Of a stretch of DNA of 64,000 nucleotides, positions 1 through 64,000 are shown piece by piece. The position numbers were made by a program, and so were the translations under genes. This DNA is from Roseovarius spongiae. Lineage in GTDB: Bacteria; Pseudomonadota; Alphaproteobacteria; Rhodobacterales; Rhodobacteraceae. The stretch covers positions 434,001 through 498,000 of the forward strand of contig NZ_RAPE01000002.1 in the NCBI RefSeq assembly GCF_003651245.1, written 5' to 3'. Numbering within the stretch: the stretch's first letter is position 1; the number at the start of each line of letters is the position of its first letter. The notes beneath the pieces are model-generated. The model did no database searches. It saw nothing but the letters and a program-made list of their open reading frames with translations, and was not told the origin of the DNA.

Positions 1-25
1 CGAATTGAAGGGGCGGATCGGCAAA

Positions 26-283
26 ATGAACAGATCGGCAGATATCCGCAGCGCTCTCGAGGCTGCATTCGACGTACAGCACGTTGAAGTCATTGACGAA
101 AGCGAAGCGCATCGCGGACATGCGGGCTATCAGGAGGGCGGGCAGTCGCATTTCCGCGTGCGGCTCCGCGCCCCCGAACTGAACGCGATGACGCGGATCG
201 CGCGCCACCGCGCGGTGCACGCCGCCATCGGGCCCAGGCTCATGGGCGAGATACACGCGCTGGCGATCGAGATCGAGGAGTGA
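26..283 (+). CDS. BolA family protein
   Basis: This 85-aa protein has the size and layout of BolA-like proteins. These are small single-domain alpha/beta proteins that work with monothiol glutaredoxins in iron-sulfur or iron homeostasis in the cytoplasm. A segment ending GGQSHFRVRLRAPELNAM fits the BolA core, with the conserved H near residue 43 and the second His-rich helix RIARHRAVHAAIG. The ATG at 26 is preferred over an in-frame TTG at 5, because a G-rich AAGGGGCGG lies just upstream and the first BolA helix starts directly after it. The upstream gene is outside the window. It ends convergently with the DUF4177 gene. Confidence 0.85.
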   Translation: MNRSADIRSALEAAFDVQHVEVIDESEAHRGHAGYQEGGQSHFRVRLRAPELNAMTRIARHRAVHAAIGPRLMGEIHALAIEIEE

Positions 284-349
284 CGTGGACGGCGAACTTC
301 CTCACAGGTAGGAAATCGCCGTGGCTTTTCAAGGGGAAGCCCCGGGGCG

Positions 350-748
350 TCAGTCGGGCTTGGGCGGCGTTTCGTCGGGGTCGGCGTCGGGCGGATCGGC
401 CGGCGCGCCGCCGGGGTGCTGCGGCGTGATCGGCGCGGCGCGTTCCGGGGTCGGCTGTGTCGCTTTCGTCTCGGCGGCCGCCTGCGCATCGGCGATCACC
501 TCGTCGGCCGCGTCGGTGACGGGGCGGCGGAATACCATCACCGTGCGATAGACCGTCTGGCTCGAGGTGAGCCCCTGCCGCTCGTCGCTGGGCAGCAGGT
601 CCGTGCGCATGAATTCCCAGCCCTCGGCGGCCTGCGCGTTCAGCAGCGTCTCGACCGCGTTGGCGTGCCGCGCTTCCGGGGTCTTCTTGCCCGGCGCCTT
701 GAGGCCCTTGGTGGGTGCGCTCAGCACGCGGTATTCGTAGCGGATCAT
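350..748 (-). CDS. DUF4177 domain-containing protein
   Basis: The first ~65 residues (MIRYEYRVLSAP, then AVETLLNAQAAEGWEFMRTD) match the DUF4177 pattern: a short beta strand starting with YEY and a helix followed by the G-W-E motif. The remaining ~60 residues are rich in Ala, Pro, Thr and Asp and look disordered. No catalytic motif, signal peptide or membrane segment is visible. The start is the ATG at 748. The function is unknown; DUF4177 proteins are small soluble proteins with no assigned reaction. It stands alone, convergent with bolA and upstream of the thioesterase in the same direction, with an 80-bp gap. Confidence 0.75.
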   Translation of the reverse strand: MIRYEYRVLSAPTKGLKAPGKKTPEARHANAVETLLNAQAAEGWEFMRTDLLPSDERQGLTSSQTVYRTVMVFRRPVTDAADEVIADAQAAAETKATQPTPERAAPITPQHPGGAPADPPDADPDETPPKPD

Positions 749-828
749 GGCGGCGGTCCCTTGGATCGGTATGCAGGTGTCGGGAATCTAACGGCCCGCG
801 CGCTTGGGTGAAAGCCGCAAAACGCGGC

Positions 829-1308
829 TCAGCGACGCTGCCGGACGCCGATGGGGCGCCCGATCCCCTCGGGGCGGGGCAGGCGGTCGTGCTCGGCCTG
901 CATTTTCGTCATGTTCTCCATCACGTCCCCGGGCATCGGCGCGACGCGCGGACCGGTCATGTCCACATGCAGCGTCAGCCCCTCGGCTGTCGCGGCGAGC
1001 CAGCCGTCCTCGTGCCGCAACTCCTGGTAGCTGTGAAAGCGCTTCGCGTCGAAGTCGAGCAGCCGGAAGGACGCGCGCACCCGGTCGCCCAGGTGCAATT
1101 CGCGCAAGTAGCGGACATGAAATTCGGCCACGTAGGTGGTCATACGCCGCTCGCGCGCGTAGTCCGCGCCAAAGCCGAGACGCGGATAGGCATGGTCCGC
1201 GCCCCGGTCGAACAGGACGTTGTAATAGGCCATGTTGAGATGACCGTTGAAGTCGATCCAGCCGGGCTCGATCTCCATCAGGCCCGAAACCTCCGGCGCG
1301 GCGGTCAC
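829..1308 (-). CDS. 4HBT-type acyl-CoA thioesterase
   Basis: This 159-aa single hotdog-fold protein resembles the 4-hydroxybenzoyl-CoA thioesterase/YbgC group, which hydrolyses acyl-CoA thioesters. The N-terminal WIDFNGHLNMAYYNVLFD segment carries the typical D-x-N-x-H-x-N active-site loop. It is followed by RYLRELHLGDRVRASFRLLD, the conserved central strand. The start is a GTG at 1308, one base after the gatB stop, so it is very likely co-transcribed and translationally coupled with gatB. An internal ATG ten codons later is an alternative start. The substrate cannot be read from the sequence. Confidence 0.8.
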   Translation of the reverse strand: MTAAPEVSGLMEIEPGWIDFNGHLNMAYYNVLFDRGADHAYPRLGFGADYARERRMTTYVAEFHVRYLRELHLGDRVRASFRLLDFDAKRFHSYQELRHEDGWLAATAEGLTLHVDMTGPRVAPMPGDVMENMTKMQAEHDRLPRPEGIGRPIGVRQRR

Positions 1309-1309
1309 G

Positions 1310-2818
1310 TCAGAGGCCCAGCTTCGCGCCGACGATCTGGTTCACCGCCTTGGGGTTGGCCTTGCCGCCGGTGGCCTTCATCACCTGTCCGACGAACCAG
1401 CCGGCGAGCTTGGGGTTCTGCTTGGCCTTCTCGACCTGCGCGGGATTGTCGGCGATGATCTTGTCGACGGCTTCCTCGATTGCGCCGGTGTCGGTCACCT
1501 GTTTCAACCCGCGCTCGGTCACGATCTTGCCGGGCGCGTCGCCGGTTTCGATATGGATTTCAAGCACGTCCTTGGCGATCTTCGTGCTGATTTCGTCGGC
1601 GGCGACCATCGCGAGGATGGCGGCGTTGACCTCGGGCGCGGCGATGTCCTGCGGCGCGAGTTCGGCCTTGTTGGCGCGGCCCAGCACTTCGTTGATGACC
1701 CAGTTGGCGGTCTTCTTGCCGTCGCCGCCGCCCACTGAGGCCTCGAAATAGGCGGCCAGGTCGCGGTCGGCGGTGAGCACGGAGGCGTCGTATTCGGTGA
1801 CGCCGTAATCCGTGACAAAACGCGCCTTCTTGGCGTCCGGCAGTTCGGGCAGGGACGCGGCGATGCCGTCGACCCAGTCCTGTTCGATCTCGAGCGGCAG
1901 GAGATCGGGGTCGGGGAAGTAGCGGTAATCATGCGCCTCTTCCTTGGAGCGCATCGAACGGGTCTCGCTCCGGTCGGGGTCATATAGGCGCGTTTCCTGC
2001 ACGACCTCGCCGCCGGACTCCAACAGCGCGATCTGGCGTCTTGCTTCGTAATCAATGGCTTGCTGGATGAACCTCATGGAGTTCATGTTCTTGATCTCGC
2101 AGCGCGTGCCCAGATGCGAGAAATCCTGGCTTTCCTGGTAGCGTTCGTAATCGCCGGGGCGGCAGACGCTCACGTTCACGTCGGCGCGCAGGTTGCCGTT
2201 CTGCATGTTGCCGTCGCAGGTGCCAAGGTAGCGCAGGATCTGGCGCAGCTTGGTCACATAGGCCGCCGCCTCCTCGGGGCCGCGGATGTCGGGGCGGCTG
2301 ACGATCTCCATCAGGCAGACGCCGGTGCGGTTGAGATCGACGAAGGACATGGCCGGGTCCATGTCGTGGATCGACTTGCCGGCGTCCTGCTCCATGTGGA
2401 TACGCTCGATCCGCACGCGCCGGGCGACGCCGGGCTCCATGTCGACGAGGATCTCGCCCTCGCCCACCAGGGGCTCGTATAGCTGGCTGATCTGGTAGCC
2501 CTGCGGCAGGTCGGGATAGAAGTAGTTCTTTCGGTCGAATGCGGATTTGAGGTTGATTCGCGCCTTGAGGCCAAGCCCCGTGCGCACCGCCTGTTCGACG
2601 CAGAATTCGTTGATCACGGGCAGCATCCCGGGCATGGCGGCGTCGATGAAGGCGACGTTCGAATTGGGCTCGGCGCCAAATTCGGTCGAGGCGCCCGAGA
2701 ACAGCTTGGCCTTCGAGGCGACCTGGGCGTGGACCTCCATGCCGATCACCAGTTCCCAATCGTGTTTCGCGCCTGCGATCACGCGGGGTTTCGGGGTCTC
2801 GTAGGTCAGATCGAGCAT
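1310..2818 (-). CDS. gatB: Asp-tRNA(Asn)/Glu-tRNA(Gln) amidotransferase subunit B
   Basis: GatB is the tRNA-binding subunit of GatCAB, which converts Glu-tRNA(Gln) to Gln-tRNA(Gln) (and Asp-tRNA(Asn) to Asn-tRNA(Asn)). The 502-aa protein shows the family signatures [28 protein letters not shown] and [16 protein letters not shown] in the cradle domain, and a C-terminal YqeY-like tail ending [14 protein letters not shown]. The ATG at 2818 is chosen because AAGGGAAG lies 6 bases upstream. A 19-residue N-terminal extension from an upstream ATG is Arg-rich and not conserved-looking. gatA and gatC are not in this window. Length is normal for the family. Confidence 0.97.
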
Positions 2819-2905
2819 AATTTGCTTCCCTTGTCGTCGCCTCGCCGCACAGGCGTCCGGTCCCGCCGGACCCATGCCTGTGACGCAACGCTTTATTTGA
2901 GCGCG

Positions 2906-2972
2906 CCTTGCGGGGCAAGGTCCGCCGGATTGTGATCAAATGGCAACGTTCGCGGGATACGCAACGTCCGCG
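2906..2972. promoter_or_regulatory. Inverted and direct repeats in the gatB/HxlR divergent region
   Basis: The 230-bp gap between divergent gatB and the HxlR regulator contains a 6-bp inverted repeat, CCTTGC-GGG-GCAAGG (2906-2920). Further on are two near-identical 11-mers, CAACGTTCGCG (2944-2954) and CAACGTCCGCG (2962-2972), spaced by 18 bp. HxlR regulators commonly control themselves or a divergent gene, so these are candidate operator sites. This is inference; no footprint data are available. Confidence 0.35.
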
Positions 2973-3048
2973 TGAATGGCGCGCCGCCCGATGCCTCTCT
3001 GAGGCGATTGCATTTCCGCGCAAAGACCGGTTCTATCCTCAACATAAG

Positions 3049-3396
3049 ATGTTTGATATGAGCGCCCGGGGTCTCCTCATGCGTACCAGTGAATACGAAT
3101 GGCGGACCACGCGCGCCGCGATCGAAGTTATCGGGGATCGTTGGTCCTTGCTGATTCTCAACGAGTTTCTGGAACACGGCGCGCGCCGGTTCCTGGACCT
3201 TCAGGAATATCTCGGCATTTCTCCCAATACGTTGTCAGCGCGGCTGCGGCGGATGCAGTCGGCGGGCCTGATCGAACGCCGGCAGTATTCGCAATCCCCG
3301 CCGCGGTCCGAATATCACCTGACCGAGAAAGGCGCGCGCATGGCGCCGGTGATCGACGCGATTCGGGACTGGGCCTGTGACAACATGCGCCAGTGA
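3049..3396 (+). CDS. HxlR family winged-helix transcriptional regulator
   Basis: The protein has the classic HxlR/MarR-like winged helix: IEVIGDRWSLLILNEFL, then SPNTLSARLRRMQSAGLIERR (recognition helix and turn), then the wing EYHLTEKGARMAPVIDAI. Such regulators bind DNA as dimers and often respond to redox or electrophile signals; the only Cys here is near the C-terminus. Three in-frame ATGs (3049, 3058, 3079) are possible starts and none has a strong ribosome site. 3079 (MRTSEYEW) would still keep the whole domain. An upstream open frame back to 2908 is rejected as non-conserved. It is divergent from gatB. Target genes are unknown. Confidence 0.82.
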   Translation: MFDMSARGLLMRTSEYEWRTTRAAIEVIGDRWSLLILNEFLEHGARRFLDLQEYLGISPNTLSARLRRMQSAGLIERRQYSQSPPRSEYHLTEKGARMAPVIDAIRDWACDNMRQ

Positions 3397-3414
3397 CCCG
3401 CGCCCGGCGCGGCG

Positions 3415-4680
3415 TCAGATCGTGGGCAGGCGATACATGCCCGCGGGCGAGAACGCGATGCTGCCGCCATCGGCGATGTCATCGGCGAAGATCGACGCGA
3501 TGGCGCGCAGCGCGGTGCGCCGCCCTTCGCTGATCAGCGCGCGGCGCGAGGGCAGGCGGGGCGTCTGGCCGGGGTGGTGAAGCGCCTGCGTCCAGATCAA
3601 GGGATGCAGTTCGTGCAGGTGATCGGAGAGGATCCAGCGCAGGTTGGCGTGCAGCGCCGCGCGCACCCGCGCGATCGGCGCCGGGTCGTCGTCGCGCGGG
3701 CGCATCGAAATGGCGCAGAAGGCGGCGAGCAGGTTGGCGGTGTGCTGGTCGGGGCAGCGCGCGATGATGTCGCGCAGCCCGTCGCCGAAGAACACGGTGT
3801 CGATCAGCCCGAGCGCGCCCGGATCGAGCGCCAGCGCGTCAAGATAGACCCACGCATAGGCGCCCGCGCCCCAGACGTCGCCGGTGCGCGCGGCGGTGCG
3901 GCGCGCCTCGAGCTCGAGCGTGTGGTAATCGCCGAGCCGCGCGGGCAGGAGCGTCTGCCCGAGGGCGCGCATGTGGCGCGAGCCAGTGGGGTCGAGGTCG
4001 ATCAGGTCCTCGAAATCGTCCGAGATCCGCCGATCGGTCTGGCTCAGCGCGGCCAGGAGCGCGCATTCCGCCGCGGCGAGAGAGGGGGCGTTCTCGGCCA
4101 GCCCGCTATGGGGCGCGAGAACCCCGGCGGCCCGGTCGAAATGGCGGCGGAAGCGGGCTTCGCGATCCTCGGGCGCGTGGCTGCCGGCGCCCGCCGGCGC
4201 GTTCCGCCAGGCCCAGCCGATATCGACATGCGCCATCGCCACGATCATTGCGAGGGCGTAATCGTCCGGGTGATCGTTCAGGATCGATTCGAACGCGTCG
4301 ATGCCGTCCTGCGGCGGCGCGACGCCGTCAAAGAGAGCGTCCTCGGCCATCGCCACCACGTCGCTGCGCGCCCCGAAGGCGAGCAGCATCGCCGCCGATT
4401 CGCCCCCCGGCGTGGCGGTGCGGGCGGCATCGGCGTCGTGGATGGCCTCGGCCAGTTCGGCCCATTGCTCCTGCCGGGCGAACCGCAGGCCGCGATCCTG
4501 GAATTCGGCGCGGGCCATCTCCTCGTCCGTGATCGGCATGGACGGCAGGATGATGCGCCGGCTGAGCATGTCGAGGTCGTGAAGGGACGGCGCTCCGGAC
4601 CCGGTCAGCCGGCGCATGGCGCGCATGACCGGCAGTCGGCGGAGCAGGCGGGTGATGGTCGCGGGATCGGGCGGTTGCAC
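3415..4680 (-). CDS. Conserved hypothetical protein, 421 aa, helical
   Basis: I do not recognise this family. The 421-aa product is Ala/Arg/Asp-rich and mostly helical. Repeated patterns such as DDYALAMIVAMAHVDIGWAW, ECALLAALSQTDRRISDDF and HTANLLAAFCAISMRP give it a TPR-like appearance without clear TPR consensus. No signal peptide or convincing transmembrane segment is seen. The start is a GTG at 4680 with no clear Shine-Dalgarno sequence, so the N-terminus is uncertain; the ATG at codon 19 is an alternative. Coding character is supported by continuous GC-rich third positions over 1.2 kb. It converges with the HxlR gene (18-bp gap). Confidence 0.7.
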   Translation of the reverse strand: MQPPDPATITRLLRRLPVMRAMRRLTGSGAPSLHDLDMLSRRIILPSMPITDEEMARAEFQDRGLRFARQEQWAELAEAIHDADAARTATPGGESAAMLLAFGARSDVVAMAEDALFDGVAPPQDGIDAFESILNDHPDDYALAMIVAMAHVDIGWAWRNAPAGAGSHAPEDREARFRRHFDRAAGVLAPHSGLAENAPSLAAAECALLAALSQTDRRISDDFEDLIDLDPTGSRHMRALGQTLLPARLGDYHTLELEARRTAARTGDVWGAGAYAWVYLDALALDPGALGLIDTVFFGDGLRDIIARCPDQHTANLLAAFCAISMRPRDDDPAPIARVRAALHANLRWILSDHLHELHPLIWTQALHHPGQTPRLPSRRALISEGRRTALRAIASIFADDIADGGSIAFSPAGMYRLPTI

Positions 4681-4838
4681 GGCGGAACGGGCCTCGTTGC
4701 GGGGAGTTCATGGTGACGTCACAGGCAGGATGCGCGGCCATTCGGGCCAAAACATGACCGGCCCAAGGAGAAGCCGGGAACAATGCGCCCGCCGCGCCCG
4801 CCCATTGCCATTGTCCGGGATTCCGGCAATCATGCGGG

Positions 4839-5504
4839 ATGCTGCGAGCTGCCCTTTGTTTTTTCTTGATAATTTCCGCCCCGACTGGCGCGTTCCCGGA
4901 TGACGCGGAGGTCAGGCCGGTCGCGCGCGCCCCGGCTCCGCCGCCGATGCGCTGGGCCCATCGGCCGGAATCCGCGCAATGGACGCGCAGCGCGCTGGAG
5001 GCGTTGCGCACACACGGCGCGCCCCTGGCCGCGAGCGTGCCGCGCGACATCGCCCAGTGGTGCCCCGGCTACGAGACGGCCGCCCCGCCGCAACGTCGCG
5101 CCTTCTGGGTCGGGTTCCTGTCGGCGCTGGCCAAGTACGAGAGCACCTGGCGCCCGAACGCGGTCGGCGGCGGCGGGCGGTGGTTCGGCCTGTTGCAGAT
5201 CCAGCCATCGACGGCGCGCGGCTATGGCTGCCGGGCGCGGTCCGGACAGGCGCTGAAGAACGGAAACGCCAACCTGAGTTGCGCGATCCGAATCCTCGCC
5301 CGGACGGTGCCGCGCGACCGGGCCATCGCGCTGCGTGACGGGCGCTGGCGCGGGGTGGCGGCGGACTGGGGGCCGATGCGCTCCAAGCGCAAGCGCGCCG
5401 AGATGGCGGCCTGGCTGCGCGGGCAGAGCTACTGCGCGATCACGCGCTCGCCCCGGCCCAAGGCGCGCCCCGCCGCGCCGCCGATGCGCCGCGCCGACCG
5501 CTAG
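4839..5504 (+). CDS. Lytic transglycosylase-like (SLT domain) exported protein
   Basis: This 221-aa protein has an N-terminal signal peptide (MLRAALCFFLIISAPTGAFP). Its SLT/goose-lysozyme-like core has the catalytic Glu in ALAKYESTWRPNAVGG (about residue 94) followed by FGLLQIQPSTARGYGC, the usual active-site and substrate-groove motifs. Members cleave the MurNAc-GlcNAc bond in peptidoglycan, in the periplasm. Cys residues in GYGC, NLSC and QSYC may form disulfides. The tail is Arg/Pro-rich and probably disordered. It ends in a CTAG that provides the stop codon both for this gene and for convergent pepN (4-bp overlap). Confidence 0.82.
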   Translation: MLRAALCFFLIISAPTGAFPDDAEVRPVARAPAPPPMRWAHRPESAQWTRSALEALRTHGAPLAASVPRDIAQWCPGYETAAPPQRRAFWVGFLSALAKYESTWRPNAVGGGGRWFGLLQIQPSTARGYGCRARSGQALKNGNANLSCAIRILARTVPRDRAIALRDGRWRGVAADWGPMRSKRKRAEMAAWLRGQSYCAITRSPRPKARPAAPPMRRADR

Positions 5505-8077
5505 TTCCCCCGGATGCGGCCCACCATCTCGGCGGTGTCCCGGCTGAGCCCGGGCTGCGCGAGGAGCCGGTCGAGCTGAGCCTTGATCAGCGTCTGCCGA
5601 TCCGCATCGTAACGCCGCCACGTCTCGAAGGCCGAGCACATCCGCGCGGTTGTCTGCGGGTTGAGCGGGTCGAGCTTCAGCAGCCAGTCGGTGAGCAGCG
5701 CGTAGCCCGCCCCGGAAGGGTCGTGGAACCCGGCGGGGAAGGCGGTGAGCGCGCCCAGCACCGCGCGGAAGCGGTTGGGGTTCTTCAGCGTGAAATCGGG
5801 GTGTTGCGTCAGTCTCCTGGTTACTTCCACGGCGCGGGCGGGTTCGGCGTTGAGGATTTGCAGGCCAAACCATTTGTCGATCACCAGCCGGTCGTGTCGC
5901 CACTGGTCGTAGAAGGCCTGCACCGCCGCGTCGCCCGCGTTGGCGCGGACGAGACAGGTCAGCGCGGCGAGCTGTTGGGTCATGTTGTCGGCGGCGTCAT
6001 ACTGCGCCTGCGCGCGGGCGCCGCCATCGAGTCGGCCAAGCATCGCCAGCGCCGCGTTGGCAAGGCTGCGCGCGCCCGATTGCTCTGCGTCCGGTCGGTA
6101 GGGCGCGCGCACCTGGTGGGCGTCATAGAGCGTGGCGGCGATGTCCTGCATGGCGTGCGCACGGGCGCTCTTGAGCGCGTCGAGCGCCTCCCAGATCGCC
6201 TGCGGGTCGGGGGTGTGGCCCGCGTCGAACAGCGCTTGCGCCATGTCCTCCTCGCTCGGCAGGCCGAGGGCGAGCGCGCGGAAGGCGGGATCGAGCGTCT
6301 CGTCGCGCGCGACCCGCTCGATCGCGTCGAGGTAGTGCCGGTCGGGCGCCGCGCCCTCGACGATCATCGCCATCAGCCCCTCGCGGGCGAGCGCGCGGCC
6401 CGCCTCCCATCGGTTGAACGGGTCGGTGTCATGGGCAAGCAGGAAGGCGCGCTCGGCGGCGTCGCTGTCGCGGTTGAGGATCACCGGCGCGGAAAATTCC
6501 CGCAGGATCGACGGCACGGGTTTCGCGGTCAGCCCTTCAAAGGCGAAGCTCTGTTCGGCCTCGGTCAGTTCCAGCACGCGGGTTTCGGCGACCTCGTCCC
6601 CGTTGGGGCCGATGAGGCCCACCTTGACCGGAATGACGCGCGGGTTCTTGACCTCCTGTCCCGGGGTGGGCGGGGTGTGCTGGCGCAGGGTGAGCGTATA
6701 GGTTCCGCCCCCTTGCGCGCCCGGCGCCCCGGGGGTCCAGCTTTCCTCCACGTCGATGCGCGGCGTGCCGGCCTCCTCGTACCAGCGCTTGAACTGCGCC
6801 AGGTCCCGGCCGGTCACGTCCTCGAACACGGCGAGCCAGTCCTCGATGGTGCAGGCCTGCCCGTCGTGACGCTCGAAATAGAGGTCGAGCGCGCGGTAAT
6901 AGGCGTCGTCGCCCACCAGCGTCTTGAGCATCCCGATCAGCTCCGCGCCCTTTTCATAGACGGTGGCGGTGTAGAAATTGTTGATCTCGACAAAGCTTTC
7001 GGGCCGCACCGGGTGCGCGAGCGGGCCGTTATCCTCGCGGAACTGACGGGCGCGCAGGGTGATCACGTCGCCTATGCGCTTCACCGGCGCGCTGCGCATG
7101 TCGGCGGTGAACTGGCTGTCGCGAAAGACGGTCAGCCCTTCCTTCAGGCAGAGCTGGAACCAGTCGCGGCAGGTGATGCGGTTGCCGGTCCAGTTGTGGA
7201 AATACTCATGCGCGATGATCGCCTCGATCCGTTCGAAATTGGCGTCGGTAGAGGTCTCCGGGCTGGCCAGCACGCAGGAGGAGTTGAAGACGTTGAGCCC
7301 CTTGTTCTCCATCGCGCCCATGTTGAAATCGTCGACCGCGACGATATTGAAGAGGTCGAGATCGTATTCGCGCCCGTATTTCTCTTCGTCCCAGCGCATC
7401 GAAGCCCTGAGCGCCTCCATTCCGAAGGCGCATTTGCCTTCGTCGCCGGGGCGCACCCAGATGTTCAGGTCGACCTCGCGGCCCGATTTCGTGGTGAAAC
7501 GGCCGGGGTGGTTGACGAGATCCCCGGCCACCAGCGCAAAGAGATAGGCCGGTTTCGGCCAGGGATCATGCCATTCTGCAAAGCCCTCGCCCCGTTCCAC
7601 CGGGTTGCCGTTGGACAGCAGCACGGGCAGGTCCGATTCGATGCGCACGGTAAAGACCGCCATCACGTCGGGACGGTCGGGGTAATAGGTGATCTTGCGA
7701 AAACCCTCGGCCTCACATTGCGTGCAGTACATGCCGTTCGACATGTAGAGCCCTTCGAGCGCGGTGTTGCCCTCGGGGTCGATCTCGACCTCGGCCTCCC
7801 AGGTGAAGGGCGCGTCGGGCGCGTCGCAGGTGAGGCCGGCGTCGCTCAGCGCCGGCGTGACCGGTTCGCCGTCGATCATCGCACGGATGAGTTTCAGCCC
7901 TTCGCCGTCGAGTTTGAACCGCCGCTCGCGCGCCTCGGGGTTGGGGCGGAAGGCGATCCGCGACGTGACCCGCGTGGCGGACGGGTTGAGCCGGAAGGTA
8001 AGATGAACCTCGTCCACCAGGTATGCGGGGGGCGTGTAGTCCGACAGGCGGATGGTCTGGGGGACGGCGTCTTTCAT
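5501..8077 (-). CDS. pepN: Aminopeptidase N (M1 family metallopeptidase)
   Basis: This 858-aa enzyme is a cytoplasmic zinc aminopeptidase of the bacterial PepN branch. It carries the GAMEN exopeptidase motif (about residue 252) and the zinc site HEYFHNWTGN (about 287). The third ligand and flanking residues lie in LCLKEGLTVFRD. A C-terminal helical domain follows, ending AEMVGRIRGN. Length matches the family (~850-880). The start ATG at 8077 gives the expected N-terminus (RLSDYTPPAYLVDEVHL). It lies alone, divergent from the small membrane-protein gene and overlapping the transglycosylase-like gene tail to tail. Confidence 0.97.
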   Translation of the reverse strand: MKDAVPQTIRLSDYTPPAYLVDEVHLTFRLNPSATRVTSRIAFRPNPEARERRFKLDGEGLKLIRAMIDGEPVTPALSDAGLTCDAPDAPFTWEAEVEIDPEGNTALEGLYMSNGMYCTQCEAEGFRKITYYPDRPDVMAVFTVRIESDLPVLLSNGNPVERGEGFAEWHDPWPKPAYLFALVAGDLVNHPGRFTTKSGREVDLNIWVRPGDEGKCAFGMEALRASMRWDEEKYGREYDLDLFNIVAVDDFNMGAMENKGLNVFNSSCVLASPETSTDANFERIEAIIAHEYFHNWTGNRITCRDWFQLCLKEGLTVFRDSQFTADMRSAPVKRIGDVITLRARQFREDNGPLAHPVRPESFVEINNFYTATVYEKGAELIGMLKTLVGDDAYYRALDLYFERHDGQACTIEDWLAVFEDVTGRDLAQFKRWYEEAGTPRIDVEESWTPGAPGAQGGGTYTLTLRQHTPPTPGQEVKNPRVIPVKVGLIGPNGDEVAETRVLELTEAEQSFAFEGLTAKPVPSILREFSAPVILNRDSDAAERAFLLAHDTDPFNRWEAGRALAREGLMAMIVEGAAPDRHYLDAIERVARDETLDPAFRALALGLPSEEDMAQALFDAGHTPDPQAIWEALDALKSARAHAMQDIAATLYDAHQVRAPYRPDAEQSGARSLANAALAMLGRLDGGARAQAQYDAADNMTQQLAALTCLVRANAGDAAVQAFYDQWRHDRLVIDKWFGLQILNAEPARAVEVTRRLTQHPDFTLKNPNRFRAVLGALTAFPAGFHDPSGAGYALLTDWLLKLDPLNPQTTARMCSAFETWRRYDADRQTLIKAQLDRLLAQPGLSRDTAEMVGRIRGN

Positions 8078-8189
8078 CAGTGCACTCCGGGCTTTGGAAC
8101 CTCATGTCCCGCCGGACGTTAGTGTCGCGCGGGGGCGTCTTCAATGGGCGATCCCGATAAGGAAACGCGAGGCGGAAAGGAGAACTTCG

Positions 8190-8384
8190 ATGTCGCCACC
8201 CGACACGAATCTCGAGAAGCAGGAAAAACGTCACAAGGGACCTCTGGTCGGCATAGGGGGCGCGCTGGCGGTCGCCGTGCTCGCGTTCCTGGGGGTCTTG
8301 GTGTGGATGGATTATTTCGACCCGCCGGCGGATGAGCCCGTCGGCGACGGCGCATCCGAGCCTGCGGCGACCACGACCGAGTGA
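8190..8384 (+). CDS. Small single-pass membrane protein, 64 aa
   Basis: The ATG at 8190 follows a good ribosome site (GGAAAGGAGAAC). The product has a charged N-terminus (NLEKQEKRHKG), one hydrophobic helix (LVGIGGALAVAVLAFLGVLV) and an acidic Thr/Ala-rich tail, suggesting an inner-membrane protein with a short periplasmic end. I recognise no family. It is divergent from pepN with a ~110-bp gap and lies 82 bp before the amidotransferase-like gene. A weak GC hairpin without a U-run (8391-8406) follows. An in-frame upstream extension to 8052 lacks ribosome-site support. Confidence 0.65.
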   Translation: MSPPDTNLEKQEKRHKGPLVGIGGALAVAVLAFLGVLVWMDYFDPPADEPVGDGASEPAATTTE

Positions 8385-8466
8385 TCGCCCGCGGGGCTTT
8401 GCCCGCTTGGCACGACGCGGCCGCACCTGTATCACGGCAGAGGAAGCAAGTGACAGGGGCGCGCGC

Positions 8467-9243
8467 ATGTCCAGACCCGTTATCGGCATCATCGGCAACC
8501 AATACGTGATCGACAACCGCTTTCCGGTTCAGGCGGCGGGCGGCATGAACTGTGCGGCCATCGCCGGGCCGGCGCAATGCATGCCGCTGGTGATCCCGAG
8601 CGACCCGGACTACGTGAGCATCCCTGAACTGCTCGAACATTGCGACGGGTTCCTTTTCACCGGCGGGCGCCCGAACGTTCATCCCGGCCAGTATGGCGAG
8701 GAGCCGACCGAGGCGCATGGCGCCTTCGACGAGGCCCGCGACGCCATCGCGATCCCGCTCATCCGGGCCTGCGTGGAGCGCGGCCAGCCGTTCTTCGGCA
8801 TCTGCCGCGGCTTCCAGGAGGTCAACGTGGCGATGGGCGGCACGCTCTACCCCGAGATCCGCGACCTGCCGGGACGCGACAACCACCGCATGCCGCCCGA
8901 CGGCACGCTGGAGGAACAGTTCGCCCTGCGTCACAAGGTGCATTTCGCCGATGGCGGCGTGTTTCACCGGCTGATGGGCGCGCAGGAGGTGATGACCAAC
9001 ACGCTGCACGGGCAAGGGATCAAGGCGGCGGGGCCGGATATCGTGATCGACGGCCTCGCGTCGGACGGAACGCCCGAGGCGATCTACGTGCGCGACGCCC
9101 CCGGGTTCACCCTGTCGGTGCAATGGCACCCCGAGTGGAACGCGGCCAGGGATCCGGTGTCGCGGGTTCTGTTCAATGCCTTCGGGGACGCGGCCCGCGC
9201 CTGGGCCGCCCGGGGTGCGGGTATGGCGCGCAGATCCGCCTGA
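8467..9243 (+). CDS. Class I glutamine amidotransferase-like gamma-glutamyl hydrolase (PuuD family)
   Basis: This 258-aa protein belongs to the peptidase C26 group, which includes gamma-glutamyl-GABA hydrolase PuuD. The triad is visible as the nucleophile Cys in FFGICRGFQEVNVAMGG and the His/Glu pair in SVQWHPEW. An N-terminal oxyanion segment, DGFLFTGGRPNVHP, is also typical. Such enzymes remove gamma-linked glutamate from amine conjugates in polyamine or related catabolism; here no puu neighbours are present, so the substrate is open. The start ATG at 8467 begins MSRPVIGIIGNQ, as expected for the first beta strand. Confidence 0.85.
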   Translation: MSRPVIGIIGNQYVIDNRFPVQAAGGMNCAAIAGPAQCMPLVIPSDPDYVSIPELLEHCDGFLFTGGRPNVHPGQYGEEPTEAHGAFDEARDAIAIPLIRACVERGQPFFGICRGFQEVNVAMGGTLYPEIRDLPGRDNHRMPPDGTLEEQFALRHKVHFADGGVFHRLMGAQEVMTNTLHGQGIKAAGPDIVIDGLASDGTPEAIYVRDAPGFTLSVQWHPEWNAARDPVSRVLFNAFGDAARAWAARGAGMARRSA

Positions 9244-9250
9244 GACGGCG

Positions 9251-9418
9251 TTAGCCCGCGCGCGGCGCCGGTGCGACGGGCGCGCCTGTCAGGGGGCCGG
9301 CAAAGAACGACCGGGCCGAAACCGCCCGGCTGGCTTTTCCGGAATTGGCGCAGATTTGCTGCGTGCAGGCGGCGCATCCCTTGCCGCTATCCTGTTGTTT
9401 CGGGCGTGACTTCTGCAT
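9251..9418 (-). CDS. Possible small Cys-containing protein, 55 aa
   Basis: The ~300-bp gap between the PuuD-like gene and the YjbR gene holds this minus-strand ORF. The ATG at 9418 is preceded by GAGGA about 10 bases upstream. The product begins MQKSRPKQQ and contains GCAACTQQIC, a Cys-x2-Cys-x4-Cys cluster that could bind a metal, then an Ala/Pro-rich tail. I recognise no family. Plus-strand ORFs over the same bases look like chance GC-rich reading frames. It may be spurious. Confidence 0.3.
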   Translation of the reverse strand: MQKSRPKQQDSGKGCAACTQQICANSGKASRAVSARSFFAGPLTGAPVAPAPRAG

Positions 9419-9541
9419 CGGTCCGGTCCTCATTCGGGGTGCGTTCCCCCAGCCTTGGCAGATCCGCGCGGCGCCAACGGGGCGGAATCCGGGCCAATGC
9501 GGGACGAATTGCGGCCCCGCCGAGGCGCATCTGGCCGGACC

Positions 9542-9934
9542 CTAGACGCCTACCGCTTCCCGCAATGCGTCAAGCGTGTCCGGGAGCGCCAGTTCGCGGC
9601 GCCGCTTGCGGGTGAGGTTTTCGGCCACCATAAGGTAAGACAGCATCAGGTGTTCGCGCAGCTCCGCATCCGGCAGGCCGGGCGGGGCGTGGTGCTGCAA
9701 CCACTTCATTCCGCGCGAGGCGAGATAGGGCGCGGGGCGCAGCCCCGGCTGGTCGCGCAGCACTTCCCACGCGATGTCCGAGACCTTGAAGGTGAACGCA
9801 TCCTGTCCCTCTGCCCAGCCGCCGATGGCGAAGACCTTGGTATCGACCTTCCAGACATCCGCATTCCCCCACTGAACCACATGGTTGGCGGCGGGCAGGC
9901 GGGCGCAGAAGGCGTTGAACTCGCCCCGGGTCAT
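9542..9934 (-). CDS. MmcQ/YjbR family protein
   Basis: This 130-aa protein has the YjbR/CyaY-like double-wing fold pattern: MTRGEFNAFCARLPAANHVV, then WGNADVWKVDTKVFAIGGW, then a segment near residue 75 with APYLASRGMKWLQHH and a helical end. Members are small proteins of the DUF419 group, often annotated as DNA-binding, with no proven reaction. The ATG at 9934 is chosen because AAGGAAAT lies just upstream; a longer frame adds 19 non-conserved residues. It is divergent from the isoprenylcysteine methyltransferase-like gene, with an 89-bp gap. Confidence 0.85.
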   Translation of the reverse strand: MTRGEFNAFCARLPAANHVVQWGNADVWKVDTKVFAIGGWAEGQDAFTFKVSDIAWEVLRDQPGLRPAPYLASRGMKWLQHHAPPGLPDAELREHLMLSYLMVAENLTRKRRRELALPDTLDALREAVGV

Positions 9935-10023
9935 TCCGATTTCCTTTTGCCGCAGCGTAGCATATAGCCCCGCGCGAACAACGCGGCGCAAGACGCGCCG
10001 CCCCGCCCGTAGGAAACGCGCCG

Positions 10024-10482
10024 ATGAAACCGATGCAACTGCTTGATACGCCGCCGGTCTGGCTGATCCTCTGCCTCGCGCTGGCCTGGGCGCAGGCGCG
10101 CTGTTTCGATCTCGGGCTCGGCTTCGGCGGGCCCTGGGCGGATTTTGCCGGCGGGCTTCTCATCGGGGCGGGAATCCTGCTGATCCTGCTGTCGGCGCTT
10201 GAGTTGCGGCGGTCGCGGACCACGATCATGCCGCACATGGAGGCGGACCGGCTGGTCACCTCCGGCATCTACCGGCGCTCGCGCAACCCGATCTACCTGG
10301 GCGACCTCGCGATCCTCGCCGGGTTCATCCTGCGCTGGGACGCGGTGCTCTCGCTGGTGCTGATCCCGGTTTTCCTGTGGTGGATCGAGCGGCGCTTCGT
10401 CATCCCCGAGGAGGATCGCCTGCGCCGCAAGTTCCGCGCCGATTTCGCGCGCTATTGCCAGAAGACCCGTCGCTGGCTGTGA
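10024..10482 (+). CDS. Isoprenylcysteine carboxylmethyltransferase (ICMT/PEMT) family membrane protein
   Basis: This 152-aa integral membrane protein has about four hydrophobic segments (residues ~10-25, 38-58, 93-118 and a short one). The ICMT/PEMT signature is seen in VTSGIYRRSRNPIYLGDLA and the C-terminal EEDRLRRKFRADFARYC, the cofactor-binding part of the family. These enzymes transfer methyl groups from SAM at the membrane; in bacteria the acceptor is mostly unknown. The start ATG at 10024 begins MKPMQLLDTPPVW. It sits 98 bp upstream of pntA in the same direction and could be transcribed separately. Confidence 0.85.
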   Translation: MKPMQLLDTPPVWLILCLALAWAQARCFDLGLGFGGPWADFAGGLLIGAGILLILLSALELRRSRTTIMPHMEADRLVTSGIYRRSRNPIYLGDLAILAGFILRWDAVLSLVLIPVFLWWIERRFVIPEEDRLRRKFRADFARYCQKTRRWL

Positions 10483-10580
10483 TTTTCCGACTGGATGCGA
10501 CGTGCCTGAAACTCCGGCTCGCATGTCGACGAGCTATGTGAAATAAACACGCCGAACGATCAAGACGGGGGGATGGACAG

Positions 10581-12155
10581 GTGAAGATCGGAACGCCCAG
10601 GGAAGTGCTGGACGGCGAGGCGCGCGTCGCCATGACGCCGGACTCGGCGCGGCAATTGCAGAAGCTCGGCCATGACTGCGCGATCGAGACCGGCGCCGGC
10701 GAGAGGGCCGGGTTTTCGGACGCGGCCTACAAGGAAGCGGGGGTCGAGATCATCAAGTCGCCCGCCGCGCTCTGGAAGGCCTGCGACGTGATCGCCAAGG
10801 TTCGCGTGCCCACCGACACCGAGGTCAAGCGGCTGCGCAAGGGCCAGACGCTCATCACTTTCTTCAACCCCGCCGAGAACGACGCGCAGATGAAGCAGGC
10901 CGCCGACAAGGGCGCAACCGTCATCGCGATGGAGATGGTGCCGCGCATCAGCCGCGCGCAGAAGATGGACGCGCTGAGCTCGATGGCCAATATCGCCGGC
11001 TACCGCGCGGTGATCGAGGCCGGGAGCAATTTCGGCCGCTTCTTCACCGGGCAGGTCACGGCGGCGGGCAAGGTGCCGCCCGCGAAGGTGCTGGTCGTCG
11101 GCGCGGGCGTCGCGGGACTGGCCGCGATCGGCACGTCCACGAGCCTCGGCGCGATCACCTACGCCTTCGACGTGCGTCCCGAGGTGGCCGAGCAGATCGA
11201 GAGCATGGGCGCGGAATTCGTCTATCTCGATTTCGAGGAGGCGGCACAGGACGGGGCCGAAACCGGCGGCTACGCCGCGCCCTCGTCCCCCGAGTTCCGC
11301 GAGAAGCAGCTTGAGAAGTTCCGCGAACTCGCGCCCGAGATGGACATCGTCATCACCACCGCGCTCATCCCCGGACGCGCGGCGCCGGTGCTCTGGACGC
11401 GCGACATGGTCGAGGCGATGAAGCCCGGCAGCGTGATCGTGGATCTCGCCGCCGAGAAGGGCGGCAACTGCGAACTGACCGAACCGGACGAGAAGATCGT
11501 CACGGATAACGGCGTCACCATCGTCGGCTACACCGATTTCCCCAGCCGCATGGCGACGCAGAGCTCGACCCTTTACGCGACCAACATCCGCCACATGCTG
11601 AGCGATCTGACGCCGGAGAAGGACGGCGCGATCGTGCATGACATGGAGGATGACGTGATCCGCGGCGCGACCGTCACGCATGGCGGCGAGGTCACCTATC
11701 CGCCGCCCAAGCCCAAGGTCGCGGCCATCGCCGCGCAGCCCAAGAAACCGGCGGCGAAGGAACTGACGCCGGAAGAGCGGCGCGCGCAGGAGGTCGCCGC
11801 GTTCAAGGCGCAGACGCGCAACCAGGTGGGCATGCTGGCCATCGGCGGCGGGCTGCTGCTGGCGGTGGGGGCGGTCGCCCCGGTCAGCTTCATGCAGCAT
11901 TTCATCGTCTTCGTGCTGGCGGTCTTCGTCGGGTTCCAGGTGATCTGGGGCGTGGCGCACAGCCTGCACACGCCGCTGATGGCGGTGACCAACGGCATTA
12001 GTTCGATCATCATCCTCGGCGCGCTGTTGCAGATCGGATCGGGATCGTGGCTGGTGCTGCTGCTGGCGATGCTGTCGGTCTTCATGGCCGGAATCAACAT
12101 CTTCGGCGGCTTCCTCGTCACGCGGCGGATGCTCGCCATGTTCCAGAAATCCTGA
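10581..12155 (+). CDS. pntA: NAD(P)+ transhydrogenase subunit alpha
   Basis: PntA carries the NAD(H)-binding domain I and part of the membrane domain of proton-translocating transhydrogenase, which makes NADPH from NADH at the expense of the proton gradient. The 524-aa protein starts [20 protein letters not shown] and has a Rossmann motif, [15 protein letters not shown] (about residue 172). The catalytic-loop region [18 protein letters not shown] is present, and about four helices follow after residue 415. This is the fused alpha subunit, as in E. coli. Translation starts at a GTG (10581) after a G-rich site (GGGGGGATGGACAG). pntB follows after 13 bp. Confidence 0.97.
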
Positions 12156-12168
12156 GGGGGGCGGCGCG

Positions 12169-13602
12169 ATGGAATACGGATTCACGACGGCCGCCTACGT
12201 GGTGGCGACGGTTCTCTTCATCCTCAGCCTTGGCGGGTTGTCGGGGCAGGAAAGCGCGAAACGCGCGGTCTGGTACGGCATCGTCGGCATGGCGCTGGCG
12301 GTGCTGGCGACGCTGATCGGCCCCGGCTCGGGCTTGTGGCTGCTGTCGCTGCTGCTGATCGCGGCGGGCGGCGCCATCGGCGTGGTCATCGCGCAGCGCG
12401 TGCAGATGACGGAAATGCCGCAACTGGTGGCGGCGATGCACAGTCTTGTCGGGCTCGCCGCTGTGCTGGTGGGGTTCAACGCGCATTTCGAGCTGGGCCG
12501 CGTGTTGGCGATGGACGAAACCGCGCGCGCGGCGACCGAAGGCTTCGCCGCCGTGCTTGCCCACAAGAGCGCGGTGGAGATCAACATCCTGCGGGTCGAA
12601 CTTTTCCTTGGCGTGTTCATCGGGGCGGTGACCTTCACCGGCTCGATCGTCGCCTTCGGCAAGCTGGCGGGCAAGATGAACACCGCCGCGCAAAAGCTGC
12701 CGGGCGGGCACATGCTGAACGCCGGGGCGGCGGCGCTGTCGGTGATCTGCCTGATCTGGTATTTCAACAGCGGCGGGTTCTTTCCGCTGTTCCTGATGAC
12801 GCTGCTGGCGCTTTTCGTCGGCTATCACCTGATCATGGGGATCGGCGGGGCGGACATGCCGGTGGTCGTCTCGATGCTGAACTCCTACTCGGGCTGGGCG
12901 GCGGCGGCGATCGGCTTTTCGCTCGGGAACGACCTGTTGATCGTCGTCGGCGCGCTAGTCGGCTCTTCGGGCGCGATCCTTTCCTACATCATGTGCCGCG
13001 CGATGAACCGGTCGTTCATCAGCGTCATCCTGGGCGGTTTCGGCGGCCCGGCGGGCGCGCAGGCCGAGGTCGAGGGCGAGCAGGTCGCGATCGAGGCGGA
13101 CGGCGTGGCCGCCGCGCTCGAAGACGCCGACAGCATCGTCATCGTGCCCGGCTACGGCATGGCCGTGGCGCAGGCCCAGCAGGCGGTGAGCGAGCTCACC
13201 ACCAAGCTGCGCGGCATGGGCAAGGAGGTGCGTTTCGCCATCCACCCCGTCGCGGGCCGGCTGCCGGGGCACATGAACGTGCTTCTGGCCGAGGCGCGCG
13301 TGCCTTACGACATCGTCATGGAGATGGACGAGATCAACGACGATTTCCCCTCGACCGACGTGGTGATCGTGATCGGGTCCAACGACATCGTGAATCCCGC
13401 CGCGCAGGACGACCCCAACAGCCCCATCGCCGGGATGCCGGTGCTGGAGGTGTGGAAGGCCAAGCAGGTCTTCGTCTGCAAGCGCGGGCAGGGAACGGGC
13501 TATTCGGGCATCGAGAACCCGCTGTTCTTCAAGGAAAACACGCGGATGTTCTACGGTGACGCCAAGGAGAGCGTGACGAGCCTGCTGTCGCGGATCGGCT
13601 GA
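12169..13602 (+). CDS. pntB: NAD(P)+ transhydrogenase subunit beta
   Basis: PntB provides the remaining transmembrane helices and the NADP(H)-binding domain III. The 477-aa protein has roughly nine membrane segments up to residue ~285, and includes the proton-path region [20 protein letters not shown]. Domain III shows the [13 protein letters not shown] dinucleotide loop, [20 protein letters not shown] and [15 protein letters not shown]. The ATG at 12169 follows GAGGGGGG, 13 bp after pntA, so the two form one operon. Length is normal. Together they give this organism an energy-linked NADPH source. Confidence 0.97.
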
Positions 13603-13641
13603 GGGCGCGCCGGCAAGGGCGTCCGGTCCGGGGTATCTTCA

Positions 13642-13657
13642 CCAGGGAAAGCCCTGG
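13642..13657. terminator. Hairpin between convergent pntB and the ABC permease gene
   Basis: CCAGGG-AAAG-CCCTGG forms a perfect 6-bp stem with a 4-base loop in the 69-bp gap between the convergent genes. No clear T-run follows on either strand, so it is at best a weak bidirectional terminator or an mRNA-end stabiliser. Confidence 0.4.
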
Positions 13658-13671
13658 CGCGTTCAGCGCGT

Positions 13672-14511
13672 TCAGCGCGGGCCGCGCGGATCGCTGCGGT
13701 CGCGCAGCGCGTCGCCGATATAGGCGACCGCCAGCACCGTGAGCGAGATGAGCGCGCCGGGCCAGAGCGCGCGCCCCGGCCGATCGCCCAGGTAGGCCGT
13801 CCCGTCGGCGAGCAGGCGCCCCCAGGACGGGAAATCGGGCGGAAAGCCGACGCCGAGGAAGCTGAGCGTGCTTTCGGTGATGATCGCCCCCGCCACCGCG
13901 AGCGTGGCCGACACGGCGATGGCCGAGGCGACGTTGGGCAGGATGTGCCGGGTCGCGAGCGCGAGCGGCGGCGTGCCGGCGCTGCGCGCCGCGGCGATGA
14001 AGCTGCGCGCCATCAGCGCCAGCACCTCGCCGCGCAACACGCGGGCGGTCTGCATCCAGCTGGTCGCGGCAATGACGCCGACGATGAGCGCGAAGAGCCC
14101 GGCCTCGGGCCCGAGCGCGGCGGCGAGCGGCGCGCGGAACAGCGTGACCGCGATCAGCGCGAGCGGCAGCAGCGGCAGCGACAGGAAGAGATCGGTGAGC
14201 CGCATCAGCGGCCCGTCGAGCCAGCGGACCATGCCGGCGACCACGCCGATCACCGTCCCCAGCGCCACCGCTGCGAGCATTGCGGCGCCCCCCACGGCGA
14301 GCGAAATGCGTCCGCCCGCCATCAACCGCGCCAGCAGGTCGCGCCCCAGTTGGTCCGTCCCCAGCGGATGCGCGAGGCTCGCGCCCGCGTTGCGCGCGGC
14401 AAGGTCCATCCGCTCGGGCGGGACGGACCAGAGCAGCGGCCCCGCCAGCACCGCCAGCACGATGAGCGTCAACAGCGCGACCCCGGCGCAGAGGGCGAAC
14501 GGCCTACGCAT
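13672..14511 (-). CDS. Peptide/nickel-type ABC transporter permease, DppC/OppC-like
   Basis: This 279-aa inner-membrane permease has about six hydrophobic segments. The OppC-type LGTDQLGRDLLARLMAGGRIS follows the first helix. The EAA loop contains RSFIAAARSAGTPPLALATRHILPN, which contacts the ATPase. It imports peptides or a similar solute together with the adjacent OppB-like permease, the binding protein and the divergent ATPase. The ATG at 14511 overlaps the end of the upstream permease gene by 8 bp, which indicates translational coupling. An 18-residue N-terminal extension is rejected. Confidence 0.92.
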   Translation of the reverse strand: MRRPFALCAGVALLTLIVLAVLAGPLLWSVPPERMDLAARNAGASLAHPLGTDQLGRDLLARLMAGGRISLAVGGAAMLAAVALGTVIGVVAGMVRWLDGPLMRLTDLFLSLPLLPLALIAVTLFRAPLAAALGPEAGLFALIVGVIAATSWMQTARVLRGEVLALMARSFIAAARSAGTPPLALATRHILPNVASAIAVSATLAVAGAIITESTLSFLGVGFPPDFPSWGRLLADGTAYLGDRPGRALWPGALISLTVLAVAYIGDALRDRSDPRGPR

Positions 14512-15511
14512 AGCGGATCCGCGGATCGAGCGCGGCGTAGATGAGGTCGGCGGCGAGGTTCGCAAGCACGATGAAGACGGCCAGCAGCACGGTGATCGTC
14601 TGCACGGTGGGCAGATCGCCCGCCTGGATCGATGTGATGAGCAGGTGGCCCACCCCGTTCACGCGGAAGATCTGCTCGGTCACGATGGCGCCCGCGAAGA
14701 CCTGCGGCAGCCCGAGCGCGATCACGCTCACCACCGGCAGCATCGCGTTGCGCGCCACGTGTCGCATCAGCACGCGCCGCTCGTTGGAGCCGCGGGCGCG
14801 GGCGGCGCGCACGTGATCCTGCCCCAGCACGTCGAGCGCGGCGGCGCGCATGTAGCGGCTGATGAGCGCGGTGGTCTGAAGGCTCAGCACCGCGACCGGC
14901 ATCGCCATCTGGCGCATCTGCGCCAGCAGGCTGTCCCAGCCGGTGACGCGCAGCGTGGTGTCGTAGCTCGACGGGAGCCACCCGAGATGCACCGAGAACA
15001 GCAAAATCAGCAGCACGCCGGAAAAGAAGGGCGGGACGGCGAAGCCGATGATGCTGACCGCGCCGCCCAATTGATCGAAGGCGGAATACTGGCGATAGGC
15101 CGACCAGAGGCCAAGCGGTACGGCGAGGAGGATGCCGACGACATAGGCGAGGCCGACCACCCAGAGCGTTTGCGGCAGGCGCTGCGCGATGAGGTCCATC
15201 ACCGGCGCGCGCGTCTGCCAGCTTATCATGCGCGGGCGGTCTTCGGTCAGCGCCGTGCCGAGGGCGCGGTCGATCCATGTCGCCGGCTCGATCACGTAGA
15301 ACTGCCACGCCCACTTGCCAAAGCGCACCGGCAGCGGCGCGTCGAGCCCGAGCACGCGGCGCATCTCGGCCTTGACCTCGGGCGGGATGGAAAGCGGCAG
15401 TTGCGCCATCGGGTCGCCGGGCGCGAGGTCGAGAAGCAGGAACACCACGAGCGAGATCGCCAGCAACACCGGCGCGGCGAAAACCAGGCGGCGGAGGGTA
15501 TAGCGGATCAT
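14504..15511 (-). CDS. Peptide/nickel-type ABC transporter permease, DppB/OppB-like
   Basis: This 335-aa permease begins MIRYTLRRLVFAAPVLLAIS, the usual OppB start, with the early LDLAPGDPM motif. It has about six membrane helices, a large periplasmic loop (residues ~45-100) and an EAA loop, DVLGQDHVRAARARGSNERR. The ATG at 15511 fixes the N-terminus; the 49-residue extension in the same frame is Arg-rich and unlike the family. It is the second gene of the minus-strand order binding protein, OppB-like, OppC-like. Confidence 0.93.
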   Translation of the reverse strand: MIRYTLRRLVFAAPVLLAISLVVFLLLDLAPGDPMAQLPLSIPPEVKAEMRRVLGLDAPLPVRFGKWAWQFYVIEPATWIDRALGTALTEDRPRMISWQTRAPVMDLIAQRLPQTLWVVGLAYVVGILLAVPLGLWSAYRQYSAFDQLGGAVSIIGFAVPPFFSGVLLILLFSVHLGWLPSSYDTTLRVTGWDSLLAQMRQMAMPVAVLSLQTTALISRYMRAAALDVLGQDHVRAARARGSNERRVLMRHVARNAMLPVVSVIALGLPQVFAGAIVTEQIFRVNGVGHLLITSIQAGDLPTVQTITVLLAVFIVLANLAADLIYAALDPRIRYA

Positions 15512-15572
15512 GCGGCGCGCGCCTGTCCGGGCCGGCGCCCGATGCCAGGCCGGGGCGCGGGGCCTTGGCGAT

Positions 15573-17258
15573 TCATTGCGCCGCGCGGCGCCAGTCGGCG
15601 ATGTTCCACAGCTCGCTGTCCCAGGCGTTGACCGCCGTGCCCTCGAGATCGAGCGCATGGGCCGAGACCCGGCCGCGATCGACCAGCGGAATCACCGCGC
15701 CCTCCGCCACCAGCATGTCGTTCATCCGCCGTTCCAGCGCGCGGCGCGCGTCGAGCGTGGCCGCGCTCGCCAGTTCCTGCACGAGCGCGTCATAGTTTGG
15801 TTCGCAAAAGCGGCTGACATTCGCGCCCTGCCACTGGTTTTCCGGGCCCGGCGCCTTGTCGCAGCTCCAGGTGGCGAGGTAGGGCTCCGCGTCGCCGCCG
15901 TCATAGGCGCCGGCATACATTTGCAGGTCCGCGTGGAATTTCTGAAGCGTGTCCGGGCTGTCCGGGTTGCCGCCGAAGAACACCGAAGGGTCGATGTTGC
16001 GCAGCTCGGTCGCGATGCCGATCTGGCGCCACCATTCCTTCATGATGCTCTGGAAGTCCTGGCGCACCGCGTTGGTCGAGGTCTGCAACAGCAGGTGAAG
16101 GCGCTTGCCGTCCTTTTCGCGCACGCCGTCGCCGTCGCTGTCGGTCCAGCCCGCCTCATCCAGCAGCGCCCGCGCGCCGGGGATGTCCTGTTCGAGACAG
16201 GCGGCGTCCGGCCCCTCGGGCGGGGGCAGCAGATCGCAGGTCGGCCGGCCCGCGCGCCCATAGCCGATCTCGGTCATCACGCCGCGATCCAGCGCCATCG
16301 ACAGCGCGCGCCGCACCGCCGGGTCGCTCAGCATTGGGTGGGCGTGCGCGCGGGTCGAGCGGGCGGCCCCGAGCGCGGGGTCGGGATCGGTGAAGTTGAT
16401 CGCCACCCGCTCCACCAGAGAGCCGAAGGCGACCGCCACGCGCCCCTTGCCGCGCGCCTCCATCCGTTCGAGCACCTCGGGGGCGAGTTGCAGGTTCCAG
16501 GCGTAGTCGAATTCGCCGGTTTCCAGCACTGCGCGGGCCGCGGCGGCCGCGTCGCCGCCGCCCTTGATCGTGACGGTGGCGAAGGCGGGCTTGCCGGGGT
16601 CGCGGTATTCGGGGTTGGCGCGGTAGCGCACGACGTCGCCGGCGCGGAACTCCTCGACCACGTAGGGGCCGGTGCCGCGGGGGGCGAAGTTGGCCTCGAC
16701 GCAGGTGGGCGCACGCGGCCCGAGGCAGTCGGCGAACTGCGCCGCCTGGAGGATCGGCGATTGCGGCCCGACGAAGGGGCCGTAGGGAAACGGCTTGGGC
16801 TGATTGAAGACGACGGTGGCGGTGCGCGGGTCCGGGGTCTCCACGTCGATCACGTCGCGGAACTTCTCGGCCTGGGCGCAGCCGCCGCCCTCGGCGGTGC
16901 AATAGAGCCAGGTAAAGCGCAGATCGTGCGAGGTGAGCGGGCTGCCGTCGGACCAGCGCAGGCCCTCGCGCAGCGTCCAGGTGATGCGCGTGCGATCGGC
17001 GCTGACCCCGCCGTTCTGCGGCGTCGGGATCACGTCCACCAGCCAGGGCGTCATGTCGCCCTGCGGGTCGTAGCGCGCCAGCGGCTCCAGGACCAGGCTC
17101 GCCGCCTCGAGATCCTTGATGCCGCCCGAAAGGTAGGGATTGAGCGTCGAGGGCGCCTGCCAGTAGAGGATGCGCAGATCGCCGTCCGCGCCGCGTTCGG
17201 CGGCGGCGGGCGGGGCGGTGAGCAGCGTCAGCAGGATGAGCGGAATGCGCAAGGTCAT
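15573..17258 (-). CDS. Peptide-type ABC transporter substrate-binding protein (SBP_bac_5)
   Basis: This 561-aa exported protein has a signal peptide (PLILLTLLTAPPAAAERG) without a lipobox Cys, so it is probably a free periplasmic receptor. Family motifs include DLRILYWQAPSTLNPYLSGG near the N-terminus, TWTLREGLRWSDGSPLTSHD (residues ~93-112) and AVRRALSMALDRGVMTEIGY. The cluster-5 fold binds peptides, opines or nickel; the exact ligand cannot be told. It is the first gene of the minus-strand transporter operon and diverges from the ATPase gene across a 134-bp region. Confidence 0.93.
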   Translation of the reverse strand: MTLRIPLILLTLLTAPPAAAERGADGDLRILYWQAPSTLNPYLSGGIKDLEAASLVLEPLARYDPQGDMTPWLVDVIPTPQNGGVSADRTRITWTLREGLRWSDGSPLTSHDLRFTWLYCTAEGGGCAQAEKFRDVIDVETPDPRTATVVFNQPKPFPYGPFVGPQSPILQAAQFADCLGPRAPTCVEANFAPRGTGPYVVEEFRAGDVVRYRANPEYRDPGKPAFATVTIKGGGDAAAAARAVLETGEFDYAWNLQLAPEVLERMEARGKGRVAVAFGSLVERVAINFTDPDPALGAARSTRAHAHPMLSDPAVRRALSMALDRGVMTEIGYGRAGRPTCDLLPPPEGPDAACLEQDIPGARALLDEAGWTDSDGDGVREKDGKRLHLLLQTSTNAVRQDFQSIMKEWWRQIGIATELRNIDPSVFFGGNPDSPDTLQKFHADLQMYAGAYDGGDAEPYLATWSCDKAPGPENQWQGANVSRFCEPNYDALVQELASAATLDARRALERRMNDMLVAEGAVIPLVDRGRVSAHALDLEGTAVNAWDSELWNIADWRRAAQ

Positions 17259-17313
17259 GATGTCGATCCGGTCCCAAGGGTGCAGGCCCGGCGCGGCGGG
17301 CGGGCGCGTATGG

Positions 17314-17328
17314 CGCTGTTTGACAGCG
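17314..17328. promoter_or_regulatory. Inverted repeat overlapping the -35 of the ATPase promoter
   Basis: CGCTGT-TTG-ACAGCG is a perfect 6-bp inverted repeat with a 3-base centre. It covers most of the TTGACA -35 box in the divergent region between the binding-protein gene and the ATPase gene. A repressor bound here would block the plus-strand promoter and could also affect the minus-strand operon. This is inference from position and symmetry. Confidence 0.5.
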
Positions 17329-17349
17329 TCGCATCGCGCGCCCTAGGCT
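17320..17349 (+). promoter_or_regulatory. Sigma70-type promoter for the ABC ATPase gene
   Basis: A consensus -35 TTGACA (17320-17325) and a -10 TAGGCT (17344-17349) are separated by 18 bp. The predicted start is near 17356, leaving a leader of about 35 bases before the proposed CTG start at 17393. An in-frame stop at 17321-17323 also excludes any start codon upstream of this promoter. Confidence 0.65.
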
Positions 17350-17392
17350 GCAAGCAATCCGTTCCCCCAACCCCCGCATCCCGAGGTCCGAT

Positions 17393-19003
<1,611 letters not shown>

Positions 19004-19042
19004 GGGCTAGACTGGGCGCGGCCAGAGAAGCGGGAGCAACCG

Positions 19043-20203
19043 ATGCCTGTCAAGAATCGCTTTGCAGAAATGCATGATGAGATCACCGGATGGCGGCGCG
19101 ACATCCACGCCCATCCCGAACTGCTGTTCGACACGCACCGCACGTCCGCGTTGGTCGCCGAAAAGCTGCGCGAGTTCGGCTGCGACGAGGTGGTGACCGG
19201 CATCGGGCGCACCGGCGTGGTCGGCGTGATCCGGGGCCGCGCCGATACCTCCGGCAGGGTGATCGGCCTGCGCGCGGACATGGACGCGCTGCCGATCACC
19301 GAGGCGACCGGGCTCGACTACGCGAGCACGACGCCCGGCGTCATGCACGCCTGCGGCCATGACGGGCACACGGCGATGCTGCTGGGGGCGGCGAAATACC
19401 TGGCCGAGACGCGCAATTTCAATGGCGCGGTTGCGGTGATCTTCCAGCCCGCGGAGGAGGGCGGCGGCGGCGCCAAGGTCATGTGCGACGACGGGCTGAT
19501 GGACCGTTTCGGCATTCAAGAGGTTTACGGCATGCACAACTGGCACGGCGTGCCGCTGGGGACCTTCGCGATCCGGCCGGGGCCGTTTTTCGCCGCCACG
19601 GACCAGTTCACGCTGACGGTCTCCGGGCAAAGCGGGCATGCGGCGAAACCGCACGAAACGATCGACCCCATCGTGATGACGAGCCAACTGGTCATGGCGC
19701 TTCAGACCATCGCCAGCCGGAGCGCCGACCCGACCGAACAGCTTGTCATCTCGGTCACCTCGATCGAATCGTCCTCGACCGCCTACAACATCATCCCGGA
19801 GGCGGTCACGCTCAGGGGCACGGTGCGCACGCTGAACGAGGATATCCGCGATCTGGCGCAGGCCCGCTTTGCGACGATCGTCGAACATACGGTCGCCGCG
19901 ATGGGCGGGCGGTTCGATCTCGACTACCAGCGCAACTACCCGGTGATGGTCAATCACGAGGCGCAGACTGATTTCGTGCGCGACGTGGCGCGCGCCGTGG
20001 CCGGGGACTGCGCCGAGGCGCCGCTCATCATGGGGGGCGAGGATTTCGCCTTCATGCTCGAGGAACGGCCCGGCGCCTATATCCTGGTCGGCAACGGCGA
20101 TTCGGCGATGATTCACAACGCCGAATACAATTTCAACGACGAGGCGATCCCCGCGGGGTGCAGCTGGTGGGCCGAACTGGTCGAGCGGCGCCTGCCGGCA
20201 TAA
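19043..20203 (+). CDS. M20 family amidohydrolase (hippurate/aminoacylase type)
   Basis: This 386-aa protein belongs to the M20D peptidases, dinuclear metal enzymes that hydrolyse N-acyl amino acids or amides in the cytoplasm. It shows IHAHPELLFDTHRTSALVAE at the N-terminus, GLRADMDALPITEATGL, the metal-site segment MHACGHDGHTAMLLGAAKYL, and FQPAEEGGGGAKVM with the catalytic Glu pair. A late segment, GGEDFAFML, supplies the last metal ligand. It lies 39 bp after the ABC ATPase in the same direction, so it probably processes the imported substrate. Confidence 0.93.
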   Translation: MPVKNRFAEMHDEITGWRRDIHAHPELLFDTHRTSALVAEKLREFGCDEVVTGIGRTGVVGVIRGRADTSGRVIGLRADMDALPITEATGLDYASTTPGVMHACGHDGHTAMLLGAAKYLAETRNFNGAVAVIFQPAEEGGGGAKVMCDDGLMDRFGIQEVYGMHNWHGVPLGTFAIRPGPFFAATDQFTLTVSGQSGHAAKPHETIDPIVMTSQLVMALQTIASRSADPTEQLVISVTSIESSSTAYNIIPEAVTLRGTVRTLNEDIRDLAQARFATIVEHTVAAMGGRFDLDYQRNYPVMVNHEAQTDFVRDVARAVAGDCAEAPLIMGGEDFAFMLEERPGAYILVGNGDSAMIHNAEYNFNDEAIPAGCSWWAELVERRLPA

Positions 20204-20239
20204 GCAAATTCTGCGAACTTGCTGCGGTGCCCCAGGCGT

Positions 20240-21280
20240 TCACCCCTGCGCCCAGAGCGCGTCATAGACCGCGCCGATGGCGTCCGCCTCCTGCTCGATT
20301 CCGAAACGGGTCTTCGCCGCAACGCGCGCGGCGCGGCCCATCGCCTCGATCCGTTCGGGCGCGCGCAGAAGGTCGCGCAGGTCGCGGGCGGCGTCTTCGG
20401 GCGCATCCCCGGTGATGATCCCCGCCGCGCCCCCGTCCGAGAAGCTGCGGTAATAGCCCGCATCGGTCGCGACGAACGGCGCGCCGCTGGCCATCCCTTC
20501 GAGCGGGGCCATGCCGTAACCCTCGTAGCGCGGCAATTGCACCACCGCCGAGAGGCCGCGCAGCAGCGCAGGCAGCGCGTCGGCGGCGACCTCGCCGGGA
20601 AAGAGGATGCGGCGCGACAGACCCGCAGCCTCCACGCGATCGCGCAGATCCTGCAGGAAGGCGGCGTCGGAGCGCGCGGCGCGCCCGATCACCAGCGCGG
20701 TCACGTCCGGCGCCTGCGGCAGTAGCGCGATCATCGCCTCAACGAAGCGGTCCGTGCCCTTTTCGGGGCGGATGCGCCCAATCGTGGCGATGCCGCGCTG
20801 GCCCGGGTGGCCCGTCGCGGCCCATGCGGCGGCGCGATCCTCCGCCGGGCGGAAGCGATCCGTATCGACGCCATGCGGCGCCACCGCGCGCACGTTAGGC
20901 ACGAATTCCGCGGCGCGTTCAGTCGTGGCGATCACCGCGTCCATGCGTGAGATCAGCCAGCGCGGAAAGGCCGAGTGCCGGCGCTGCGCCGCCGAGGTGA
21001 AGACGATCCGCACCGGCAGGCCCAGCACGTCCCGCGCCCAGAGCGCGCGGCGCATCTCGGGGTTGCGGCGCACGTGCCAGATGGCGAAGGGACGCCCCCT
21101 TGGCGCGTGGCGGCAGAGGCGCGTCGCCTCGCGCGCGCTGACGGGCGCGGGACAGCCGGGCAGGGGGTGGCCCGCCAGCCGCAGGTCGTACCGCGTGGCC
21201 TGCTGGCGCAAAACGCCGGCGGCGGTGGCCGAGACGCCGGTGAAGTTGCGGTTGAAATTGGTGACGATCAGCTCGGGCAT
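20240..21280 (-). CDS. Glycosyltransferase family 4 protein, probably LPS core
   Basis: This 346-aa GT-B enzyme has the family-4 features IATIGRIRPEKGTDRFVEAM (nucleotide-sugar domain start, about residue 163) and the acidic E-x7-E motif in YEGYGMAPLEGMASGAPFVA. The N-terminal domain begins MPELIVTNFNRNFTGVSATA. It overlaps the 3' end of kdtA by 13 bp on the same strand, which makes a role in lipopolysaccharide inner-core assembly at the cytoplasmic face of the membrane likely. Donor and acceptor sugars cannot be read from sequence. Confidence 0.87.
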   Translation of the reverse strand: MPELIVTNFNRNFTGVSATAAGVLRQQATRYDLRLAGHPLPGCPAPVSAREATRLCRHAPRGRPFAIWHVRRNPEMRRALWARDVLGLPVRIVFTSAAQRRHSAFPRWLISRMDAVIATTERAAEFVPNVRAVAPHGVDTDRFRPAEDRAAAWAATGHPGQRGIATIGRIRPEKGTDRFVEAMIALLPQAPDVTALVIGRAARSDAAFLQDLRDRVEAAGLSRRILFPGEVAADALPALLRGLSAVVQLPRYEGYGMAPLEGMASGAPFVATDAGYYRSFSDGGAAGIITGDAPEDAARDLRDLLRAPERIEAMGRAARVAAKTRFGIEQEADAIGAVYDALWAQG

Positions 21281-22572
21281 GTGAGCGGCTCCGGCTCCCC
21301 AAGGCCGAGCGCCTGCAAGAGCGTGTCGGCCTGCGCTTCGAGCATGTCCTCCTGCGCGGCGGCGAAGGCCCGCGCGCAGTCGCGCAGACCCGCGAGGCGG
21401 TCGGCGTCTTTCAACAGCGCGTCCAGCGCCTCGCGCAGCGCGGCGCCGTCCGCCACCTCGACCGCGCCGCCCGCCTGCGCGAAATCCGCGTAAGCGTCCG
21501 AGAAATTGGCGTAGAGCGGGCCGTGCAGGACCACCGCCCCGGCATGGGCGGGCTCGTAGGGGTTGTGCCCGCCCACGGGCGTGAAGGACCCGCCGAGGCA
21601 GACGAGGGGGCTCGCCGCATACCAGAGCCCGGTTTCGCCCAGCGTATCGGCGAGATAAACCTGCGTGCCCGCTCCGGGTTGCTCGCCCGCGCTGCGCCGC
21701 GCGAGGGTGAGGCCGCGCGCCCTGATCAGCGATTGCACCCGGTCGCCGCGTTCCGGGTGGCGCGGCACGAGGATCAGCAGAAGGCGCGGATGATCGTCCA
21801 GGAGCGCGCGATGCGCGTCGAGCACGATCTCTTCTTCGCCCGGGTGCGTGGAGCTCGCCACCCAGACCGGGCGATCCCCGAGCGCCGCGCGGATCTGCGC
21901 AAGCGCGTCCGCGTCGTGGGGCAGCGGCCCCGACGCCGCCTTGATGTTGCGGCCGGTGCGGGCGTGGGTCGCGCCGATCTCGTGCATGTGGCGGGTGGTG
22001 CGCGCGTCCTGCGTGTGGATCACCCCGAACAGCCCGAGCAGGTGGCGCGCCGTGGCGGGCACCCGTTTCCAGCCGCGCGCCGAACGCTCGGAAATGCGCG
22101 CGTTCAGAAGCGCCATCGGCACGCCGCGCGCGGCCGTGAGGGTGAGCATGTTTGGCCAGAGCTCGCTCTCGACGAAGACGGCGGCGTCGGGGCGCCAGTG
22201 ATCGAGAAACCGCTCGACCGCGCGGCGCGTGTCGAGCGGCGCGAACTGGTGGCGGCAGCGCGGCGGCAGGCGCGTCGCGAGGATCTGCGCAGAGGTGGCG
22301 GTGCCGGTGGTGATGAGAAAGCCAAGCCCGGGCGCGCGCGCCCCGATGAGCGAGATCAGACGCAGCACCGACAGGCTTTCGCCGACGCTGGCGGCGTGAA
22401 ACCAGAGCAGCGGCCCCTCGGGGCGCGGCAGGGACGCATGGCCAAGCTTTTCGGAAAAACGTTCTGCGTCAACCTTTTGCGCGGCCATCTTCGCCCTGAT
22501 GCCCGAGTGGGTCAAGGGGGCGAGCACGCCGGCCAACCGGGCGTAGACCGTGACCGGCAGGGGGGTCGACAT
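21268..22572 (-). CDS. waaA: 3-deoxy-D-manno-octulosonic acid transferase
   Basis: WaaA (KdtA) adds Kdo to lipid A precursor at the inner membrane, the first step of LPS core synthesis. The 434-aa protein shows the family features WFHAASVGESLSVLRLI (active-site Glu region), ITTGTATSAQIL, VESELWPNML and VCLGGSFTPVGGHNPYEPAH. The usual N-terminal membrane anchor is weak, with only VYARLAGVLAPLTH. The start ATG at 22572 overlaps the moaA stop by one base (TGATG), and its own end overlaps the glycosyltransferase gene, so the three genes are coupled. Confidence 0.95.
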   Translation of the reverse strand: MSTPLPVTVYARLAGVLAPLTHSGIRAKMAAQKVDAERFSEKLGHASLPRPEGPLLWFHAASVGESLSVLRLISLIGARAPGLGFLITTGTATSAQILATRLPPRCRHQFAPLDTRRAVERFLDHWRPDAAVFVESELWPNMLTLTAARGVPMALLNARISERSARGWKRVPATARHLLGLFGVIHTQDARTTRHMHEIGATHARTGRNIKAASGPLPHDADALAQIRAALGDRPVWVASSTHPGEEEIVLDAHRALLDDHPRLLLILVPRHPERGDRVQSLIRARGLTLARRSAGEQPGAGTQVYLADTLGETGLWYAASPLVCLGGSFTPVGGHNPYEPAHAGAVVLHGPLYANFSDAYADFAQAGGAVEVADGAALREALDALLKDADRLAGLRDCARAFAAAQEDMLEAQADTLLQALGLGEPEPLTCPS

Positions 22573-23579
22573 CAGCCGCCCGTGTGGCTCATGTGGCGGC
22601 TGACGCGGCCGTCGACGCTCTGGCGGGAATAGTCGAAATCATGGCCCTTGGGCTTCTTCGCAATGGCGGCGCGGATCGCATCCTCGAGCGGGGCGTCGCT
22701 GCCGGGGTGGTTGCGCAGCGCCGGGCGCAGGTCCGCCATGTCCTCCTGTCCGAGACACATGAAGAGCTGCCCGGTGCAGGTCAGGCGCACGCGGTTGCAG
22801 CTTTCGCAGAAATTATGGGTGAGCGGCGTGATGAAGCCGATCTTCTGTCCCGTCTCCTCGAGCCGCACGTAGCGCGCCGGCCCGCCGGTGCGTTCGGGAA
22901 TGTCGGTCAGCGTGTAGCGTTCAGCCAGCCGCGCGCGCAGGTCCGACAGTTTCCAATACTGGTCGAGCCGGTCCTCGTTGCCGATATCGCCCATCGGCAT
23001 GACTTCGATCCAGGTGAGATCGGCGTCGCGATCCGCGCACCATTCCGTCATCGAAAACAGTTCGTCCTCGTTGAAGCCCTTGAGCGCGACGGCGTTGATC
23101 TTGACCCGCAGCCCCGCCTCCTGGGCCGCGTCGATGCCGCGCAACACCTGCGGCAGGCGGCCCCAGCGGGTGATGTCGGCGAATTTCTGCGCGTCGAGCG
23201 TGTCGAGCGAGATGTTGACGCGCCGCACGCCCGCGGCGTGCAGATCCTGCGCGAACCGCTCGAGCTGGCTGCCGTTGGTGGTGAGCGTCAACTCGCGCAG
23301 CGCGCCCGAATCCAGGTGCCGCGTCATCGCGCGGAAGAACGACATGATGTTGCGCCGCACCAAGGGCTCCCCGCCCGTGATCCGCAGCTTCTTAACGCCG
23401 AGGCCGATGAACGCGCTGCACATGCGATCCAGTTCCTCGAGCGTCAGAAGCTCCTTCTTGGGCAGGAAGGTCATGTTCTCGGACATGCAGTAGACGCAGC
23501 GGAAATCGCAGCGGTCGGTGACCGACACGCGCAGGTAATCGATCGTGCGCTGAAATGGGTCGACAAGGGGCTGGGTCAT
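22572..23579 (-). CDS. moaA: GTP 3',8-cyclase MoaA (molybdenum cofactor synthesis)
   Basis: MoaA is a radical SAM enzyme that, with MoaC, converts GTP to cyclic pyranopterin monophosphate. The N-terminal cluster motif is CDFRCVYC (Cys 24, 28, 31). The C-terminal cluster lies in [15 protein letters not shown], and the protein ends in the typical Gly-Gly (SHTGG). The ATG at 23579 gives 335 aa, the normal length. A second in-frame ATG at 23591 and a still longer frame to 23615 are possible, but neither has better ribosome-site support. It heads the moaA-waaA-glycosyltransferase cluster. Confidence 0.95.
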
Positions 23580-23664
23580 ATCGGGGAACATAGGATCGGG
23601 GCGGGGGCGGGGCAAGGCCGATCTTGGGATTGCCGGGGGCGGGGGCGCGCCCTAGATTTGGGGA

Positions 23665-24177
23665 ATGAAACGGATTTGCATCATGTTGAGCGCCGCCGCG
23701 CTCGTCGCGGGCTGCGCCGACGGCGGACTGGGCGACCTGTTCCGCAAACGGCCCGCGCCCACCGCTGCGCCCCAGGCCGCCGCGCCGGACGCCGAAACGC
23801 AGCGCCCGCAGGCCCGTCCCGAGGCGCGCAGCGTCCTCGGCGCGGGCGGGGCGCGCACGGCCGACAGCCTCGACACCACGTCCGAGGCCGAGAAGGCCGC
23901 GGCGGCGGGGGCGTCGGGGGGCCGCGCGCTGGGCGTCACCATCGCCTCGTTGGGCGCGCCGTCCGAGCCGGGGTTCTGGCTCAAGACGCCGCTGGTGAAG
24001 GCGCCCGCCAGGGGCCGCGTGGAATACCCTGAAACCGGCCAGTCGGCCGAGGTCGATCTGATCCCGCTCGACGGGCCGGCCACGGGGGGCAGCCAGATGT
24101 CGCTGGCGGCGATGCGGCTGATCGGCGCGCCGCTTGCCGGGTTGCCCGAGGTGCGCGTGTTCCGGCTGGGCTCTTGA
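23665..24177 (+). CDS. Predicted lipoprotein, 170 aa
   Basis: The N-terminus MKRICIMLSAAALVAGCADG is a lipoprotein signal with lipobox LVAGC (Cys 17). An Ala/Pro/Arg-rich linker follows to about residue 60. A conserved-looking core contains LGVTIASLGAPSEPGFWLKT, VEYPETGQSAEVDLIPL and AAMRLIGAPLAGLPEVRVFR. Related proteins are often labelled D-galactarate dehydratase in databases; nothing here supports that reaction. It probably sits in the periplasm or outer membrane. It diverges from moaA and converges with glmS (7-bp gap). Confidence 0.75.
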   Translation: MKRICIMLSAAALVAGCADGGLGDLFRKRPAPTAAPQAAAPDAETQRPQARPEARSVLGAGGARTADSLDTTSEAEKAAAAGASGGRALGVTIASLGAPSEPGFWLKTPLVKAPARGRVEYPETGQSAEVDLIPLDGPATGGSQMSLAAMRLIGAPLAGLPEVRVFRLGS

Positions 24178-24184
24178 CCGCCGC

Positions 24185-26008
24185 CTATTCGACCGTCACC
24201 GACTTGGCGAGGTTGCGCGGCTGATCCACGTCCGTGCCTCTCGCCACCGCCGCGTGATAGGCGAGCATCTGCGCCGGCACCGCGTAGAGGATCGGCGCGA
24301 GCATCGGGTTCACGTCGGGCATGAGGATGGTCTGCCAGACCCCGTCGCCCGCCGCCGCCGCGCCGGCCTGGTCGGTGATCAGGATGATCTTTCCGTCGCG
24401 CGCCATGACTTCCTGCATGTTCGATACCGTCTTGTCGAAGAGCGCGTCGCTCGGGGCCATCACCACCACCGGCATCTTTTCGTCGATGAGCGCAATGGGG
24501 CCGTGCTTGAGTTCTCCGGATGCATAGGCTTCGGCGTGAATATAGCTGATTTCCTTGAGCTTCAACGCACCTTCGAGCGCGAGCGGAAACATCATGCCGC
24601 GCCCGAGGAAAAGCACGTCATTCGCATTGGCGATGCGCTGCGCGACAGTTTCGACCGAACTCTCGATGCTCATCGCCTGGTTCAGCGCGGCGGGCAGACC
24701 GCGCAGCGTCAGGAGGCGCTCGGCCAACGCGTCGTCGTCCAAGCGCCCGCGCGCATGCGCTGCCTTCAGCGCCAGCAGCAGCAGCACGGTGAGCTGGCAG
24801 GTGAACGCCTTGGTCGAGGCGACGCCGATCTCGGCGCCGGCATGGATCGGCAGGGCCAGGTCGCTTTCGCGCGCGATCGAGCTTTCGGCGACGTTGACCA
24901 CAGACAGGATCCGGTCCGCCTTGCCCGCGCAATAGCGCAGCGCGGCGAGCGTGTCGGCGGTTTCGCCCGACTGGCTGACGAACAGCGCGGCGGTGCCTTC
25001 GGTCACCGGCGGCTGGCGGTAGCGGAATTCCGAGGCGATATCGACCTCGACCGGCATGCCGGCCAGTTGTTCGAACCAGTATTTCGCGGTCACGCAGGCG
25101 TAATAGGCGGTGCCGCAGGCGACCATGGTCAGGCGATTGAGCGCGCGAAAATCGATGCCCTCGCCGGGCAGGCGGATGCTGCGCGCCTCCTCCGAGACAT
25201 AGTTCGCGATGGCCTCGCTGATGACGGTGGGCTGCTCGGCGATTTCCTTTGACATGAAATGCCGGTGGCCGGCCTTGTCGACGCGCGCGTTGGAGATGCG
25301 GATCGTCTTCATCTCGCGGGTGACGGGCGCGCCGTCCGCGTCGAGGATACTCAGCGACTGCCGCGTGACGATGGCGCAATCGCCCTCCTCGAGATAGGTG
25401 ATCCGGTCGGTGAGCGGCGCCAGCGCGATCGCGTCCGAGCCGACATACATCTCGCCCTCGCCATGCCCGACGGCCAGCGGGCTGCCCTTGCGCGCGGCGA
25501 TCAGCAAATCGGACTCGCCCTCGAACAGGAAGCAGAGCGCATAGGCGCCTTCGAGCTTGGCGATGGTCTGCTGCGCCGCCTCCTGTGGCGACGCGCCGCC
25601 GTCGATCAGGTGCTGCGCCATGAGCGCGACGGTTTCGGTATCCGTTTCGGTCTGGTGGGCGACGCCCGCGCGGGCCAGTTCCTCGCGCAAGGCGCGATAG
25701 TTCTCGATGATGCCGTTATGCACGACCGCCACCCGCCCCGCGCGATGCGGGTGCGTGTTGTTGAGCGTCGGCGCGCCGTGCGTCGCCCAGCGGGTGTGCC
25801 CGATGCCGGATTTGCCGGCCAGCGGTTGATGCACCAGCAGGTCGCTGAGATTGACCAGCTTGCCCACGGCGCGGCGCCGGTCGAGCGCGCCGTCCTGGAG
25901 CGTGGCGATCCCGGCGCTGTCATAGCCGCGATATTCCAGCCGCTTGAGCGCCTCGACAAGGATGGGGGCGGCTTCGTGCTGACCCAGAACCCCTACAATT
26001 CCGCACAT
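24185..26008 (-). CDS. glmS: Glutamine--fructose-6-phosphate aminotransferase
   Basis: GlmS makes glucosamine-6-phosphate, the first step to UDP-GlcNAc for peptidoglycan and LPS. The 607-aa protein starts MCGIVGVLGQ with the nucleophile Cys2 of the glutaminase domain. It contains HTRWATHGAPTLNNTHPH, the isomerase-domain SQSGETADTLAALR and VASTKAFTCQLTVLLLLAL, and ends LAKSVTVE as in the family. Its ATG shares one base with the glmU stop (TAATG), so glmU-glmS are translationally coupled. No glmS ribozyme is present or expected in this phylum. Confidence 0.98.
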   Translation of the reverse strand: MCGIVGVLGQHEAAPILVEALKRLEYRGYDSAGIATLQDGALDRRRAVGKLVNLSDLLVHQPLAGKSGIGHTRWATHGAPTLNNTHPHRAGRVAVVHNGIIENYRALREELARAGVAHQTETDTETVALMAQHLIDGGASPQEAAQQTIAKLEGAYALCFLFEGESDLLIAARKGSPLAVGHGEGEMYVGSDAIALAPLTDRITYLEEGDCAIVTRQSLSILDADGAPVTREMKTIRISNARVDKAGHRHFMSKEIAEQPTVISEAIANYVSEEARSIRLPGEGIDFRALNRLTMVACGTAYYACVTAKYWFEQLAGMPVEVDIASEFRYRQPPVTEGTAALFVSQSGETADTLAALRYCAGKADRILSVVNVAESSIARESDLALPIHAGAEIGVASTKAFTCQLTVLLLLALKAAHARGRLDDDALAERLLTLRGLPAALNQAMSIESSVETVAQRIANANDVLFLGRGMMFPLALEGALKLKEISYIHAEAYASGELKHGPIALIDEKMPVVVMAPSDALFDKTVSNMQEVMARDGKIILITDQAGAAAAGDGVWQTILMPDVNPMLAPILYAVPAQMLAYHAAVARGTDVDQPRNLAKSVTVE

Positions 26009-27363
26009 TATTCGGCCTCTCTATCGCGTTTTCTCTTATTCAGTTTTAACATTTCGAACAATTTGACGGCGAGCCCCGGCTTGTTCACCTGCCGCGCCCG
26101 GCCAAGCGCCAGCGCGCCCTGCGGCACGTTCTCGGTGATGACCGATCCCGATGCCGTCATTGCGTCGTCGCCGACCGTGACGGGCGCCACGAGCATCGTG
26201 TCCGAGCCGATGAAGACCCGCGCGCCGATCCGCGTGCGGTGCTTGGACACGCCGTCATAATTGCAGGTGACGGTCCCCGCGCCCACGTTGCTGCCCGCGC
26301 CCAGCTCCGCGTCGCCGATATAGCTGAGGTGGTTCACCTTCGCGCCGGCCGCCACCACGGCGTTCTTGACCTCGACGAAATTGCCGATGCGCGCGTCCTC
26401 GGCCAGTTTCGTGCCGGGGCGCAGACGGGCATAGGGGCCGACGACGGCGCCGGCGGCGACCTCGCAGCCCTCGAGATGCGAAAACGCGCGGATCCGCGCG
26501 CGCGCGCCGACCGTGACGCCGGGGGCGAAGACGACGTTCTGCTCGACCTGCGCGTCGGGCGCGATCTGCGTGTCATGGGCGAAATGGACGGTCTCGGGCG
26601 CGACGAGGATCGCGCCGCCCTCCATCATCGCGGCCCGCATGCGGTCCTGGAACAGCGCCTCGGCCTGCACCAGTTCGGCGCGAGAGTTGACGCCGAGCGT
26701 CTCGGATTCCTCGCAGGCGACGGCGGTGGCGCCGAGGCCGCGCGCGCGCGCGATGGCGACGATGTCGGTGAGATAATATTCGCCCGCCGCGTTGTCGTTG
26801 CCGACCGCCGCGATCAGTTCGAACAGCGTTTCGGTGCGGGCCGCGATTACGCCGCTGTTGCAGAAACCGATGGCGCGCTCGGCCTCGGTCGCGTCCTTGA
26901 ACTCGACGATCCGCTCGAGCCGCTCGCCCTCCATCACCAACCGCCCGTAGCGGCCCGGATCGGCGGTGTCGAAGCCCAGCACGACGAGGTCGTGATCCTG
27001 CCGCGCGGCCAGCATGCGGCGCAGCGTTTCGGGGCGGATGAAGGGCGTGTCGCCGTAAAGCACGATCGCGTCGCCGTCATGTCCGGCCAGCGCGGGCGCG
27101 GCCTGTGCGACCGCGTGCGCGGTGCCGAGCTGTTCGGATTGCAGGACGACCTGCGCGTTGGCGTCATGCGCCCGCGCGGCGGCGGCGACGGCCTCGGCCC
27201 CGTGGCCGGCGACGATCACCGTTTGGTCCGGGGTCAGCGCCTGGCCCGCGCGCATCGCATGGCCCAGCATCGGCGCCCCCCCGATCGGGTGCAGCACCTT
27301 GGGCAGGTCGGATTTCATCCGTGTGCCCTTGCCCGCGGCAAGGATGATGAGGGCCGTCGCCAT
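26008..27363 (-). CDS. glmU: Bifunctional GlcNAc-1-P uridyltransferase / GlcN-1-P acetyltransferase
   Basis: GlmU acetylates glucosamine-1-phosphate and then makes UDP-GlcNAc. The N-terminal pyrophosphorylase domain has LAAGKGTRMKSDLPKVLHP. The C-terminal left-handed beta-helix has hexapeptide repeats and the acetyltransferase residues around VEVKNAVVAAGAKVNHLSYI. The ATG at 27363 is preceded by AAGGGAAT and yields 451 aa, the expected length. It is the first gene of the glmU-glmS pair and diverges from the HAD phosphatase gene across a 144-bp region that must hold both promoters. Confidence 0.98.
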   Translation of the reverse strand: MATALIILAAGKGTRMKSDLPKVLHPIGGAPMLGHAMRAGQALTPDQTVIVAGHGAEAVAAAARAHDANAQVVLQSEQLGTAHAVAQAAPALAGHDGDAIVLYGDTPFIRPETLRRMLAARQDHDLVVLGFDTADPGRYGRLVMEGERLERIVEFKDATEAERAIGFCNSGVIAARTETLFELIAAVGNDNAAGEYYLTDIVAIARARGLGATAVACEESETLGVNSRAELVQAEALFQDRMRAAMMEGGAILVAPETVHFAHDTQIAPDAQVEQNVVFAPGVTVGARARIRAFSHLEGCEVAAGAVVGPYARLRPGTKLAEDARIGNFVEVKNAVVAAGAKVNHLSYIGDAELGAGSNVGAGTVTCNYDGVSKHRTRIGARVFIGSDTMLVAPVTVGDDAMTASGSVITENVPQGALALGRARQVNKPGLAVKLFEMLKLNKRKRDREAE

Positions 27364-27507
27364 CGGGATTCCCTTTGCCTTCAATTCGCGCCCGTTTTAT
27401 CTGCTGGGGGGAGTTGTGCAAGGCGCGGGCTCATCAATCCGTGTTGCCGAATGTGTCAGCCTTGCGCGGAAAGGCGCCCGGAACGGGGCAGGAAGGGAGG
27501 CCGGACC

Positions 27508-28173
27508 ATGCGGACGGTTGTTTTCGATCTCGACGGGACGTTGGCGGACACCAGCGGCGATCTCATCGCCGCGGCGAACGCCTGCTTTCGCCAGATGGGC
27601 GTGGGCGATCAGCTTGACGTGGCGCAGGACGCGGGCACCGCGCTGCGCGGCGGGCGCGCGATGCTGAGCCTTGGGCTCACCCGGCTGGGCCGGGACGCGG
27701 ATGCGATGGTGCTCGACCATTATTACCCGGTGTTGCTCGAAGCCTACGAGCAGGCCATCGACACGCACACGGTGTTCTACCCGCAGGCGATGGAGACGGT
27801 CGCGGCGCTGAGCGACGCGGGCTACCGGGTCGCCATCTGCACCAACAAGCCCGAGCGGCTGGCGCGGCTCCTGATGGAGCGGCTGGGCGCGCTCGACGCT
27901 TTCGCCGCGCTGATCGGCGCGGACACGCTGCCCGTGCGCAAGCCCGACCCCGAACCGCTGCGAGAGGCGGTGCGCCGCGCGGGCGGCGATCCGGCGCGCG
28001 CGCTCCTGGTGGGGGACACGATCACCGACCGCGACACGTCGCGCGCGGCGGGGATGCCGTCGGTGCTGGTGCGCTTTGGTCCGGACGGCGACGATGTGGC
28101 GGCGTTCGAGCCCGAGGCGATGATCGCCCATTACGACGAGCTTCCCGGCGTCGTGCGGGGGTTGATCGGATGA
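27508..28173 (+). CDS. HAD family phosphatase, phosphoglycolate phosphatase-like
   Basis: This 221-aa protein has the HAD motifs VFDLDGTLADTSGDL (nucleophile Asp at about residue 7), a helical cap, ICTNKPERLARLLMERLGA, and RKPDPEPLREAVRRAGGDPA followed by LLVGDTITDRDTSRAAG. The pattern is that of Gph-type enzymes, which dephosphorylate 2-phosphoglycolate arising from DNA repair or metabolism; other small phosphates are possible. The start is the ATG at 27508 after GGAAGGGAGG. The frame is open far upstream, but that part is antisense to glmU and is rejected. It overlaps the next gene by 4 bp. Confidence 0.9.
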   Translation: MRTVVFDLDGTLADTSGDLIAAANACFRQMGVGDQLDVAQDAGTALRGGRAMLSLGLTRLGRDADAMVLDHYYPVLLEAYEQAIDTHTVFYPQAMETVAALSDAGYRVAICTNKPERLARLLMERLGALDAFAALIGADTLPVRKPDPEPLREAVRRAGGDPARALLVGDTITDRDTSRAAGMPSVLVRFGPDGDDVAAFEPEAMIAHYDELPGVVRGLIG

Positions 28174-29369
28174 GCGATATCTTCACCGGCAGCTTCACCC
28201 AGCAGGAGCCGATCCCCGAAGAGGGCGTCAAAGCCGCGCTCAAAGTCATGCGCTCGGGGCGGCTGCACCGCTACAACCTCGCCCCCGATGAGCCGGGCGA
28301 GACATCCCTGCTCGAGCGTGAATTCGCCGCCTGGACGGGGGCGAAATACGCGCTGGCGGTGGCGTCGGGGGGCTATGCGCTGGCCACGGCGCTGCGCGCG
28401 GTGGGGGTCGAGCCGGGTGAGCCGGTGCTGACCAACGCCTTCACGCTTGCCCCCGTGCCGGGGGCCATCGCAAGCGTCGGCGCGACGCCGGTATTCGTCG
28501 GCGTGACCGAGGCGCTGACCATCGACCTCGACGAGCTCGAGGCCAAGGCGGGGCAGGCGCGGGTGCTGCTGCTGAGCCACATGCGCGGGCATATCGCGGA
28601 CATGGACCGGCTCTTGCAGATCTGCCGGGCGGCGGGCGTCACCGTGATCGAGGATTGCGCGCACACGATGGGGGCGACATGGCGCGGGCGGCTTTCGGGG
28701 CGCGACGGGCTGATCGGCTGCTATTCGACGCAGACCTACAAGCACATGAATTCGGGCGAGGGCGGGTTTCTCATCACCGACGACGATGAGGTGATGGCCC
28801 GCGCCACGATCCTGTCGGGCTCCTACATGCTTTATGGCCGCAACGGCACGCGGCCGCCCGAGCAGGCGTTCGAGCGGGTGAAATACGTCACTCCGAACGT
28901 CTCGGGGCGGATGGACCATTTACGCGCCGCGATCCTGCGCCCGCAACTGGCCCGGATTGACGCGCAATGCGCGGCGTGGAACGCGCGCTACGCGGTGGTC
29001 GAGGAGGGCTTGCGCGGCGCGCCGGGGCTGACAATCGTGGAACGGCCCGAAGCGGAGCGGTTCGTCGGCTCCTCCATCCAGTTTCTGCTTCTGGACTGGA
29101 GCGACGCGGCGATCAATGACGTCCTGGCGCGCTGCGCGAAGCGCGGGGTCGAGCTCAAGTGGTTCGGCGGGGCGGAGCCGGTGGGCTTTACCAGCCGCTA
29201 TGATTCGTGGCGCTATGCCCCCGCTGCGCCGATGCCGGCGACCGACCGCGTCCTGCGCGGCATCCTGGATATGCGTCTGCCGTTGACCTTCACCCTTGAG
29301 GATTGCGCGTTGATCGCGCGCATCATCCGCGCCGAGGTCGGCGCGGTCTGGCAGGCGGGGCAGGGGTAG
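28170..29369 (+). CDS. DegT/DnrJ/EryC1/StrS family aminotransferase
   Basis: This 399-aa PLP enzyme has the fold-type I pattern YALAVASGGYALATALRAVG (cofactor phosphate loop), VIEDCAHTMGATWRGR (Asp contacting PLP) and CYSTQTYKHMNSGEGG with the Schiff-base Lys. The C-terminal part contains LKWFGGAEPVGFTSRYDSW. Most relatives transaminate keto-sugars for surface polysaccharides or antibiotics; no sugar pathway genes are adjacent. It starts inside the end of the HAD gene (ATGA overlap), so the two are coupled and may act in one pathway. Confidence 0.88.
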   Translation: MSDIFTGSFTQQEPIPEEGVKAALKVMRSGRLHRYNLAPDEPGETSLLEREFAAWTGAKYALAVASGGYALATALRAVGVEPGEPVLTNAFTLAPVPGAIASVGATPVFVGVTEALTIDLDELEAKAGQARVLLLSHMRGHIADMDRLLQICRAAGVTVIEDCAHTMGATWRGRLSGRDGLIGCYSTQTYKHMNSGEGGFLITDDDEVMARATILSGSYMLYGRNGTRPPEQAFERVKYVTPNVSGRMDHLRAAILRPQLARIDAQCAAWNARYAVVEEGLRGAPGLTIVERPEAERFVGSSIQFLLLDWSDAAINDVLARCAKRGVELKWFGGAEPVGFTSRYDSWRYAPAAPMPATDRVLRGILDMRLPLTFTLEDCALIARIIRAEVGAVWQAGQG

Positions 29370-29372
29370 CGC

Positions 29373-29846
29373 CTATTTCCCCTCGCCCGCCGGAAGGGGC
29401 ACCGGAACGGTCGAGATCGACACCTTGGCCGAACCTTCGGTCAGTTCCCGCGCGTGCGAAACGTAGATCAGCGTGCGGTTCGCCTCGTCGTAGATGCGCT
29501 TCACCCGCAGCGTCTTGAGAATGATCGAGCGGCTGGCGCGGAACACGTCCTCGCCATCCTCCGAGCGGTCGATATCACCCAAGCTGATCGGGCCGGTCTG
29601 CTGGCATTCGATGGCGCTGTTCGAGGGATCCTCGAACCAGTTGCCCTTGGCCAGCCGGTCGATCAGCCCGCGCTCGAAATAGGCGAGGTGGCAGGTGACG
29701 CCGCTGACCTTGGGATCGCGCACCGCTTCGATGACGATGTCGTTGCCAGCCCAGTCGACGCCGATTTCGCCGACCTGTTCGGCGGGCGCGGGCCGGGGCG
29801 CCAGCAAAAGCGCCGCCGCCCCGAGCGTTGCAACCAGCCCCCGCAT
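29373..29846 (-). CDS. creA: CreA family protein
   Basis: The product is 157 aa, the same length as E. coli CreA. It has a signal peptide (TLGAAALLLAPRPAPAEQVG) and the strongly conserved blocks DPKVSGVTCHLAYFERG and NWFEDPSNSAIECQQTGPI. CreA is an exported protein of unknown function. The ATG at 29846 shares one base with the stop of the upstream FMN-barrel gene (TGATG). A very long open frame continues upstream through that gene and into ivd on the opposite strand; it is not coding. Confidence 0.9.
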   Translation of the reverse strand: MRGLVATLGAAALLLAPRPAPAEQVGEIGVDWAGNDIVIEAVRDPKVSGVTCHLAYFERGLIDRLAKGNWFEDPSNSAIECQQTGPISLGDIDRSEDGEDVFRASRSIILKTLRVKRIYDEANRTLIYVSHARELTEGSAKVSISTVPVPLPAGEGK

Positions 29847-30316
29847 CAGAACCGCAGATGCCCGTGCGCGCCCACGTCGGGCCTCTCGTTCGCGACCGAG
29901 GCGCGGGTCATCTCGAACAGCGTCTTCGCCGCGCCGTCGGTGGTCCAGACCTCGGCCTGCGACGGGGTGAACCGGACGAGGCAGACATCCCGGTCCTCGC
30001 GCCCCTCGTCGAACCAGGCGGCGGCCAGCGGCGACCAGATGTCGTCGAGAACCGGCTTGCTGTGCTCGACGCTGAGCGTGCCGTCGATGGCGGCGTAGAG
30101 ATGCCCGTGCCCGCAGGCGATGATGTGCTGGGCGCGCGCGCCCTCGGCGGCGGCGTCGGCGATGTCGGTGCCGTTCGCGGTGATGAACCACAGCGCCTGG
30201 TCGCCGTCGCGGGTCTGATGGGCCATTGGCCGCGGCGGCGCGCCGCTCGCCGAGAGCATGCCGGCGGTGACTTTCCCGGCGCGTTTCCAGAATTCGGTGG
30301 CAAGATCGTCGGACAT
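29846..30316 (-). CDS. Pyridoxamine 5'-phosphate oxidase-like (FMN split barrel) protein
   Basis: This 156-aa protein matches the general-stress-protein-26 type of FMN-binding split barrel. It has a helix (ATEFWKRAGKVTAGMLSASG), then RPMAHQTRDGDQALWFITAN, then AAIDGTLSVEHSKPVLDDIW and RFTPSQAEVWTTDGAAKTLF. Members bind flavin or F420-like cofactors; the reaction is unknown. The ATG at 30316 is preceded by GGAAGGAAA-type purines (AACCGGAAGG). It is the first gene of a two-gene unit with creA and diverges from the leucine-degradation operon. Confidence 0.82.
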   Translation of the reverse strand: MSDDLATEFWKRAGKVTAGMLSASGAPPRPMAHQTRDGDQALWFITANGTDIADAAAEGARAQHIIACGHGHLYAAIDGTLSVEHSKPVLDDIWSPLAAAWFDEGREDRDVCLVRFTPSQAEVWTTDGAAKTLFEMTRASVANERPDVGAHGHLRF

Positions 30317-30409
30317 CGGGTTTCCTTCCGGTTGATGTGTCCCTTGGGGTCGGGGCGGGAACGTCCGCCGGTGCGCGCGGGTTCCGCGTCTGGCGCGCGA
30401 TCGCGGGGA

Positions 30410-30439
30410 TTGACCGGGCTGCGGGCCGCGCGCTATAAA
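30410..30439 (+). promoter_or_regulatory. Sigma70-type promoter of the leucine-degradation operon
   Basis: TTGACC (30410-30415) and TATAAA (30434-30439) are separated by 18 bp, upstream of the isovaleryl-CoA dehydrogenase gene. The predicted transcription start is around 30446, inside the palindrome listed next, leaving a leader of about 35 bases with a strong GGGGGGGAG ribosome site. Confidence 0.6.
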
Positions 30440-30453
30440 TGAACGAGCGTTCA
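30440..30453. promoter_or_regulatory. TetR-like palindromic operator at the ivd start point
   Basis: TGAACG-AG-CGTTCA is a perfect 6-2-6 palindrome directly after the -10 box, where a repressor would block initiation. Its size and symmetry resemble operators of TetR-family acyl-CoA-responsive regulators. No regulator gene lies next to the operon in this window, so the protein that binds is unknown. Confidence 0.55.
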
Positions 30454-30479
30454 ATAAATCTACGCCGGGGGGGAGACCG

Positions 30480-31643
30480 ATGTTCAACGCCGCCATGCAG
30501 TTCGATCTGGGCGAGGACGTGAACGCGCTGCGCCACATGGTCCACCGCTGGGCGCAGGAGCGGGTAAGGCCGATGGCCGCGCAGATCGACCGCGACAATA
30601 TCTTCCCGTCCGAGCTCTGGCGCGAGATGGGCGAGCTGGGCCTGCTCGGCATCACCGTGCCCGAGGAATACGGCGGCGCGGGCATGACCTACCTCGCCCA
30701 TGTGATCGCAACCGAGGAAATCGCGCGCGCCAGCGCGTCGGTCTCGCTCAGCTATGGCGCGCATTCCAACCTCTGCGTGAACCAGATCCGCCTGAACGGC
30801 AGCGCGGCGCAGAAGGAGAAATACCTGCCCGGCCTCGTCAGCGGCGCGCATGTCGGCGCGCTCGCCATGTCCGAGGCGGGGGCGGGCAGCGACGTGGTGT
30901 CGATGAAGCTGCGCGCCGAGAAGCGCAACGATCACTACCGCCTGAGCGGCGCCAAGTACTGGATCACCAACGGCCCGGACGCCGATACGCTGGTGGTCTA
31001 CGCCAAGACCGATCCCGACGCGAGGGCGAAGGGCATCACCGCCTTCCTGGTCGAGAAGGACATGACCGGTTTTTCCACCAGCCCGCACTTCAACAAGCTC
31101 GGGATGCGCGGGTCCAACACCGCCGAATTGATCTTCGACGGGGTCGAGGTGCCGTTCGACAACGTGCTGGGAGAGGAGGGGCGCGGCGTGCGCGTGCTGA
31201 TGTCCGGGCTCGACTATGAGCGCGTCGTGCTCGCGGGCATCGGGCTCGGGATCATGGCCGCTTGCCTTGACGAGGTCATGCCCTACCTGTCCGAGCGCCG
31301 CCAGTTCGGCCAGCCGATCGGGAATTTCCAGCTCATGCAGGGCAAGATCGCGGATATGTACACCGCCATGAACTCGGCCCGCGCCTATGTTTACGAGGTC
31401 GCCCGCGCCTGTGATCGCGGCGACGTCACCCGCCAGGACGCCGCCGCCTGCTGTCTTTACGCCTCCGAGCAGGCGATGGTGCAGGCGCATCAGGCGGTGC
31501 AGGCGCTGGGCGGGGCGGGTTTCCTCGACGACGCGCCTGTCGCGCGGCTTTTCCGCGACGCCAAGCTGATGGAGATCGGTGCGGGAACCTCCGAGATCCG
31601 CCGCATGCTGATCGGGCGCGAACTGATGGGGGCGATGGGGTGA
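30480..31643 (+). CDS. Isovaleryl-CoA dehydrogenase
   Basis: This 387-aa FAD enzyme oxidises isovaleryl-CoA to 3-methylcrotonyl-CoA in leucine breakdown and passes electrons to ETF. The acyl-CoA dehydrogenase signatures are [18 protein letters not shown] and [20 protein letters not shown]. The catalytic base is placed as in isovaleryl-CoA dehydrogenases, at Glu247 in [12 protein letters not shown], rather than the C-terminal position of short-chain enzymes. The usual GGNGY segment reads GGAGF here. It leads the operon whose later genes encode methylcrotonyl-CoA carboxylase and HMG-CoA lyase, which supports the assignment. Confidence 0.94.
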
Positions 31644-31717
31644 TGCGTCTGGCGGCGCGTGTGGTTCTTCCAGAAGGGACCGACCCGCGTGATTGACGGG
31701 GTGTGAGGAGACGGAAG

Positions 31718-33262
31718 ATGCTCGACCCGAACCTGACATACGAAGCCCTCCGCGACGGTTTCGAATGGAACCTGCCCGGGCGGCTCAACATGGCGCGGCA
31801 GGTGCTCGACCATCCCGACGACGCGCTCGCGATCATCGATCTGACCGGCGCGCGCGAGGATGTGAGTTTCGGCGCGCTGCGCGCGCTCTCGGTCGGGATC
31901 GCGCAGGCGCTTCTGGCGCGTGGCGTGACGCGCGGGGACCGCGTCGGCGTGTTGCGCAGCCAGGGCAAGTGGTGCGCGGCGGCGCATATCGCGATCTGGA
32001 AAATAGGCGCGATTTCAATCCCCTTGTTCAAGCTCTTCATGCAGGACGCGCTGACCTCGCGGGTGATGGACGCCGGCGCGCGCATCGTCGTCACCGACGC
32101 CGAAGGGATCGGCATGCTGGCCGCGCTTGACGGCGTGACGGCATTGGTTCCGGAGGATGAAACCCTCGATACGACGCCGGTCGAGATCGCCGATACCGGA
32201 CCCGAGGATCCGGCGGTGCTGATCTACACCAGCGGCACCACCGGCAGCCCCAAGGGCGCGCTGCACGCGCATCGCGTTCTGACCGGCCACATGCCCGGCG
32301 TCGAGATGAGCCATGATTTTCTCGGGCGCGAGGGCGATTGCCTCTGGACCCCGGCGGACTGGGCCTGGATCGGCGGGCTGTTCGACGTTCTGATGCCGGG
32401 CCTTGCGCTGGGCGTGCCGGTGGTGGCCGCGCGCATGGCCAAGTTCAACGTGGACGAATGCATCAGGATCACGCAGGAAGCGTCTGTTCGCAATATCTTT
32501 TTCCCGCCCACCGCGCTCAGGATGCTGAAGGCGGCGGATGCGCGAATCCCCGGCTTGCGAAGCGTCGCGAGCGGGGGTGAATCGCTCGGCGCGGAGATGC
32601 TCGACTGGGGGCGCGCGGCGCTCGGCCTCACCATCAATGAATTCTATGGCCAGACCGAATGCAACATGGTGGCGAGTTCGGCGTCCTCGCTGTTCGATCC
32701 CGCGCCGGGCTGCATCGGAAAGCCGGTTCCGGGCCACGAGATCGCCGTGCTGGAGGGCGATGCGCCCACCGACGGCGAGGGCGACGTGGCGATCCGGCGC
32801 GGCTCGGCGGCGATGATGCTGGGCTACTGGAACCGGCCCGAGGCCACCGCCGCGAAATTCCGCGGCGACTGGATGCTGACCGGCGACCGGGGCGTCTGGC
32901 AGGGCGATTACCTGCGCTTCATCGGGCGCGAGGACGATGTCATCACCTCGGGCGGCTACCGCATCGGACCCGGCGAGATCGAGGATTGCCTGCTGCGCCA
33001 CGATTGCGTGAGCACCTGCGCCGTGGTGGGCAAGCCCGACGCGCTGCGCACCGAGATCGTGAAGGCCTATGTCGTGCTCAAACCCCATGCCGGGGCGACC
33101 CCCGACCTCGCGACGGAGTTGCAGGAGTTTGTCAAAGAGCGCCTTGCAAGATATTCATACCCAAGGGAAATCGCGTTTCTCGACACCTTGCCGATGACGG
33201 TGACAGGCAAGGTGATCCGCCGGGAATTGAAGGCGCGCGCCGCACAGGAGGCAGAAACATGA
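31718..33262 (+). CDS. AMP-dependent acyl-CoA synthetase
   Basis: This 514-aa ANL-superfamily enzyme activates a carboxylic acid to its CoA thioester via an acyl-AMP. The A3 loop is LIYTSGTTGSPKGALHAH, the A5 region NEFYGQTECNMV, the A8 hinge REDDVITSGGYRIGPGEIED, and the A10 lysine lies in TVTGKVIRREL. The ATG at 31718 follows GAGGAGACGGAAG. Its position second in the leucine operon suggests isovalerate, a related branched acid or acetoacetate as substrate; the sequence does not decide. It overlaps the next gene by 4 bp. Confidence 0.9.
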   Translation: MLDPNLTYEALRDGFEWNLPGRLNMARQVLDHPDDALAIIDLTGAREDVSFGALRALSVGIAQALLARGVTRGDRVGVLRSQGKWCAAAHIAIWKIGAISIPLFKLFMQDALTSRVMDAGARIVVTDAEGIGMLAALDGVTALVPEDETLDTTPVEIADTGPEDPAVLIYTSGTTGSPKGALHAHRVLTGHMPGVEMSHDFLGREGDCLWTPADWAWIGGLFDVLMPGLALGVPVVAARMAKFNVDECIRITQEASVRNIFFPPTALRMLKAADARIPGLRSVASGGESLGAEMLDWGRAALGLTINEFYGQTECNMVASSASSLFDPAPGCIGKPVPGHEIAVLEGDAPTDGEGDVAIRRGSAAMMLGYWNRPEATAAKFRGDWMLTGDRGVWQGDYLRFIGREDDVITSGGYRIGPGEIEDCLLRHDCVSTCAVVGKPDALRTEIVKAYVVLKPHAGATPDLATELQEFVKERLARYSYPREIAFLDTLPMTVTGKVIRRELKARAAQEAET

Positions 33263-33732
33263 GACTTGCAAGCGGGCTGGCCGGCCTGGCGATGATGGCG
33301 GGCGCGGCGGTGGCGCAGGACGCGCCGCCGATCGACACGGTCGCGGTGCGCGCCTGCATGGCGCAGACGCCCCTGGGCGTGGTGCAGCCGGACTGCATTG
33401 GCCGCGCGTCGAACGCATGCCAGGCGCGTCCAGGCGGAGACACCACCATCGGCATCACCGAATGCATCATGGCCGAAACGCAGGTCTGGGACGCCATGCT
33501 CAACGAGGAATACAAGGCCGTGCGCCGCATGTTCCGGTCCGAGGGCGGCGAGGGGCTGACCGTTGCGCTGCGCGACGCCCAGCGGGCCTGGATCGCCTTT
33601 CGCGACGCCGAATGCGGGCTCGCCTATTCGCGGTGGGCCGGCGGGTCGATCCGCACCATCGTTGCGGCGAACTGCCAGCTTGGGATGACGGCGCAGCGCA
33701 CGCTGGAACTGCGCGACATGAGGGCGAACTGA
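33259..33732 (+). CDS. Exported DUF1311/LprI-like protein
   Basis: This 157-aa protein has a signal peptide ([20 protein letters not shown]) and the DUF1311 core. A Cys-rich first half ([24 protein letters not shown]) is followed by the motif [19 protein letters not shown] near residue 105. Some family members inhibit lysozyme; others have no known role. It is probably periplasmic with disulfides. Starting at the ATG (33259) overlapping the acyl-CoA synthetase stop, it is clearly co-translated inside the leucine operon, although a metabolic role there is not obvious. Confidence 0.85.
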
Positions 33733-33733
33733 G

Positions 33734-35338
33734 ATGCGCCTGACATCGAACCACGTCGCCGGGTCCGACGCGGCCCGCGCCAACCGCGCCGCCCATCTCG
33801 AGGCGCTTGCGCAGGTGCGCGCCGCGGCCGAGGCGGCGGCGGCGGGCGGCGGCGAAGGCCCGCGCGAGCGCCACGTCGCCCGCGGCAAGATGCTGCCGCG
33901 CGACCGGGTGGCGGGGCTGCTCGATCCGGGCTCGCCTTTCCTCGAGATCGGCGCGACGGCGGCGCATGGCCTCTATGACGGGGCGGCCCCCGGCGCGGGG
34001 CTCATCGCGGGGGTGGGCCGCATAGAGGGGCGACAATGCATGGTGGTCTGCAATGACGCCACGGTGAAGGGCGGCACCTATTACCCGATGACCGTCAAGA
34101 AACACCTGCGCGCGCAGGAGATCGCCGAGGAATGCCATCTGCCCTGCGTTTACCTGGTGGATTCGGGCGGCGCCAACCTGCCCAACCAGGACGACGTGTT
34201 CCCCGACCGGGATCATTTCGGCCGCATTTTCTACAACCAGGCCCGGATGAGCGCGAAAGGCATCGCGCAGATCGCGGTGGTGATGGGATCCTGCACCGCC
34301 GGCGGCGCCTATGTGCCCGCCATGTCGGACGTGGCGATCATCGTGCGCGAGCAGGGGACCATCTTTCTCGCCGGCCCGCCCTTGGTCAAGGCCGCCACCG
34401 GCGAGGAGGTGAGCGCAGAGGATCTGGGCGGCGGCGACGTGCACACGCGGCTGTCGGGCGTGGCCGACTACCTCGCGGAGGACGACGCGCACGCGCTGGC
34501 GCTGGCGCGCCGCGCGGTGGGTCACCTCGGGGCCGCGCCCGGCGCGACGCCCGGCCTCGAGACGCCCGAGCCGCCCGCCTATGACCCTGATGAAATCCTC
34601 GGCGTCGTGCCCGCCGACCTGCGCACGCCCTACGACATCCGCGAGGTGATCGCGCGACTGGTCGACGGCAGCCGCTTTGACGAGTTCAAGGCGCGTTTTG
34701 GCGAAACGCTGGTCTGCGGTTTCGCGCATCTCGAGGGGCATCCCATCGGGATCGTCGCCAATAACGGCGTGTTGTTTTCCGAATCCGCGCAGAAGGGCGC
34801 GCATTTCGTCGAACTGTGCAGCCAGCGCAAGGTGCCGCTGGTGTTCCTGCAGAACATCACCGGCTTCATGGTGGGCCGTAAATACGAATCCGAAGGCATC
34901 GCGCGCCACGGCGCCAAGATGGTGACGGCGGTGGCGACGACCGCCGTGCCCAAGGTCACGATGATTGTCGGCGGCAGTTTCGGTGCGGGAAATTACGGCA
35001 TGGCCGGAAGGGCTTATCAACCGCGCTTCATGTGGACCTGGCCCAATTCGCGGATCTCGGTCATGGGCGGCGCACAGGCGGCCGGGGTGCTCGCCACCGT
35101 GCGGCGCGACGCGATCGAGCGCAAGGGCGGCGAATGGTCGCCCGAGGAGGAGGAAGCGTTCAAGAAGCCCACCTTGGAGATGTTCGAACGCCAGAGCCAC
35201 CCGCTCTACGCCTCCGCGCGGCTCTGGGACGACGGGGTGATCGACCCGCGCAAGTCGCGCGAGGTGCTGGCGCTGTCCCTGCGCGCGGCGCTCAACGCGC
35301 CCATAGGGGAGACGCGGTTCGGCGTCTTCCGGATGTGA
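33734..35338 (+). CDS. liuB: Methylcrotonyl-CoA carboxylase carboxyltransferase (beta) subunit
   Basis: This 534-aa carboxyltransferase moves CO2 from carboxybiotin to 3-methylcrotonyl-CoA, forming 3-methylglutaconyl-CoA. Typical motifs are [56 protein letters not shown] (oxyanion loop of the N domain) and [20 protein letters not shown] in the C domain. Length fits MCC beta (~535) rather than acetyl-CoA carboxylase. The biotin-carrying partner is encoded three genes downstream. Its stop lies two bases before the next ORF region. Confidence 0.95.
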
Positions 35339-35343
35339 TCGGG

Positions 35344-35913
35344 ATGCGGCGGAACAACGTCATACGGTTCCGGCGCGGCGCGCGGAGGCATCCGCGCTGG
35401 GATCTCGGCACGCCGCCGGATCAGCGCAACCCGTCGCGCCTGCGCCGGCTGAGACATGCCGATCCGACGATCTACCTCAAGGGGGTGATCGGTCTTGGTG
35501 TTGTGGGGCTGATCATCCTGCCGCTTGGAGCGGATGCGCTCAACGCGATTGCCGGGGCTAGGCCGGCGTCAGGCGATTGCCGCGTCCTGAGCGTGACCGA
35601 CGGCGACACGGTGCGTATGTATTGCCCGGGTCACGGGATCGAGAGCGCGCGGCTCATGGGGTTCGACACGCCCGAGAAGTTCAGCCCGCGCTGCGCCTCC
35701 GAATGGACGCGCGCCGTCAAGGCGACATGGGCCTTGCGGCGGATGCTCTGGCAGGCGGACGGGGTCAGCCTTGTTCGCAGCGGGACCGACCGCTATGGGC
35801 GCGCTCTCGTCACCATGACGCTGGACGGCGCGCCGGTCGCGCGGCGGATGATCGAGGCGGGTCTTTCCCGCCCCTATGCCGGCGGGGTGCGGCAGGGCTG
35901 GTGCGACGCATGA
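35344..35913 (+). CDS. Membrane-anchored thermonuclease-like (SNase fold) protein
   Basis: The product (189 aa) has an Arg-rich N-terminus, one hydrophobic helix (GVIGLGVVGLIILPLGADAL, residues ~42-61) and then a staphylococcal-nuclease-like OB fold. That fold includes CRVLSVTDGDTVRMYC, ARLMGFDTPEKFSPRC and GTDRYGRALVTM. Comparison with SNase (Arg35, Glu43, Arg87) shows R in SARLMGFDTPE and R in DRYGR, with an E two residues after the DTP turn, so activity is plausible. The ATG at 35344 is preferred; a GTG at 35335 overlapping the liuB stop would add three residues. It is embedded in the leucine operon. Confidence 0.8.
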   Translation: MRRNNVIRFRRGARRHPRWDLGTPPDQRNPSRLRRLRHADPTIYLKGVIGLGVVGLIILPLGADALNAIAGARPASGDCRVLSVTDGDTVRMYCPGHGIESARLMGFDTPEKFSPRCASEWTRAVKATWALRRMLWQADGVSLVRSGTDRYGRALVTMTLDGAPVARRMIEAGLSRPYAGGVRQGWCDA

Positions 35914-35968
35914 CGCTGGGCGGTTTCATTGAGTATTTGCGGAACGATACAAGGACGGGAGTGGCCGG

Positions 35969-36493
35969 ATGAAGACGGAAATCGAGGTCATCGTCGCCGA
36001 CATCACGACGCTGGAGGTCGACGCCATCGTCAACGCCGCCAACAAGCAGTTGAAGGGCGGCGGCGGGGTCGACGGGGCGATTCACCGTGCCGCGGGGCCG
36101 GGGCTGTTGGAGGAAAGCAAGCGCCTCAACGGGTGCGAGACGGGCGACGCCAAGGTCACCGGCGGGCACGACCTGCCGGCGTCATGGGTCATCCACGCCG
36201 TCGGCCCGGTCTGGGGCGGCGACAAGGACGAAAAGGACCGGCTGCTGGCGTCCTGCTACCGCGTGGCGGTGGAAAAGGCCGAGGGGCTGAATTGCGAAAG
36301 CCTCGCCTTTCCGGCGATTTCGACCGGCGTCTACGGTTTCCCGCCCGACCGCGCCGCGCGGGTCGCCGTGGGCGCGCTGCGCGAGGCGCTCAAAGGGTGC
36401 GACAGCCTGCGCCGCGTGATCCTCTGTTGCTATTCCGAGGAAAGCGCGGCGCACCATCGCGCGGCGCTGGACGACACCGGAAGCGGGGGCTGA
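35969..36493 (+). CDS. Macro-domain protein, O-acetyl-ADP-ribose deacetylase type
   Basis: This 174-aa single macro domain is like E. coli YmdB, which hydrolyses O-acetyl-ADP-ribose. It has IVNAANKQLKGGGGVDGAIH (ADP-ribose binding and the catalytic Asn/Asp loop) and FPAISTGVYGFPPDRAARVA (phosphate loop). The ATG at 35969 follows GGAGTGGCCGG. It ends 1 bp before the biotin carboxylase gene, so it is part of the leucine operon. A role linked to acyl-ADP-ribose by-products or acyl-CoA sensing is speculation. Confidence 0.92.
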   Translation: MKTEIEVIVADITTLEVDAIVNAANKQLKGGGGVDGAIHRAAGPGLLEESKRLNGCETGDAKVTGGHDLPASWVIHAVGPVWGGDKDEKDRLLASCYRVAVEKAEGLNCESLAFPAISTGVYGFPPDRAARVAVGALREALKGCDSLRRVILCCYSEESAAHHRAALDDTGSGG

Positions 36494-36494
36494 C

Positions 36495-38432
36495 ATGTTC
36501 GACACGATCCTGATCGCCAACCGGGGCGAGATCGCGGCCCGCGTGATCGACACGGCGCGCAAGATGGGGGTGCGCTGCGTCGCGGTGCATTCCGATGTCG
36601 ATGCGGATGCGCGGCACGTGGCGATGGCCGACGAGGCGCTGCATATCGGCGGCGCGGCGCCCGCCGACAGCTACCTGCGCGGCGACGCGATCATCGCGGC
36701 GGCGCAGGCCACCGGCGCGCAGGCGATCCATCCCGGCTACGGCTTCCTGAGCGAGAACCCCGATTTCGTCGAGGCGGTGGAGGCCGCCGGCCTCACCTTC
36801 ATCGGGCCGTCCGCAAAGGCGATCCGCGCGATGGGGCTGAAGGACGCGGCCAAGGCGCTGATGGAGGAGGCCGGCGTGCCGGTGGTGCCCGGTTATCACG
36901 GCGCGGAGCAGGCCACCGACCACCTCGCCGCGCAGGCGGAAAAGATCGGCTACCCGGTGCTGATCAAGGCGGTCGCGGGGGGCGGCGGCAAGGGTATGCG
37001 GCTGGTCGAGCGCGCGGGCGATTTCGCCGACGCGCTCGAAAGCGCGCGCAGCGAGGCGGCGAAGGCCTTCGGCAACGACGCGGTGTTGATCGAGAAGTTC
37101 ATCGAGCATCCCCGACACATCGAGGTGCAGGTCTTCGGCGACGGCGCAAACGCGGTGCACCTGTTCGAGCGTGACTGCTCGCTCCAGCGCCGCCACCAGA
37201 AGGTGATCGAGGAGGCCCCGGCGCCCGGCATGACCGACGAGGTGCGCGCGGCGATGGGCGCGGCGGCCGTGCGCGCGGCCGAGGCGATCGGATACTCCGG
37301 CGCGGGCACGGTGGAGTTCATCGTCGATGGGTCGGGCGGGCTGCGGGCGGACGGGTTCTGGTTCATGGAGATGAACACGCGCCTTCAGGTCGAACACCCC
37401 GTGACCGAGGCGATCACCGGCGTCGACCTCGTCGAGTGGCAGTTACGCGTGGCGTCGGGCGAGGCACTGCCCGCGCGGCAGGAGGACCTCGCCATCACCG
37501 GCCACGCCTTCGAGGCGCGGCTTTACGCCGAGGATGTGCCCAAGGGCTTCCTGCCCGCGACCGGGACGCTGACGCATCTGCGCTTTCCGCCGGGCGCGCG
37601 GGCCGATACCGGCGTGCGCGCGGGCGACGAGATCAGCCCGTTCTACGATCCGATGATCGCCAAGCTGGTGACGCATGGCCCGACGCGCGACGTGGCGCTG
37701 CGCAGGCTCGCCACCGCGCTGTCGCAGACGCAGGTTGCGGGGACGGTGACGAACCTCGCCTTCCTCGGCGCGCTGGCGCGGCACGAGGGGTTCGCGGCGG
37801 GCGAGGTGGATACCGGGCTCATCGCGCGCGACCTCGACGCGCTGGTGGTCACGCCCGCGCCGGGCGCGCGGGAAACCGCGCTGGCCGGACTGGCGGCGCT
37901 CGGGCTGCTCGGGGCGGAGGGTCGCGACATCGGCTTCGCCCTCTGGGCGCGGTCCGCGCGGACGTTGATCCTGCGCCGCGACGAGGAGGATATCACGCTG
38001 CGGGTGCGGGTGCTTTCGGCGGATGCCAGCGACGTGACGGTGGACGAAACCACGGTGGAGGCGCGCCGCGTCGGCGGGCGCTGGCGGCTTGACGACCATG
38101 TCGCGCCCGAGGTGGCCGTGACCGGCGACACGGTCACGGTCTTCGCGCAATACGGTATCGAATTCGGGATCGTCGATCCGTTGATACGGGCCGCCGCCGC
38201 AGGCGCCGACAGCGCGGTGATCGAGGCGCCGATGCCGGGACTGGTCAAGGCGATGCATGCCGAGGCCGGACAGGCGGTGAGTGCGGGCGACCGGCTCGCC
38301 GTGCTGGAAGCGATGAAGATGGAGCACAGCCTGCTCGCCCCGCGCGACGGGATCGTGGCCGAGGTGCTGGCGCAGGCGGGCGCGCAGGTCGCCGCCGGCG
38401 CCGCCTTGATCCGGCTCGAAGAAGAAGACTGA
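36495..38432 (+). CDS. liuD: Methylcrotonyl-CoA carboxylase biotin-containing (alpha) subunit
   Basis: This 645-aa protein has the biotin carboxylase part (IANRGEIAARVIDTARKMG, then IKAVAGGGGKGMRLVE in the ATP-grasp domain, then EMNTRLQVEHPVTEAITGVD). It ends in a biotinyl domain with the modified lysine in VLEAMKMEHSLLAPRDG (about residue 600). It carboxylates biotin with ATP and bicarbonate for transfer by the beta subunit. Length and the spacer between domains fit methylcrotonyl- or propionyl-type alpha subunits; the operon settles it as MCC. The biotin ligase that would charge it (birA) is at 62.4 kb. Confidence 0.95.
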   Translation: MFDTILIANRGEIAARVIDTARKMGVRCVAVHSDVDADARHVAMADEALHIGGAAPADSYLRGDAIIAAAQATGAQAIHPGYGFLSENPDFVEAVEAAGLTFIGPSAKAIRAMGLKDAAKALMEEAGVPVVPGYHGAEQATDHLAAQAEKIGYPVLIKAVAGGGGKGMRLVERAGDFADALESARSEAAKAFGNDAVLIEKFIEHPRHIEVQVFGDGANAVHLFERDCSLQRRHQKVIEEAPAPGMTDEVRAAMGAAAVRAAEAIGYSGAGTVEFIVDGSGGLRADGFWFMEMNTRLQVEHPVTEAITGVDLVEWQLRVASGEALPARQEDLAITGHAFEARLYAEDVPKGFLPATGTLTHLRFPPGARADTGVRAGDEISPFYDPMIAKLVTHGPTRDVALRRLATALSQTQVAGTVTNLAFLGALARHEGFAAGEVDTGLIARDLDALVVTPAPGARETALAGLAALGLLGAEGRDIGFALWARSARTLILRRDEEDITLRVRVLSADASDVTVDETTVEARRVGGRWRLDDHVAPEVAVTGDTVTVFAQYGIEFGIVDPLIRAAAAGADSAVIEAPMPGLVKAMHAEAGQAVSAGDRLAVLEAMKMEHSLLAPRDGIVAEVLAQAGAQVAAGAALIRLEEED

Positions 38433-38522
38433 CGCGACGGGCGGCTTGCGCAGAGGCGCCGCGCGGCGCAGGTTCGGGCGCGGCCCGCCGCAGGCGCCGC
38501 AGGACTGCCAAGGAGAGAAGAC

Positions 38523-39191
38523 ATGATCACCCTGCACCACGTTCCGCAAAGCCGTTCCATGCGGGTGTTGTGGCTGCTGAACGAGCTGGACGCGGAGTTC
38601 CGCGTGGTCGAGCATCCCTTCGACCGCTCGCTGCGCAGCCCCGAGTTCCTGACCCTGTCGCCCGCGGGCCGGGTGCCCGCGCTCGAGATCGAGGGCGAGC
38701 GGATGTTCGAAAGCGGCGCGATGGTCGAGTATCTCTGCGAACGGTTCCCCGAACGCGGCCTCGGGCGCGCCCCGGGCGACATGGATCGGATGGCGTGGCT
38801 CGTCTGGGTGCATTTCGCCGAAACGGTGAGCCAGCATTCCGCGACGCTGACGCAACAGCACATCATGCTCTACGAGGATTCGATGCGCAGCCCGCTCATC
38901 ATGCGGCTCGAGGCGAAGCGGCTAGAGAAATGCTACGCCGCGATCGAGGCGCGGCTGAGCACGCCGGTGGAAAACCGCGACTACCTGCTGACCGCGGGGT
39001 ATTCGGCGGCCGATATCTGCGTCGGGCAGGCGGTCTACATGGCCCGGCATTTCGCGAAGCTCGACGATTTTCCGGAGACCGCGAAATGGTTCGCGCGTCT
39101 CACCGAACGGCAGAGCTTCCAGGACGCGCTGCCGCAGCCGGGAGGGATGCGCCTCTATGAACAGGATTTCTATCCGGCGTGGGCGGATTGA
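38523..39191 (+). CDS. Glutathione S-transferase family protein
   Basis: This 222-aa cytosolic GST-like protein has a thioredoxin-fold N domain (MITLHHVPQSRSMRVLWLLN, then LTLSPAGRVPALEIEGE and MFESGAMVEYLCERFP, the glutathione gamma-Glu site) and an all-helical C domain from residue ~85. The catalytic-position Ser in QSRSMR is typical of bacterial types. Ninety bases separate it from liuD, with AAGGAGAAGAC before its ATG. Its presence between carboxylase and lyase genes suggests a detoxification or isomerase role near electrophilic enoyl-CoAs, which is inference only. Confidence 0.88.
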   Translation: MITLHHVPQSRSMRVLWLLNELDAEFRVVEHPFDRSLRSPEFLTLSPAGRVPALEIEGERMFESGAMVEYLCERFPERGLGRAPGDMDRMAWLVWVHFAETVSQHSATLTQQHIMLYEDSMRSPLIMRLEAKRLEKCYAAIEARLSTPVENRDYLLTAGYSAADICVGQAVYMARHFAKLDDFPETAKWFARLTERQSFQDALPQPGGMRLYEQDFYPAWAD

Positions 39192-39239
39192 GGCGGCGAT
39201 GGATTTGCGTATTCTTGGAACATTGAAAGACCGGGGCGG

Positions 39240-40094
39240 ATGAGCGAGCGCGCCGAGATATTCGAGGTCGGGCCGCGCGACGGGTTGCAGAACGAGGCGC
39301 GCGCGATTCCCGTGGCCGACAAGATCGCGCTGATCGACTGCCTGTCGCGCGCCGGGTTCCGCCGCATCGAGGTCGCGAGCTTCGTCAGCCCCAGATGGGT
39401 GCCGCAGATGGCCAGTTCCGCCGAGGTGCTGGCCGGGATCACGCGCGCGCCCGGCGTGTCCTACGCCGCGCTCACGCCGAACATGCGCGGGCTTGAGGAC
39501 GCGCTGGCGGCGAGGGCGGACGAGGTGGCGATCTTCGGCTCCGCCTCCGAGGGGTTCAGCCGCGCCAACATCAACGCCAGCATCGAGGAAAGCCTCGCCC
39601 GTTTCGCCCCCGTGGCGAGCGCGGCGCGCGCGGCCGGGCTGCCGGTGCGCGGCTACGTCTCCTGCGTGACCGATTGCCCCTATGACGGGCCGGTGGCGCC
39701 GGAGCAGGCAGCGCGGGTGGCGGGCGCGTTGCGCGATCTCGGCTGCTACGAGATCAGCCTTGGCGACACGCTGGGGCAGGGCGCGCCGGAACGGGTCGGC
39801 GCGATGCTCGACGCGGTGCTCGAGGTCGTGCCGGCAGATCGGCTCGCGGGGCATTTCCACGACACCGCCGGGCGGGCGCTCGAGAATATCGAGGTTTCGC
39901 TCGGGCGCGGGCTGCGGGTGTTCGACGCTGCCGTGGGGGGCCTGGGCGGCTGTCCCTACGCGCCCGGCGCCGCCGGGAACGTGGCCACGGGCGCGGTGGC
40001 CGAGCGGCTGGCGGCGCTCGGCTTCGAGACCGGGCTCGACCGGGAGGTGATCGCCGAAGCCGCGCGGATGGCGCGCGCCATGCGGGAGGGATGA
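39240..40094 (+). CDS. Hydroxymethylglutaryl-CoA lyase
   Basis: This 284-aa TIM-barrel lyase splits HMG-CoA into acetyl-CoA and acetoacetate, the last step of leucine breakdown. The N-terminal EVGPRDGLQNEARAIPVADK holds the catalytic Arg and Asp. The metal His pair lies in DRLAGHFHDTAGRALENIEV, and the glycine-rich catalytic Cys loop is VGGLGGCPYAPGAAGNVATG. Length is near the family's norm (~285-300). It starts at the ATG at 39240 and overlaps the following crotonase gene by 4 bp. Confidence 0.95.
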   Translation: MSERAEIFEVGPRDGLQNEARAIPVADKIALIDCLSRAGFRRIEVASFVSPRWVPQMASSAEVLAGITRAPGVSYAALTPNMRGLEDALAARADEVAIFGSASEGFSRANINASIEESLARFAPVASAARAAGLPVRGYVSCVTDCPYDGPVAPEQAARVAGALRDLGCYEISLGDTLGQGAPERVGAMLDAVLEVVPADRLAGHFHDTAGRALENIEVSLGRGLRVFDAAVGGLGGCPYAPGAAGNVATGAVAERLAALGFETGLDREVIAEAARMARAMREG

Positions 40095-40882
40095 GCATGT
40101 ACGAGACATTGGAGATCGAAACGGATGCGCGCGGCGTGGCGACGCTCTGGCTGAGCCGGGAGGAGAAGCACAACGCGCTGTCGGCGCGGATGATCGAGGA
40201 GTTGACCGCGGCGGCGGTGCGCCTTGGCGGCGACGACGCGGTGCGCGTCGTGGTGCTGGCCGCGCGCGGGCGGACCTTCTGCGCGGGCGGCGACCTTGGC
40301 TGGATGCGCGAGCAGTTCGAGGCCGATCCGGACGTGAGGGCGCGCGAGGCGGCCAAGCTTGCGCATATGTTGCAGGCGCTCAACACGCTGCCGAAACCGC
40401 TCATCGGGCGGCTGCACGGCAACGCCTTCGGCGGCGGCGTCGGCATGGCGAGCGTCTGCGACGCGGCGATCGGGGCCGAGGGCGTCAAGATGGCGCTGAC
40501 CGAAACCCGGCTGGGCCTGATCCCCGCCACCATCGGCCCCTACGTCGCGGCCCGCATGGGCGAGGCGAACGCGCGGCGGGTCTTCATGTCGGGCCGGCGG
40601 TTCGACGCGGCCGAGGCGGTGACGCTCGGCCTTCTGGCGCGCGCCGTGCCGGCGGACGCGCTCGACGCGGCGGTCGAGGAAGAGGTCGCGCCCTACCTGG
40701 CCTGCGCGCCCGAAGCGGTGGCGCGGGCCAAGGCGCTGCTGCGCAGCCTCGGCCCGCGCATCGACGCGGCCGTGATCGGGCATACGGTGGAGGAACTGGC
40801 GAAATGCTGGGAGGGCGGCGAGGCCCATGAGGGCATCGCCGCCTTCTTCGAGAAGCGCAAGCCGGGATGGGCGCAGCGGTAG
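40091..40882 (+). CDS. Enoyl-CoA hydratase/isomerase family, methylglutaconyl-CoA hydratase type
   Basis: This 263-aa crotonase has LWLSREEKHNALSARMIEEL, the oxyanion-hole segment ARGRTFCAGGDLGWMREQF, and GRLHGNAFGGGVGMASVCDA. The catalytic region is KMALTETRLGLIPATIGPYV, with one Glu and the shift seen in AUH-type hydratases. In this operon it should hydrate 3-methylglutaconyl-CoA to HMG-CoA. The ATG at 40091 overlaps the HMG-CoA lyase stop; a second ATG at 40097 is also usable. It is the last gene of the leucine operon. Confidence 0.92.
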   Translation: MSMYETLEIETDARGVATLWLSREEKHNALSARMIEELTAAAVRLGGDDAVRVVVLAARGRTFCAGGDLGWMREQFEADPDVRAREAAKLAHMLQALNTLPKPLIGRLHGNAFGGGVGMASVCDAAIGAEGVKMALTETRLGLIPATIGPYVAARMGEANARRVFMSGRRFDAAEAVTLGLLARAVPADALDAAVEEEVAPYLACAPEAVARAKALLRSLGPRIDAAVIGHTVEELAKCWEGGEAHEGIAAFFEKRKPGWAQR

Positions 40883-40894
40883 CCGCGCCGCGCC

Positions 40895-41413
40895 TCAGCC
40901 CATCCTGCGGCGCAGGACCAGGCCGCCCAGGGCCGCGATCAGGAGCCATCCGGTGGCCGGAAGCGGAATCGGCGCGAGGTCGGCCTTGAAATTGGCGAAG
41001 AATTCGTTGTCGACCGTGTTGTTCAGTTCGGTGATGACGAAGCGGTCGAATTTCTGACCGGGTGCTAGTGCCAGGCCGAAATTGAAGATCGCGTCATCCG
41101 TCGGGTTGAAGGAGGTCGATGCGATGCTCGCAGCGCCGTTGAAGAGCTCCAGCGTGAACGTGCTGTCCGTGCAGGAGCCCCAGTTGCAGCCCTCGAGCGT
41201 CTGCGTCGTGGTCGGCTCATAGACGTCGAAGGACAGCGACGTCATGTATCCGCCCGAGGCCAGCACGCCCGAGAAATTCTCGACCCCGCTGATGGCGATG
41301 CCTTCGCCGCCGAATATCGTGCCGGTGAACTGGGCGTGATTGCCGGGAAAGCTCGAGCCGGAGGCCGCGGTCACGTCGAAACCGCCGGCATCGGTCACGG
41401 TCGCCTCGAACAC
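40895..41413 (-). CDS. VPLPA-CTERM sorting-domain protein with damaged start
   Basis: The C-terminus (APIPLPATGWLLIAALGG, then RRR) is a VPLPA-CTERM signal: a Pro-rich motif, a membrane helix and a basic cluster, found on surface proteins processed by an exosortase-like system. The body is a Ser/Thr/Asn-rich beta protein with one Cys pair (CNWGSC). The listed GTG start at 41413 would leave no signal peptide. In the same frame upstream, residues FRSILFTLGLACAPAAVHAA form a perfect signal peptide, but its expected ATG reads ATAG (41480-41477), giving a stop instead. The gene may therefore be a pseudogene or carry a sequence error. Confidence 0.7.
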   Translation of the reverse strand: MFEATVTDAGGFDVTAASGSSFPGNHAQFTGTIFGGEGIAISGVENFSGVLASGGYMTSLSFDVYEPTTTQTLEGCNWGSCTDSTFTLELFNGAASIASTSFNPTDDAIFNFGLALAPGQKFDRFVITELNNTVDNEFFANFKADLAPIPLPATGWLLIAALGGLVLRRRMG

Positions 41414-41553
41414 GGATGCCGCATGAACCGCGGCCGGCGCGCAGGCTAGGCCAAGCGTGAAAAGGATGGATCTGAACTATGTGCTTCTCCCTTATCGATC
41501 TTGATTATCGCATGAGGTTAACACAGACGCGGCGAATCTCAAAAATCCCCCCT

Positions 41554-41592
41554 GCGCCGCAGGGCGTCGGCGCCCCGCGCGCCCTGCGGCGC
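41554..41592. repeat. 13-bp perfect inverted repeat upstream of nuoA
   Basis: GCGCCGCAGGGCG (41554-41566) and its exact complement CGCCCTGCGGCGC (41580-41592) are separated by 13 bases. On the minus strand a short T-run (TTTTT) follows within ten bases of the stem; on the plus strand none does. It lies between the surface-protein gene and the nuo promoter and may act as a terminator or insulator. Confidence 0.55.
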
Positions 41593-41618
41593 GTCGTCCC
41601 GATTCTGGCGGCGACCCG

Positions 41619-41647
41619 TTGACCCCGTCCGGGGGCAGGGGTAGACA
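41619..41647 (+). promoter_or_regulatory. Sigma70-type promoter of the nuo operon
   Basis: TTGACC (41619-41624) and TAGACA (41642-41647) are separated by 17 bp, placing the transcription start near 41654 and leaving a ~60-base leader before nuoA. No other comparably good promoter is seen in the 300 bp between the surface-protein gene and nuoA. Confidence 0.6.
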
Positions 41648-41713
41648 CGATGGCAGTCAACTTTGCCACTTGACCGCGCGTGGCCCTGTCCACGTGCAGA
41701 AAAGGAGCCGCTC

Positions 41714-42079
41714 TTGGAAGAGATGTTGAGGGAATACCTCCCGATTCTCGTGTTTCTGGCCATCGCCATCGGGCTTGGCCTCGTTTTGATCCTCGCCGCG
41801 GTGGTGCTTGCCGTGCGCGCGCCGGATCCCGAAAAGGTCAGCGCCTATGAATGCGGATTCAACGCGTTCGACGACGCGCGGATGAAGTTCGACGTGCGGT
41901 TCTACCTCGTGTCGATCCTGTTCATCATCTTCGACCTGGAAATCGCCATGCTGTTTCCATGGGCGGTCGCGTTCCAGGACGTGTCCATGGTCGCCTTCTG
42001 GTCGATGATGTTCTTCCTCGCCGTGCTGACGGCCGGGTTCGCCTATGAGTGGAAGAAGGGAGCGCTGGAATGGGAGTGA
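41714..42079 (+). CDS. nuoA: NADH-quinone oxidoreductase subunit A
   Basis: NuoA is a small membrane subunit of complex I at the junction of the two arms. The 121-aa protein has three hydrophobic helices and the conserved loop [20 protein letters not shown], with the Cys that is exposed in the deactive enzyme, followed by [23 protein letters not shown] at 41714 is preferred as start because AAAGGAG lies 8 bases upstream and the protein then begins [10 protein letters not shown]; the ATG at 41723 is the alternative. The 3' end overlaps nuoB by 10 bp. Confidence 0.95.
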
Positions 42080-42696
42080 AGCAGAGCGAAGAGACCGGCG
42101 ATTTCGTGACCGACACGCAAGGCGAGGGCGTGCAGTCGCCCCGCGTCAAGAGCGGCCCCTCGGCGGGCGCGCCGGTCGAGGCGTACGCGGAAGGGTACAG
42201 CACCGACGTCGCGACGCAGGAGCTGAACAAGCACCTGACCGACAAGGGATTTCTCCTGACCTCGGTCGAGGATCTGATCAACTGGGCGCGCACCGGCAGC
42301 CTGCACTGGATGACCTTCGGGCTGGCCTGCTGCGCGATCGAGCAGATGCAGGTCGCGATGCCGCGCTACGATGTGGAGCGGTTCGGTTTCGCCCCGCGCG
42401 CCTCGCCGCGCCAGTCCGACGTGATGATCGTGGCCGGCACGCTGACCAACAAGATGGCGCCGGCGCTGCGCAAGGTCTACGACCAGATGCCCGAGCCGCG
42501 CTACGTGATCTCGATGGGTTCCTGCGCCAATGGCGGCGGATATTACCATTACAGCTACTCGGTGGTGCGCGGCTGCGACCGGATCGTGCCGGTCGACATC
42601 TACGTGCCGGGCTGCCCGCCGACCGCCGAGGCGCTGCTTTACGGCATTCTTCAGTTGCAACGCAGGATTCGCCGCACCGGCACGATCACCCGCTGA
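42070..42696 (+). CDS. nuoB: NADH-quinone oxidoreductase subunit B
   Basis: NuoB carries cluster N2, the last [4Fe-4S] centre before quinone. The ligands are Cys87 and Cys88 (LACCAIEQM), Cys152 (SMGSCANGG) and Cys182 ([14 protein letters not shown]). The 208-aa protein has a ~50-residue hydrophilic N-terminal extension ([14 protein letters not shown] onwards) before the conserved core, longer than in E. coli-type minimal forms. The ATG at 42070 lies inside the end of nuoA. Confidence 0.97.
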
Positions 42697-42732
42697 GGCG
42701 GGCCGCGGCAGGACGGCAAGGGGGATAACGCG

Positions 42733-43341
42733 ATGAGTGACGCGCTACGGGAACTGGGCACGCATATCGAGACCAAGCGCGCCGACTGCGTGCTGGGCTG
42801 GGAAGTGGCCTTTGACGAACTGACGCTTGACGCGCCGCTCAGCAACATCGTGACGCTGGTGGAGTTCCTCAAGACCGATCCGACCTGCCGGTTCTCGACG
42901 CTGGTGGACATCACCGCGGTCGACTACCCCGAGCGGGCCAGGCGGTTCGACGTGGTCTATCATTTCCTGAGCATGTACCAGAACCAGCGCATCCGCCTGC
43001 GCGTCGCCGTGCGCGAGGAGGACATGATCCCCTCGATCACGTCCGTCCACCCCTCGGCCAACTGGTTCGAGCGCGAGGTCTTCGACATGTTCGGGCTGCT
43101 GTTTTCCGGCCACCCCGACCTGCGCCGCATCCTGACCGATTACGGCTTCCGCGGGCATCCGATGCGCAAGGATTTCCCGACCACGGGTTATACCGAAGTT
43201 CGCTACGACGAAGAGGAAAAGCGCGTGGTCTACGAACCGGTGAGCCTCGTGCAGGAATACCGGCTTTTCGATTTCATGAGCCCCTGGGAGGGCGCGGAAT
43301 ACATCCTTCCGGGCGACGAGAAGAAGAAGGAGGGCGCCTGA
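42733..43341 (+). CDS. nuoC: NADH-quinone oxidoreductase subunit C
   Basis: NuoC is a peripheral-arm subunit next to the quinone site. The 202-aa protein has the 30-kDa subunit signature ERECFDMFG-type segment [20 protein letters not shown], followed by [19 protein letters not shown]. nuoC and nuoD are separate genes here, unlike the E. coli fusion. The ATG at 42733 follows GGGGATAACGCG. It ends one base before the GFA-family gene, which begins the run of non-nuo inserts. Confidence 0.96.
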
Positions 43342-43779
43342 ATGGCCGAGGGCGATACCCTGCGCGGCTCCTGCCTCTGCGGCGCCTGCGGCTTTAGCGC
43401 CCAGCCCCTCAACCGCGAGGCCGGAGTGTGCCATTGCGGCATGTGCCGCAAATGGTCGGGCGGGATGTTCTTCGTCGCGGAATGCGGCTCCTCGGTGGTC
43501 TTCGACGAGAGCGCGCCGGTCAAGCGCTACGTCTCGAGCGACTGGGGCGAACGGCTGTTCTGCGGCGTCTGCGGCTCCACCCTGGTGTGGCAGATGCGCG
43601 ACGGCGGGATGCAGATGGTTTCGACCCAGACGTTCGACGACCCGGACCAGTTCACCCTCACGACCGAGGTGTTCTACGACGAGAAGCCCGCGGGTTATGC
43701 GCTGGCCAACGAGACGAAGAAGATAACCGGGGCCGAACTCATGGCGATGTTCGCCCCGCCGCCGGGTGCGGGGGAATGA
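43342..43779 (+). CDS. GFA family (glutathione-dependent formaldehyde-activating type) zinc protein
   Basis: This 145-aa protein has the GFA/CENP-V zinc-binding fold. Paired Cys motifs lie in LRGSCLCGACGFS, VCHCGMCRKWSGGMF and RLFCGVCGSTLVW, which bind two zinc ions. The family was first described for S-hydroxymethylglutathione formation, but most bacterial members are uncharacterised. The gene starts directly after nuoC, so it is translated as part of the nuo operon. Whether it serves complex I is unknown. A nine-codon frame overlapping its stop links it to the next small ORF. Confidence 0.9.
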   Translation: MAEGDTLRGSCLCGACGFSAQPLNREAGVCHCGMCRKWSGGMFFVAECGSSVVFDESAPVKRYVSSDWGERLFCGVCGSTLVWQMRDGGMQMVSTQTFDDPDQFTLTTEVFYDEKPAGYALANETKKITGAELMAMFAPPPGAGE

Positions 43780-43798
43780 GTATGTCGAAGGAGAACGG

Positions 43799-43927
43799 AT
43801 GATGATCTGCGCGACAGGGTTTGCCGGGCTGGCCGCCGCTGCGGTGCTTCTCGCGGCGTCGATGCCCGTTCTCACGAATAATCAAGGCGTCGCCCGTAGC
43901 GCCGCCCCGCAAGGAGATCGCAAATGA
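43799..43927 (+). CDS. Small exported or membrane peptide, 42 aa
   Basis: A 42-codon ORF begins at the ATG at 43799 with a strong ribosome site (GAAGGAGAACGG). The product has a hydrophobic segment ([19 protein letters not shown]) like a signal or anchor, and a short hydrophilic end. Its stop overlaps the nuoD start (ATGATG). I recognise no family. The good ribosome site and exact stop-start overlap argue for real translation, perhaps to couple nuoD translation. Confidence 0.5.
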
Positions 43928-45147
43928 TGGACGGCTCCAAAGGTTTCGAAGACGCCCTGACGGGCGAGCAGAAGATTCGCAATTTCAACCTGAACTTCGG
44001 CCCGCAACACCCTGCGGCGCACGGGGTTCTTCGGCTGGTGCTCGAGCTCGACGGCGAGATCGTGGAGCGGTGCGATCCGCATATCGGCCTGCTTCACCGC
44101 GGCACCGAGAAGCTGATGGAAAGCCGCACCTACCTGCAGAACCTGCCCTATTTCGACCGGCTCGACTACGTGGCGCCGATGAACCAGGAGCACGCCTGGT
44201 GTCTCGCGATCGAGAAGCTGACCGGCGTGGTGGTGCCGCGCCGCGCGCAGCTCATCCGGGTGCTGTTCTGCGAGATCGGGCGCATCCTCAACCACCTGCT
44301 GAACGTCACCACGCAGGCGATGGACGTCGGCGCGCTGACCCCGCCGCTCTGGGGGTTCGAGGAGCGCGAGAAGCTCATGGTCTTCTACGAACGCGCCTGC
44401 GGGGCGCGGCTTCACGCCGCGTATTTCCGCCCCGGCGGCGTGCATCAGGACCTGCCCGACGAACTGCTCGACGATATCGAGGAATGGGGCAAGGGCTTTC
44501 CGCAGGTTCTCGATGACATCGAGATCCTGCTGACCGAGAACCGCGTCTTCAAGCAGCGCAACGCCGATATCGGCGTGGTGACCGAACAGGAGGCGCTCGA
44601 CTGGGGCTTCTCCGGCGTGATGGTGCGCGGCTCGGGCATGGCGTGGGACCTGCGCCGCGCGCAGCCCTATGAATGCTACGACGAATTCGATTTCCAGATC
44701 CCGGTCGGCAAGAACGGCGACTGCTTTGACCGCTACCTCGTGCGGATGGAGGAGATGCGCCAGTCCCTGCGCATCATCTACCAGGCGATCGACAAGCTGC
44801 GCGCGCCCGAGGGCAAGGGCGACGTTCTCGCGCGGGGCAAGATCACGCCGCCATCGCGCACCGACATGAAGACCTCGATGGAGGCGCTGATCCATCACTT
44901 CAAGCTTTATACCGAGGGCTTTCACGTCCCCGAGGGCGAAGTCTACGCCGCCGTCGAGGCGCCCAAGGGAGAGTTCGGCGTCTATCTCGTCTCGGACGGC
45001 ACGAACCGGCCCTACCGCGCCAAGATCCGCGCGCCGGGCTTTCCGCACCTGCAGGCGATGGACCATGTCGCGGGCGGGCATCAGCTGGCCGACGTGGCGG
45101 CGATCATCGGCACGCTGGACATCGTGTTCGGAGAGATCGACCGATGA
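43924..45147 (+). CDS. nuoD: NADH-quinone oxidoreductase subunit D
   Basis: NuoD is the 49-kDa subunit that forms the quinone-reducing site with NuoB. The 407-aa protein shows [19 protein letters not shown] (with the quinone-site His region), [20 protein letters not shown], and the C-terminal [20 protein letters not shown] with the ending FGEIDR. Length is normal. The first of two adjacent ATGs (43924) overlaps the stop of the small 42-aa ORF. Its own stop overlaps the next small ORF (ATGA). Confidence 0.97.
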
Positions 45148-45275
45148 TCAACACGATCGGATTATCGGGGATCGCCTTGCCGGTTGACATGTTCGGAAGC
45201 GGCGGTTCCCTGCTGCCGGCCGTGCTGTTTGCCGCGCTCGCCGCGCGTTCCGTATCCATGGGGGCGGGGCATTGA
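45144..45275 (+). CDS. Small hydrophobic peptide, 43 aa
   Basis: This 43-codon ORF starts at the ATG overlapping the nuoD stop and ends overlapping the TTG start of the next gene, so both junctions look like translational coupling. The product has a hydrophobic stretch ([20 protein letters not shown]). I recognise no family. It may be a coupling ORF rather than a functional protein. Confidence 0.4.
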
Positions 45276-45991
45276 GGGGCCTGGCCGCATCTTTCCCGCT
45301 TGCCGCCATCTTGGCGCTCATGCTGGCGGTCCCTGCCCAGGCGGTCGATTCCGCGCGGCTGGATGCGTTTCTTGAGGTGGCGCGCGCGCAGGGCTGCGTC
45401 ATCCACGATCTCGACGCGACGCTGCGCGAGGAGGGGTTCGCGGACAGGGCCGAGGTGAACGCCATCGTCGGCAAGCTCGAGGCGCAGCGCAAGGCCAGCC
45501 GCCTTGGCCCCGCGCTGCTGGTGCGCAGCGACGCCTGCCGCCGCGGCGACGGCCCGACAGGGCGCGAGCGTCTGCTGGCCGTGCTGGGGCAGGCTGAGGA
45601 CTGCGCCCAGCCGCTCGACCGCCTCTATCACAAGGTCGAGGCCCACGGGCTGACCCGCGCGCAGGCCGACCTGCTGCGTGCGGAGATGGAAGGCCGGGGC
45701 GAACTGGTCGCGGGCGACGATGGCGCGACGTTGCGGCTCGCGGCGGCGCAATGCGCCGATGCGCGCCAACTGGCCGCGTCGATCACGCCGCACCCCGAGC
45801 AGGCGTTTCTCGCCTTCATCGCCTCGCATGGCTGCCGCATGGGCCGGCGGGATCATGACGGCGCCGTCGCCGAGGCCGGGCTCGATCCCGCGGCCACCGA
45901 TATCGTCATCGAGAAACTGGTGAGCCAGGGGCAGGCGATCTACTATGGCCCCGACGAGTCCCTGATCGTGTTCGAGGAGCACTGCAAATGA
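45272..45991 (+). CDS. Exported three-repeat Cys protein of unknown function
   Basis: This 239-aa protein has a signal peptide (LAASFPLAAILALMLAVPAQ) and three internal repeats of ~62 residues (about 31-90, 99-165, 175-239). Each repeat has a hydrophobic helix with a Cys about 12 residues in (FLEVARAQGC, LLAVLGQAEDC, FLAFIASHGC) and a second helix containing Asp-Leu or Ala-Asp. A closing strand ends in Cys (LLVRSDAC, LRLAAAQC, IVFEEHC). The spacing suggests one disulfide per repeat and a periplasmic location. It starts with TTG at 45272, overlapping the previous ORF. I do not recognise the family. Confidence 0.72.
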   Translation: MRGLAASFPLAAILALMLAVPAQAVDSARLDAFLEVARAQGCVIHDLDATLREEGFADRAEVNAIVGKLEAQRKASRLGPALLVRSDACRRGDGPTGRERLLAVLGQAEDCAQPLDRLYHKVEAHGLTRAQADLLRAEMEGRGELVAGDDGATLRLAAAQCADARQLAASITPHPEQAFLAFIASHGCRMGRRDHDGAVAEAGLDPAATDIVIEKLVSQGQAIYYGPDESLIVFEEHCK

Positions 45992-46092
45992 CCCGTCCGG
46001 CGCCGCATGGCCCGCCGCGCGGGCGCGTGAAATCATACAAGGCGCGGGCGAACCGCTTCGCGCCCGCCGACCACACAGGAGCCGCTGTCTAG
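45988..46092 (+). CDS. Possible 34-aa peptide before nuoE
   Basis: A 34-codon frame starts at an ATG overlapping the stop of the triple-repeat gene and ends immediately before the nuoE ATG. The product is basic and Pro/Arg-rich with no hydrophobic segment. The AGGAGCC inside its end is the nuoE ribosome site. Reading through would couple nuoE to upstream translation. It may be a chance frame. Confidence 0.25.
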   Translation: MTRPAPHGPPRGRVKSYKARANRFAPADHTGAAV

Positions 46093-47271
46093 ATGCTACG
46101 CCGTCTCTATCCCGATCAACCTGCCAGCTTCGCCTTCACGCCCGAGAACCAGGCCTGGGCCGAGGCGCAGATCACCAAGTTTCCCGAGGGCCGCCAGGCA
46201 TCGGCGGTCATCCCGATCCTGTGGCGCGCGCACGAACAGGAGGGCTGGCTGACCCGCCCGGCGATCGAATACGTTGCCGACATGCTGGGCATGGCCCGTA
46301 TCCGCGCGCTCGAGGTGGCGTCGTTCTACTTCATGTTCCAGCTTCAGCCGGTCGGCTCGGTCGCGCATATCCAGATTTGCGGCACGACGTCCTGCATGAT
46401 CTGCGGCGCCGAGGATCTCATGGCCGTCTGCCAGGAAAAGATCGCGGTGAAACCGCATGAGCTGTCAAAGGACGGCAAGTTCAGCTGGGAAGAGGTCGAG
46501 TGCGTCGGCGCCTGCGCCAACGCGCCGGTGGTCCAGATCGGCAAGGACTACTACGAGGACCTGACCGCCGAACGCCTGCGCGAGATCCTCGATGAGTTGG
46601 CGGCGGGCAAGGTTCCGCTGCCGGGGCCGCAGAACGGACGCTACGCCGCCGAGCCGCTGAGCGGTCTGACCACGCTCGAGTCCTTCGACGACAACCGCGC
46701 GGCGCATAACGCCAGCGTGCAGCGCGCCGCGGATCTCAACGACACGATCCGCCGCATCGACGGAAGCGAACAGCCGCTGACGCAGCCGTGGCACGACAAG
46801 GGCGCGCGCCACGACCCCGCCGAGTCCACCGTCAAGGTGAACGAAACCCCGGTGCCGATCCTCGGCAAGCCGTCCAAGGCCGCGGCCAAGCCGGACGACA
46901 AGCCGGAAGAGACCGCGTCCGCGGCCAGCCCCGCGCCGAAACCCGCGCCCGAGGCCAAATCCGACAGCGGTGCGGCGGATGCGGGCGCGAAGCCCGAAAC
47001 GCTCGACGCGCCACGCGGCGGGAAGGCGGATAACCTCAAGCTCATCAAGGGCGTGGGCCCCAAGCTCGAGGCGCTGCTGAACCGGCTCGGCTTTCACCAT
47101 TTCGACCAGATCGCCGCCTGGAGCGACGCCGAAGTGCGCTGGGTCGACCAGAACTTAGAGGGGTTCAAGGGCCGGGTGAGCCGCGACGAATGGGTCAAGC
47201 AGGCCAAGACGCTGGCGAAGGGCGGGGAGACTGAGTTCGCCTCGCGGGTGAAAAAGGGTGACGTTTACTAG
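46093..47271 (+). CDS. nuoE: NADH-quinone oxidoreductase subunit E with C-terminal HhH extension
   Basis: NuoE holds the [2Fe-2S] cluster N1a; the ligands are Cys96 and Cys101 ([12 protein letters not shown]) and Cys137 and Cys141 ([11 protein letters not shown]). The thioredoxin-like core ends near residue 170. The protein is 392 aa, more than twice the minimal length. After a linker rich in Ala/Pro/Lys/Glu (~240-300) it has a helix-hairpin-helix-like domain (300-385) beginning [18 protein letters not shown]. Long NuoE tails are known in Rhodobacter relatives. The same domain is repeated in the next gene, with high nucleotide identity. Confidence 0.95.
46990..47238 (+). repeat. Direct repeat copy 1 (3' end of nuoE)
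   Basis: This ~249-bp segment aligns without gaps to 47730-47978, offset exactly 740 bp. Long stretches are identical, including most of 47032-47125. It encodes the NuoE C-terminal domain from [12 protein letters not shown] to KGGETEF. Confidence 0.9.
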
Positions 47272-47318
47272 GGCTTCGGGCGGACGCAGCCCCGAGGACC
47301 AAAAGAGGAGCGACAACG

Positions 47319-48005
47319 ATGAGCGACCTTGCCGCAACGTGCAGGAAGACCTGCTGGGGCTTTGCCCTGGCGGTGGGAATCGCGTTCGCGGTCCTGCTGT
47401 TCTGGGCGGGCGGCTACGGGTGGTTCTCTTCGCTCCTGACCGGGATCATCGTCTGTTTCGTCTGCGGGTTCCTGTTCACCTATCTGTTCTGCTCCGGCCC
47501 TGGCGTGAGCGGCGCGGAGACAGCCGCCACCCCGGCGGCGCCGCGCATCGACGAGCCGGCGGCGACCCCGGCGGCCGAAAGCCCCGCCGCGGCTGCGCCG
47601 GGGCGCGTGCCGCCGGGCACGGTGACGCCGGCCAAGACGCCCGAACCGCCCAAGGAGGCAGTTCCGCAGGACGCGCCCGGCGCCGCGGCGGAAACCGCAT
47701 CCGACGTGGCGGAGACCGGGGCGCAGGACAAGCCGGAGACGCTCGAGGCGCCGCGCGACGGCAAGGGCGACAACCTCAAGCTCATCAAGGGCGTGGGGCC
47801 CAAGCTCGAGGCGCTGCTGAACCGGCTCGGCTTCTACCATTTCGACCAGATCGCCGCCTGGAGCGACCGGGAGGTCGCCTGGGTCGACGAGAACCTCGAG
47901 GGGTTCAGGGGCCGGGTGAGCCGCGACAACTGGGTCGCCCAGGCCAAGACCCTTGCGGATGGCGGCGAGACGGAATTCTCACGCCGCTCCAGGGGCGGAA
48001 AGTAA
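47319..48005 (+). CDS. Membrane-anchored protein sharing the NuoE C-terminal domain
   Basis: This 228-aa protein has a Cys-containing N-terminus with two hydrophobic helices (FALAVGIAFAVLLFWAGGY and LLTGIIVCFVCGFLFTYLF). An Ala/Pro/Glu-rich linker follows (~65-135), then an ~83-residue domain almost identical to the NuoE tail ([20 protein letters not shown], then the W-S-D-R-E-V pattern). It thus looks like the NuoE tail put on a membrane anchor. The gene is 47 bp after nuoE with GAGGAGCGACAACG before its ATG. The function is unknown; a role in complex I assembly, tethering or nucleic-acid contact is possible. Confidence 0.88.
   Translation: MSDLAATCRKTCWGFALAVGIAFAVLLFWAGGYGWFSSLLTGIIVCFVCGFLFTYLFCSGPGVSGAETAATPAAPRIDEPAATPAAESPAAAAPGRVPPGTVTPAKTPEPPKEAVPQDAPGAAAETASDVAETGAQDKPETLEAPRDGKGDNLKLIKGVGPKLEALLNRLGFYHFDQIAAWSDREVAWVDENLEGFRGRVSRDNWVAQAKTLADGGETEFSRRSRGGK
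47730..47978 (+). repeat. Direct repeat copy 2 (nuoE-tail paralogue)
   Basis: This is the second copy of the nuoE 3'-end repeat (first copy 46990-47238). The two are in the same frame and collinear. Recombination between them would delete 740 bp and fuse nuoE to the end of the second gene in frame, leaving a normal-looking nuoE. Confidence 0.9.
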
Positions 48006-48017
48006 GGAACGTGCGCA

Positions 48018-48242
48018 ATGCCCCAGGACAGCCGGGACAGCGAACACAGGCAGGGGCGGCGCGCCGCCCTGGTGATTGCCGGAACGGCGGTCTTCTGGGT
48101 GCTGGCCACGTTGATCGGAGGCGAGCTCGGGCTCGACAACCGGACGCTGGCGCTGTTCGACCTGATCGCGCTTGGCGGGTTCGTCTGGGCGCTGTGGATG
48201 ATTTACAATATCTGGCGCGCGCGCCAGGACAACAAGGGGTAG
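48018..48242 (+). CDS. DUF5337 small membrane protein
   Basis: This 74-aa protein has a charged N-terminus ([20 protein letters not shown]) and two predicted membrane helices ([18 protein letters not shown] and [20 protein letters not shown]). The pattern is that of DUF5337, a family I associate with nuo operons of Rhodobacterales. The gene lies 12 bp after the NuoE-tail paralogue and 7 bp before nuoF. The function is unknown; position suggests a complex I-related membrane role. Confidence 0.82.
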
Positions 48243-48249
48243 TAGCGGG

Positions 48250-49545
48250 ATGCTGAAAGACCAGGACCGTATCTTCACCAACCTTTACGGCATGCATGAC
48301 CGGACCCTGAAGGGGGCGCAGGCGCGCGGCCATTGGGACGGCACCGCGAAAATGCTGCAGAACGGGCGCGACTGGATCATCGATCAGATGAAGGCCAGCG
48401 GGCTGCGCGGACGCGGCGGCGCGGGGTTCCCGACCGGGCTCAAGTGGTCGTTCATGCCCAAGGAAAGCGACGGGCGGCCCGCCTATCTCGTGGTGAACGC
48501 GGACGAATCCGAACCCGGCACCTGCAAGGACCGCGAGATCATGCGCCACGATCCGCACACGCTGATCGAGGGCTGCCTGATCGCGAGCTACGCCATGCGG
48601 GCGCACGCCTGCTACATCTACATCCGCGGCGAATACGTGCGTGAACGCGAGGCGCTCCAGTTCGCCATCGACGAGGCCTACGACGCCGGGCTGATCGGCC
48701 GGAACGCCTGCGGGTCGGGGTACGATTTCGACGTCTACCTCAGCCACGGCGCGGGCGCCTATATCTGCGGCGAAGAGACCGCCCTGCTCGAGAGCCTCGA
48801 GGGCAAGAAGGGGATGCCGCGCATGAAGCCGCCCTTCCCGGCGGGCGCGGGGCTTTACGGGTGCCCGACGACGGTGAACAACGTCGAATCCATCGCAGTC
48901 GCGCCCACCATCCTGCGGCGCGGGCCGGACTGGTTCGCAAGCTTCGGGCGGCCCAACAACACGGGCACGAAGCTGTTCGCGATCTCGGGTCACGTCAACA
49001 ACCCCTGCGTCGTCGAAGAGGCGATGAGCATCGGTTTCGAGGAACTGATCGAGAAGCATTGCGGCGGCATCCGCGGCGGCTGGAAGAACCTCAAGGCGAT
49101 CGTGCCCGGCGGCTCTTCGGTGCCGCTGCTGCCCGGCTCCATCGCGCGCGAGGCGATCATGGATTTCGACTGGCTGCGCGACCAGAAATCGGGCCTCGGC
49201 ACGGCGGCGGTGATCGTGATGGACGAGTCCACCGACATCATCAAGGCGATCTGGCGCTTCGCGAAATTCTACAAGCACGAATCCTGCGGCCAGTGCACGC
49301 CCTGCCGCGAGGGGACGGGCTGGATGATGCGGGTCATGGAGCGGCTGGTGCGCGGCGACGCCGAGGTCGAGGAGATCGACATGCTGCTCAACGTCACCAA
49401 GCAGGTCGAGGGCCACACCATCTGCGCACTGGGCGACGCCGCCGCCTGGCCGATCCAAGGCCTTATCCGCCACTTCCGCGACGAGATCGAGGACCGCATC
49501 AAGCACAAGCGCACCGGCCGCGTCAGCGCCGTGGCGGCGGAGTAG
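48250..49545 (+). CDS. nuoF: NADH-quinone oxidoreductase subunit F
   Basis: NuoF binds NADH and FMN and carries a [4Fe-4S] cluster. The 431-aa protein has the NADH/FMN glycine loop [20 protein letters not shown] (about residue 54) and [16 protein letters not shown]. The cluster ligands are Cys346, 349 and 352 in [15 protein letters not shown] and Cys392 in HTICALGD. Length is normal. The ATG at 48250 follows a short GTAGTAGCGGG, 7 bp after the DUF5337 gene. Confidence 0.98.
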
Positions 49546-49549
49546 CGGC

Positions 49550-49966
49550 ATGGAGGCGTTCGCGGCATACGGTCATGCGATCGTGGCGATGGCGGGGCTG
49601 GCGTTCCTGACGCTGCTGCTCAGCCCGCTCACGGCGGTGAGGAAGACGGCCGCGGGCCTTGCGCCCGGGGCGCAGCCCGACGCCAGCTACGCTTCGCCCA
49701 TCTATCGATTGCACCGCGCCCACGGGAACCTGACCGAAGCGACGGGCAGTTTCGCGCTGGTCACCGTCGCCGCGATCCTTGCGGGGGCCAGCCCGCTCTG
49801 GGTGAACTGGCTGGCGTCGCTCTACCTCGTCAGCCGCGTGGTGCTGGCGGTCGTGCATGTCGCCGGTCTGGGCCGCCCCGACATGAGCCTGCGGTCTGTC
49901 GTTTACGTATTTGGCTGGGTGATCAGCATGGTATTGGCGGTCATGGCGATCGTCGCGGCGTTTTGA
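49550..49966 (+). CDS. MAPEG family membrane protein
   Basis: This 138-aa protein has four hydrophobic helices and the MAPEG pattern: a first helix with LAFLTLLLSPLTAVRKTAAG, then SPIYRLHRAHGNLTEATGSF (the Arg-x-x-x-Asn-glutathione-binding type motif, here RAHGN-x-x-E), then LVSRVVLAVVHVAGLG. MAPEG proteins are membrane glutathione transferases or isomerases; the bacterial role is mostly unknown. It starts 4 bp after nuoF, so it is part of the operon. Confidence 0.88.
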   Translation: MEAFAAYGHAIVAMAGLAFLTLLLSPLTAVRKTAAGLAPGAQPDASYASPIYRLHRAHGNLTEATGSFALVTVAAILAGASPLWVNWLASLYLVSRVVLAVVHVAGLGRPDMSLRSVVYVFGWVISMVLAVMAIVAAF

Positions 49967-49976
49967 GGAAAGCGAG

Positions 49977-50315
49977 ATGACGTTGAAACACATCCTTGCC
50001 GGTCTTTTGGCCGCCGCGTTCGCGCTCTCCGCCTGCGCCAAGCCGGGCGAGCGGGTGCGCTTTGACGGCAACTACTACCCGGCGAAGGCCAAGAAGGCCG
50101 GCGACGCGCGCGAGAACTTCGTCGTCTCCGTGCGCCGCGTCGGTCAGGGGATCGAGGGCGCGCGCGCCGCCGCCGCGTATGAGGGCACGCGCTACTGCAT
50201 CAAGAATTTCGGCGATTCCACCATCACCTGGCAACCCGGGGCGGACCCGGCGGACGGCGCGCTGCGGGTCGAGGGCGACGCATTGACCGTGCGGGGAAGC
50301 TGCGTGAAATGGTAA
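49977..50315 (+). CDS. Predicted lipoprotein, 112 aa
   Basis: The N-terminus HILAGLLAAAFALSACAKPG is a lipoprotein signal with lipobox LSAC (Cys 20). The mature part has RFDGNYYPAKAKKAGDAREN and ends RVEGDALTVRGSCVKW, with one further Cys pair (RYCIKN and SCVKW). I recognise no family. It probably lies in the periplasm attached to a membrane. It is 10 bp after the MAPEG gene. A 127-bp gap follows, the largest in the operon's first half, in which I see no clear promoter. Confidence 0.75.
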   Translation: MTLKHILAGLLAAAFALSACAKPGERVRFDGNYYPAKAKKAGDARENFVVSVRRVGQGIEGARAAAAYEGTRYCIKNFGDSTITWQPGADPADGALRVEGDALTVRGSCVKW

Positions 50316-50442
50316 GGATTCCGCAGATATCCGCCGACTCGAACCGCTGTTATTGCATAACGGGCGCATGCGCACCCATCTGCAGGATCGATGAAACCGC
50401 AGTTCCTGCGGGCATCGAGACATGCAAGACAGGAGTGACACC

Positions 50443-50847
50443 ATGCGCATGATGAAAACCGTCATCCTCGGGCTTACCCTCGCCGGCTTTGCCGCCGGCG
50501 GCGCGCAGGCCGGGCTGAAGGAGGAACGCGATATCACCGCCGGGCTTCTCGCCATCGCCGTCGCGGACAAGATCCGGCGCGAATGCGACGACATCTCCGG
50601 GCGGCTCTGGACCGCGCGTTCCTACCTGATGGGCCTGAAGAGGATCGCGCGCGACCGCGGCTACAGCGACGCCGAGATCGACGCCTTTGTCAACGACTCG
50701 GACAACAAGGCCGAGATGCGCGAGATGCGCAACGCCTATTACAAGTCCAAGGGCGCGAGCAACCTGGACCATGCGAGCCTGTGTGTGCTGGGCCGGGCGG
50801 AAATCGCCGCACACACGCGCGCCGGCTCATTCCTGAAAGCAAAGTGA
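50443..50847 (+). CDS. DUF5333 exported protein
   Basis: This 134-aa protein has a signal peptide (MMKTVILGLTLAGFAAGGAQ) and a helical body with two Cys (RRECDDIS and ASLCVLGR), matching the DUF5333 pattern found in nuo operons of this order. It is probably periplasmic. The ATG at 50443 follows AGGAGTGACACC; a 7-codon longer frame is possible but lacks a ribosome site. It is 6 bp before nuoG. The function is unknown. Confidence 0.82.
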   Translation: MRMMKTVILGLTLAGFAAGGAQAGLKEERDITAGLLAIAVADKIRRECDDISGRLWTARSYLMGLKRIARDRGYSDAEIDAFVNDSDNKAEMREMRNAYYKSKGASNLDHASLCVLGRAEIAAHTRAGSFLKAK

Positions 50848-50853
50848 AACGAC

Positions 50854-52911
50854 ATGACCGACCTCCGCAAGATCATCATCGACGAAACCGAGATCGAAGT
50901 CGACGGGGCGCTGACCCTGATCCAGGCCTGCGAGGAAGCGGGCGTGGAAATCCCGCGCTTCTGCTACCATGAGCGGCTGTCGATCGCCGGGAACTGCCGG
51001 ATGTGTCTTGTGGAGGTCGTCGGCGGCCCGCCGAAGCCGGCGGCGAGCTGCGCCATGCAGGTGCGCGACCTGCGCCCCGGCCCCGAGGGGCAGCCGCCGC
51101 AGGTGAAGACCAACTCGCCCATGGTCAAGAAGGCCCGCGAGGGAGTGATGGAGTTCCTGCTCATCAACCACCCGCTCGACTGCCCGATCTGCGATCAGGG
51201 CGGCGAATGCGACCTTCAGGATCAGGCGATGGCCTACGGCGTGTCCTTCTCGCGCCTGCGCGAGCCCAAGCGCGCGGTGCAGGATATCGACCTCGGCCCG
51301 CTGGTCGAGACCCACATGACGCGCTGCATCCACTGCACGCGCTGCGTGCGTTTCATGACCGAGGTGGCCGGCGTCCCCGAGATGGGCGCGGTCGGCCGCG
51401 GCGAGGACATGCGCATCGTCACCTACGGCAACGAGATCGTGCAGACCGAGGACGACGAGATCAGCGCCGCCCTGCGTTCGAGCCTGAGCTCCAACATGCA
51501 GGGCTGCATCACCGATCTCTGCCCGGTCGGCGCGCTGGTGAGCAAACCCTACGCCTTCACCGCGCGCCCGTGGGAGCTGAGCAAGACCGAGAGCATCGAC
51601 GTGATGGACGCGCTCGGCTCGAACATCCGCGTGGACACCAAGGGGCGCGAGGTCATGCGCTTCCTGCCGCGCAACCATGACGGTGTGAACGAGGAATGGA
51701 TTTCCGACAAGACGCGCTTTGTCTGGGACGGGCTGCGCCGCCAGCGGCTCGACCGGCCCTATATCCGTGAAAACGGCAAGCTGCGCCCCGCCGACTGGCC
51801 CGAGGCGCTCAATGCCGCGGCCGCCGCCATGAAGGGCAAGACGGTGGCCGGGCTGGTCGGCGACCTGGCCCCGGTGGAGGCCGCCTTCGCGTTGAAACAG
51901 CTGATCGAGGGGCAGGGCGGGCGCGTCGAATGCCGCACCGACGGCGCGAAGCTGCCAGCGGGCAACCGCTCGGCCTATGTCGGTGGCGCGTCGATCGAGG
52001 AGATCGACACCGCGAAGACCATCCTGATCGTCGGCTCCGACCCGAGCGTTGAGGCGCCGGTGCTCAACGCGCGCATCCGCAAGGCCTGGCTCGCCGGGGC
52101 GCGCGTCGGCGTGATCGGCCCGAAGGTCGAACTGACCTACGATTACCACCATTTTGGCGCGGGGCGCGATGCGCTGACCGACCTGGTCGGCAAGGTCGAG
52201 GCCAAGGACGACACGATCGTGATCGTCGGGCAGGGCGCCTTGCTCGACGCCGACGGCGAGGCGGTGCTGAGCCAGGTGATGAAATACACCGAAGGCGCGG
52301 GCGCGAAGCTGCTGGTGCTGCACACCGCCGCGGGCCGGGTCGGCGCGATGGACGCCGGCTGCGTGACCGAGGGCGGCGTGGAGGTTGCGCTCGACGGGGC
52401 GGAGGTGGTCTATAACCTCGGCGCGGACGAGATCGAGATCACCGATGGACCCTTCGTCATCTACCAGGGCAGCCACGGCGACCGCGGCGCGCATCGCGCC
52501 GACGTGATCCTGCCCGGCGCCGCCTACACCGAGGAGAACGGGATCTTCGTCAACACCGAGGGGCGCCCGCAGCTTGCGTTGCGCGCCAGCTTCCCGCCGG
52601 GCGAGGCCAAGGAGAACTGGGCGATTCTGCGCGCGCTCTCGGGCGAGTTGGGCAGCGTGTTGCCCTATGACAGCCTGCCGCAACTGCGCCGCGCGCTGAA
52701 CGAGGCCGCGCCGCATCTCGGGCGGATCGACGAGGTGGCGGAAATCGAGTGGCGGGCGCTTCCCGTCTCGACGCCCGGAAACGGGGATTTCCGCCTTGCG
52801 ATCAGGGACTTCTACCTCAGCAACCCGATCGCGCGGGCCAGCGCCCTGATGGCCGAACTGAGCGCGAGGGCCAAGGCGCGGCGCGAACAGCAGCCTGTCG
52901 CGGCCGAGTGA
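50854..52911 (+). CDS. nuoG: NADH-quinone oxidoreductase subunit G
   Basis: NuoG is the large iron-sulfur subunit of the peripheral arm. The 685-aa protein begins with a [2Fe-2S] ferredoxin-like domain ([20 protein letters not shown]). It continues with the His/Cys cluster [19 protein letters not shown], and the N4/N5 region ([19 protein letters not shown], then [18 protein letters not shown]). The C-terminal molybdopterin-oxidoreductase-like domain lacks molybdopterin ligands as usual. The mitochondrial-like length (~690) fits alphaproteobacteria. It follows the DUF5333 gene by 6 bp. Confidence 0.98.
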
Positions 52912-52978
52912 GGGGCGGCGGGGTGTCGTCCGGGTCGGGCCTGCGCCGCGCCAGGGCGCCTTTGATGTGCGAAGGACC

Positions 52979-53374
52979 ATGAAGGGCATGATCGCAGCGA
53001 CGTTCCTCTCTCTGGCCTGCACCCTTTCGGCGTGCGAGCAGACCGGCGAGGCGGAGGCGCCGTTCACCCCCGACTACCGCGGCATCGAGACGCATCTGCT
53101 GGATGGCGACCTGGTCAATTTCCACGTGGTCATGTCCGGCGCGCGCACGACCGACGACGTGGACCGCTACGCCGCCTGCGCGGCGGCGCAATACGCGCTG
53201 ATCCGGGGCTACGGCTTCGCCCGGCACGTGCGCACGAATATCACCGAAGAGGGTGGCATATCGCGCGGGGATGCGGTTTATACGATCTCACCGACGCTTC
53301 CGCGCGGCCTCAGGACGATCGACGCCGAGGTCGTGGCCGCGGATTGCGCCGAAAACGGAATACCGATGGTGTGA
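52979..53374 (+). CDS. Predicted lipoprotein, 131 aa
   Basis: A lipoprotein signal, [19 protein letters not shown], has lipobox LSAC at residue ~19. The mature part contains [40 protein letters not shown] and a Cys in AADCAENG. Related sequences in nuo operons have no known role. The ATG at 52979 with GAAGG upstream is preferred over a GTG at 52967. It lies 67 bp after nuoG and 7 bp before nuoH. Location is periplasm or outer membrane. Confidence 0.75.
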
Positions 53375-53381
53375 GGACCTG

Positions 53382-54419
53382 ATGGCTGACTTCTTTGCAA
53401 CCCCGTTCGGAACGCTGGTGATCATCGTGGCGCAATGCCTCGCCATGCTCGGGTTCGTCATGATCTCGCTCTTGTTCCTGGTCTATGGCGACCGCAAGAT
53501 CTGGGCGGCGGTGCAGCTGCGGCGCGGGCCGAACGTGGTCGGGGTGTTCGGCATCCTGCAATCGGTGGCGGACGCGCTGAAATACGTGCTCAAGGAGGTG
53601 GTGATCCCCGCCGGCGCCGACCGGGCGGTGTTCATCCTCGCGCCGATGACGAGCTTCGTGCTCGCCGTGATCGCCTGGGCGGTGATCCCGATGTCGGACG
53701 GCTGGGTGATTTCGGACCTCAACATCGCGATCCTCTACGTCTTCGCGGTTTCCTCGCTCGAGGTTTACGGCGTGATCATGGGCGGCTGGGCGTCCAACTC
53801 CAAGTATCCGTTCCTCGGCTCGCTGCGCTCCGCGGCGCAGATGATATCTTACGAAGTCAGCATCGGCCTGATCATCATCGGCGTCGTCATCTCGACCGGC
53901 AGCCTGAACTTCGGGGCGATCGTCACCGCGCAGGACACGCCCTACGGCTTCTTCGGCTGGTACTGGCTGCCGCATCTGCCGATGCTGTTCCTGTTCTTCA
54001 TCTCCGCGCTGGCCGAAACCAACCGCCCGCCCTTCGATCTGCCCGAGGCGGAGTCCGAACTGGTCGCGGGTTACCAGGTCGAATACTCCTCCACGCCTTT
54101 CCTGCTCTTCATGGCGGGCGAATACATCGCGATCTTCCTGATGTGCGCGCTCACCTCGCTGCTGTTCTTCGGCGGCTGGCTGTCGCCCATTCCGGGGCTG
54201 CCGGACGGCGTGCTGTGGATGATCGCGAAGATGACGTTCTTCTTCTTCATGTTCGCGATGGTCAAGGCGATCACGCCGCGCTACCGCTACGACCAGTTGA
54301 TGCGCATCGGCTGGAAGGTGTTCCTGCCGCTTTCGCTGGCCTGGGTGGTGATCATCTCGTTCCTTGCGAAATTCGAGGTGCTGGGCGCATTCTGGGCGCG
54401 CTACACGATGGGGGGCTGA
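53382..54419 (+). CDS. nuoH: NADH-quinone oxidoreductase subunit H
   Basis: NuoH forms the quinone chamber and links the arms. The 345-aa protein has about eight hydrophobic helices and the conserved segments [20 protein letters not shown] (first matrix-side loop), [20 protein letters not shown] and [20 protein letters not shown], the acidic loops of the E-channel. Normal length. The ATG at 53382 starts [12 protein letters not shown]. It is followed 4 bp later by the methyltransferase-like gene. Confidence 0.98.
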
Positions 54420-54423
54420 TCCG

Positions 54424-55194
54424 TTGGGGATCGACTATGTCCTTTTCGACCGGCTCGTCGAGCTGTCCACCCGGTTCCGGCCGGAGGGGCGCAGCCTCAT
54501 GCTCGGGCGGCAGGGATTCGGCATCAAGGGCAAGCACCGCAAGCTCTACGAGGAGACGCTGCAACGCTACGGCGTCGAAGGGCGCCGGTTCGATTTCCTC
54601 CAGGAGGACGGCTTTGCCGAGACCCTGTTCGCCAGGCTCGGCCTTGGCGAGATCGAAACGATGGATTTCTCGGACTACGAGGGCGCGACGGTGCTGCACG
54701 ACCTCAACGCGCTGCCCGACCCGGCGCTCGAGGGGCAGTTCGGTTTCATCTTCGACGGCGGCACGATCGAACACGTCTTCAACGTGCCCAACGCGCTTGA
54801 GGGGATGCTGCGTCTGCTGCGCCCCGGCGGGCGGCTGGTGTCGGCCAACGGGCTGAACGGCTGGTATGGCCACGGCATGTACCAGTTCAACCCCGAACTG
54901 GTCTGGACCTTCTGGAAGCGGGCGTGCAACTGCAACGTCATCGACTGCCGCGCCGTCCCCGAAGAGCCGGGCGATTCGTTCGGGCAGGTCGAATTCGCCG
55001 ATCCCGCGCTCGCCGGGGTGCGGCTGAAGCTGAAGAACAAGATCGGACCCGGGCGCACCTACCTCTATTACGAGGTCGAAAAGACCGAAGACTCGCATCT
55101 GCCGGACTTTGCGCTGCAAAGCGACTACGAGACCCGGTGGAATGGTCACGCAAATGCAGGTAAGACGCACCTGGAGACGGATGCAAGGAGCTGA
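54424..55194 (+). CDS. Methyltransferase-like protein inside the nuo operon
   Basis: This 256-aa protein resembles class I SAM-dependent methyltransferases. The segment FGFIFDGGTIEHVFNVPNAL followed by MLRLLRPGGRLVSANGLNGW is the usual beta4/beta5 region. The normal motif I (D/E-x-G-x-G-x-G) is not clear; the matching place reads MLGRQGFGIKGKHRK. The start is a TTG at 54424 with a GGGGGGC just upstream, within the end of nuoH. It ends 3 bp before nuoI. By analogy with methyltransferase assembly factors of mitochondrial complex I (NDUFAF5, NDUFAF7) it could modify a subunit; this is inference. Confidence 0.78.
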   Translation: MGIDYVLFDRLVELSTRFRPEGRSLMLGRQGFGIKGKHRKLYEETLQRYGVEGRRFDFLQEDGFAETLFARLGLGEIETMDFSDYEGATVLHDLNALPDPALEGQFGFIFDGGTIEHVFNVPNALEGMLRLLRPGGRLVSANGLNGWYGHGMYQFNPELVWTFWKRACNCNVIDCRAVPEEPGDSFGQVEFADPALAGVRLKLKNKIGPGRTYLYYEVEKTEDSHLPDFALQSDYETRWNGHANAGKTHLETDARS

Positions 55195-55197
55195 GTG

Positions 55198-55692
55198 ATG
55201 GCCGGTATCGATTATGGACGCGCGACCTGGTATTTCCTGCTGGGCGACTACTACAAGGCGATCGTGCTGGGCGTTAAGTATTTCTTCGCGCCCAAGGCGA
55301 CGGTAAACTACCCGCATGAGAAAGGGCCGCTCAGCCCGCGCTTTCGCGGCGAACACGTGCTGCGCCGCTATCCCAACGGCGAGGAGCGCTGCATCGCCTG
55401 CAAGCTGTGCGAGGCGATCTGCCCCGCCCAGGCGATCACCATCGACGCAGAGCCGCGCGACGACGGATCGCGCCGCACGACGCGCTACGACATCGACATG
55501 ACGAAATGCATCTATTGCGGTTTCTGCCAGGAGGCCTGTCCTGTCGACGCCATCGTCGAGGGGCCGAATTTCGAATTCGCCACCGAAACCCGCGAGGAAC
55601 TCTTCTACGACAAGGCCAAGCTCCTGGCCAACGGCGACCGCTGGGAAGCCGAGATCGCCCGCAACCTCGAACTGGACGCGCCCTACCGATGA
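55198..55692 (+). CDS. nuoI: NADH-quinone oxidoreductase subunit I
   Basis: NuoI carries clusters N6a and N6b. The 164-aa protein has two [4Fe-4S] motifs: Cys65, 68, 71 and 75 ([13 protein letters not shown]) and Cys104, 107, 110 and 114 ([13 protein letters not shown]). The N-terminal amphipathic helix ([20 protein letters not shown]) anchors it at the membrane, and the family segment [20 protein letters not shown] follows. The ATG at 55198 is preceded by AAGGAGCTGAG. It overlaps the next gene by 4 bp. Confidence 0.98.
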
Positions 55693-56099
55693 GCGACCCC
55701 GCCAACCCCTTCGAGGCGATGATGCGCCAGGCGCAGGAGATGGCGAAGGCGTTTCCGGCGATGGACGCGTTCACCCCGAAGGCGTTCGAACAGATGATGG
55801 GCACCATGCCGCGCGACGTGATGGACTTCTGGTTCGGCGACGCGGTGAACAAGGGCGGGCTGGATGCGCGGACGCGGATGCTCTTGACAGTTGCGGGCCT
55901 GACGATGCAGGGCGCTCAGAACGACATCGCGTTCCGCCAGGCCGTGCGGCACGCGGTCGAGGCGGGGGCCACGAAACAGCATATCGTCGAAACCATCGGC
56001 CAGATGTCGATGTTCGCCGGCCTGCCCGCGATGACCCGCGCGCTGGACTTGGCGCAGCAGGTGCTCGACAAGAAGGACGAGGAAGGGAAAGACACATGA
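55689..56099 (+). CDS. Carboxymuconolactone decarboxylase-like (AhpD fold) protein
   Basis: This 136-aa protein has the CMD fold pattern in its second half: [20 protein letters not shown], then [20 protein letters not shown], then a closing helix ending [15 protein letters not shown]. The usual Cys-x-x-Cys/His active site of AhpD-type proteins is absent; there are no Cys at all. A Met-rich helical N-terminus ([20 protein letters not shown]) precedes it. It overlaps nuoI and nuoJ by 4 bp each, so it is tightly embedded. A structural or non-redox role is likely. Confidence 0.82.
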
Positions 56100-56704
56100 C
56101 CGTCATGGCGATGGCCTTTTACCTGTTCGCGGTTTCGGCCGTGATCGGCGGACTTTTCACCGTGATCAGCCGCAATCCGGTCCATTCGGTGCTCTGGCTG
56201 ATCCTGAGCTTCATCAGCGCCGCCGGCCTGTTCGTCCTGCTCGGGGCCGAATTCGTGGCGATGCTGCTGGTGATCGTCTATGTCGGCGCGGTCATGGTGC
56301 TGTTCCTGTTCGTCATCATGATGCTCGACGTCGATTTCGCCGAGTTGAAGGCGGAAATGGCGCGCTACATGCCGCTGGCGCTGCTGATCGGGGTGATCCT
56401 GCTGATGCAGTTCGGCATCGCCTTCGGCGCCTGGGGCGTCTCGGCGGGGGCCGAAGCCGCGCGCGAGGCGGTGACGCCCACGGACGTGCACAACACGGCG
56501 GCGCTCGGGCTGCTGCTCTATGACCAGTATTTCCTGCTGTTCCAGCTGGCGGGCCTGATCCTGCTGGTGGCGATGATCGGGGCCATCGTGCTGACCGTGC
56601 GCCATCGCCAGAACATCAAGCGGCAGGACATCCTGACGCAGATGTATCGCGACCCGAAGAAGGCGATGGAGCTGCGCGACGTGAAGCCGGGGCAGGGGCT
56701 GTGA
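56096..56704 (+). CDS. nuoJ: NADH-quinone oxidoreductase subunit J
   Basis: NuoJ is a membrane-arm subunit whose third helix contains a conserved pi-bulge. The 202-aa protein has five hydrophobic helices, including [20 protein letters not shown] (the conserved Tyr-Val-Gly-Ala-Val motif). The hydrophilic C-terminus reads [20 protein letters not shown]. The ATG at 56096 overlaps the CMD-like gene stop. Normal length for alphaproteobacteria. Confidence 0.96.
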
Positions 56705-56777
56705 GCCGGGCGGCCGGGATCGCATTGGCCCGGTGCGGGGGCTGAGGAGAGACGAGGACGAAAGAGAGGACGAAGCC

Positions 56778-56849
56778 ATGTCGAGAAACGTGATCGTCGT
56801 GCTGGTGGTGGTGCTCATCATCCTGCTTGGCGGCTACTCGATCCTCTGA
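56778..56849 (+). CDS. 23-aa single-helix membrane peptide
   Basis: A 23-codon ORF between nuoJ and nuoK begins at the ATG at 56778 with AGAGAGGACGAAGCC upstream. The peptide is almost entirely a hydrophobic helix (VIVVLVVVLIILLGGYSIL) after a short basic start (SRN). Tiny one-helix subunits or assembly peptides are common in respiratory complexes. I recognise no family. The strong hydrophobic bias and ribosome site support expression. Confidence 0.55.
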   Translation: MSRNVIVVLVVVLIILLGGYSIL

Positions 56850-56856
56850 AGATCAG

Positions 56857-56877
56857 GCCCCGGACCCGCTCCGGGGC
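56857..56877 (+). repeat. Intra-operon hairpin between nuoJ and nuoK
   Basis: GCCCCGGA-CCCGC-TCCGGGGC is a perfect 8-bp stem with a 5-base loop, 8 bp after the small peptide stop and ~45 bp before nuoK. No U-run follows, so it is more likely an RNA stability or processing element (or partial attenuator) than a terminator. Confidence 0.55.
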
Positions 56878-56921
56878 GCGACGAAAATAGACGGACGGGC
56901 AAGAGACCCGGAGGGACAGAC

Positions 56922-57227
56922 ATGATCGGAATTGAACATTACCTGACGGTGGCGGCGGTGCTTTTCGTCATCGGCATCTTCGGGCTCTTCCTGAACCGCA
57001 AGAACGTGATCATCCTGTTGATGTCGATCGAGCTGATGCTGCTGGCGGTCAACATCAACCTGGTCGCCTTCTCGTCCTTCGCCGGCGACCTGGTCGGGCA
57101 GGTGTTCACCCTGTTCATCCTCACGGTCGCCGCCGCCGAGGCCGCCATCGGGCTGGCCATCCTCGTCTGTTTCTTCCGCAACCGCGGCTCGATCGCGGTC
57201 GAAGACGTCAACGTGATGAAGGGCTGA
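56922..57227 (+). CDS. nuoK: NADH-quinone oxidoreductase subunit K
   Basis: NuoK is a three-helix subunit related to Mrp antiporter MnhC. The 101-aa protein has [20 protein letters not shown] followed by [19 protein letters not shown], with the two functional Glu residues in helices 2 and 3 (IELML and [10 protein letters not shown]). The ATG at 56922 follows CCCGGAGGGACAGAC. Normal length. It is 4 bp upstream of nuoL. Confidence 0.97.
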
Positions 57228-57231
57228 GATC

Positions 57232-59400
57232 ATGGAAAAGATCATCCTCTTCGCCCCTCTCGTGGGCGCTCTCATCGCCGGCTTCGGCTGGCGCGTGATC
57301 GGCGACGCGGCGGCGCAGTGGCTCACCACGGGGCTGTTGTTCCTCGCCTGCCTGCTCAGCTGGGTCATCTTCCTCGGCCATGACGGGACGATGTACCAGA
57401 TCCACATCCTGGACTGGGTGCAGTCGGGGCTGCTGGACGCCTCCTGGTCGATCCGCATCGACCGGCTGACGGCGATCATGCTGATCGTGGTCACGACCGT
57501 TTCGGCGCTCGTGCATCTCTACTCGGTCGGCTACATGGCCCATGACGAGAATTTCCGCGAAGACGAGAGCTACCGCCCGCGCTTCTTCGCCTACCTGTCG
57601 CTCTTCACCTTCGCGATGCTGATGCTGGTGACGGCGGACAACATCCTGCAACTGTTCTTCGGCTGGGAAGGGGTGGGGCTCGCCTCTTACCTCCTGATCG
57701 GCTTCTACTATCGCAAGCCGTCGGCGAACGCCGCCGCGATCAAGGCCTTCGTGGTCAACAGGGTCGGGGACTTCGCCTTTCTGCTGGGCATCTTCGCGCT
57801 GTTCTTCCTGACCGAGTCGCTGACGTTCGACAACATCTTCGCCGCCGCGCCCGACATCGCGCAGACCAACCTCGCCTTCCTGTGGAGCGAATGGAACGCG
57901 GCGAACCTGATCGCCTTCCTGCTGTTCGTCGGCGCGATGGGCAAATCGGCGCAATTGTTCCTGCACACCTGGTTGCCCGACGCGATGGAGGGCCCGACGC
58001 CGGTGTCGGCGCTGATCCACGCCGCGACGATGGTGACCGCGGGCGTCTTTCTCGTCTGCCGGATGTCGCCGCTGATGGAATACGCCCCCGAGGCGATGAT
58101 GTTCGTGACCTTCATCGGCGCCAGCACCGCCTTTGTCGGGGCGAGCATCGGCCTCGTGCAGAACGACATCAAGCGCGTCATCGCCTACTCGACGATGAGC
58201 CAGCTCGGCTACATGTTCGTGGCCGCCGGCGTCGGCGTCTACTCGGTGGCGATGTTCCACCTGTTCACCCATGCCTTCTTCAAGGCGATGCTGTTTCTCG
58301 GGGCGGGCTCCGTCATCACGGGCATGCATCACGAACAGGACATGCGGAACTATGGCGGCCTGCGCAAAAAGATGCCCTATACCTTCTGGGCGATGATGAT
58401 CGGCACGCTGGCGATCACCGGCGTCGGCATTCCGCTCACCCATATCGGGTTCGCCGGCTTCCTGTCCAAGGACGCCGTGATCGAAAGCGCCTGGGCCGGC
58501 ACGCAGGGCGGCTACGCCTTCTGGATGCTGGTCATCGCGGCGCTCTTCACCAGCTTCTACAGTTGGCGGCTGATGTTCATGACCTTCTACGGCGCCCCGC
58601 GCGGGGACAAGCACACGCATGACAACGCGCATGAAAGCCCGATGGTCATGCTGGCGCCGCTGGGCGTGCTGGCGCTCGGCTCGGTCCTGGCGGGCATGGT
58701 CTGGTATGGCAGCTTCTTCGGCAAGCACGACCAGGTGAACGCCTTTTTCGGCATCCCGGCGCACCACGTCGAGGCCGAGGCCGAGACCGGACACGCTGAC
58801 GCCGGCGAGGAGGAAGGCGTCGTCGCCGCGGTGGAGGACGTCACCGAGGGCGATGCCGACGCCGCCGCCGACGCGGTGACCGAAGACCCCGGCGAGGCGA
58901 CCACGACCGCCACAGCGGACGCCGGCGATCACGGCGCGGGCGCGGCGCCGGTGGGCGCGATATACATGTCGCCCGACAACCACGTGATGGATGACGCGCA
59001 CCATGCGCCCGCATGGGTCAAGGTGAGCCCGTTCATCGCCATGGTGCTCGGCTTTGTCACGGCGCTCTGGTTCTACGTCTGGAGTCCGTCGATGCCCCGC
59101 AAGACCGCCGAGAGCCAGCGACCGCTCTACCTCTTCCTGCTCAACAAGTGGTATTTCGATGAAGTCTACGACCTTGTCTTCGTGCGCGGCGGCAACGCGC
59201 TTGGCCGCGTGCTGTGGAAACGCGGGGACGGCAGCGTGATCGACGGGACGATAAACGGGGTCGCGCTCGGGATCGTGCCGTTCTTCACCCGTCTCGCGGG
59301 GCGGGCGCAATCGGGCTATCTCTTCACCTACGCGTTCGCGATGGTGATCGGGATCGTGGTCCTCGTGACATGGATGACCTTCGCCGGAGGGGCAAACTGA
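57232..59400 (+). CDS. nuoL: NADH-quinone oxidoreductase subunit L
   Basis: NuoL is the distal antiporter-like proton pump with the long lateral helix. The 722-aa protein contains [20 protein letters not shown] (conserved Glu), [20 protein letters not shown] with the pumping Lys/His region, and [10 protein letters not shown]. Compared with a usual ~610-690 aa it has an insert at about residues 512-578, rich in Glu, Asp, Ala, Thr and His, before a segment reading [19 protein letters not shown]. Its stop shares one base with the nuoM start (TGATG). Confidence 0.97.
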
Positions 59401-60953
59401 TGGATAACGTGCTGTCGATCACGACGTTCCTGCCGCTTATCGCGGCGGCGATACTGGCGATTTTCCTGCGGGGCGAGGACGAGGCGGCGCAGCGCAACGC
59501 CAAGTGGGTGGCGCTGGTGGCGACCACCGTGACCTTCCTGGTGTCGCTGTTCATCCTGTTCGATTTCGACCCCTCGAACACCGACTTCCAGTTCGTCGAG
59601 GAACACCAGTGGCTGCTGGGCCTGAAATACAAGATGGGCGTCGACGGGATCAGCGTGCTCTTCGTGCTGCTGACCACCTTCATCATGCCGCTGACCATCG
59701 CCGCGTCCTGGGGGATCAAGACCCGGGTCAAGGAATACATGATCGCCTTCCTGCTGCTGGAAACGCTGATGCTGGGCGTGTTCATGGCGCTCGACCTCGT
59801 TCTGTTCTACCTGTTCTTCGAGGGCCAGCTGATCCCGATGTTCCTGATCATCGGCATCTGGGGCGGCAAGGAACGCATCTATGCCGCGTTCAAGTTCTTC
59901 CTTTACACCTTCCTCGGCTCGGTGCTGATGCTGGTCGCGATGATGGCGATGTTCACCGATGCCGGCACCACCGACATTCCGACGCTCCTGACGCATGAAT
60001 TCGCCTACGAGGACTTCAGCGTGCTCGGCGTCCATATCCTCGGTGGCGCGCAGACGTTGCTGTTCCTCGCCTTCTTCGCGAGCTTCGCGGTCAAGCTGCC
60101 GATGTGGCCGGTGCACACCTGGCTTCCGGACGCGCACGTGCAGGCGCCGACGGCGGGCTCGGTGGTGCTGGCGTCGATCCTGCTCAAGATGGGCGGCTAC
60201 GGCTTCCTGCGCTTCAGCCTTCCGATGTTCCCGGTGGCGGCGGACATTCTGGCGCCGATGATGCTGTGGCTGGGCGCGATCGCGATCGTCTACACCTCGC
60301 TGGTGGCGCTGGCGCAGACCAACTGGAAGAAGCTGATCGCTTATTCTTCGGTCGCGCATATGGGCTATGTGACGATGGGCACCTTCTCGGCGACGCAGCA
60401 GGGGGTCGACGGCGCGATCTTCCAGATGATGAGCCACGGCTTCATCTCCGGCGCGCTGTTCATGATCATCGGCGTGGTCTATGACCGGATCCACACGCTG
60501 GACATCGACGCTTACGGCGGCCTAGTGAACCGGATGCCGTCCTATGCGCTGATCTTCATGTTCTTCACCATGGCCAACGTGGGCCTGCCCGGCACCAGCG
60601 GATTCGTCGGCGAATTCCTCACGCTGGTCGGCGCGTTCCAGGTCAACACCTGGGTGGCCCTCTTCGCCACCAGCGGCGTTATCCTGTCGGCGGCCTACGC
60701 GCTCTGGCTCTATCGCCGGATCGTGTTCGGCGACCTGATCAAGGAAAGCCTCAAGTCGATCACCGGCCTCACCGGGCGCGAGCGGGCGATCTTTGCGCCG
60801 CTGGTGGCGATGACGCTGCTGCTCGGCGTCTACCCGAGCCTCGTGACCGACATCATCGGCCCCTCGACCGAGGCGCTGATTTCCAACTACGACACCGCAC
60901 TGGCCGAGGCGCAGACCGGCGCCGCCAACCAGACCGCGGACATATCGCATTGA
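59400..60953 (+). CDS. nuoM: NADH-quinone oxidoreductase subunit M
   Basis: NuoM is the middle antiporter-like proton pump. The 517-aa protein has about 14 hydrophobic helices, [20 protein letters not shown] (conserved Glu of helix 5), [20 protein letters not shown] and [16 protein letters not shown]. The ATG at 59400 overlaps the nuoL stop by one base and begins [14 protein letters not shown]; the longer open frame upstream is antisense-free overlap with nuoL and is rejected. Normal length. Confidence 0.97.
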
Positions 60954-60965
60954 GGGACGCTTGAG

Positions 60966-62402
60966 ATGATCCAGTCCGACCTGAACATTATCCTGCCCGA
61001 GATCGTGATCGCGATCTACGCGATGCTGGCGCTGCTGGGCGCGGTCTATACCGGCAAGGACAAGATGGCCGGCATGCTGGTCTGGCTGACCGCCGCGCTG
61101 TTCGTCGCGATGGCGGCCTGGATCGGCTCGACCGGCAGCGGCGAAAACGCCGCCTTCGGCGGGATGTTCATCGACGACGCGTTCTCGCGCTTCGCCAAGA
61201 TCATGATCCTGCTCGCCGCCGCCGCGATCCTGTTGATGAGCCAGGAATACATGGCCCGGCTGGGCAGCCTTCGCTTCGAGTACCCGGTGCTGATCGCGCT
61301 TGGCGCGGTCGGCATGATGACGATGGTGAGCGCGGGCGATCTGATGACGCTCTACATGGGGCTCGAGCTGCAGTCGCTGACGCTCTACATCCTCGCCTCC
61401 ATGCGCCGGGACAACGTGAAATCGAACGAGGCGGGGCTCAAGTATTTCGTGCTGGGCGCGCTGGCCTCGGGCATCCTGCTCTACGGGGCGTCGCTGACCT
61501 ATGGCTATGCCGGCACGACGCAGTTCTCGGGCATCATCGCCTCGGCCGAGGGGCAGGCGCCGCTGGGGCTGCTGTTCGGCATGGTGCTGGTGATGATCGG
61601 TCTGGCGTTCAAGGTCTCGGCGGTCCCGTTCCACATGTGGACGCCGGATGTCTACGAGGGCGCGCCGACGCCGGTCACGGCCTATTTCGCCACCGCCCCC
61701 AAGGTCGCCGCGATGGCGCTTCTGGCGCGCACGCTTTATGACGCCTATGGCGGCGTGGTTGGCGACTGGCAGCAGATCCTCGCCGTTCTGAGCGTGCTGT
61801 CGATTTTCCTCGGCTCCATCGCCGCGATCGGGCAGCGCGACATCAAGCGCATGATGGCCTATTCCACGATCGCACATATGGGCTTTGCGCTGATGGGCCT
61901 TGCCGGTGGCGGCGCGTTCGGCGTGCAGGCGATGCTGATCTACATGGCGATCTACGTGGCGATGGATATCGGCGCATTCACCTTCATCCTGACGATGCAG
62001 CGCGACGGGCAGCCGGTGACCGATATCCGCAGCCTCAACAATTTCTCGAACAGCCACCCGGCGCGCGGGCTGGCGATGCTGATCTTGATGTTCAGCCTTG
62101 CCGGCGTGCCGCCGTTTCTCGGGTTCTTCGGCAAGATCTACGTGCTGCGCGCGGCCTATGTCGGAGGGCTCACATGGCTGGCGGTGCTCGGGGTGATCGC
62201 GTCGGTGATCGGCGCCTATTACTACCTGCGTATCGTCTACCTGATGTATTTCGGCGAAGAGGGCGAAACGCTCGACCCGCCGCGCTCGCCGGTGCTCTGG
62301 AGCATCCTGATGGCCTCGGCCGCGGTGATGGTGATCGGGGTGATCAACCTCTTCGGGATCGAGGGCATCGCGCAGGCGGCGGCGGCGACGCTGATCAAAT
62401 GA
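60966..62402 (+). CDS. nuoN: NADH-quinone oxidoreductase subunit N
   Basis: NuoN is the third antiporter-like membrane subunit. The 478-aa protein shows [20 protein letters not shown] (conserved Glu), [20 protein letters not shown] with the Lys, and [20 protein letters not shown]. About 14 helices fit the family. It is 12 bp after nuoM and closes the 20.7-kb nuo operon. The biotin ligase gene follows 28 bp later without a visible terminator. Confidence 0.97.
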
Positions 62403-62430
62403 GCGTGGCCGGCCCGGCGGTCGCTGTGGT

Positions 62431-63192
62431 GTGAGTACTTCCGGAACATCGGAAGACTGGCCGCAGGACCATGACCGCATCCTGCTGGCGCAGGTGGACA
62501 GCACCAACGCCGAGGCGGCGCGGCGCGCGCCTGATCTTGCGAGGCCGACCTGGATCATGGCGCAGCGCCAGACCAGGGGGCGCGGACGGCGCGGGCGCGC
62601 CTGGAGCGATCCCGAAGGCAACCTCGCCGCGACCCTCGTGCTGCGCCCCGAGGGGCCGCCGGCGCGGGTGGCGTTGCGCTCATTCGTAGCCGCGCTCGCA
62701 CTGGGGGACGCGCTTGGCGTCGTGACCGGGGGACGGGGCGGCGTGACGCTCAAATGGCCCAACGACGTGCTGCTGAACGGGCGCAAGCTGGCGGGCATCC
62801 TGCTCGAGAGCGCGGGCGCGGGCGGGCGGTTGAGCCACCTCGCCATCGGCTTCGGCGTCAACCTGTCCCACGCGCCCGACCAGGTGGAACCGGGCGCGGT
62901 TGCGCCCGTGTCACTGCGCGGCGAAACCGGCATCGCCATCGACCCCGAGTCGTTCCTCACCGTGCTGGCCAGTTGCTACGCCGCCCGCGAGGCGCAGTTC
63001 GCCGCCGGGGGCTTTGCGCCGATCCGCGCCGCCTGGCTGGCGCGCGCGGCGCGGCTGGGGCAGGAGATTACCGCGCGCACCGGTGCCGCCGAGACGCGTG
63101 GGCGGTTCGAGACGGTGGACGAAGACGGCAATCTCGTTCTATCTACCGCCACCGGGCGACGCGCGATCGCCGCCGCGGATGTCTTTTTCTGA
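62431..63192 (+). CDS. birA: Biotin--[acetyl-CoA-carboxylase] ligase, without DNA-binding domain
   Basis: This 253-aa ligase attaches biotin to carrier proteins such as AccB and the methylcrotonyl-CoA carboxylase subunit in this window. The ATP/biotin loop is RQTRGRGRRGRAWSDPEGN. The catalytic lysine segment is TLKWPNDVLLNGRKLAGILL, and a small C-terminal SH3-like domain ends RRAIAAADVFF. The N-terminal helix-turn-helix of E. coli BirA is absent, so it is not a repressor. Translation starts at a GTG (62431), 28 bp after nuoN. Confidence 0.94.
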   Translation: MSTSGTSEDWPQDHDRILLAQVDSTNAEAARRAPDLARPTWIMAQRQTRGRGRRGRAWSDPEGNLAATLVLRPEGPPARVALRSFVAALALGDALGVVTGGRGGVTLKWPNDVLLNGRKLAGILLESAGAGGRLSHLAIGFGVNLSHAPDQVEPGAVAPVSLRGETGIAIDPESFLTVLASCYAAREAQFAAGGFAPIRAAWLARAARLGQEITARTGAAETRGRFETVDEDGNLVLSTATGRRAIAAADVFF

Positions 63193-63208
63193 AAGCGGGG
63201 GCAGGGGG

Positions 63209-63979
63209 ATGCTGCTGGCCATCGACTGCGGGAACACCAATACCGTCTTCGCGATCTGGGACGGGGAAAAGTTCCTCTGCACGCTGCGCACCTCGACCCA
63301 CCACGCGCGCACGGCGGACGCCTATTTCACCTGGTATTCGACTTTGGTGAAACATTACGGCATCGACGTGGAGATCACCGACGTCATCATCTCCTCGACC
63401 GTGCCGCGGGTGGTGTGGAACCTGCGCGTCTTCGCCGACCGTTTCTTCGGCTGCCGCCCGATGGTGGTGGGCAAGCCCGACTGCGCGCTGCCCGCCGAGC
63501 CGCGGGTCGATCCGGGCACGACGGTGGGGCCCGACCGGCTCGTCAACGCCGCGGGGGCGCATGACCGGCACGGGGGCGACCTGATCGTGGTGGATTTCGG
63601 CACCGCGACCACCTTCGACGTGGTGGCGCAGGACGGCGCCTATGTCGGTGGGGTGATCGCGCCGGGCGTCAATCTCAGCCTCGAGGCGTTGCACGCCGCC
63701 GCCGCCGCGCTGCCGCATGTCGATGTCACCGTGCCGGCCAAGGTGATCGGCACCAACACGGTCGCATGCATGCAGTCGGGCGTGTTCTGGGGCTATATCG
63801 GCCTCGTGCGCGGGATCTGCGGGCAGATCCGTGACGAATATGCCAGCCCGATGAAGGTGATCGGCACCGGCGGGCTTGCGCCGCTCTTCGCGCAGGGGCA
63901 CAGGCTCTTTGACGTGATCGAGGACGATCTGACGATGCACGGGCTGACCGTGATCCACGCACACAACAAGAAAGGCTGA
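63209..63979 (+). CDS. coaX: Type III pantothenate kinase
   Basis: CoaX phosphorylates pantothenate, the first step of CoA synthesis, and is an ASKHA-fold enzyme. The 256-aa protein has the phosphate loop AIDCGNTNTVFAIWDGEKF, the pantothenate segment VGPDRLVNAAGAHDRHGGD, DFGTATTFDVVAQDGAYVGG (second phosphate motif) and a final IGTGGLAPLFAQG. The ATG at 63209 follows GCAGGGGG, 16 bp after birA. Normal length. It is co-directional with the gene entering at the window end. Confidence 0.95.
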   Translation: MLLAIDCGNTNTVFAIWDGEKFLCTLRTSTHHARTADAYFTWYSTLVKHYGIDVEITDVIISSTVPRVVWNLRVFADRFFGCRPMVVGKPDCALPAEPRVDPGTTVGPDRLVNAAGAHDRHGGDLIVVDFGTATTFDVVAQDGAYVGGVIAPGVNLSLEALHAAAAALPHVDVTVPAKVIGTNTVACMQSGVFWGYIGLVRGICGQIRDEYASPMKVIGTGGLAPLFAQGHRLFDVIEDDLTMHGLTVIHAHNKKG

Positions 63980-63985
63980 GGCCGG

Positions 63986-64000
63986 ATGAGCGACGAGCGA
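63986..64000 (+). CDS. Start of next gene, cut by window end (probably ribonuclease J)
   Basis: Only five codons (ATG AGC GAC GAG CGA) are visible, 6 bp after the coaX stop, with GAGGCCGG upstream. In Rhodobacterales the gene after birA-coaX is commonly a ribonuclease J/beta-lactamase-fold hydrolase starting M-S-D. That identity rests on gene order, not on this sequence. Confidence 0.4.

Follow-up and report, generated by a model that had tools for sequence, protein, structure and literature searches.

Why would a bacterium in which no reaction-centre genes were detected carry, within its respiratory nuo operon, a gene related to a subunit of the photosynthetic RC-LH1 complex? The question is raised by the window analysed here (a stretch of 64,000 nucleotides of Roseovarius spongiae DNA), which contains a Rhodobacteraceae nuo operon, and specifically by one gene, hereafter O, located between nuoE and nuoF.

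Gene O and its relation to protein-O

The nuoE gene (46093..47271, + strand; PF01257, E = 3e-52) encodes a long-form protein of 392 amino acids with a [2Fe-2S] thioredoxin-like core, a linker, and an HhH-like tail domain (residues 300–383; 46990..47241, + strand); in the predicted model the core was poor (mean pLDDT 67) and the tail blocks presented pLDDT values of 91–98 (79 in the last block). NuoE passed the long-form model NF009040 (PRK12373) with 592.9 bits against a cut-off of 514, whereas O matched this model over its C-terminal part only, below the cut-off (146.1 bits), and is not a member. By contrast, Paracoccus NuoE as deposited in the PDB (8qby, 239 aa) has no such tail. Elsewhere in the host genome, a 603-aa open frame includes a second NuoE-like [2Fe-2S] domain (G000:C11:74203-74607; L002).

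Gene O (47319..48005, + strand) encodes 228 amino acids and is separated from nuoE by 47 bp; the median distance from nuoE stop to O start was 35.5 bp in 52 of 77 named loci. Its product is predicted to consist of a two-helix membrane hairpin (residues 3–58; 47325..47492, + strand) with Cys8 and Cys58, a linker of 79 residues including 22 Ala and 15 Pro (47493..47729, + strand), and a tail domain (47730..47981, + strand). The model placed helices at residues 3–31 and 35–58 (pLDDT of 82–97 in ten-residue blocks) and gave high values for the tail (95–98; 78 in the last block) and values of 51–59 for the linker (69 at its end), which is predicted to be flexible from this and from its composition. 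These results bear out an earlier sequence-only reading of this DNA, which had described two membrane helices and a Pro/Ala linker on the neighbour of NuoE. O is followed by a gene for a small two-helix DUF5337 protein (48018..48242, + strand; PF17272, E = 3e-29) and by nuoF (48250..49545, + strand; 8qby_F, E = 3.4e-252); the operon also includes non-nuo genes, i.e., those encoding a GFA-family protein (43342-43779), a MAPEG protein (49550-49966), and a DUF5333 protein (50422-50847).

Judged by its sequence, O is an orthologue of protein-O (phmmer to 8yy9_O, E = 1.2e-48; profile, E = 2.1e-79), a cryo-EM-defined subunit of the RC-LH1 complex of Dinoroseobacter shibae (PDB 8yy9), which was introduced as a novel photosynthetic subunit with its function and origin given as unknown (PMC12079452). 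The same study placed the protein-O gene of D. shibae between nuoE and nuoF, its hairpin between RC and LH1, and its disulfide at the cytoplasmic face (PMC12079452, section 2.3). Like window O, D. shibae protein-O is encoded between nuoE and nuoF and presents a two-helix hairpin with a Cys pair, a long flexible loop, and a NuoE-like C-terminal domain; Cys8 and Cys58 of window O align with Cys10 and Cys59 of protein-O and would be candidates for an equivalent disulfide. The two proteins differ in the hairpin loop, where window O has Ser and D. shibae has Gln. RC-LH1 entries containing the O family in the PDB include 8yy9 and 9lts from D. shibae and 9wqv from Rhodovulum sulfidophilum; chain a of the latter LH1-RC has the same architecture as O by sequence (E = 3.3e-35) and bears the name "NADH:ubiquinone oxidoreductase 41 kd complex I subunit". 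The possibility that 9wqv is a complex I entry was rejected; it is absent among the 32 sequences listed for NuoF and is listed for PufM. No paper on the R. sulfidophilum structure was found in the literature searched, and neither the NuoE extension nor the tail domain yielded a lead there. In that literature, which lies outside most subscription journals and all preprints, protein-O was covered by one primary paper (PMC12079452) and by a review (PMC12654162), and no report of protein-O without photosynthesis was found.

Another two-helix hairpin reported between RC and LH1 is protein-U of Rhodobacter sphaeroides (also protein-Y or PufY). Protein-U has 53 amino acids and no tail, its sequence has been reported to be quite distinct from that of protein-O (PMC12079452), and its gene, unlike O, is reported to lie outside the nuo operon. 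Kinship of O with protein-U was rejected because a 66-aa hairpin that stands alone at the O site of one PufL/M-positive genome (G167, L055) gave a match to protein-O (E = 0.0017), with no protein-U chain listed up to E = 10, and because the protein-U gene is reported elsewhere.

A tail domain shared by NuoE and O

NuoE and O of the window both end in one domain of ~84 residues, with 215 of 252 bases and 72 of 84 residues identical; the copies start at 46990 and 47730, and the near-identity at a fixed 740-bp offset that had been noticed from the letters alone was thus confirmed. Differences at the first, second, and third codon positions numbered 9, 6, and 22 over 84 codons (NG86: dN 0.10, dS 0.42). 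When both peptides were held fixed and synonymous codons were sampled from local usage, 2000 re-draws gave a mean of 199 identical bases (sd 4.4) and a maximum of 214; none reached the observed value, which indicates a likeness beyond what codon usage explains. The longest identical run (35 bp) was attained in 0.9% of draws.

Among 110 genomes with both tails, mean tail identity was 0.642 between NuoE tails, 0.649 between O tails, 0.637 between NuoE and O tails across genomes, and 0.683 for NuoE and O of the same genome (0.85 in the window and 0.80 in the presumed D. shibae genome). The best match of the NuoE tail was the O of its own genome in 14 of the 110, where one was expected. Synonymous identity exceeded the codon-usage expectation at z > 3 in seven genomes and at z > 2 in 19 of the 110, as compared to 0.7% and 4.2%, respectively, of 550 between-genome controls; the window presented z = 3.43 and the median was only 0.47, so that homogenisation of the tails is episodic. 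On the tail tree, own NuoE/O pairs formed 10 of 68 cherries, including that of the window (SH-aLRT 91), and the NuoE/O label changed 51 times versus 75 in shuffles, so that some lineage signal is left in the tails. Two anciently separate paralogues, i.e., old domains that cluster separately, which would have counted against the sequence-only reading, were rejected: in 37 of the 110 genomes, holding the NuoE tails together as a clean clade cost 184 lnL units (AU p = 1.5e-17). Duplication within the operon followed by homogenisation, and with it the presence of one soluble and one membrane-bound copy of the same domain, both claimed in the sequence-only reading, are supported by these results. 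The simplest reading is episodic gene conversion between the NuoE and O tails, with repeated re-duplication as the alternative source of their likeness; domains 740 bp apart under repeated conversion would represent a natural case of concerted evolution within an operon.

O in genomes with and without photosynthesis genes

Unlike D. shibae, the host (genome 98.8% complete) presented no match to PufL/M (PF00124), LH1 alpha/beta (PF00556), or PuhA (PF03967), while all of these were present in the three PufL/M-positive members (G278, G316, and G035) of the eight-genome set searched for PF00556 and PF03967. O is therefore not an RC-LH1 subunit here and probably has another, non-photosynthetic job. 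Within the genus, O or its tail was matched in 59 of 60 genomes (52 of 52 good ones) and PufL/M in 30 of 60 (one a broken fragment), with matches covering the hairpin in both PufL/M-positive and PufL/M-negative genomes; within the family, O or its tail was matched in 271 and PufL/M in 121 of 295 genomes. Compared by eye, O proteins of same-genus genomes resemble those of named Roseovarius loci (L196 and L230, L206 and L222, L210 and L263), making Roseovarius the very likely genus. In the class, a match at E = 1e-10 was present in 25 of 289 genomes; two of the matches extended into the hairpin, both in Rhodobacteraceae, although a match that stops short of the hairpin does not mean that the hairpin is missing (one genome, G055, has O at L122, with matches beginning at residue 72 or later). 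The nuo operon of Rhodobacteraceae thus commonly includes O, even in genomes in which PufL/M was not detected, which argues for the recruitment of a respiratory-operon gene, makes the origin of protein-O testable, and suggests that complex I and RC-LH1 are linked genetically. The converse proposal, that O is purely an RC-LH1 subunit whose copies in non-phototrophs are leftovers of a recent loss of photosynthesis, draws on the genus counts for PufL/M and on the fact that the solved structures with the O family are RC-LH1.

Among 158 Rhodobacteraceae loci, O (called as any ORF other than NuoE that carries the tail and one or more hydrophobic segments) was found between nuoE and nuoF in 54 of 78 PufL/M-positive and 42 of 80 PufL/M-negative loci. 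For the first set, 80 of the 85 good PufL/M-positive genomes outside the best-match loci were taken; nuoE was matched in 79 of these, and omission of one on a broken contig gave the 78. The second was non-random, being chosen by handle order up to G168 with a few skipped, and some loci were cut by contig ends. The higher frequency of O with PufL/M (Fisher p = 0.035, unadjusted) is in line with the leftover proposal, whereas the retention of an open gene for hairpin plus tail in 42 PufL/M-negative loci is evidence against it; independent pairs on the NuoE+NuoF tree, a comparison with little power, showed no association. Inclusion of the 29 loci with best O matches (17 PufL/M-positive, 12 PufL/M-negative, all with O), which were kept outside the 158-locus counts, gave O in 71 of 95 and 54 of 92 loci, respectively. 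The form with hairpin and tail was missing from 38 of 80 PufL/M-negative loci; these absences represent an upper bound, as tail-less hairpin ORFs occur in several loci scored without O. Such ORFs were seen, for example, at the O site of L081, L120, L126, L133, L161, L163, L170, and L172, seven of these eight being PufL/M-negative; L092 and L167 contain short two-helix ORFs with His-rich ends (89 and 80 aa) that are, by eye, unlike O.

The hairpin alignment contained 124 two-segment rows (70 PufL/M-positive, 54 PufL/M-negative), 121 of them on the tree, and hairpin trees used 56 columns. Residues that separate the hairpins of the two lifestyles are a Gln in the loop (24 of 70 PufL/M-positive and 0 of 54 PufL/M-negative hairpins) and a juxtamembrane Leu (31 of 70 and 0 of 54). 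One or the other was present in 40 of 69 PufL/M-positive genomes and in 0 of 52 PufL/M-negative ones (121 genomes on the tree); 29 of the 69 had neither. Window O has Ser and Pro at these sites, and D. shibae has the Gln and not the Leu. The absence of this signature from the 52 suggests that PufL/M-negative hairpins are of their own type and not decaying copies, contrary to what leftovers would present. The signature was scattered on the species tree (31 changes versus 33 in shuffles), and among 10 independent pairs on average 4.0 agreed and 0.0 opposed, too few for significance. The Cys pair, found in 40 of 54 PufL/M-negative and 35 of 70 PufL/M-positive hairpins, is if anything commoner without PufL/M; it is thus not a mark of photosynthesis, and it also argues against leftovers.

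The PufL/M label changed 17 times on the hairpin tree, 28 times on the NuoE+NuoF tree, and 37 times on the O-tail tree, with ~39 changes in shuffles (n = 121); on the NuoE-tail tree (107 genomes) it changed 28 times versus 36 in shuffles. The 94 loci outside the best-match set gave 14, 22, and 28 changes for hairpin, NuoE+NuoF, and tail, respectively. With resampled columns and quick distance trees, means were 19.0 for the hairpin, 27.9 for the core, 31.6 for 56-column samples of the core, and 36.7 for the tail; after removal of eight of the columns that discriminate best, the hairpin gave 16. Prediction of PufL/M from three neighbours was correct in 81% of cases with the hairpin, 67% with NuoE+NuoF, and 60% with the tail (baseline 57%). 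Among these genomes, hairpin sequence is thereby shown to track photosynthesis better than the species tree does, and the two halves of O, hairpin and tail, evolve differently at the sequence level. Exceptions include eight PufL/M-positive hairpins of the PufL/M-negative type and 15 of 52 PufL/M-negative hairpins of the opposite type, the latter as expected of leftovers; hairpins of PufL/M-positive and PufL/M-negative members of one genus may nearly coincide (L206 and L199).

Selection on O without photosynthesis was assessed in PufL/M-negative pairs of the genus (12 of 20 loci parsed, with minus-strand loci not re-oriented). The tail presented dN/dS of 0.04–0.21 in five of six pairs (dS was saturated in the sixth). 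For the hairpin, the two closest pairs gave 0.16 and 0.41 and distant ones, which include all pairs with the window, gave 0.54, 0.77, and 0.92 (one pair was saturated); the high values in distant pairs would also fit leftovers. Against this, mean hairpin identity was 0.250 within PufL/M-negative and 0.265 within PufL/M-positive genomes (0.233 between them; 0.101 with shuffled composition), suggesting that PufL/M-negative hairpins are held about as well as the others, neither tightly.

Candidate roles of O

The sequence-only reading had suggested docking or assembly. The duplication and the pair of soluble and membrane-bound copies on which it was built are real, but the label of a mere docking subunit of complex I does not fit O, because it is an orthologue of an RC-LH1 protein; for non-photosynthetic hosts, docking or assembly at complex I may still reasonably be inferred. 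Our preferred reading, held tentatively and at somewhat less than an even chance, is that O is a complex I-linked membrane tether that is also used by the photosynthetic core where that exists, its partner being inferred. As an accessory protein encoded in the nuo operon and anchored in the membrane, O would have a hairpin with both ends in the cytoplasm, in line with the reported side of the disulfide, and, on a flexible tether, a domain kept close to the NuoE tail. In non-phototrophs, the hairpin may lie at or near the membrane arm of complex I, the tail may either share another partner with the NuoE tail or pair with it where the peripheral arm ends, and O may serve as a tether in assembly or organisation; in phototrophs, the hairpin would be adapted to fit between RC and LH1 while the tail retains its NuoE-like identity. 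Orthology with protein-O, the lack of detected RC-LH1 genes in the host, retention in PufL/M-negative genomes, homogenised tails, and a hairpin that tracks photosynthesis, all shown by sequence, are consistent with such a tether, as are the operon spacing, the constraint on the tail, and the similar hairpin identity within both groups of genomes. Loose coupling of tail and O, the 38 PufL/M-negative loci that lack the form with hairpin and tail, ambiguous selection on the hairpin, the higher frequency of O with PufL/M, and the tail-less Paracoccus NuoE count against it. Between O and complex I, a genomic link was found and no physical one.

A second reading, which we regard as possible but on the unlikely side, is that the tail is a general address tag with one common partner, perhaps a nucleic acid, that places complexes near ribosomes or the nucleoid (e.g., for co-translational membrane assembly). 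Such a tag would be carried by NuoE, O, and bL21, and the domain also occurs in NCBIfam models of S2 and the phasin PhaH. The only other clear copy of the tail found in the host genome is on an ORF that matches Ribosomal_L21p (PF00829, E = 2.9e-10; L295:864-1367, host contig C1), 55% identical to the NuoE tail over 68 residues and above the HHH_5 cut-off (28.8 versus 27 bits). A Pfam scan gave an HhH match for neither window protein (O itself had no Pfam hits), and the HHH_5 matches in 33 of 60 relatives of O were weak (E up to 0.1, best 6.3e-4); contact with nucleic acid would be possible for a fold of this putative kind.

The leftover proposal, weighed above, appears improbable to us. Equally doubtful is that the NuoE and O tails bind each other and that O thereby joins complex I and, where the host is a phototroph, RC-LH1: the two domains are nearly identical, sit on long tethers, and are encoded in adjacent genes, both are expected in the cytoplasm, and NuoE tail and O co-occur (84 of 158 loci; Fisher p = 0.002), but strict coupling was rejected by 41 loci with the NuoE tail and no O and 12 with the reverse. 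In 59% of these 41 loci, the distance to nuoF is <320 bp, as recombination between both tails would leave.

The tether reading also has a broader form, which we consider rather unlikely, in which a single tether from the operon serves both energy machines, gene conversion keeping its tail like that of NuoE and its hairpin being re-tuned upon gain or loss of photosynthesis. In phototrophs, O would then bring into RC-LH1 the domain that complex I has through NuoE and would physically couple, or competitively regulate, NADH dehydrogenase and the photosynthetic core; in non-phototrophs it would organise complex I alone.

More than one tail-bearing ORF besides NuoE was seen in 17 of 187 loci (L010, L025, L030, L046, L051, L052, L053, L065, L068, L069, L076, L091, L094, L144, L146, L171, and L178); the extra ORF mostly has no hydrophobic segment, and L091 contains two copies of the membrane hairpin.
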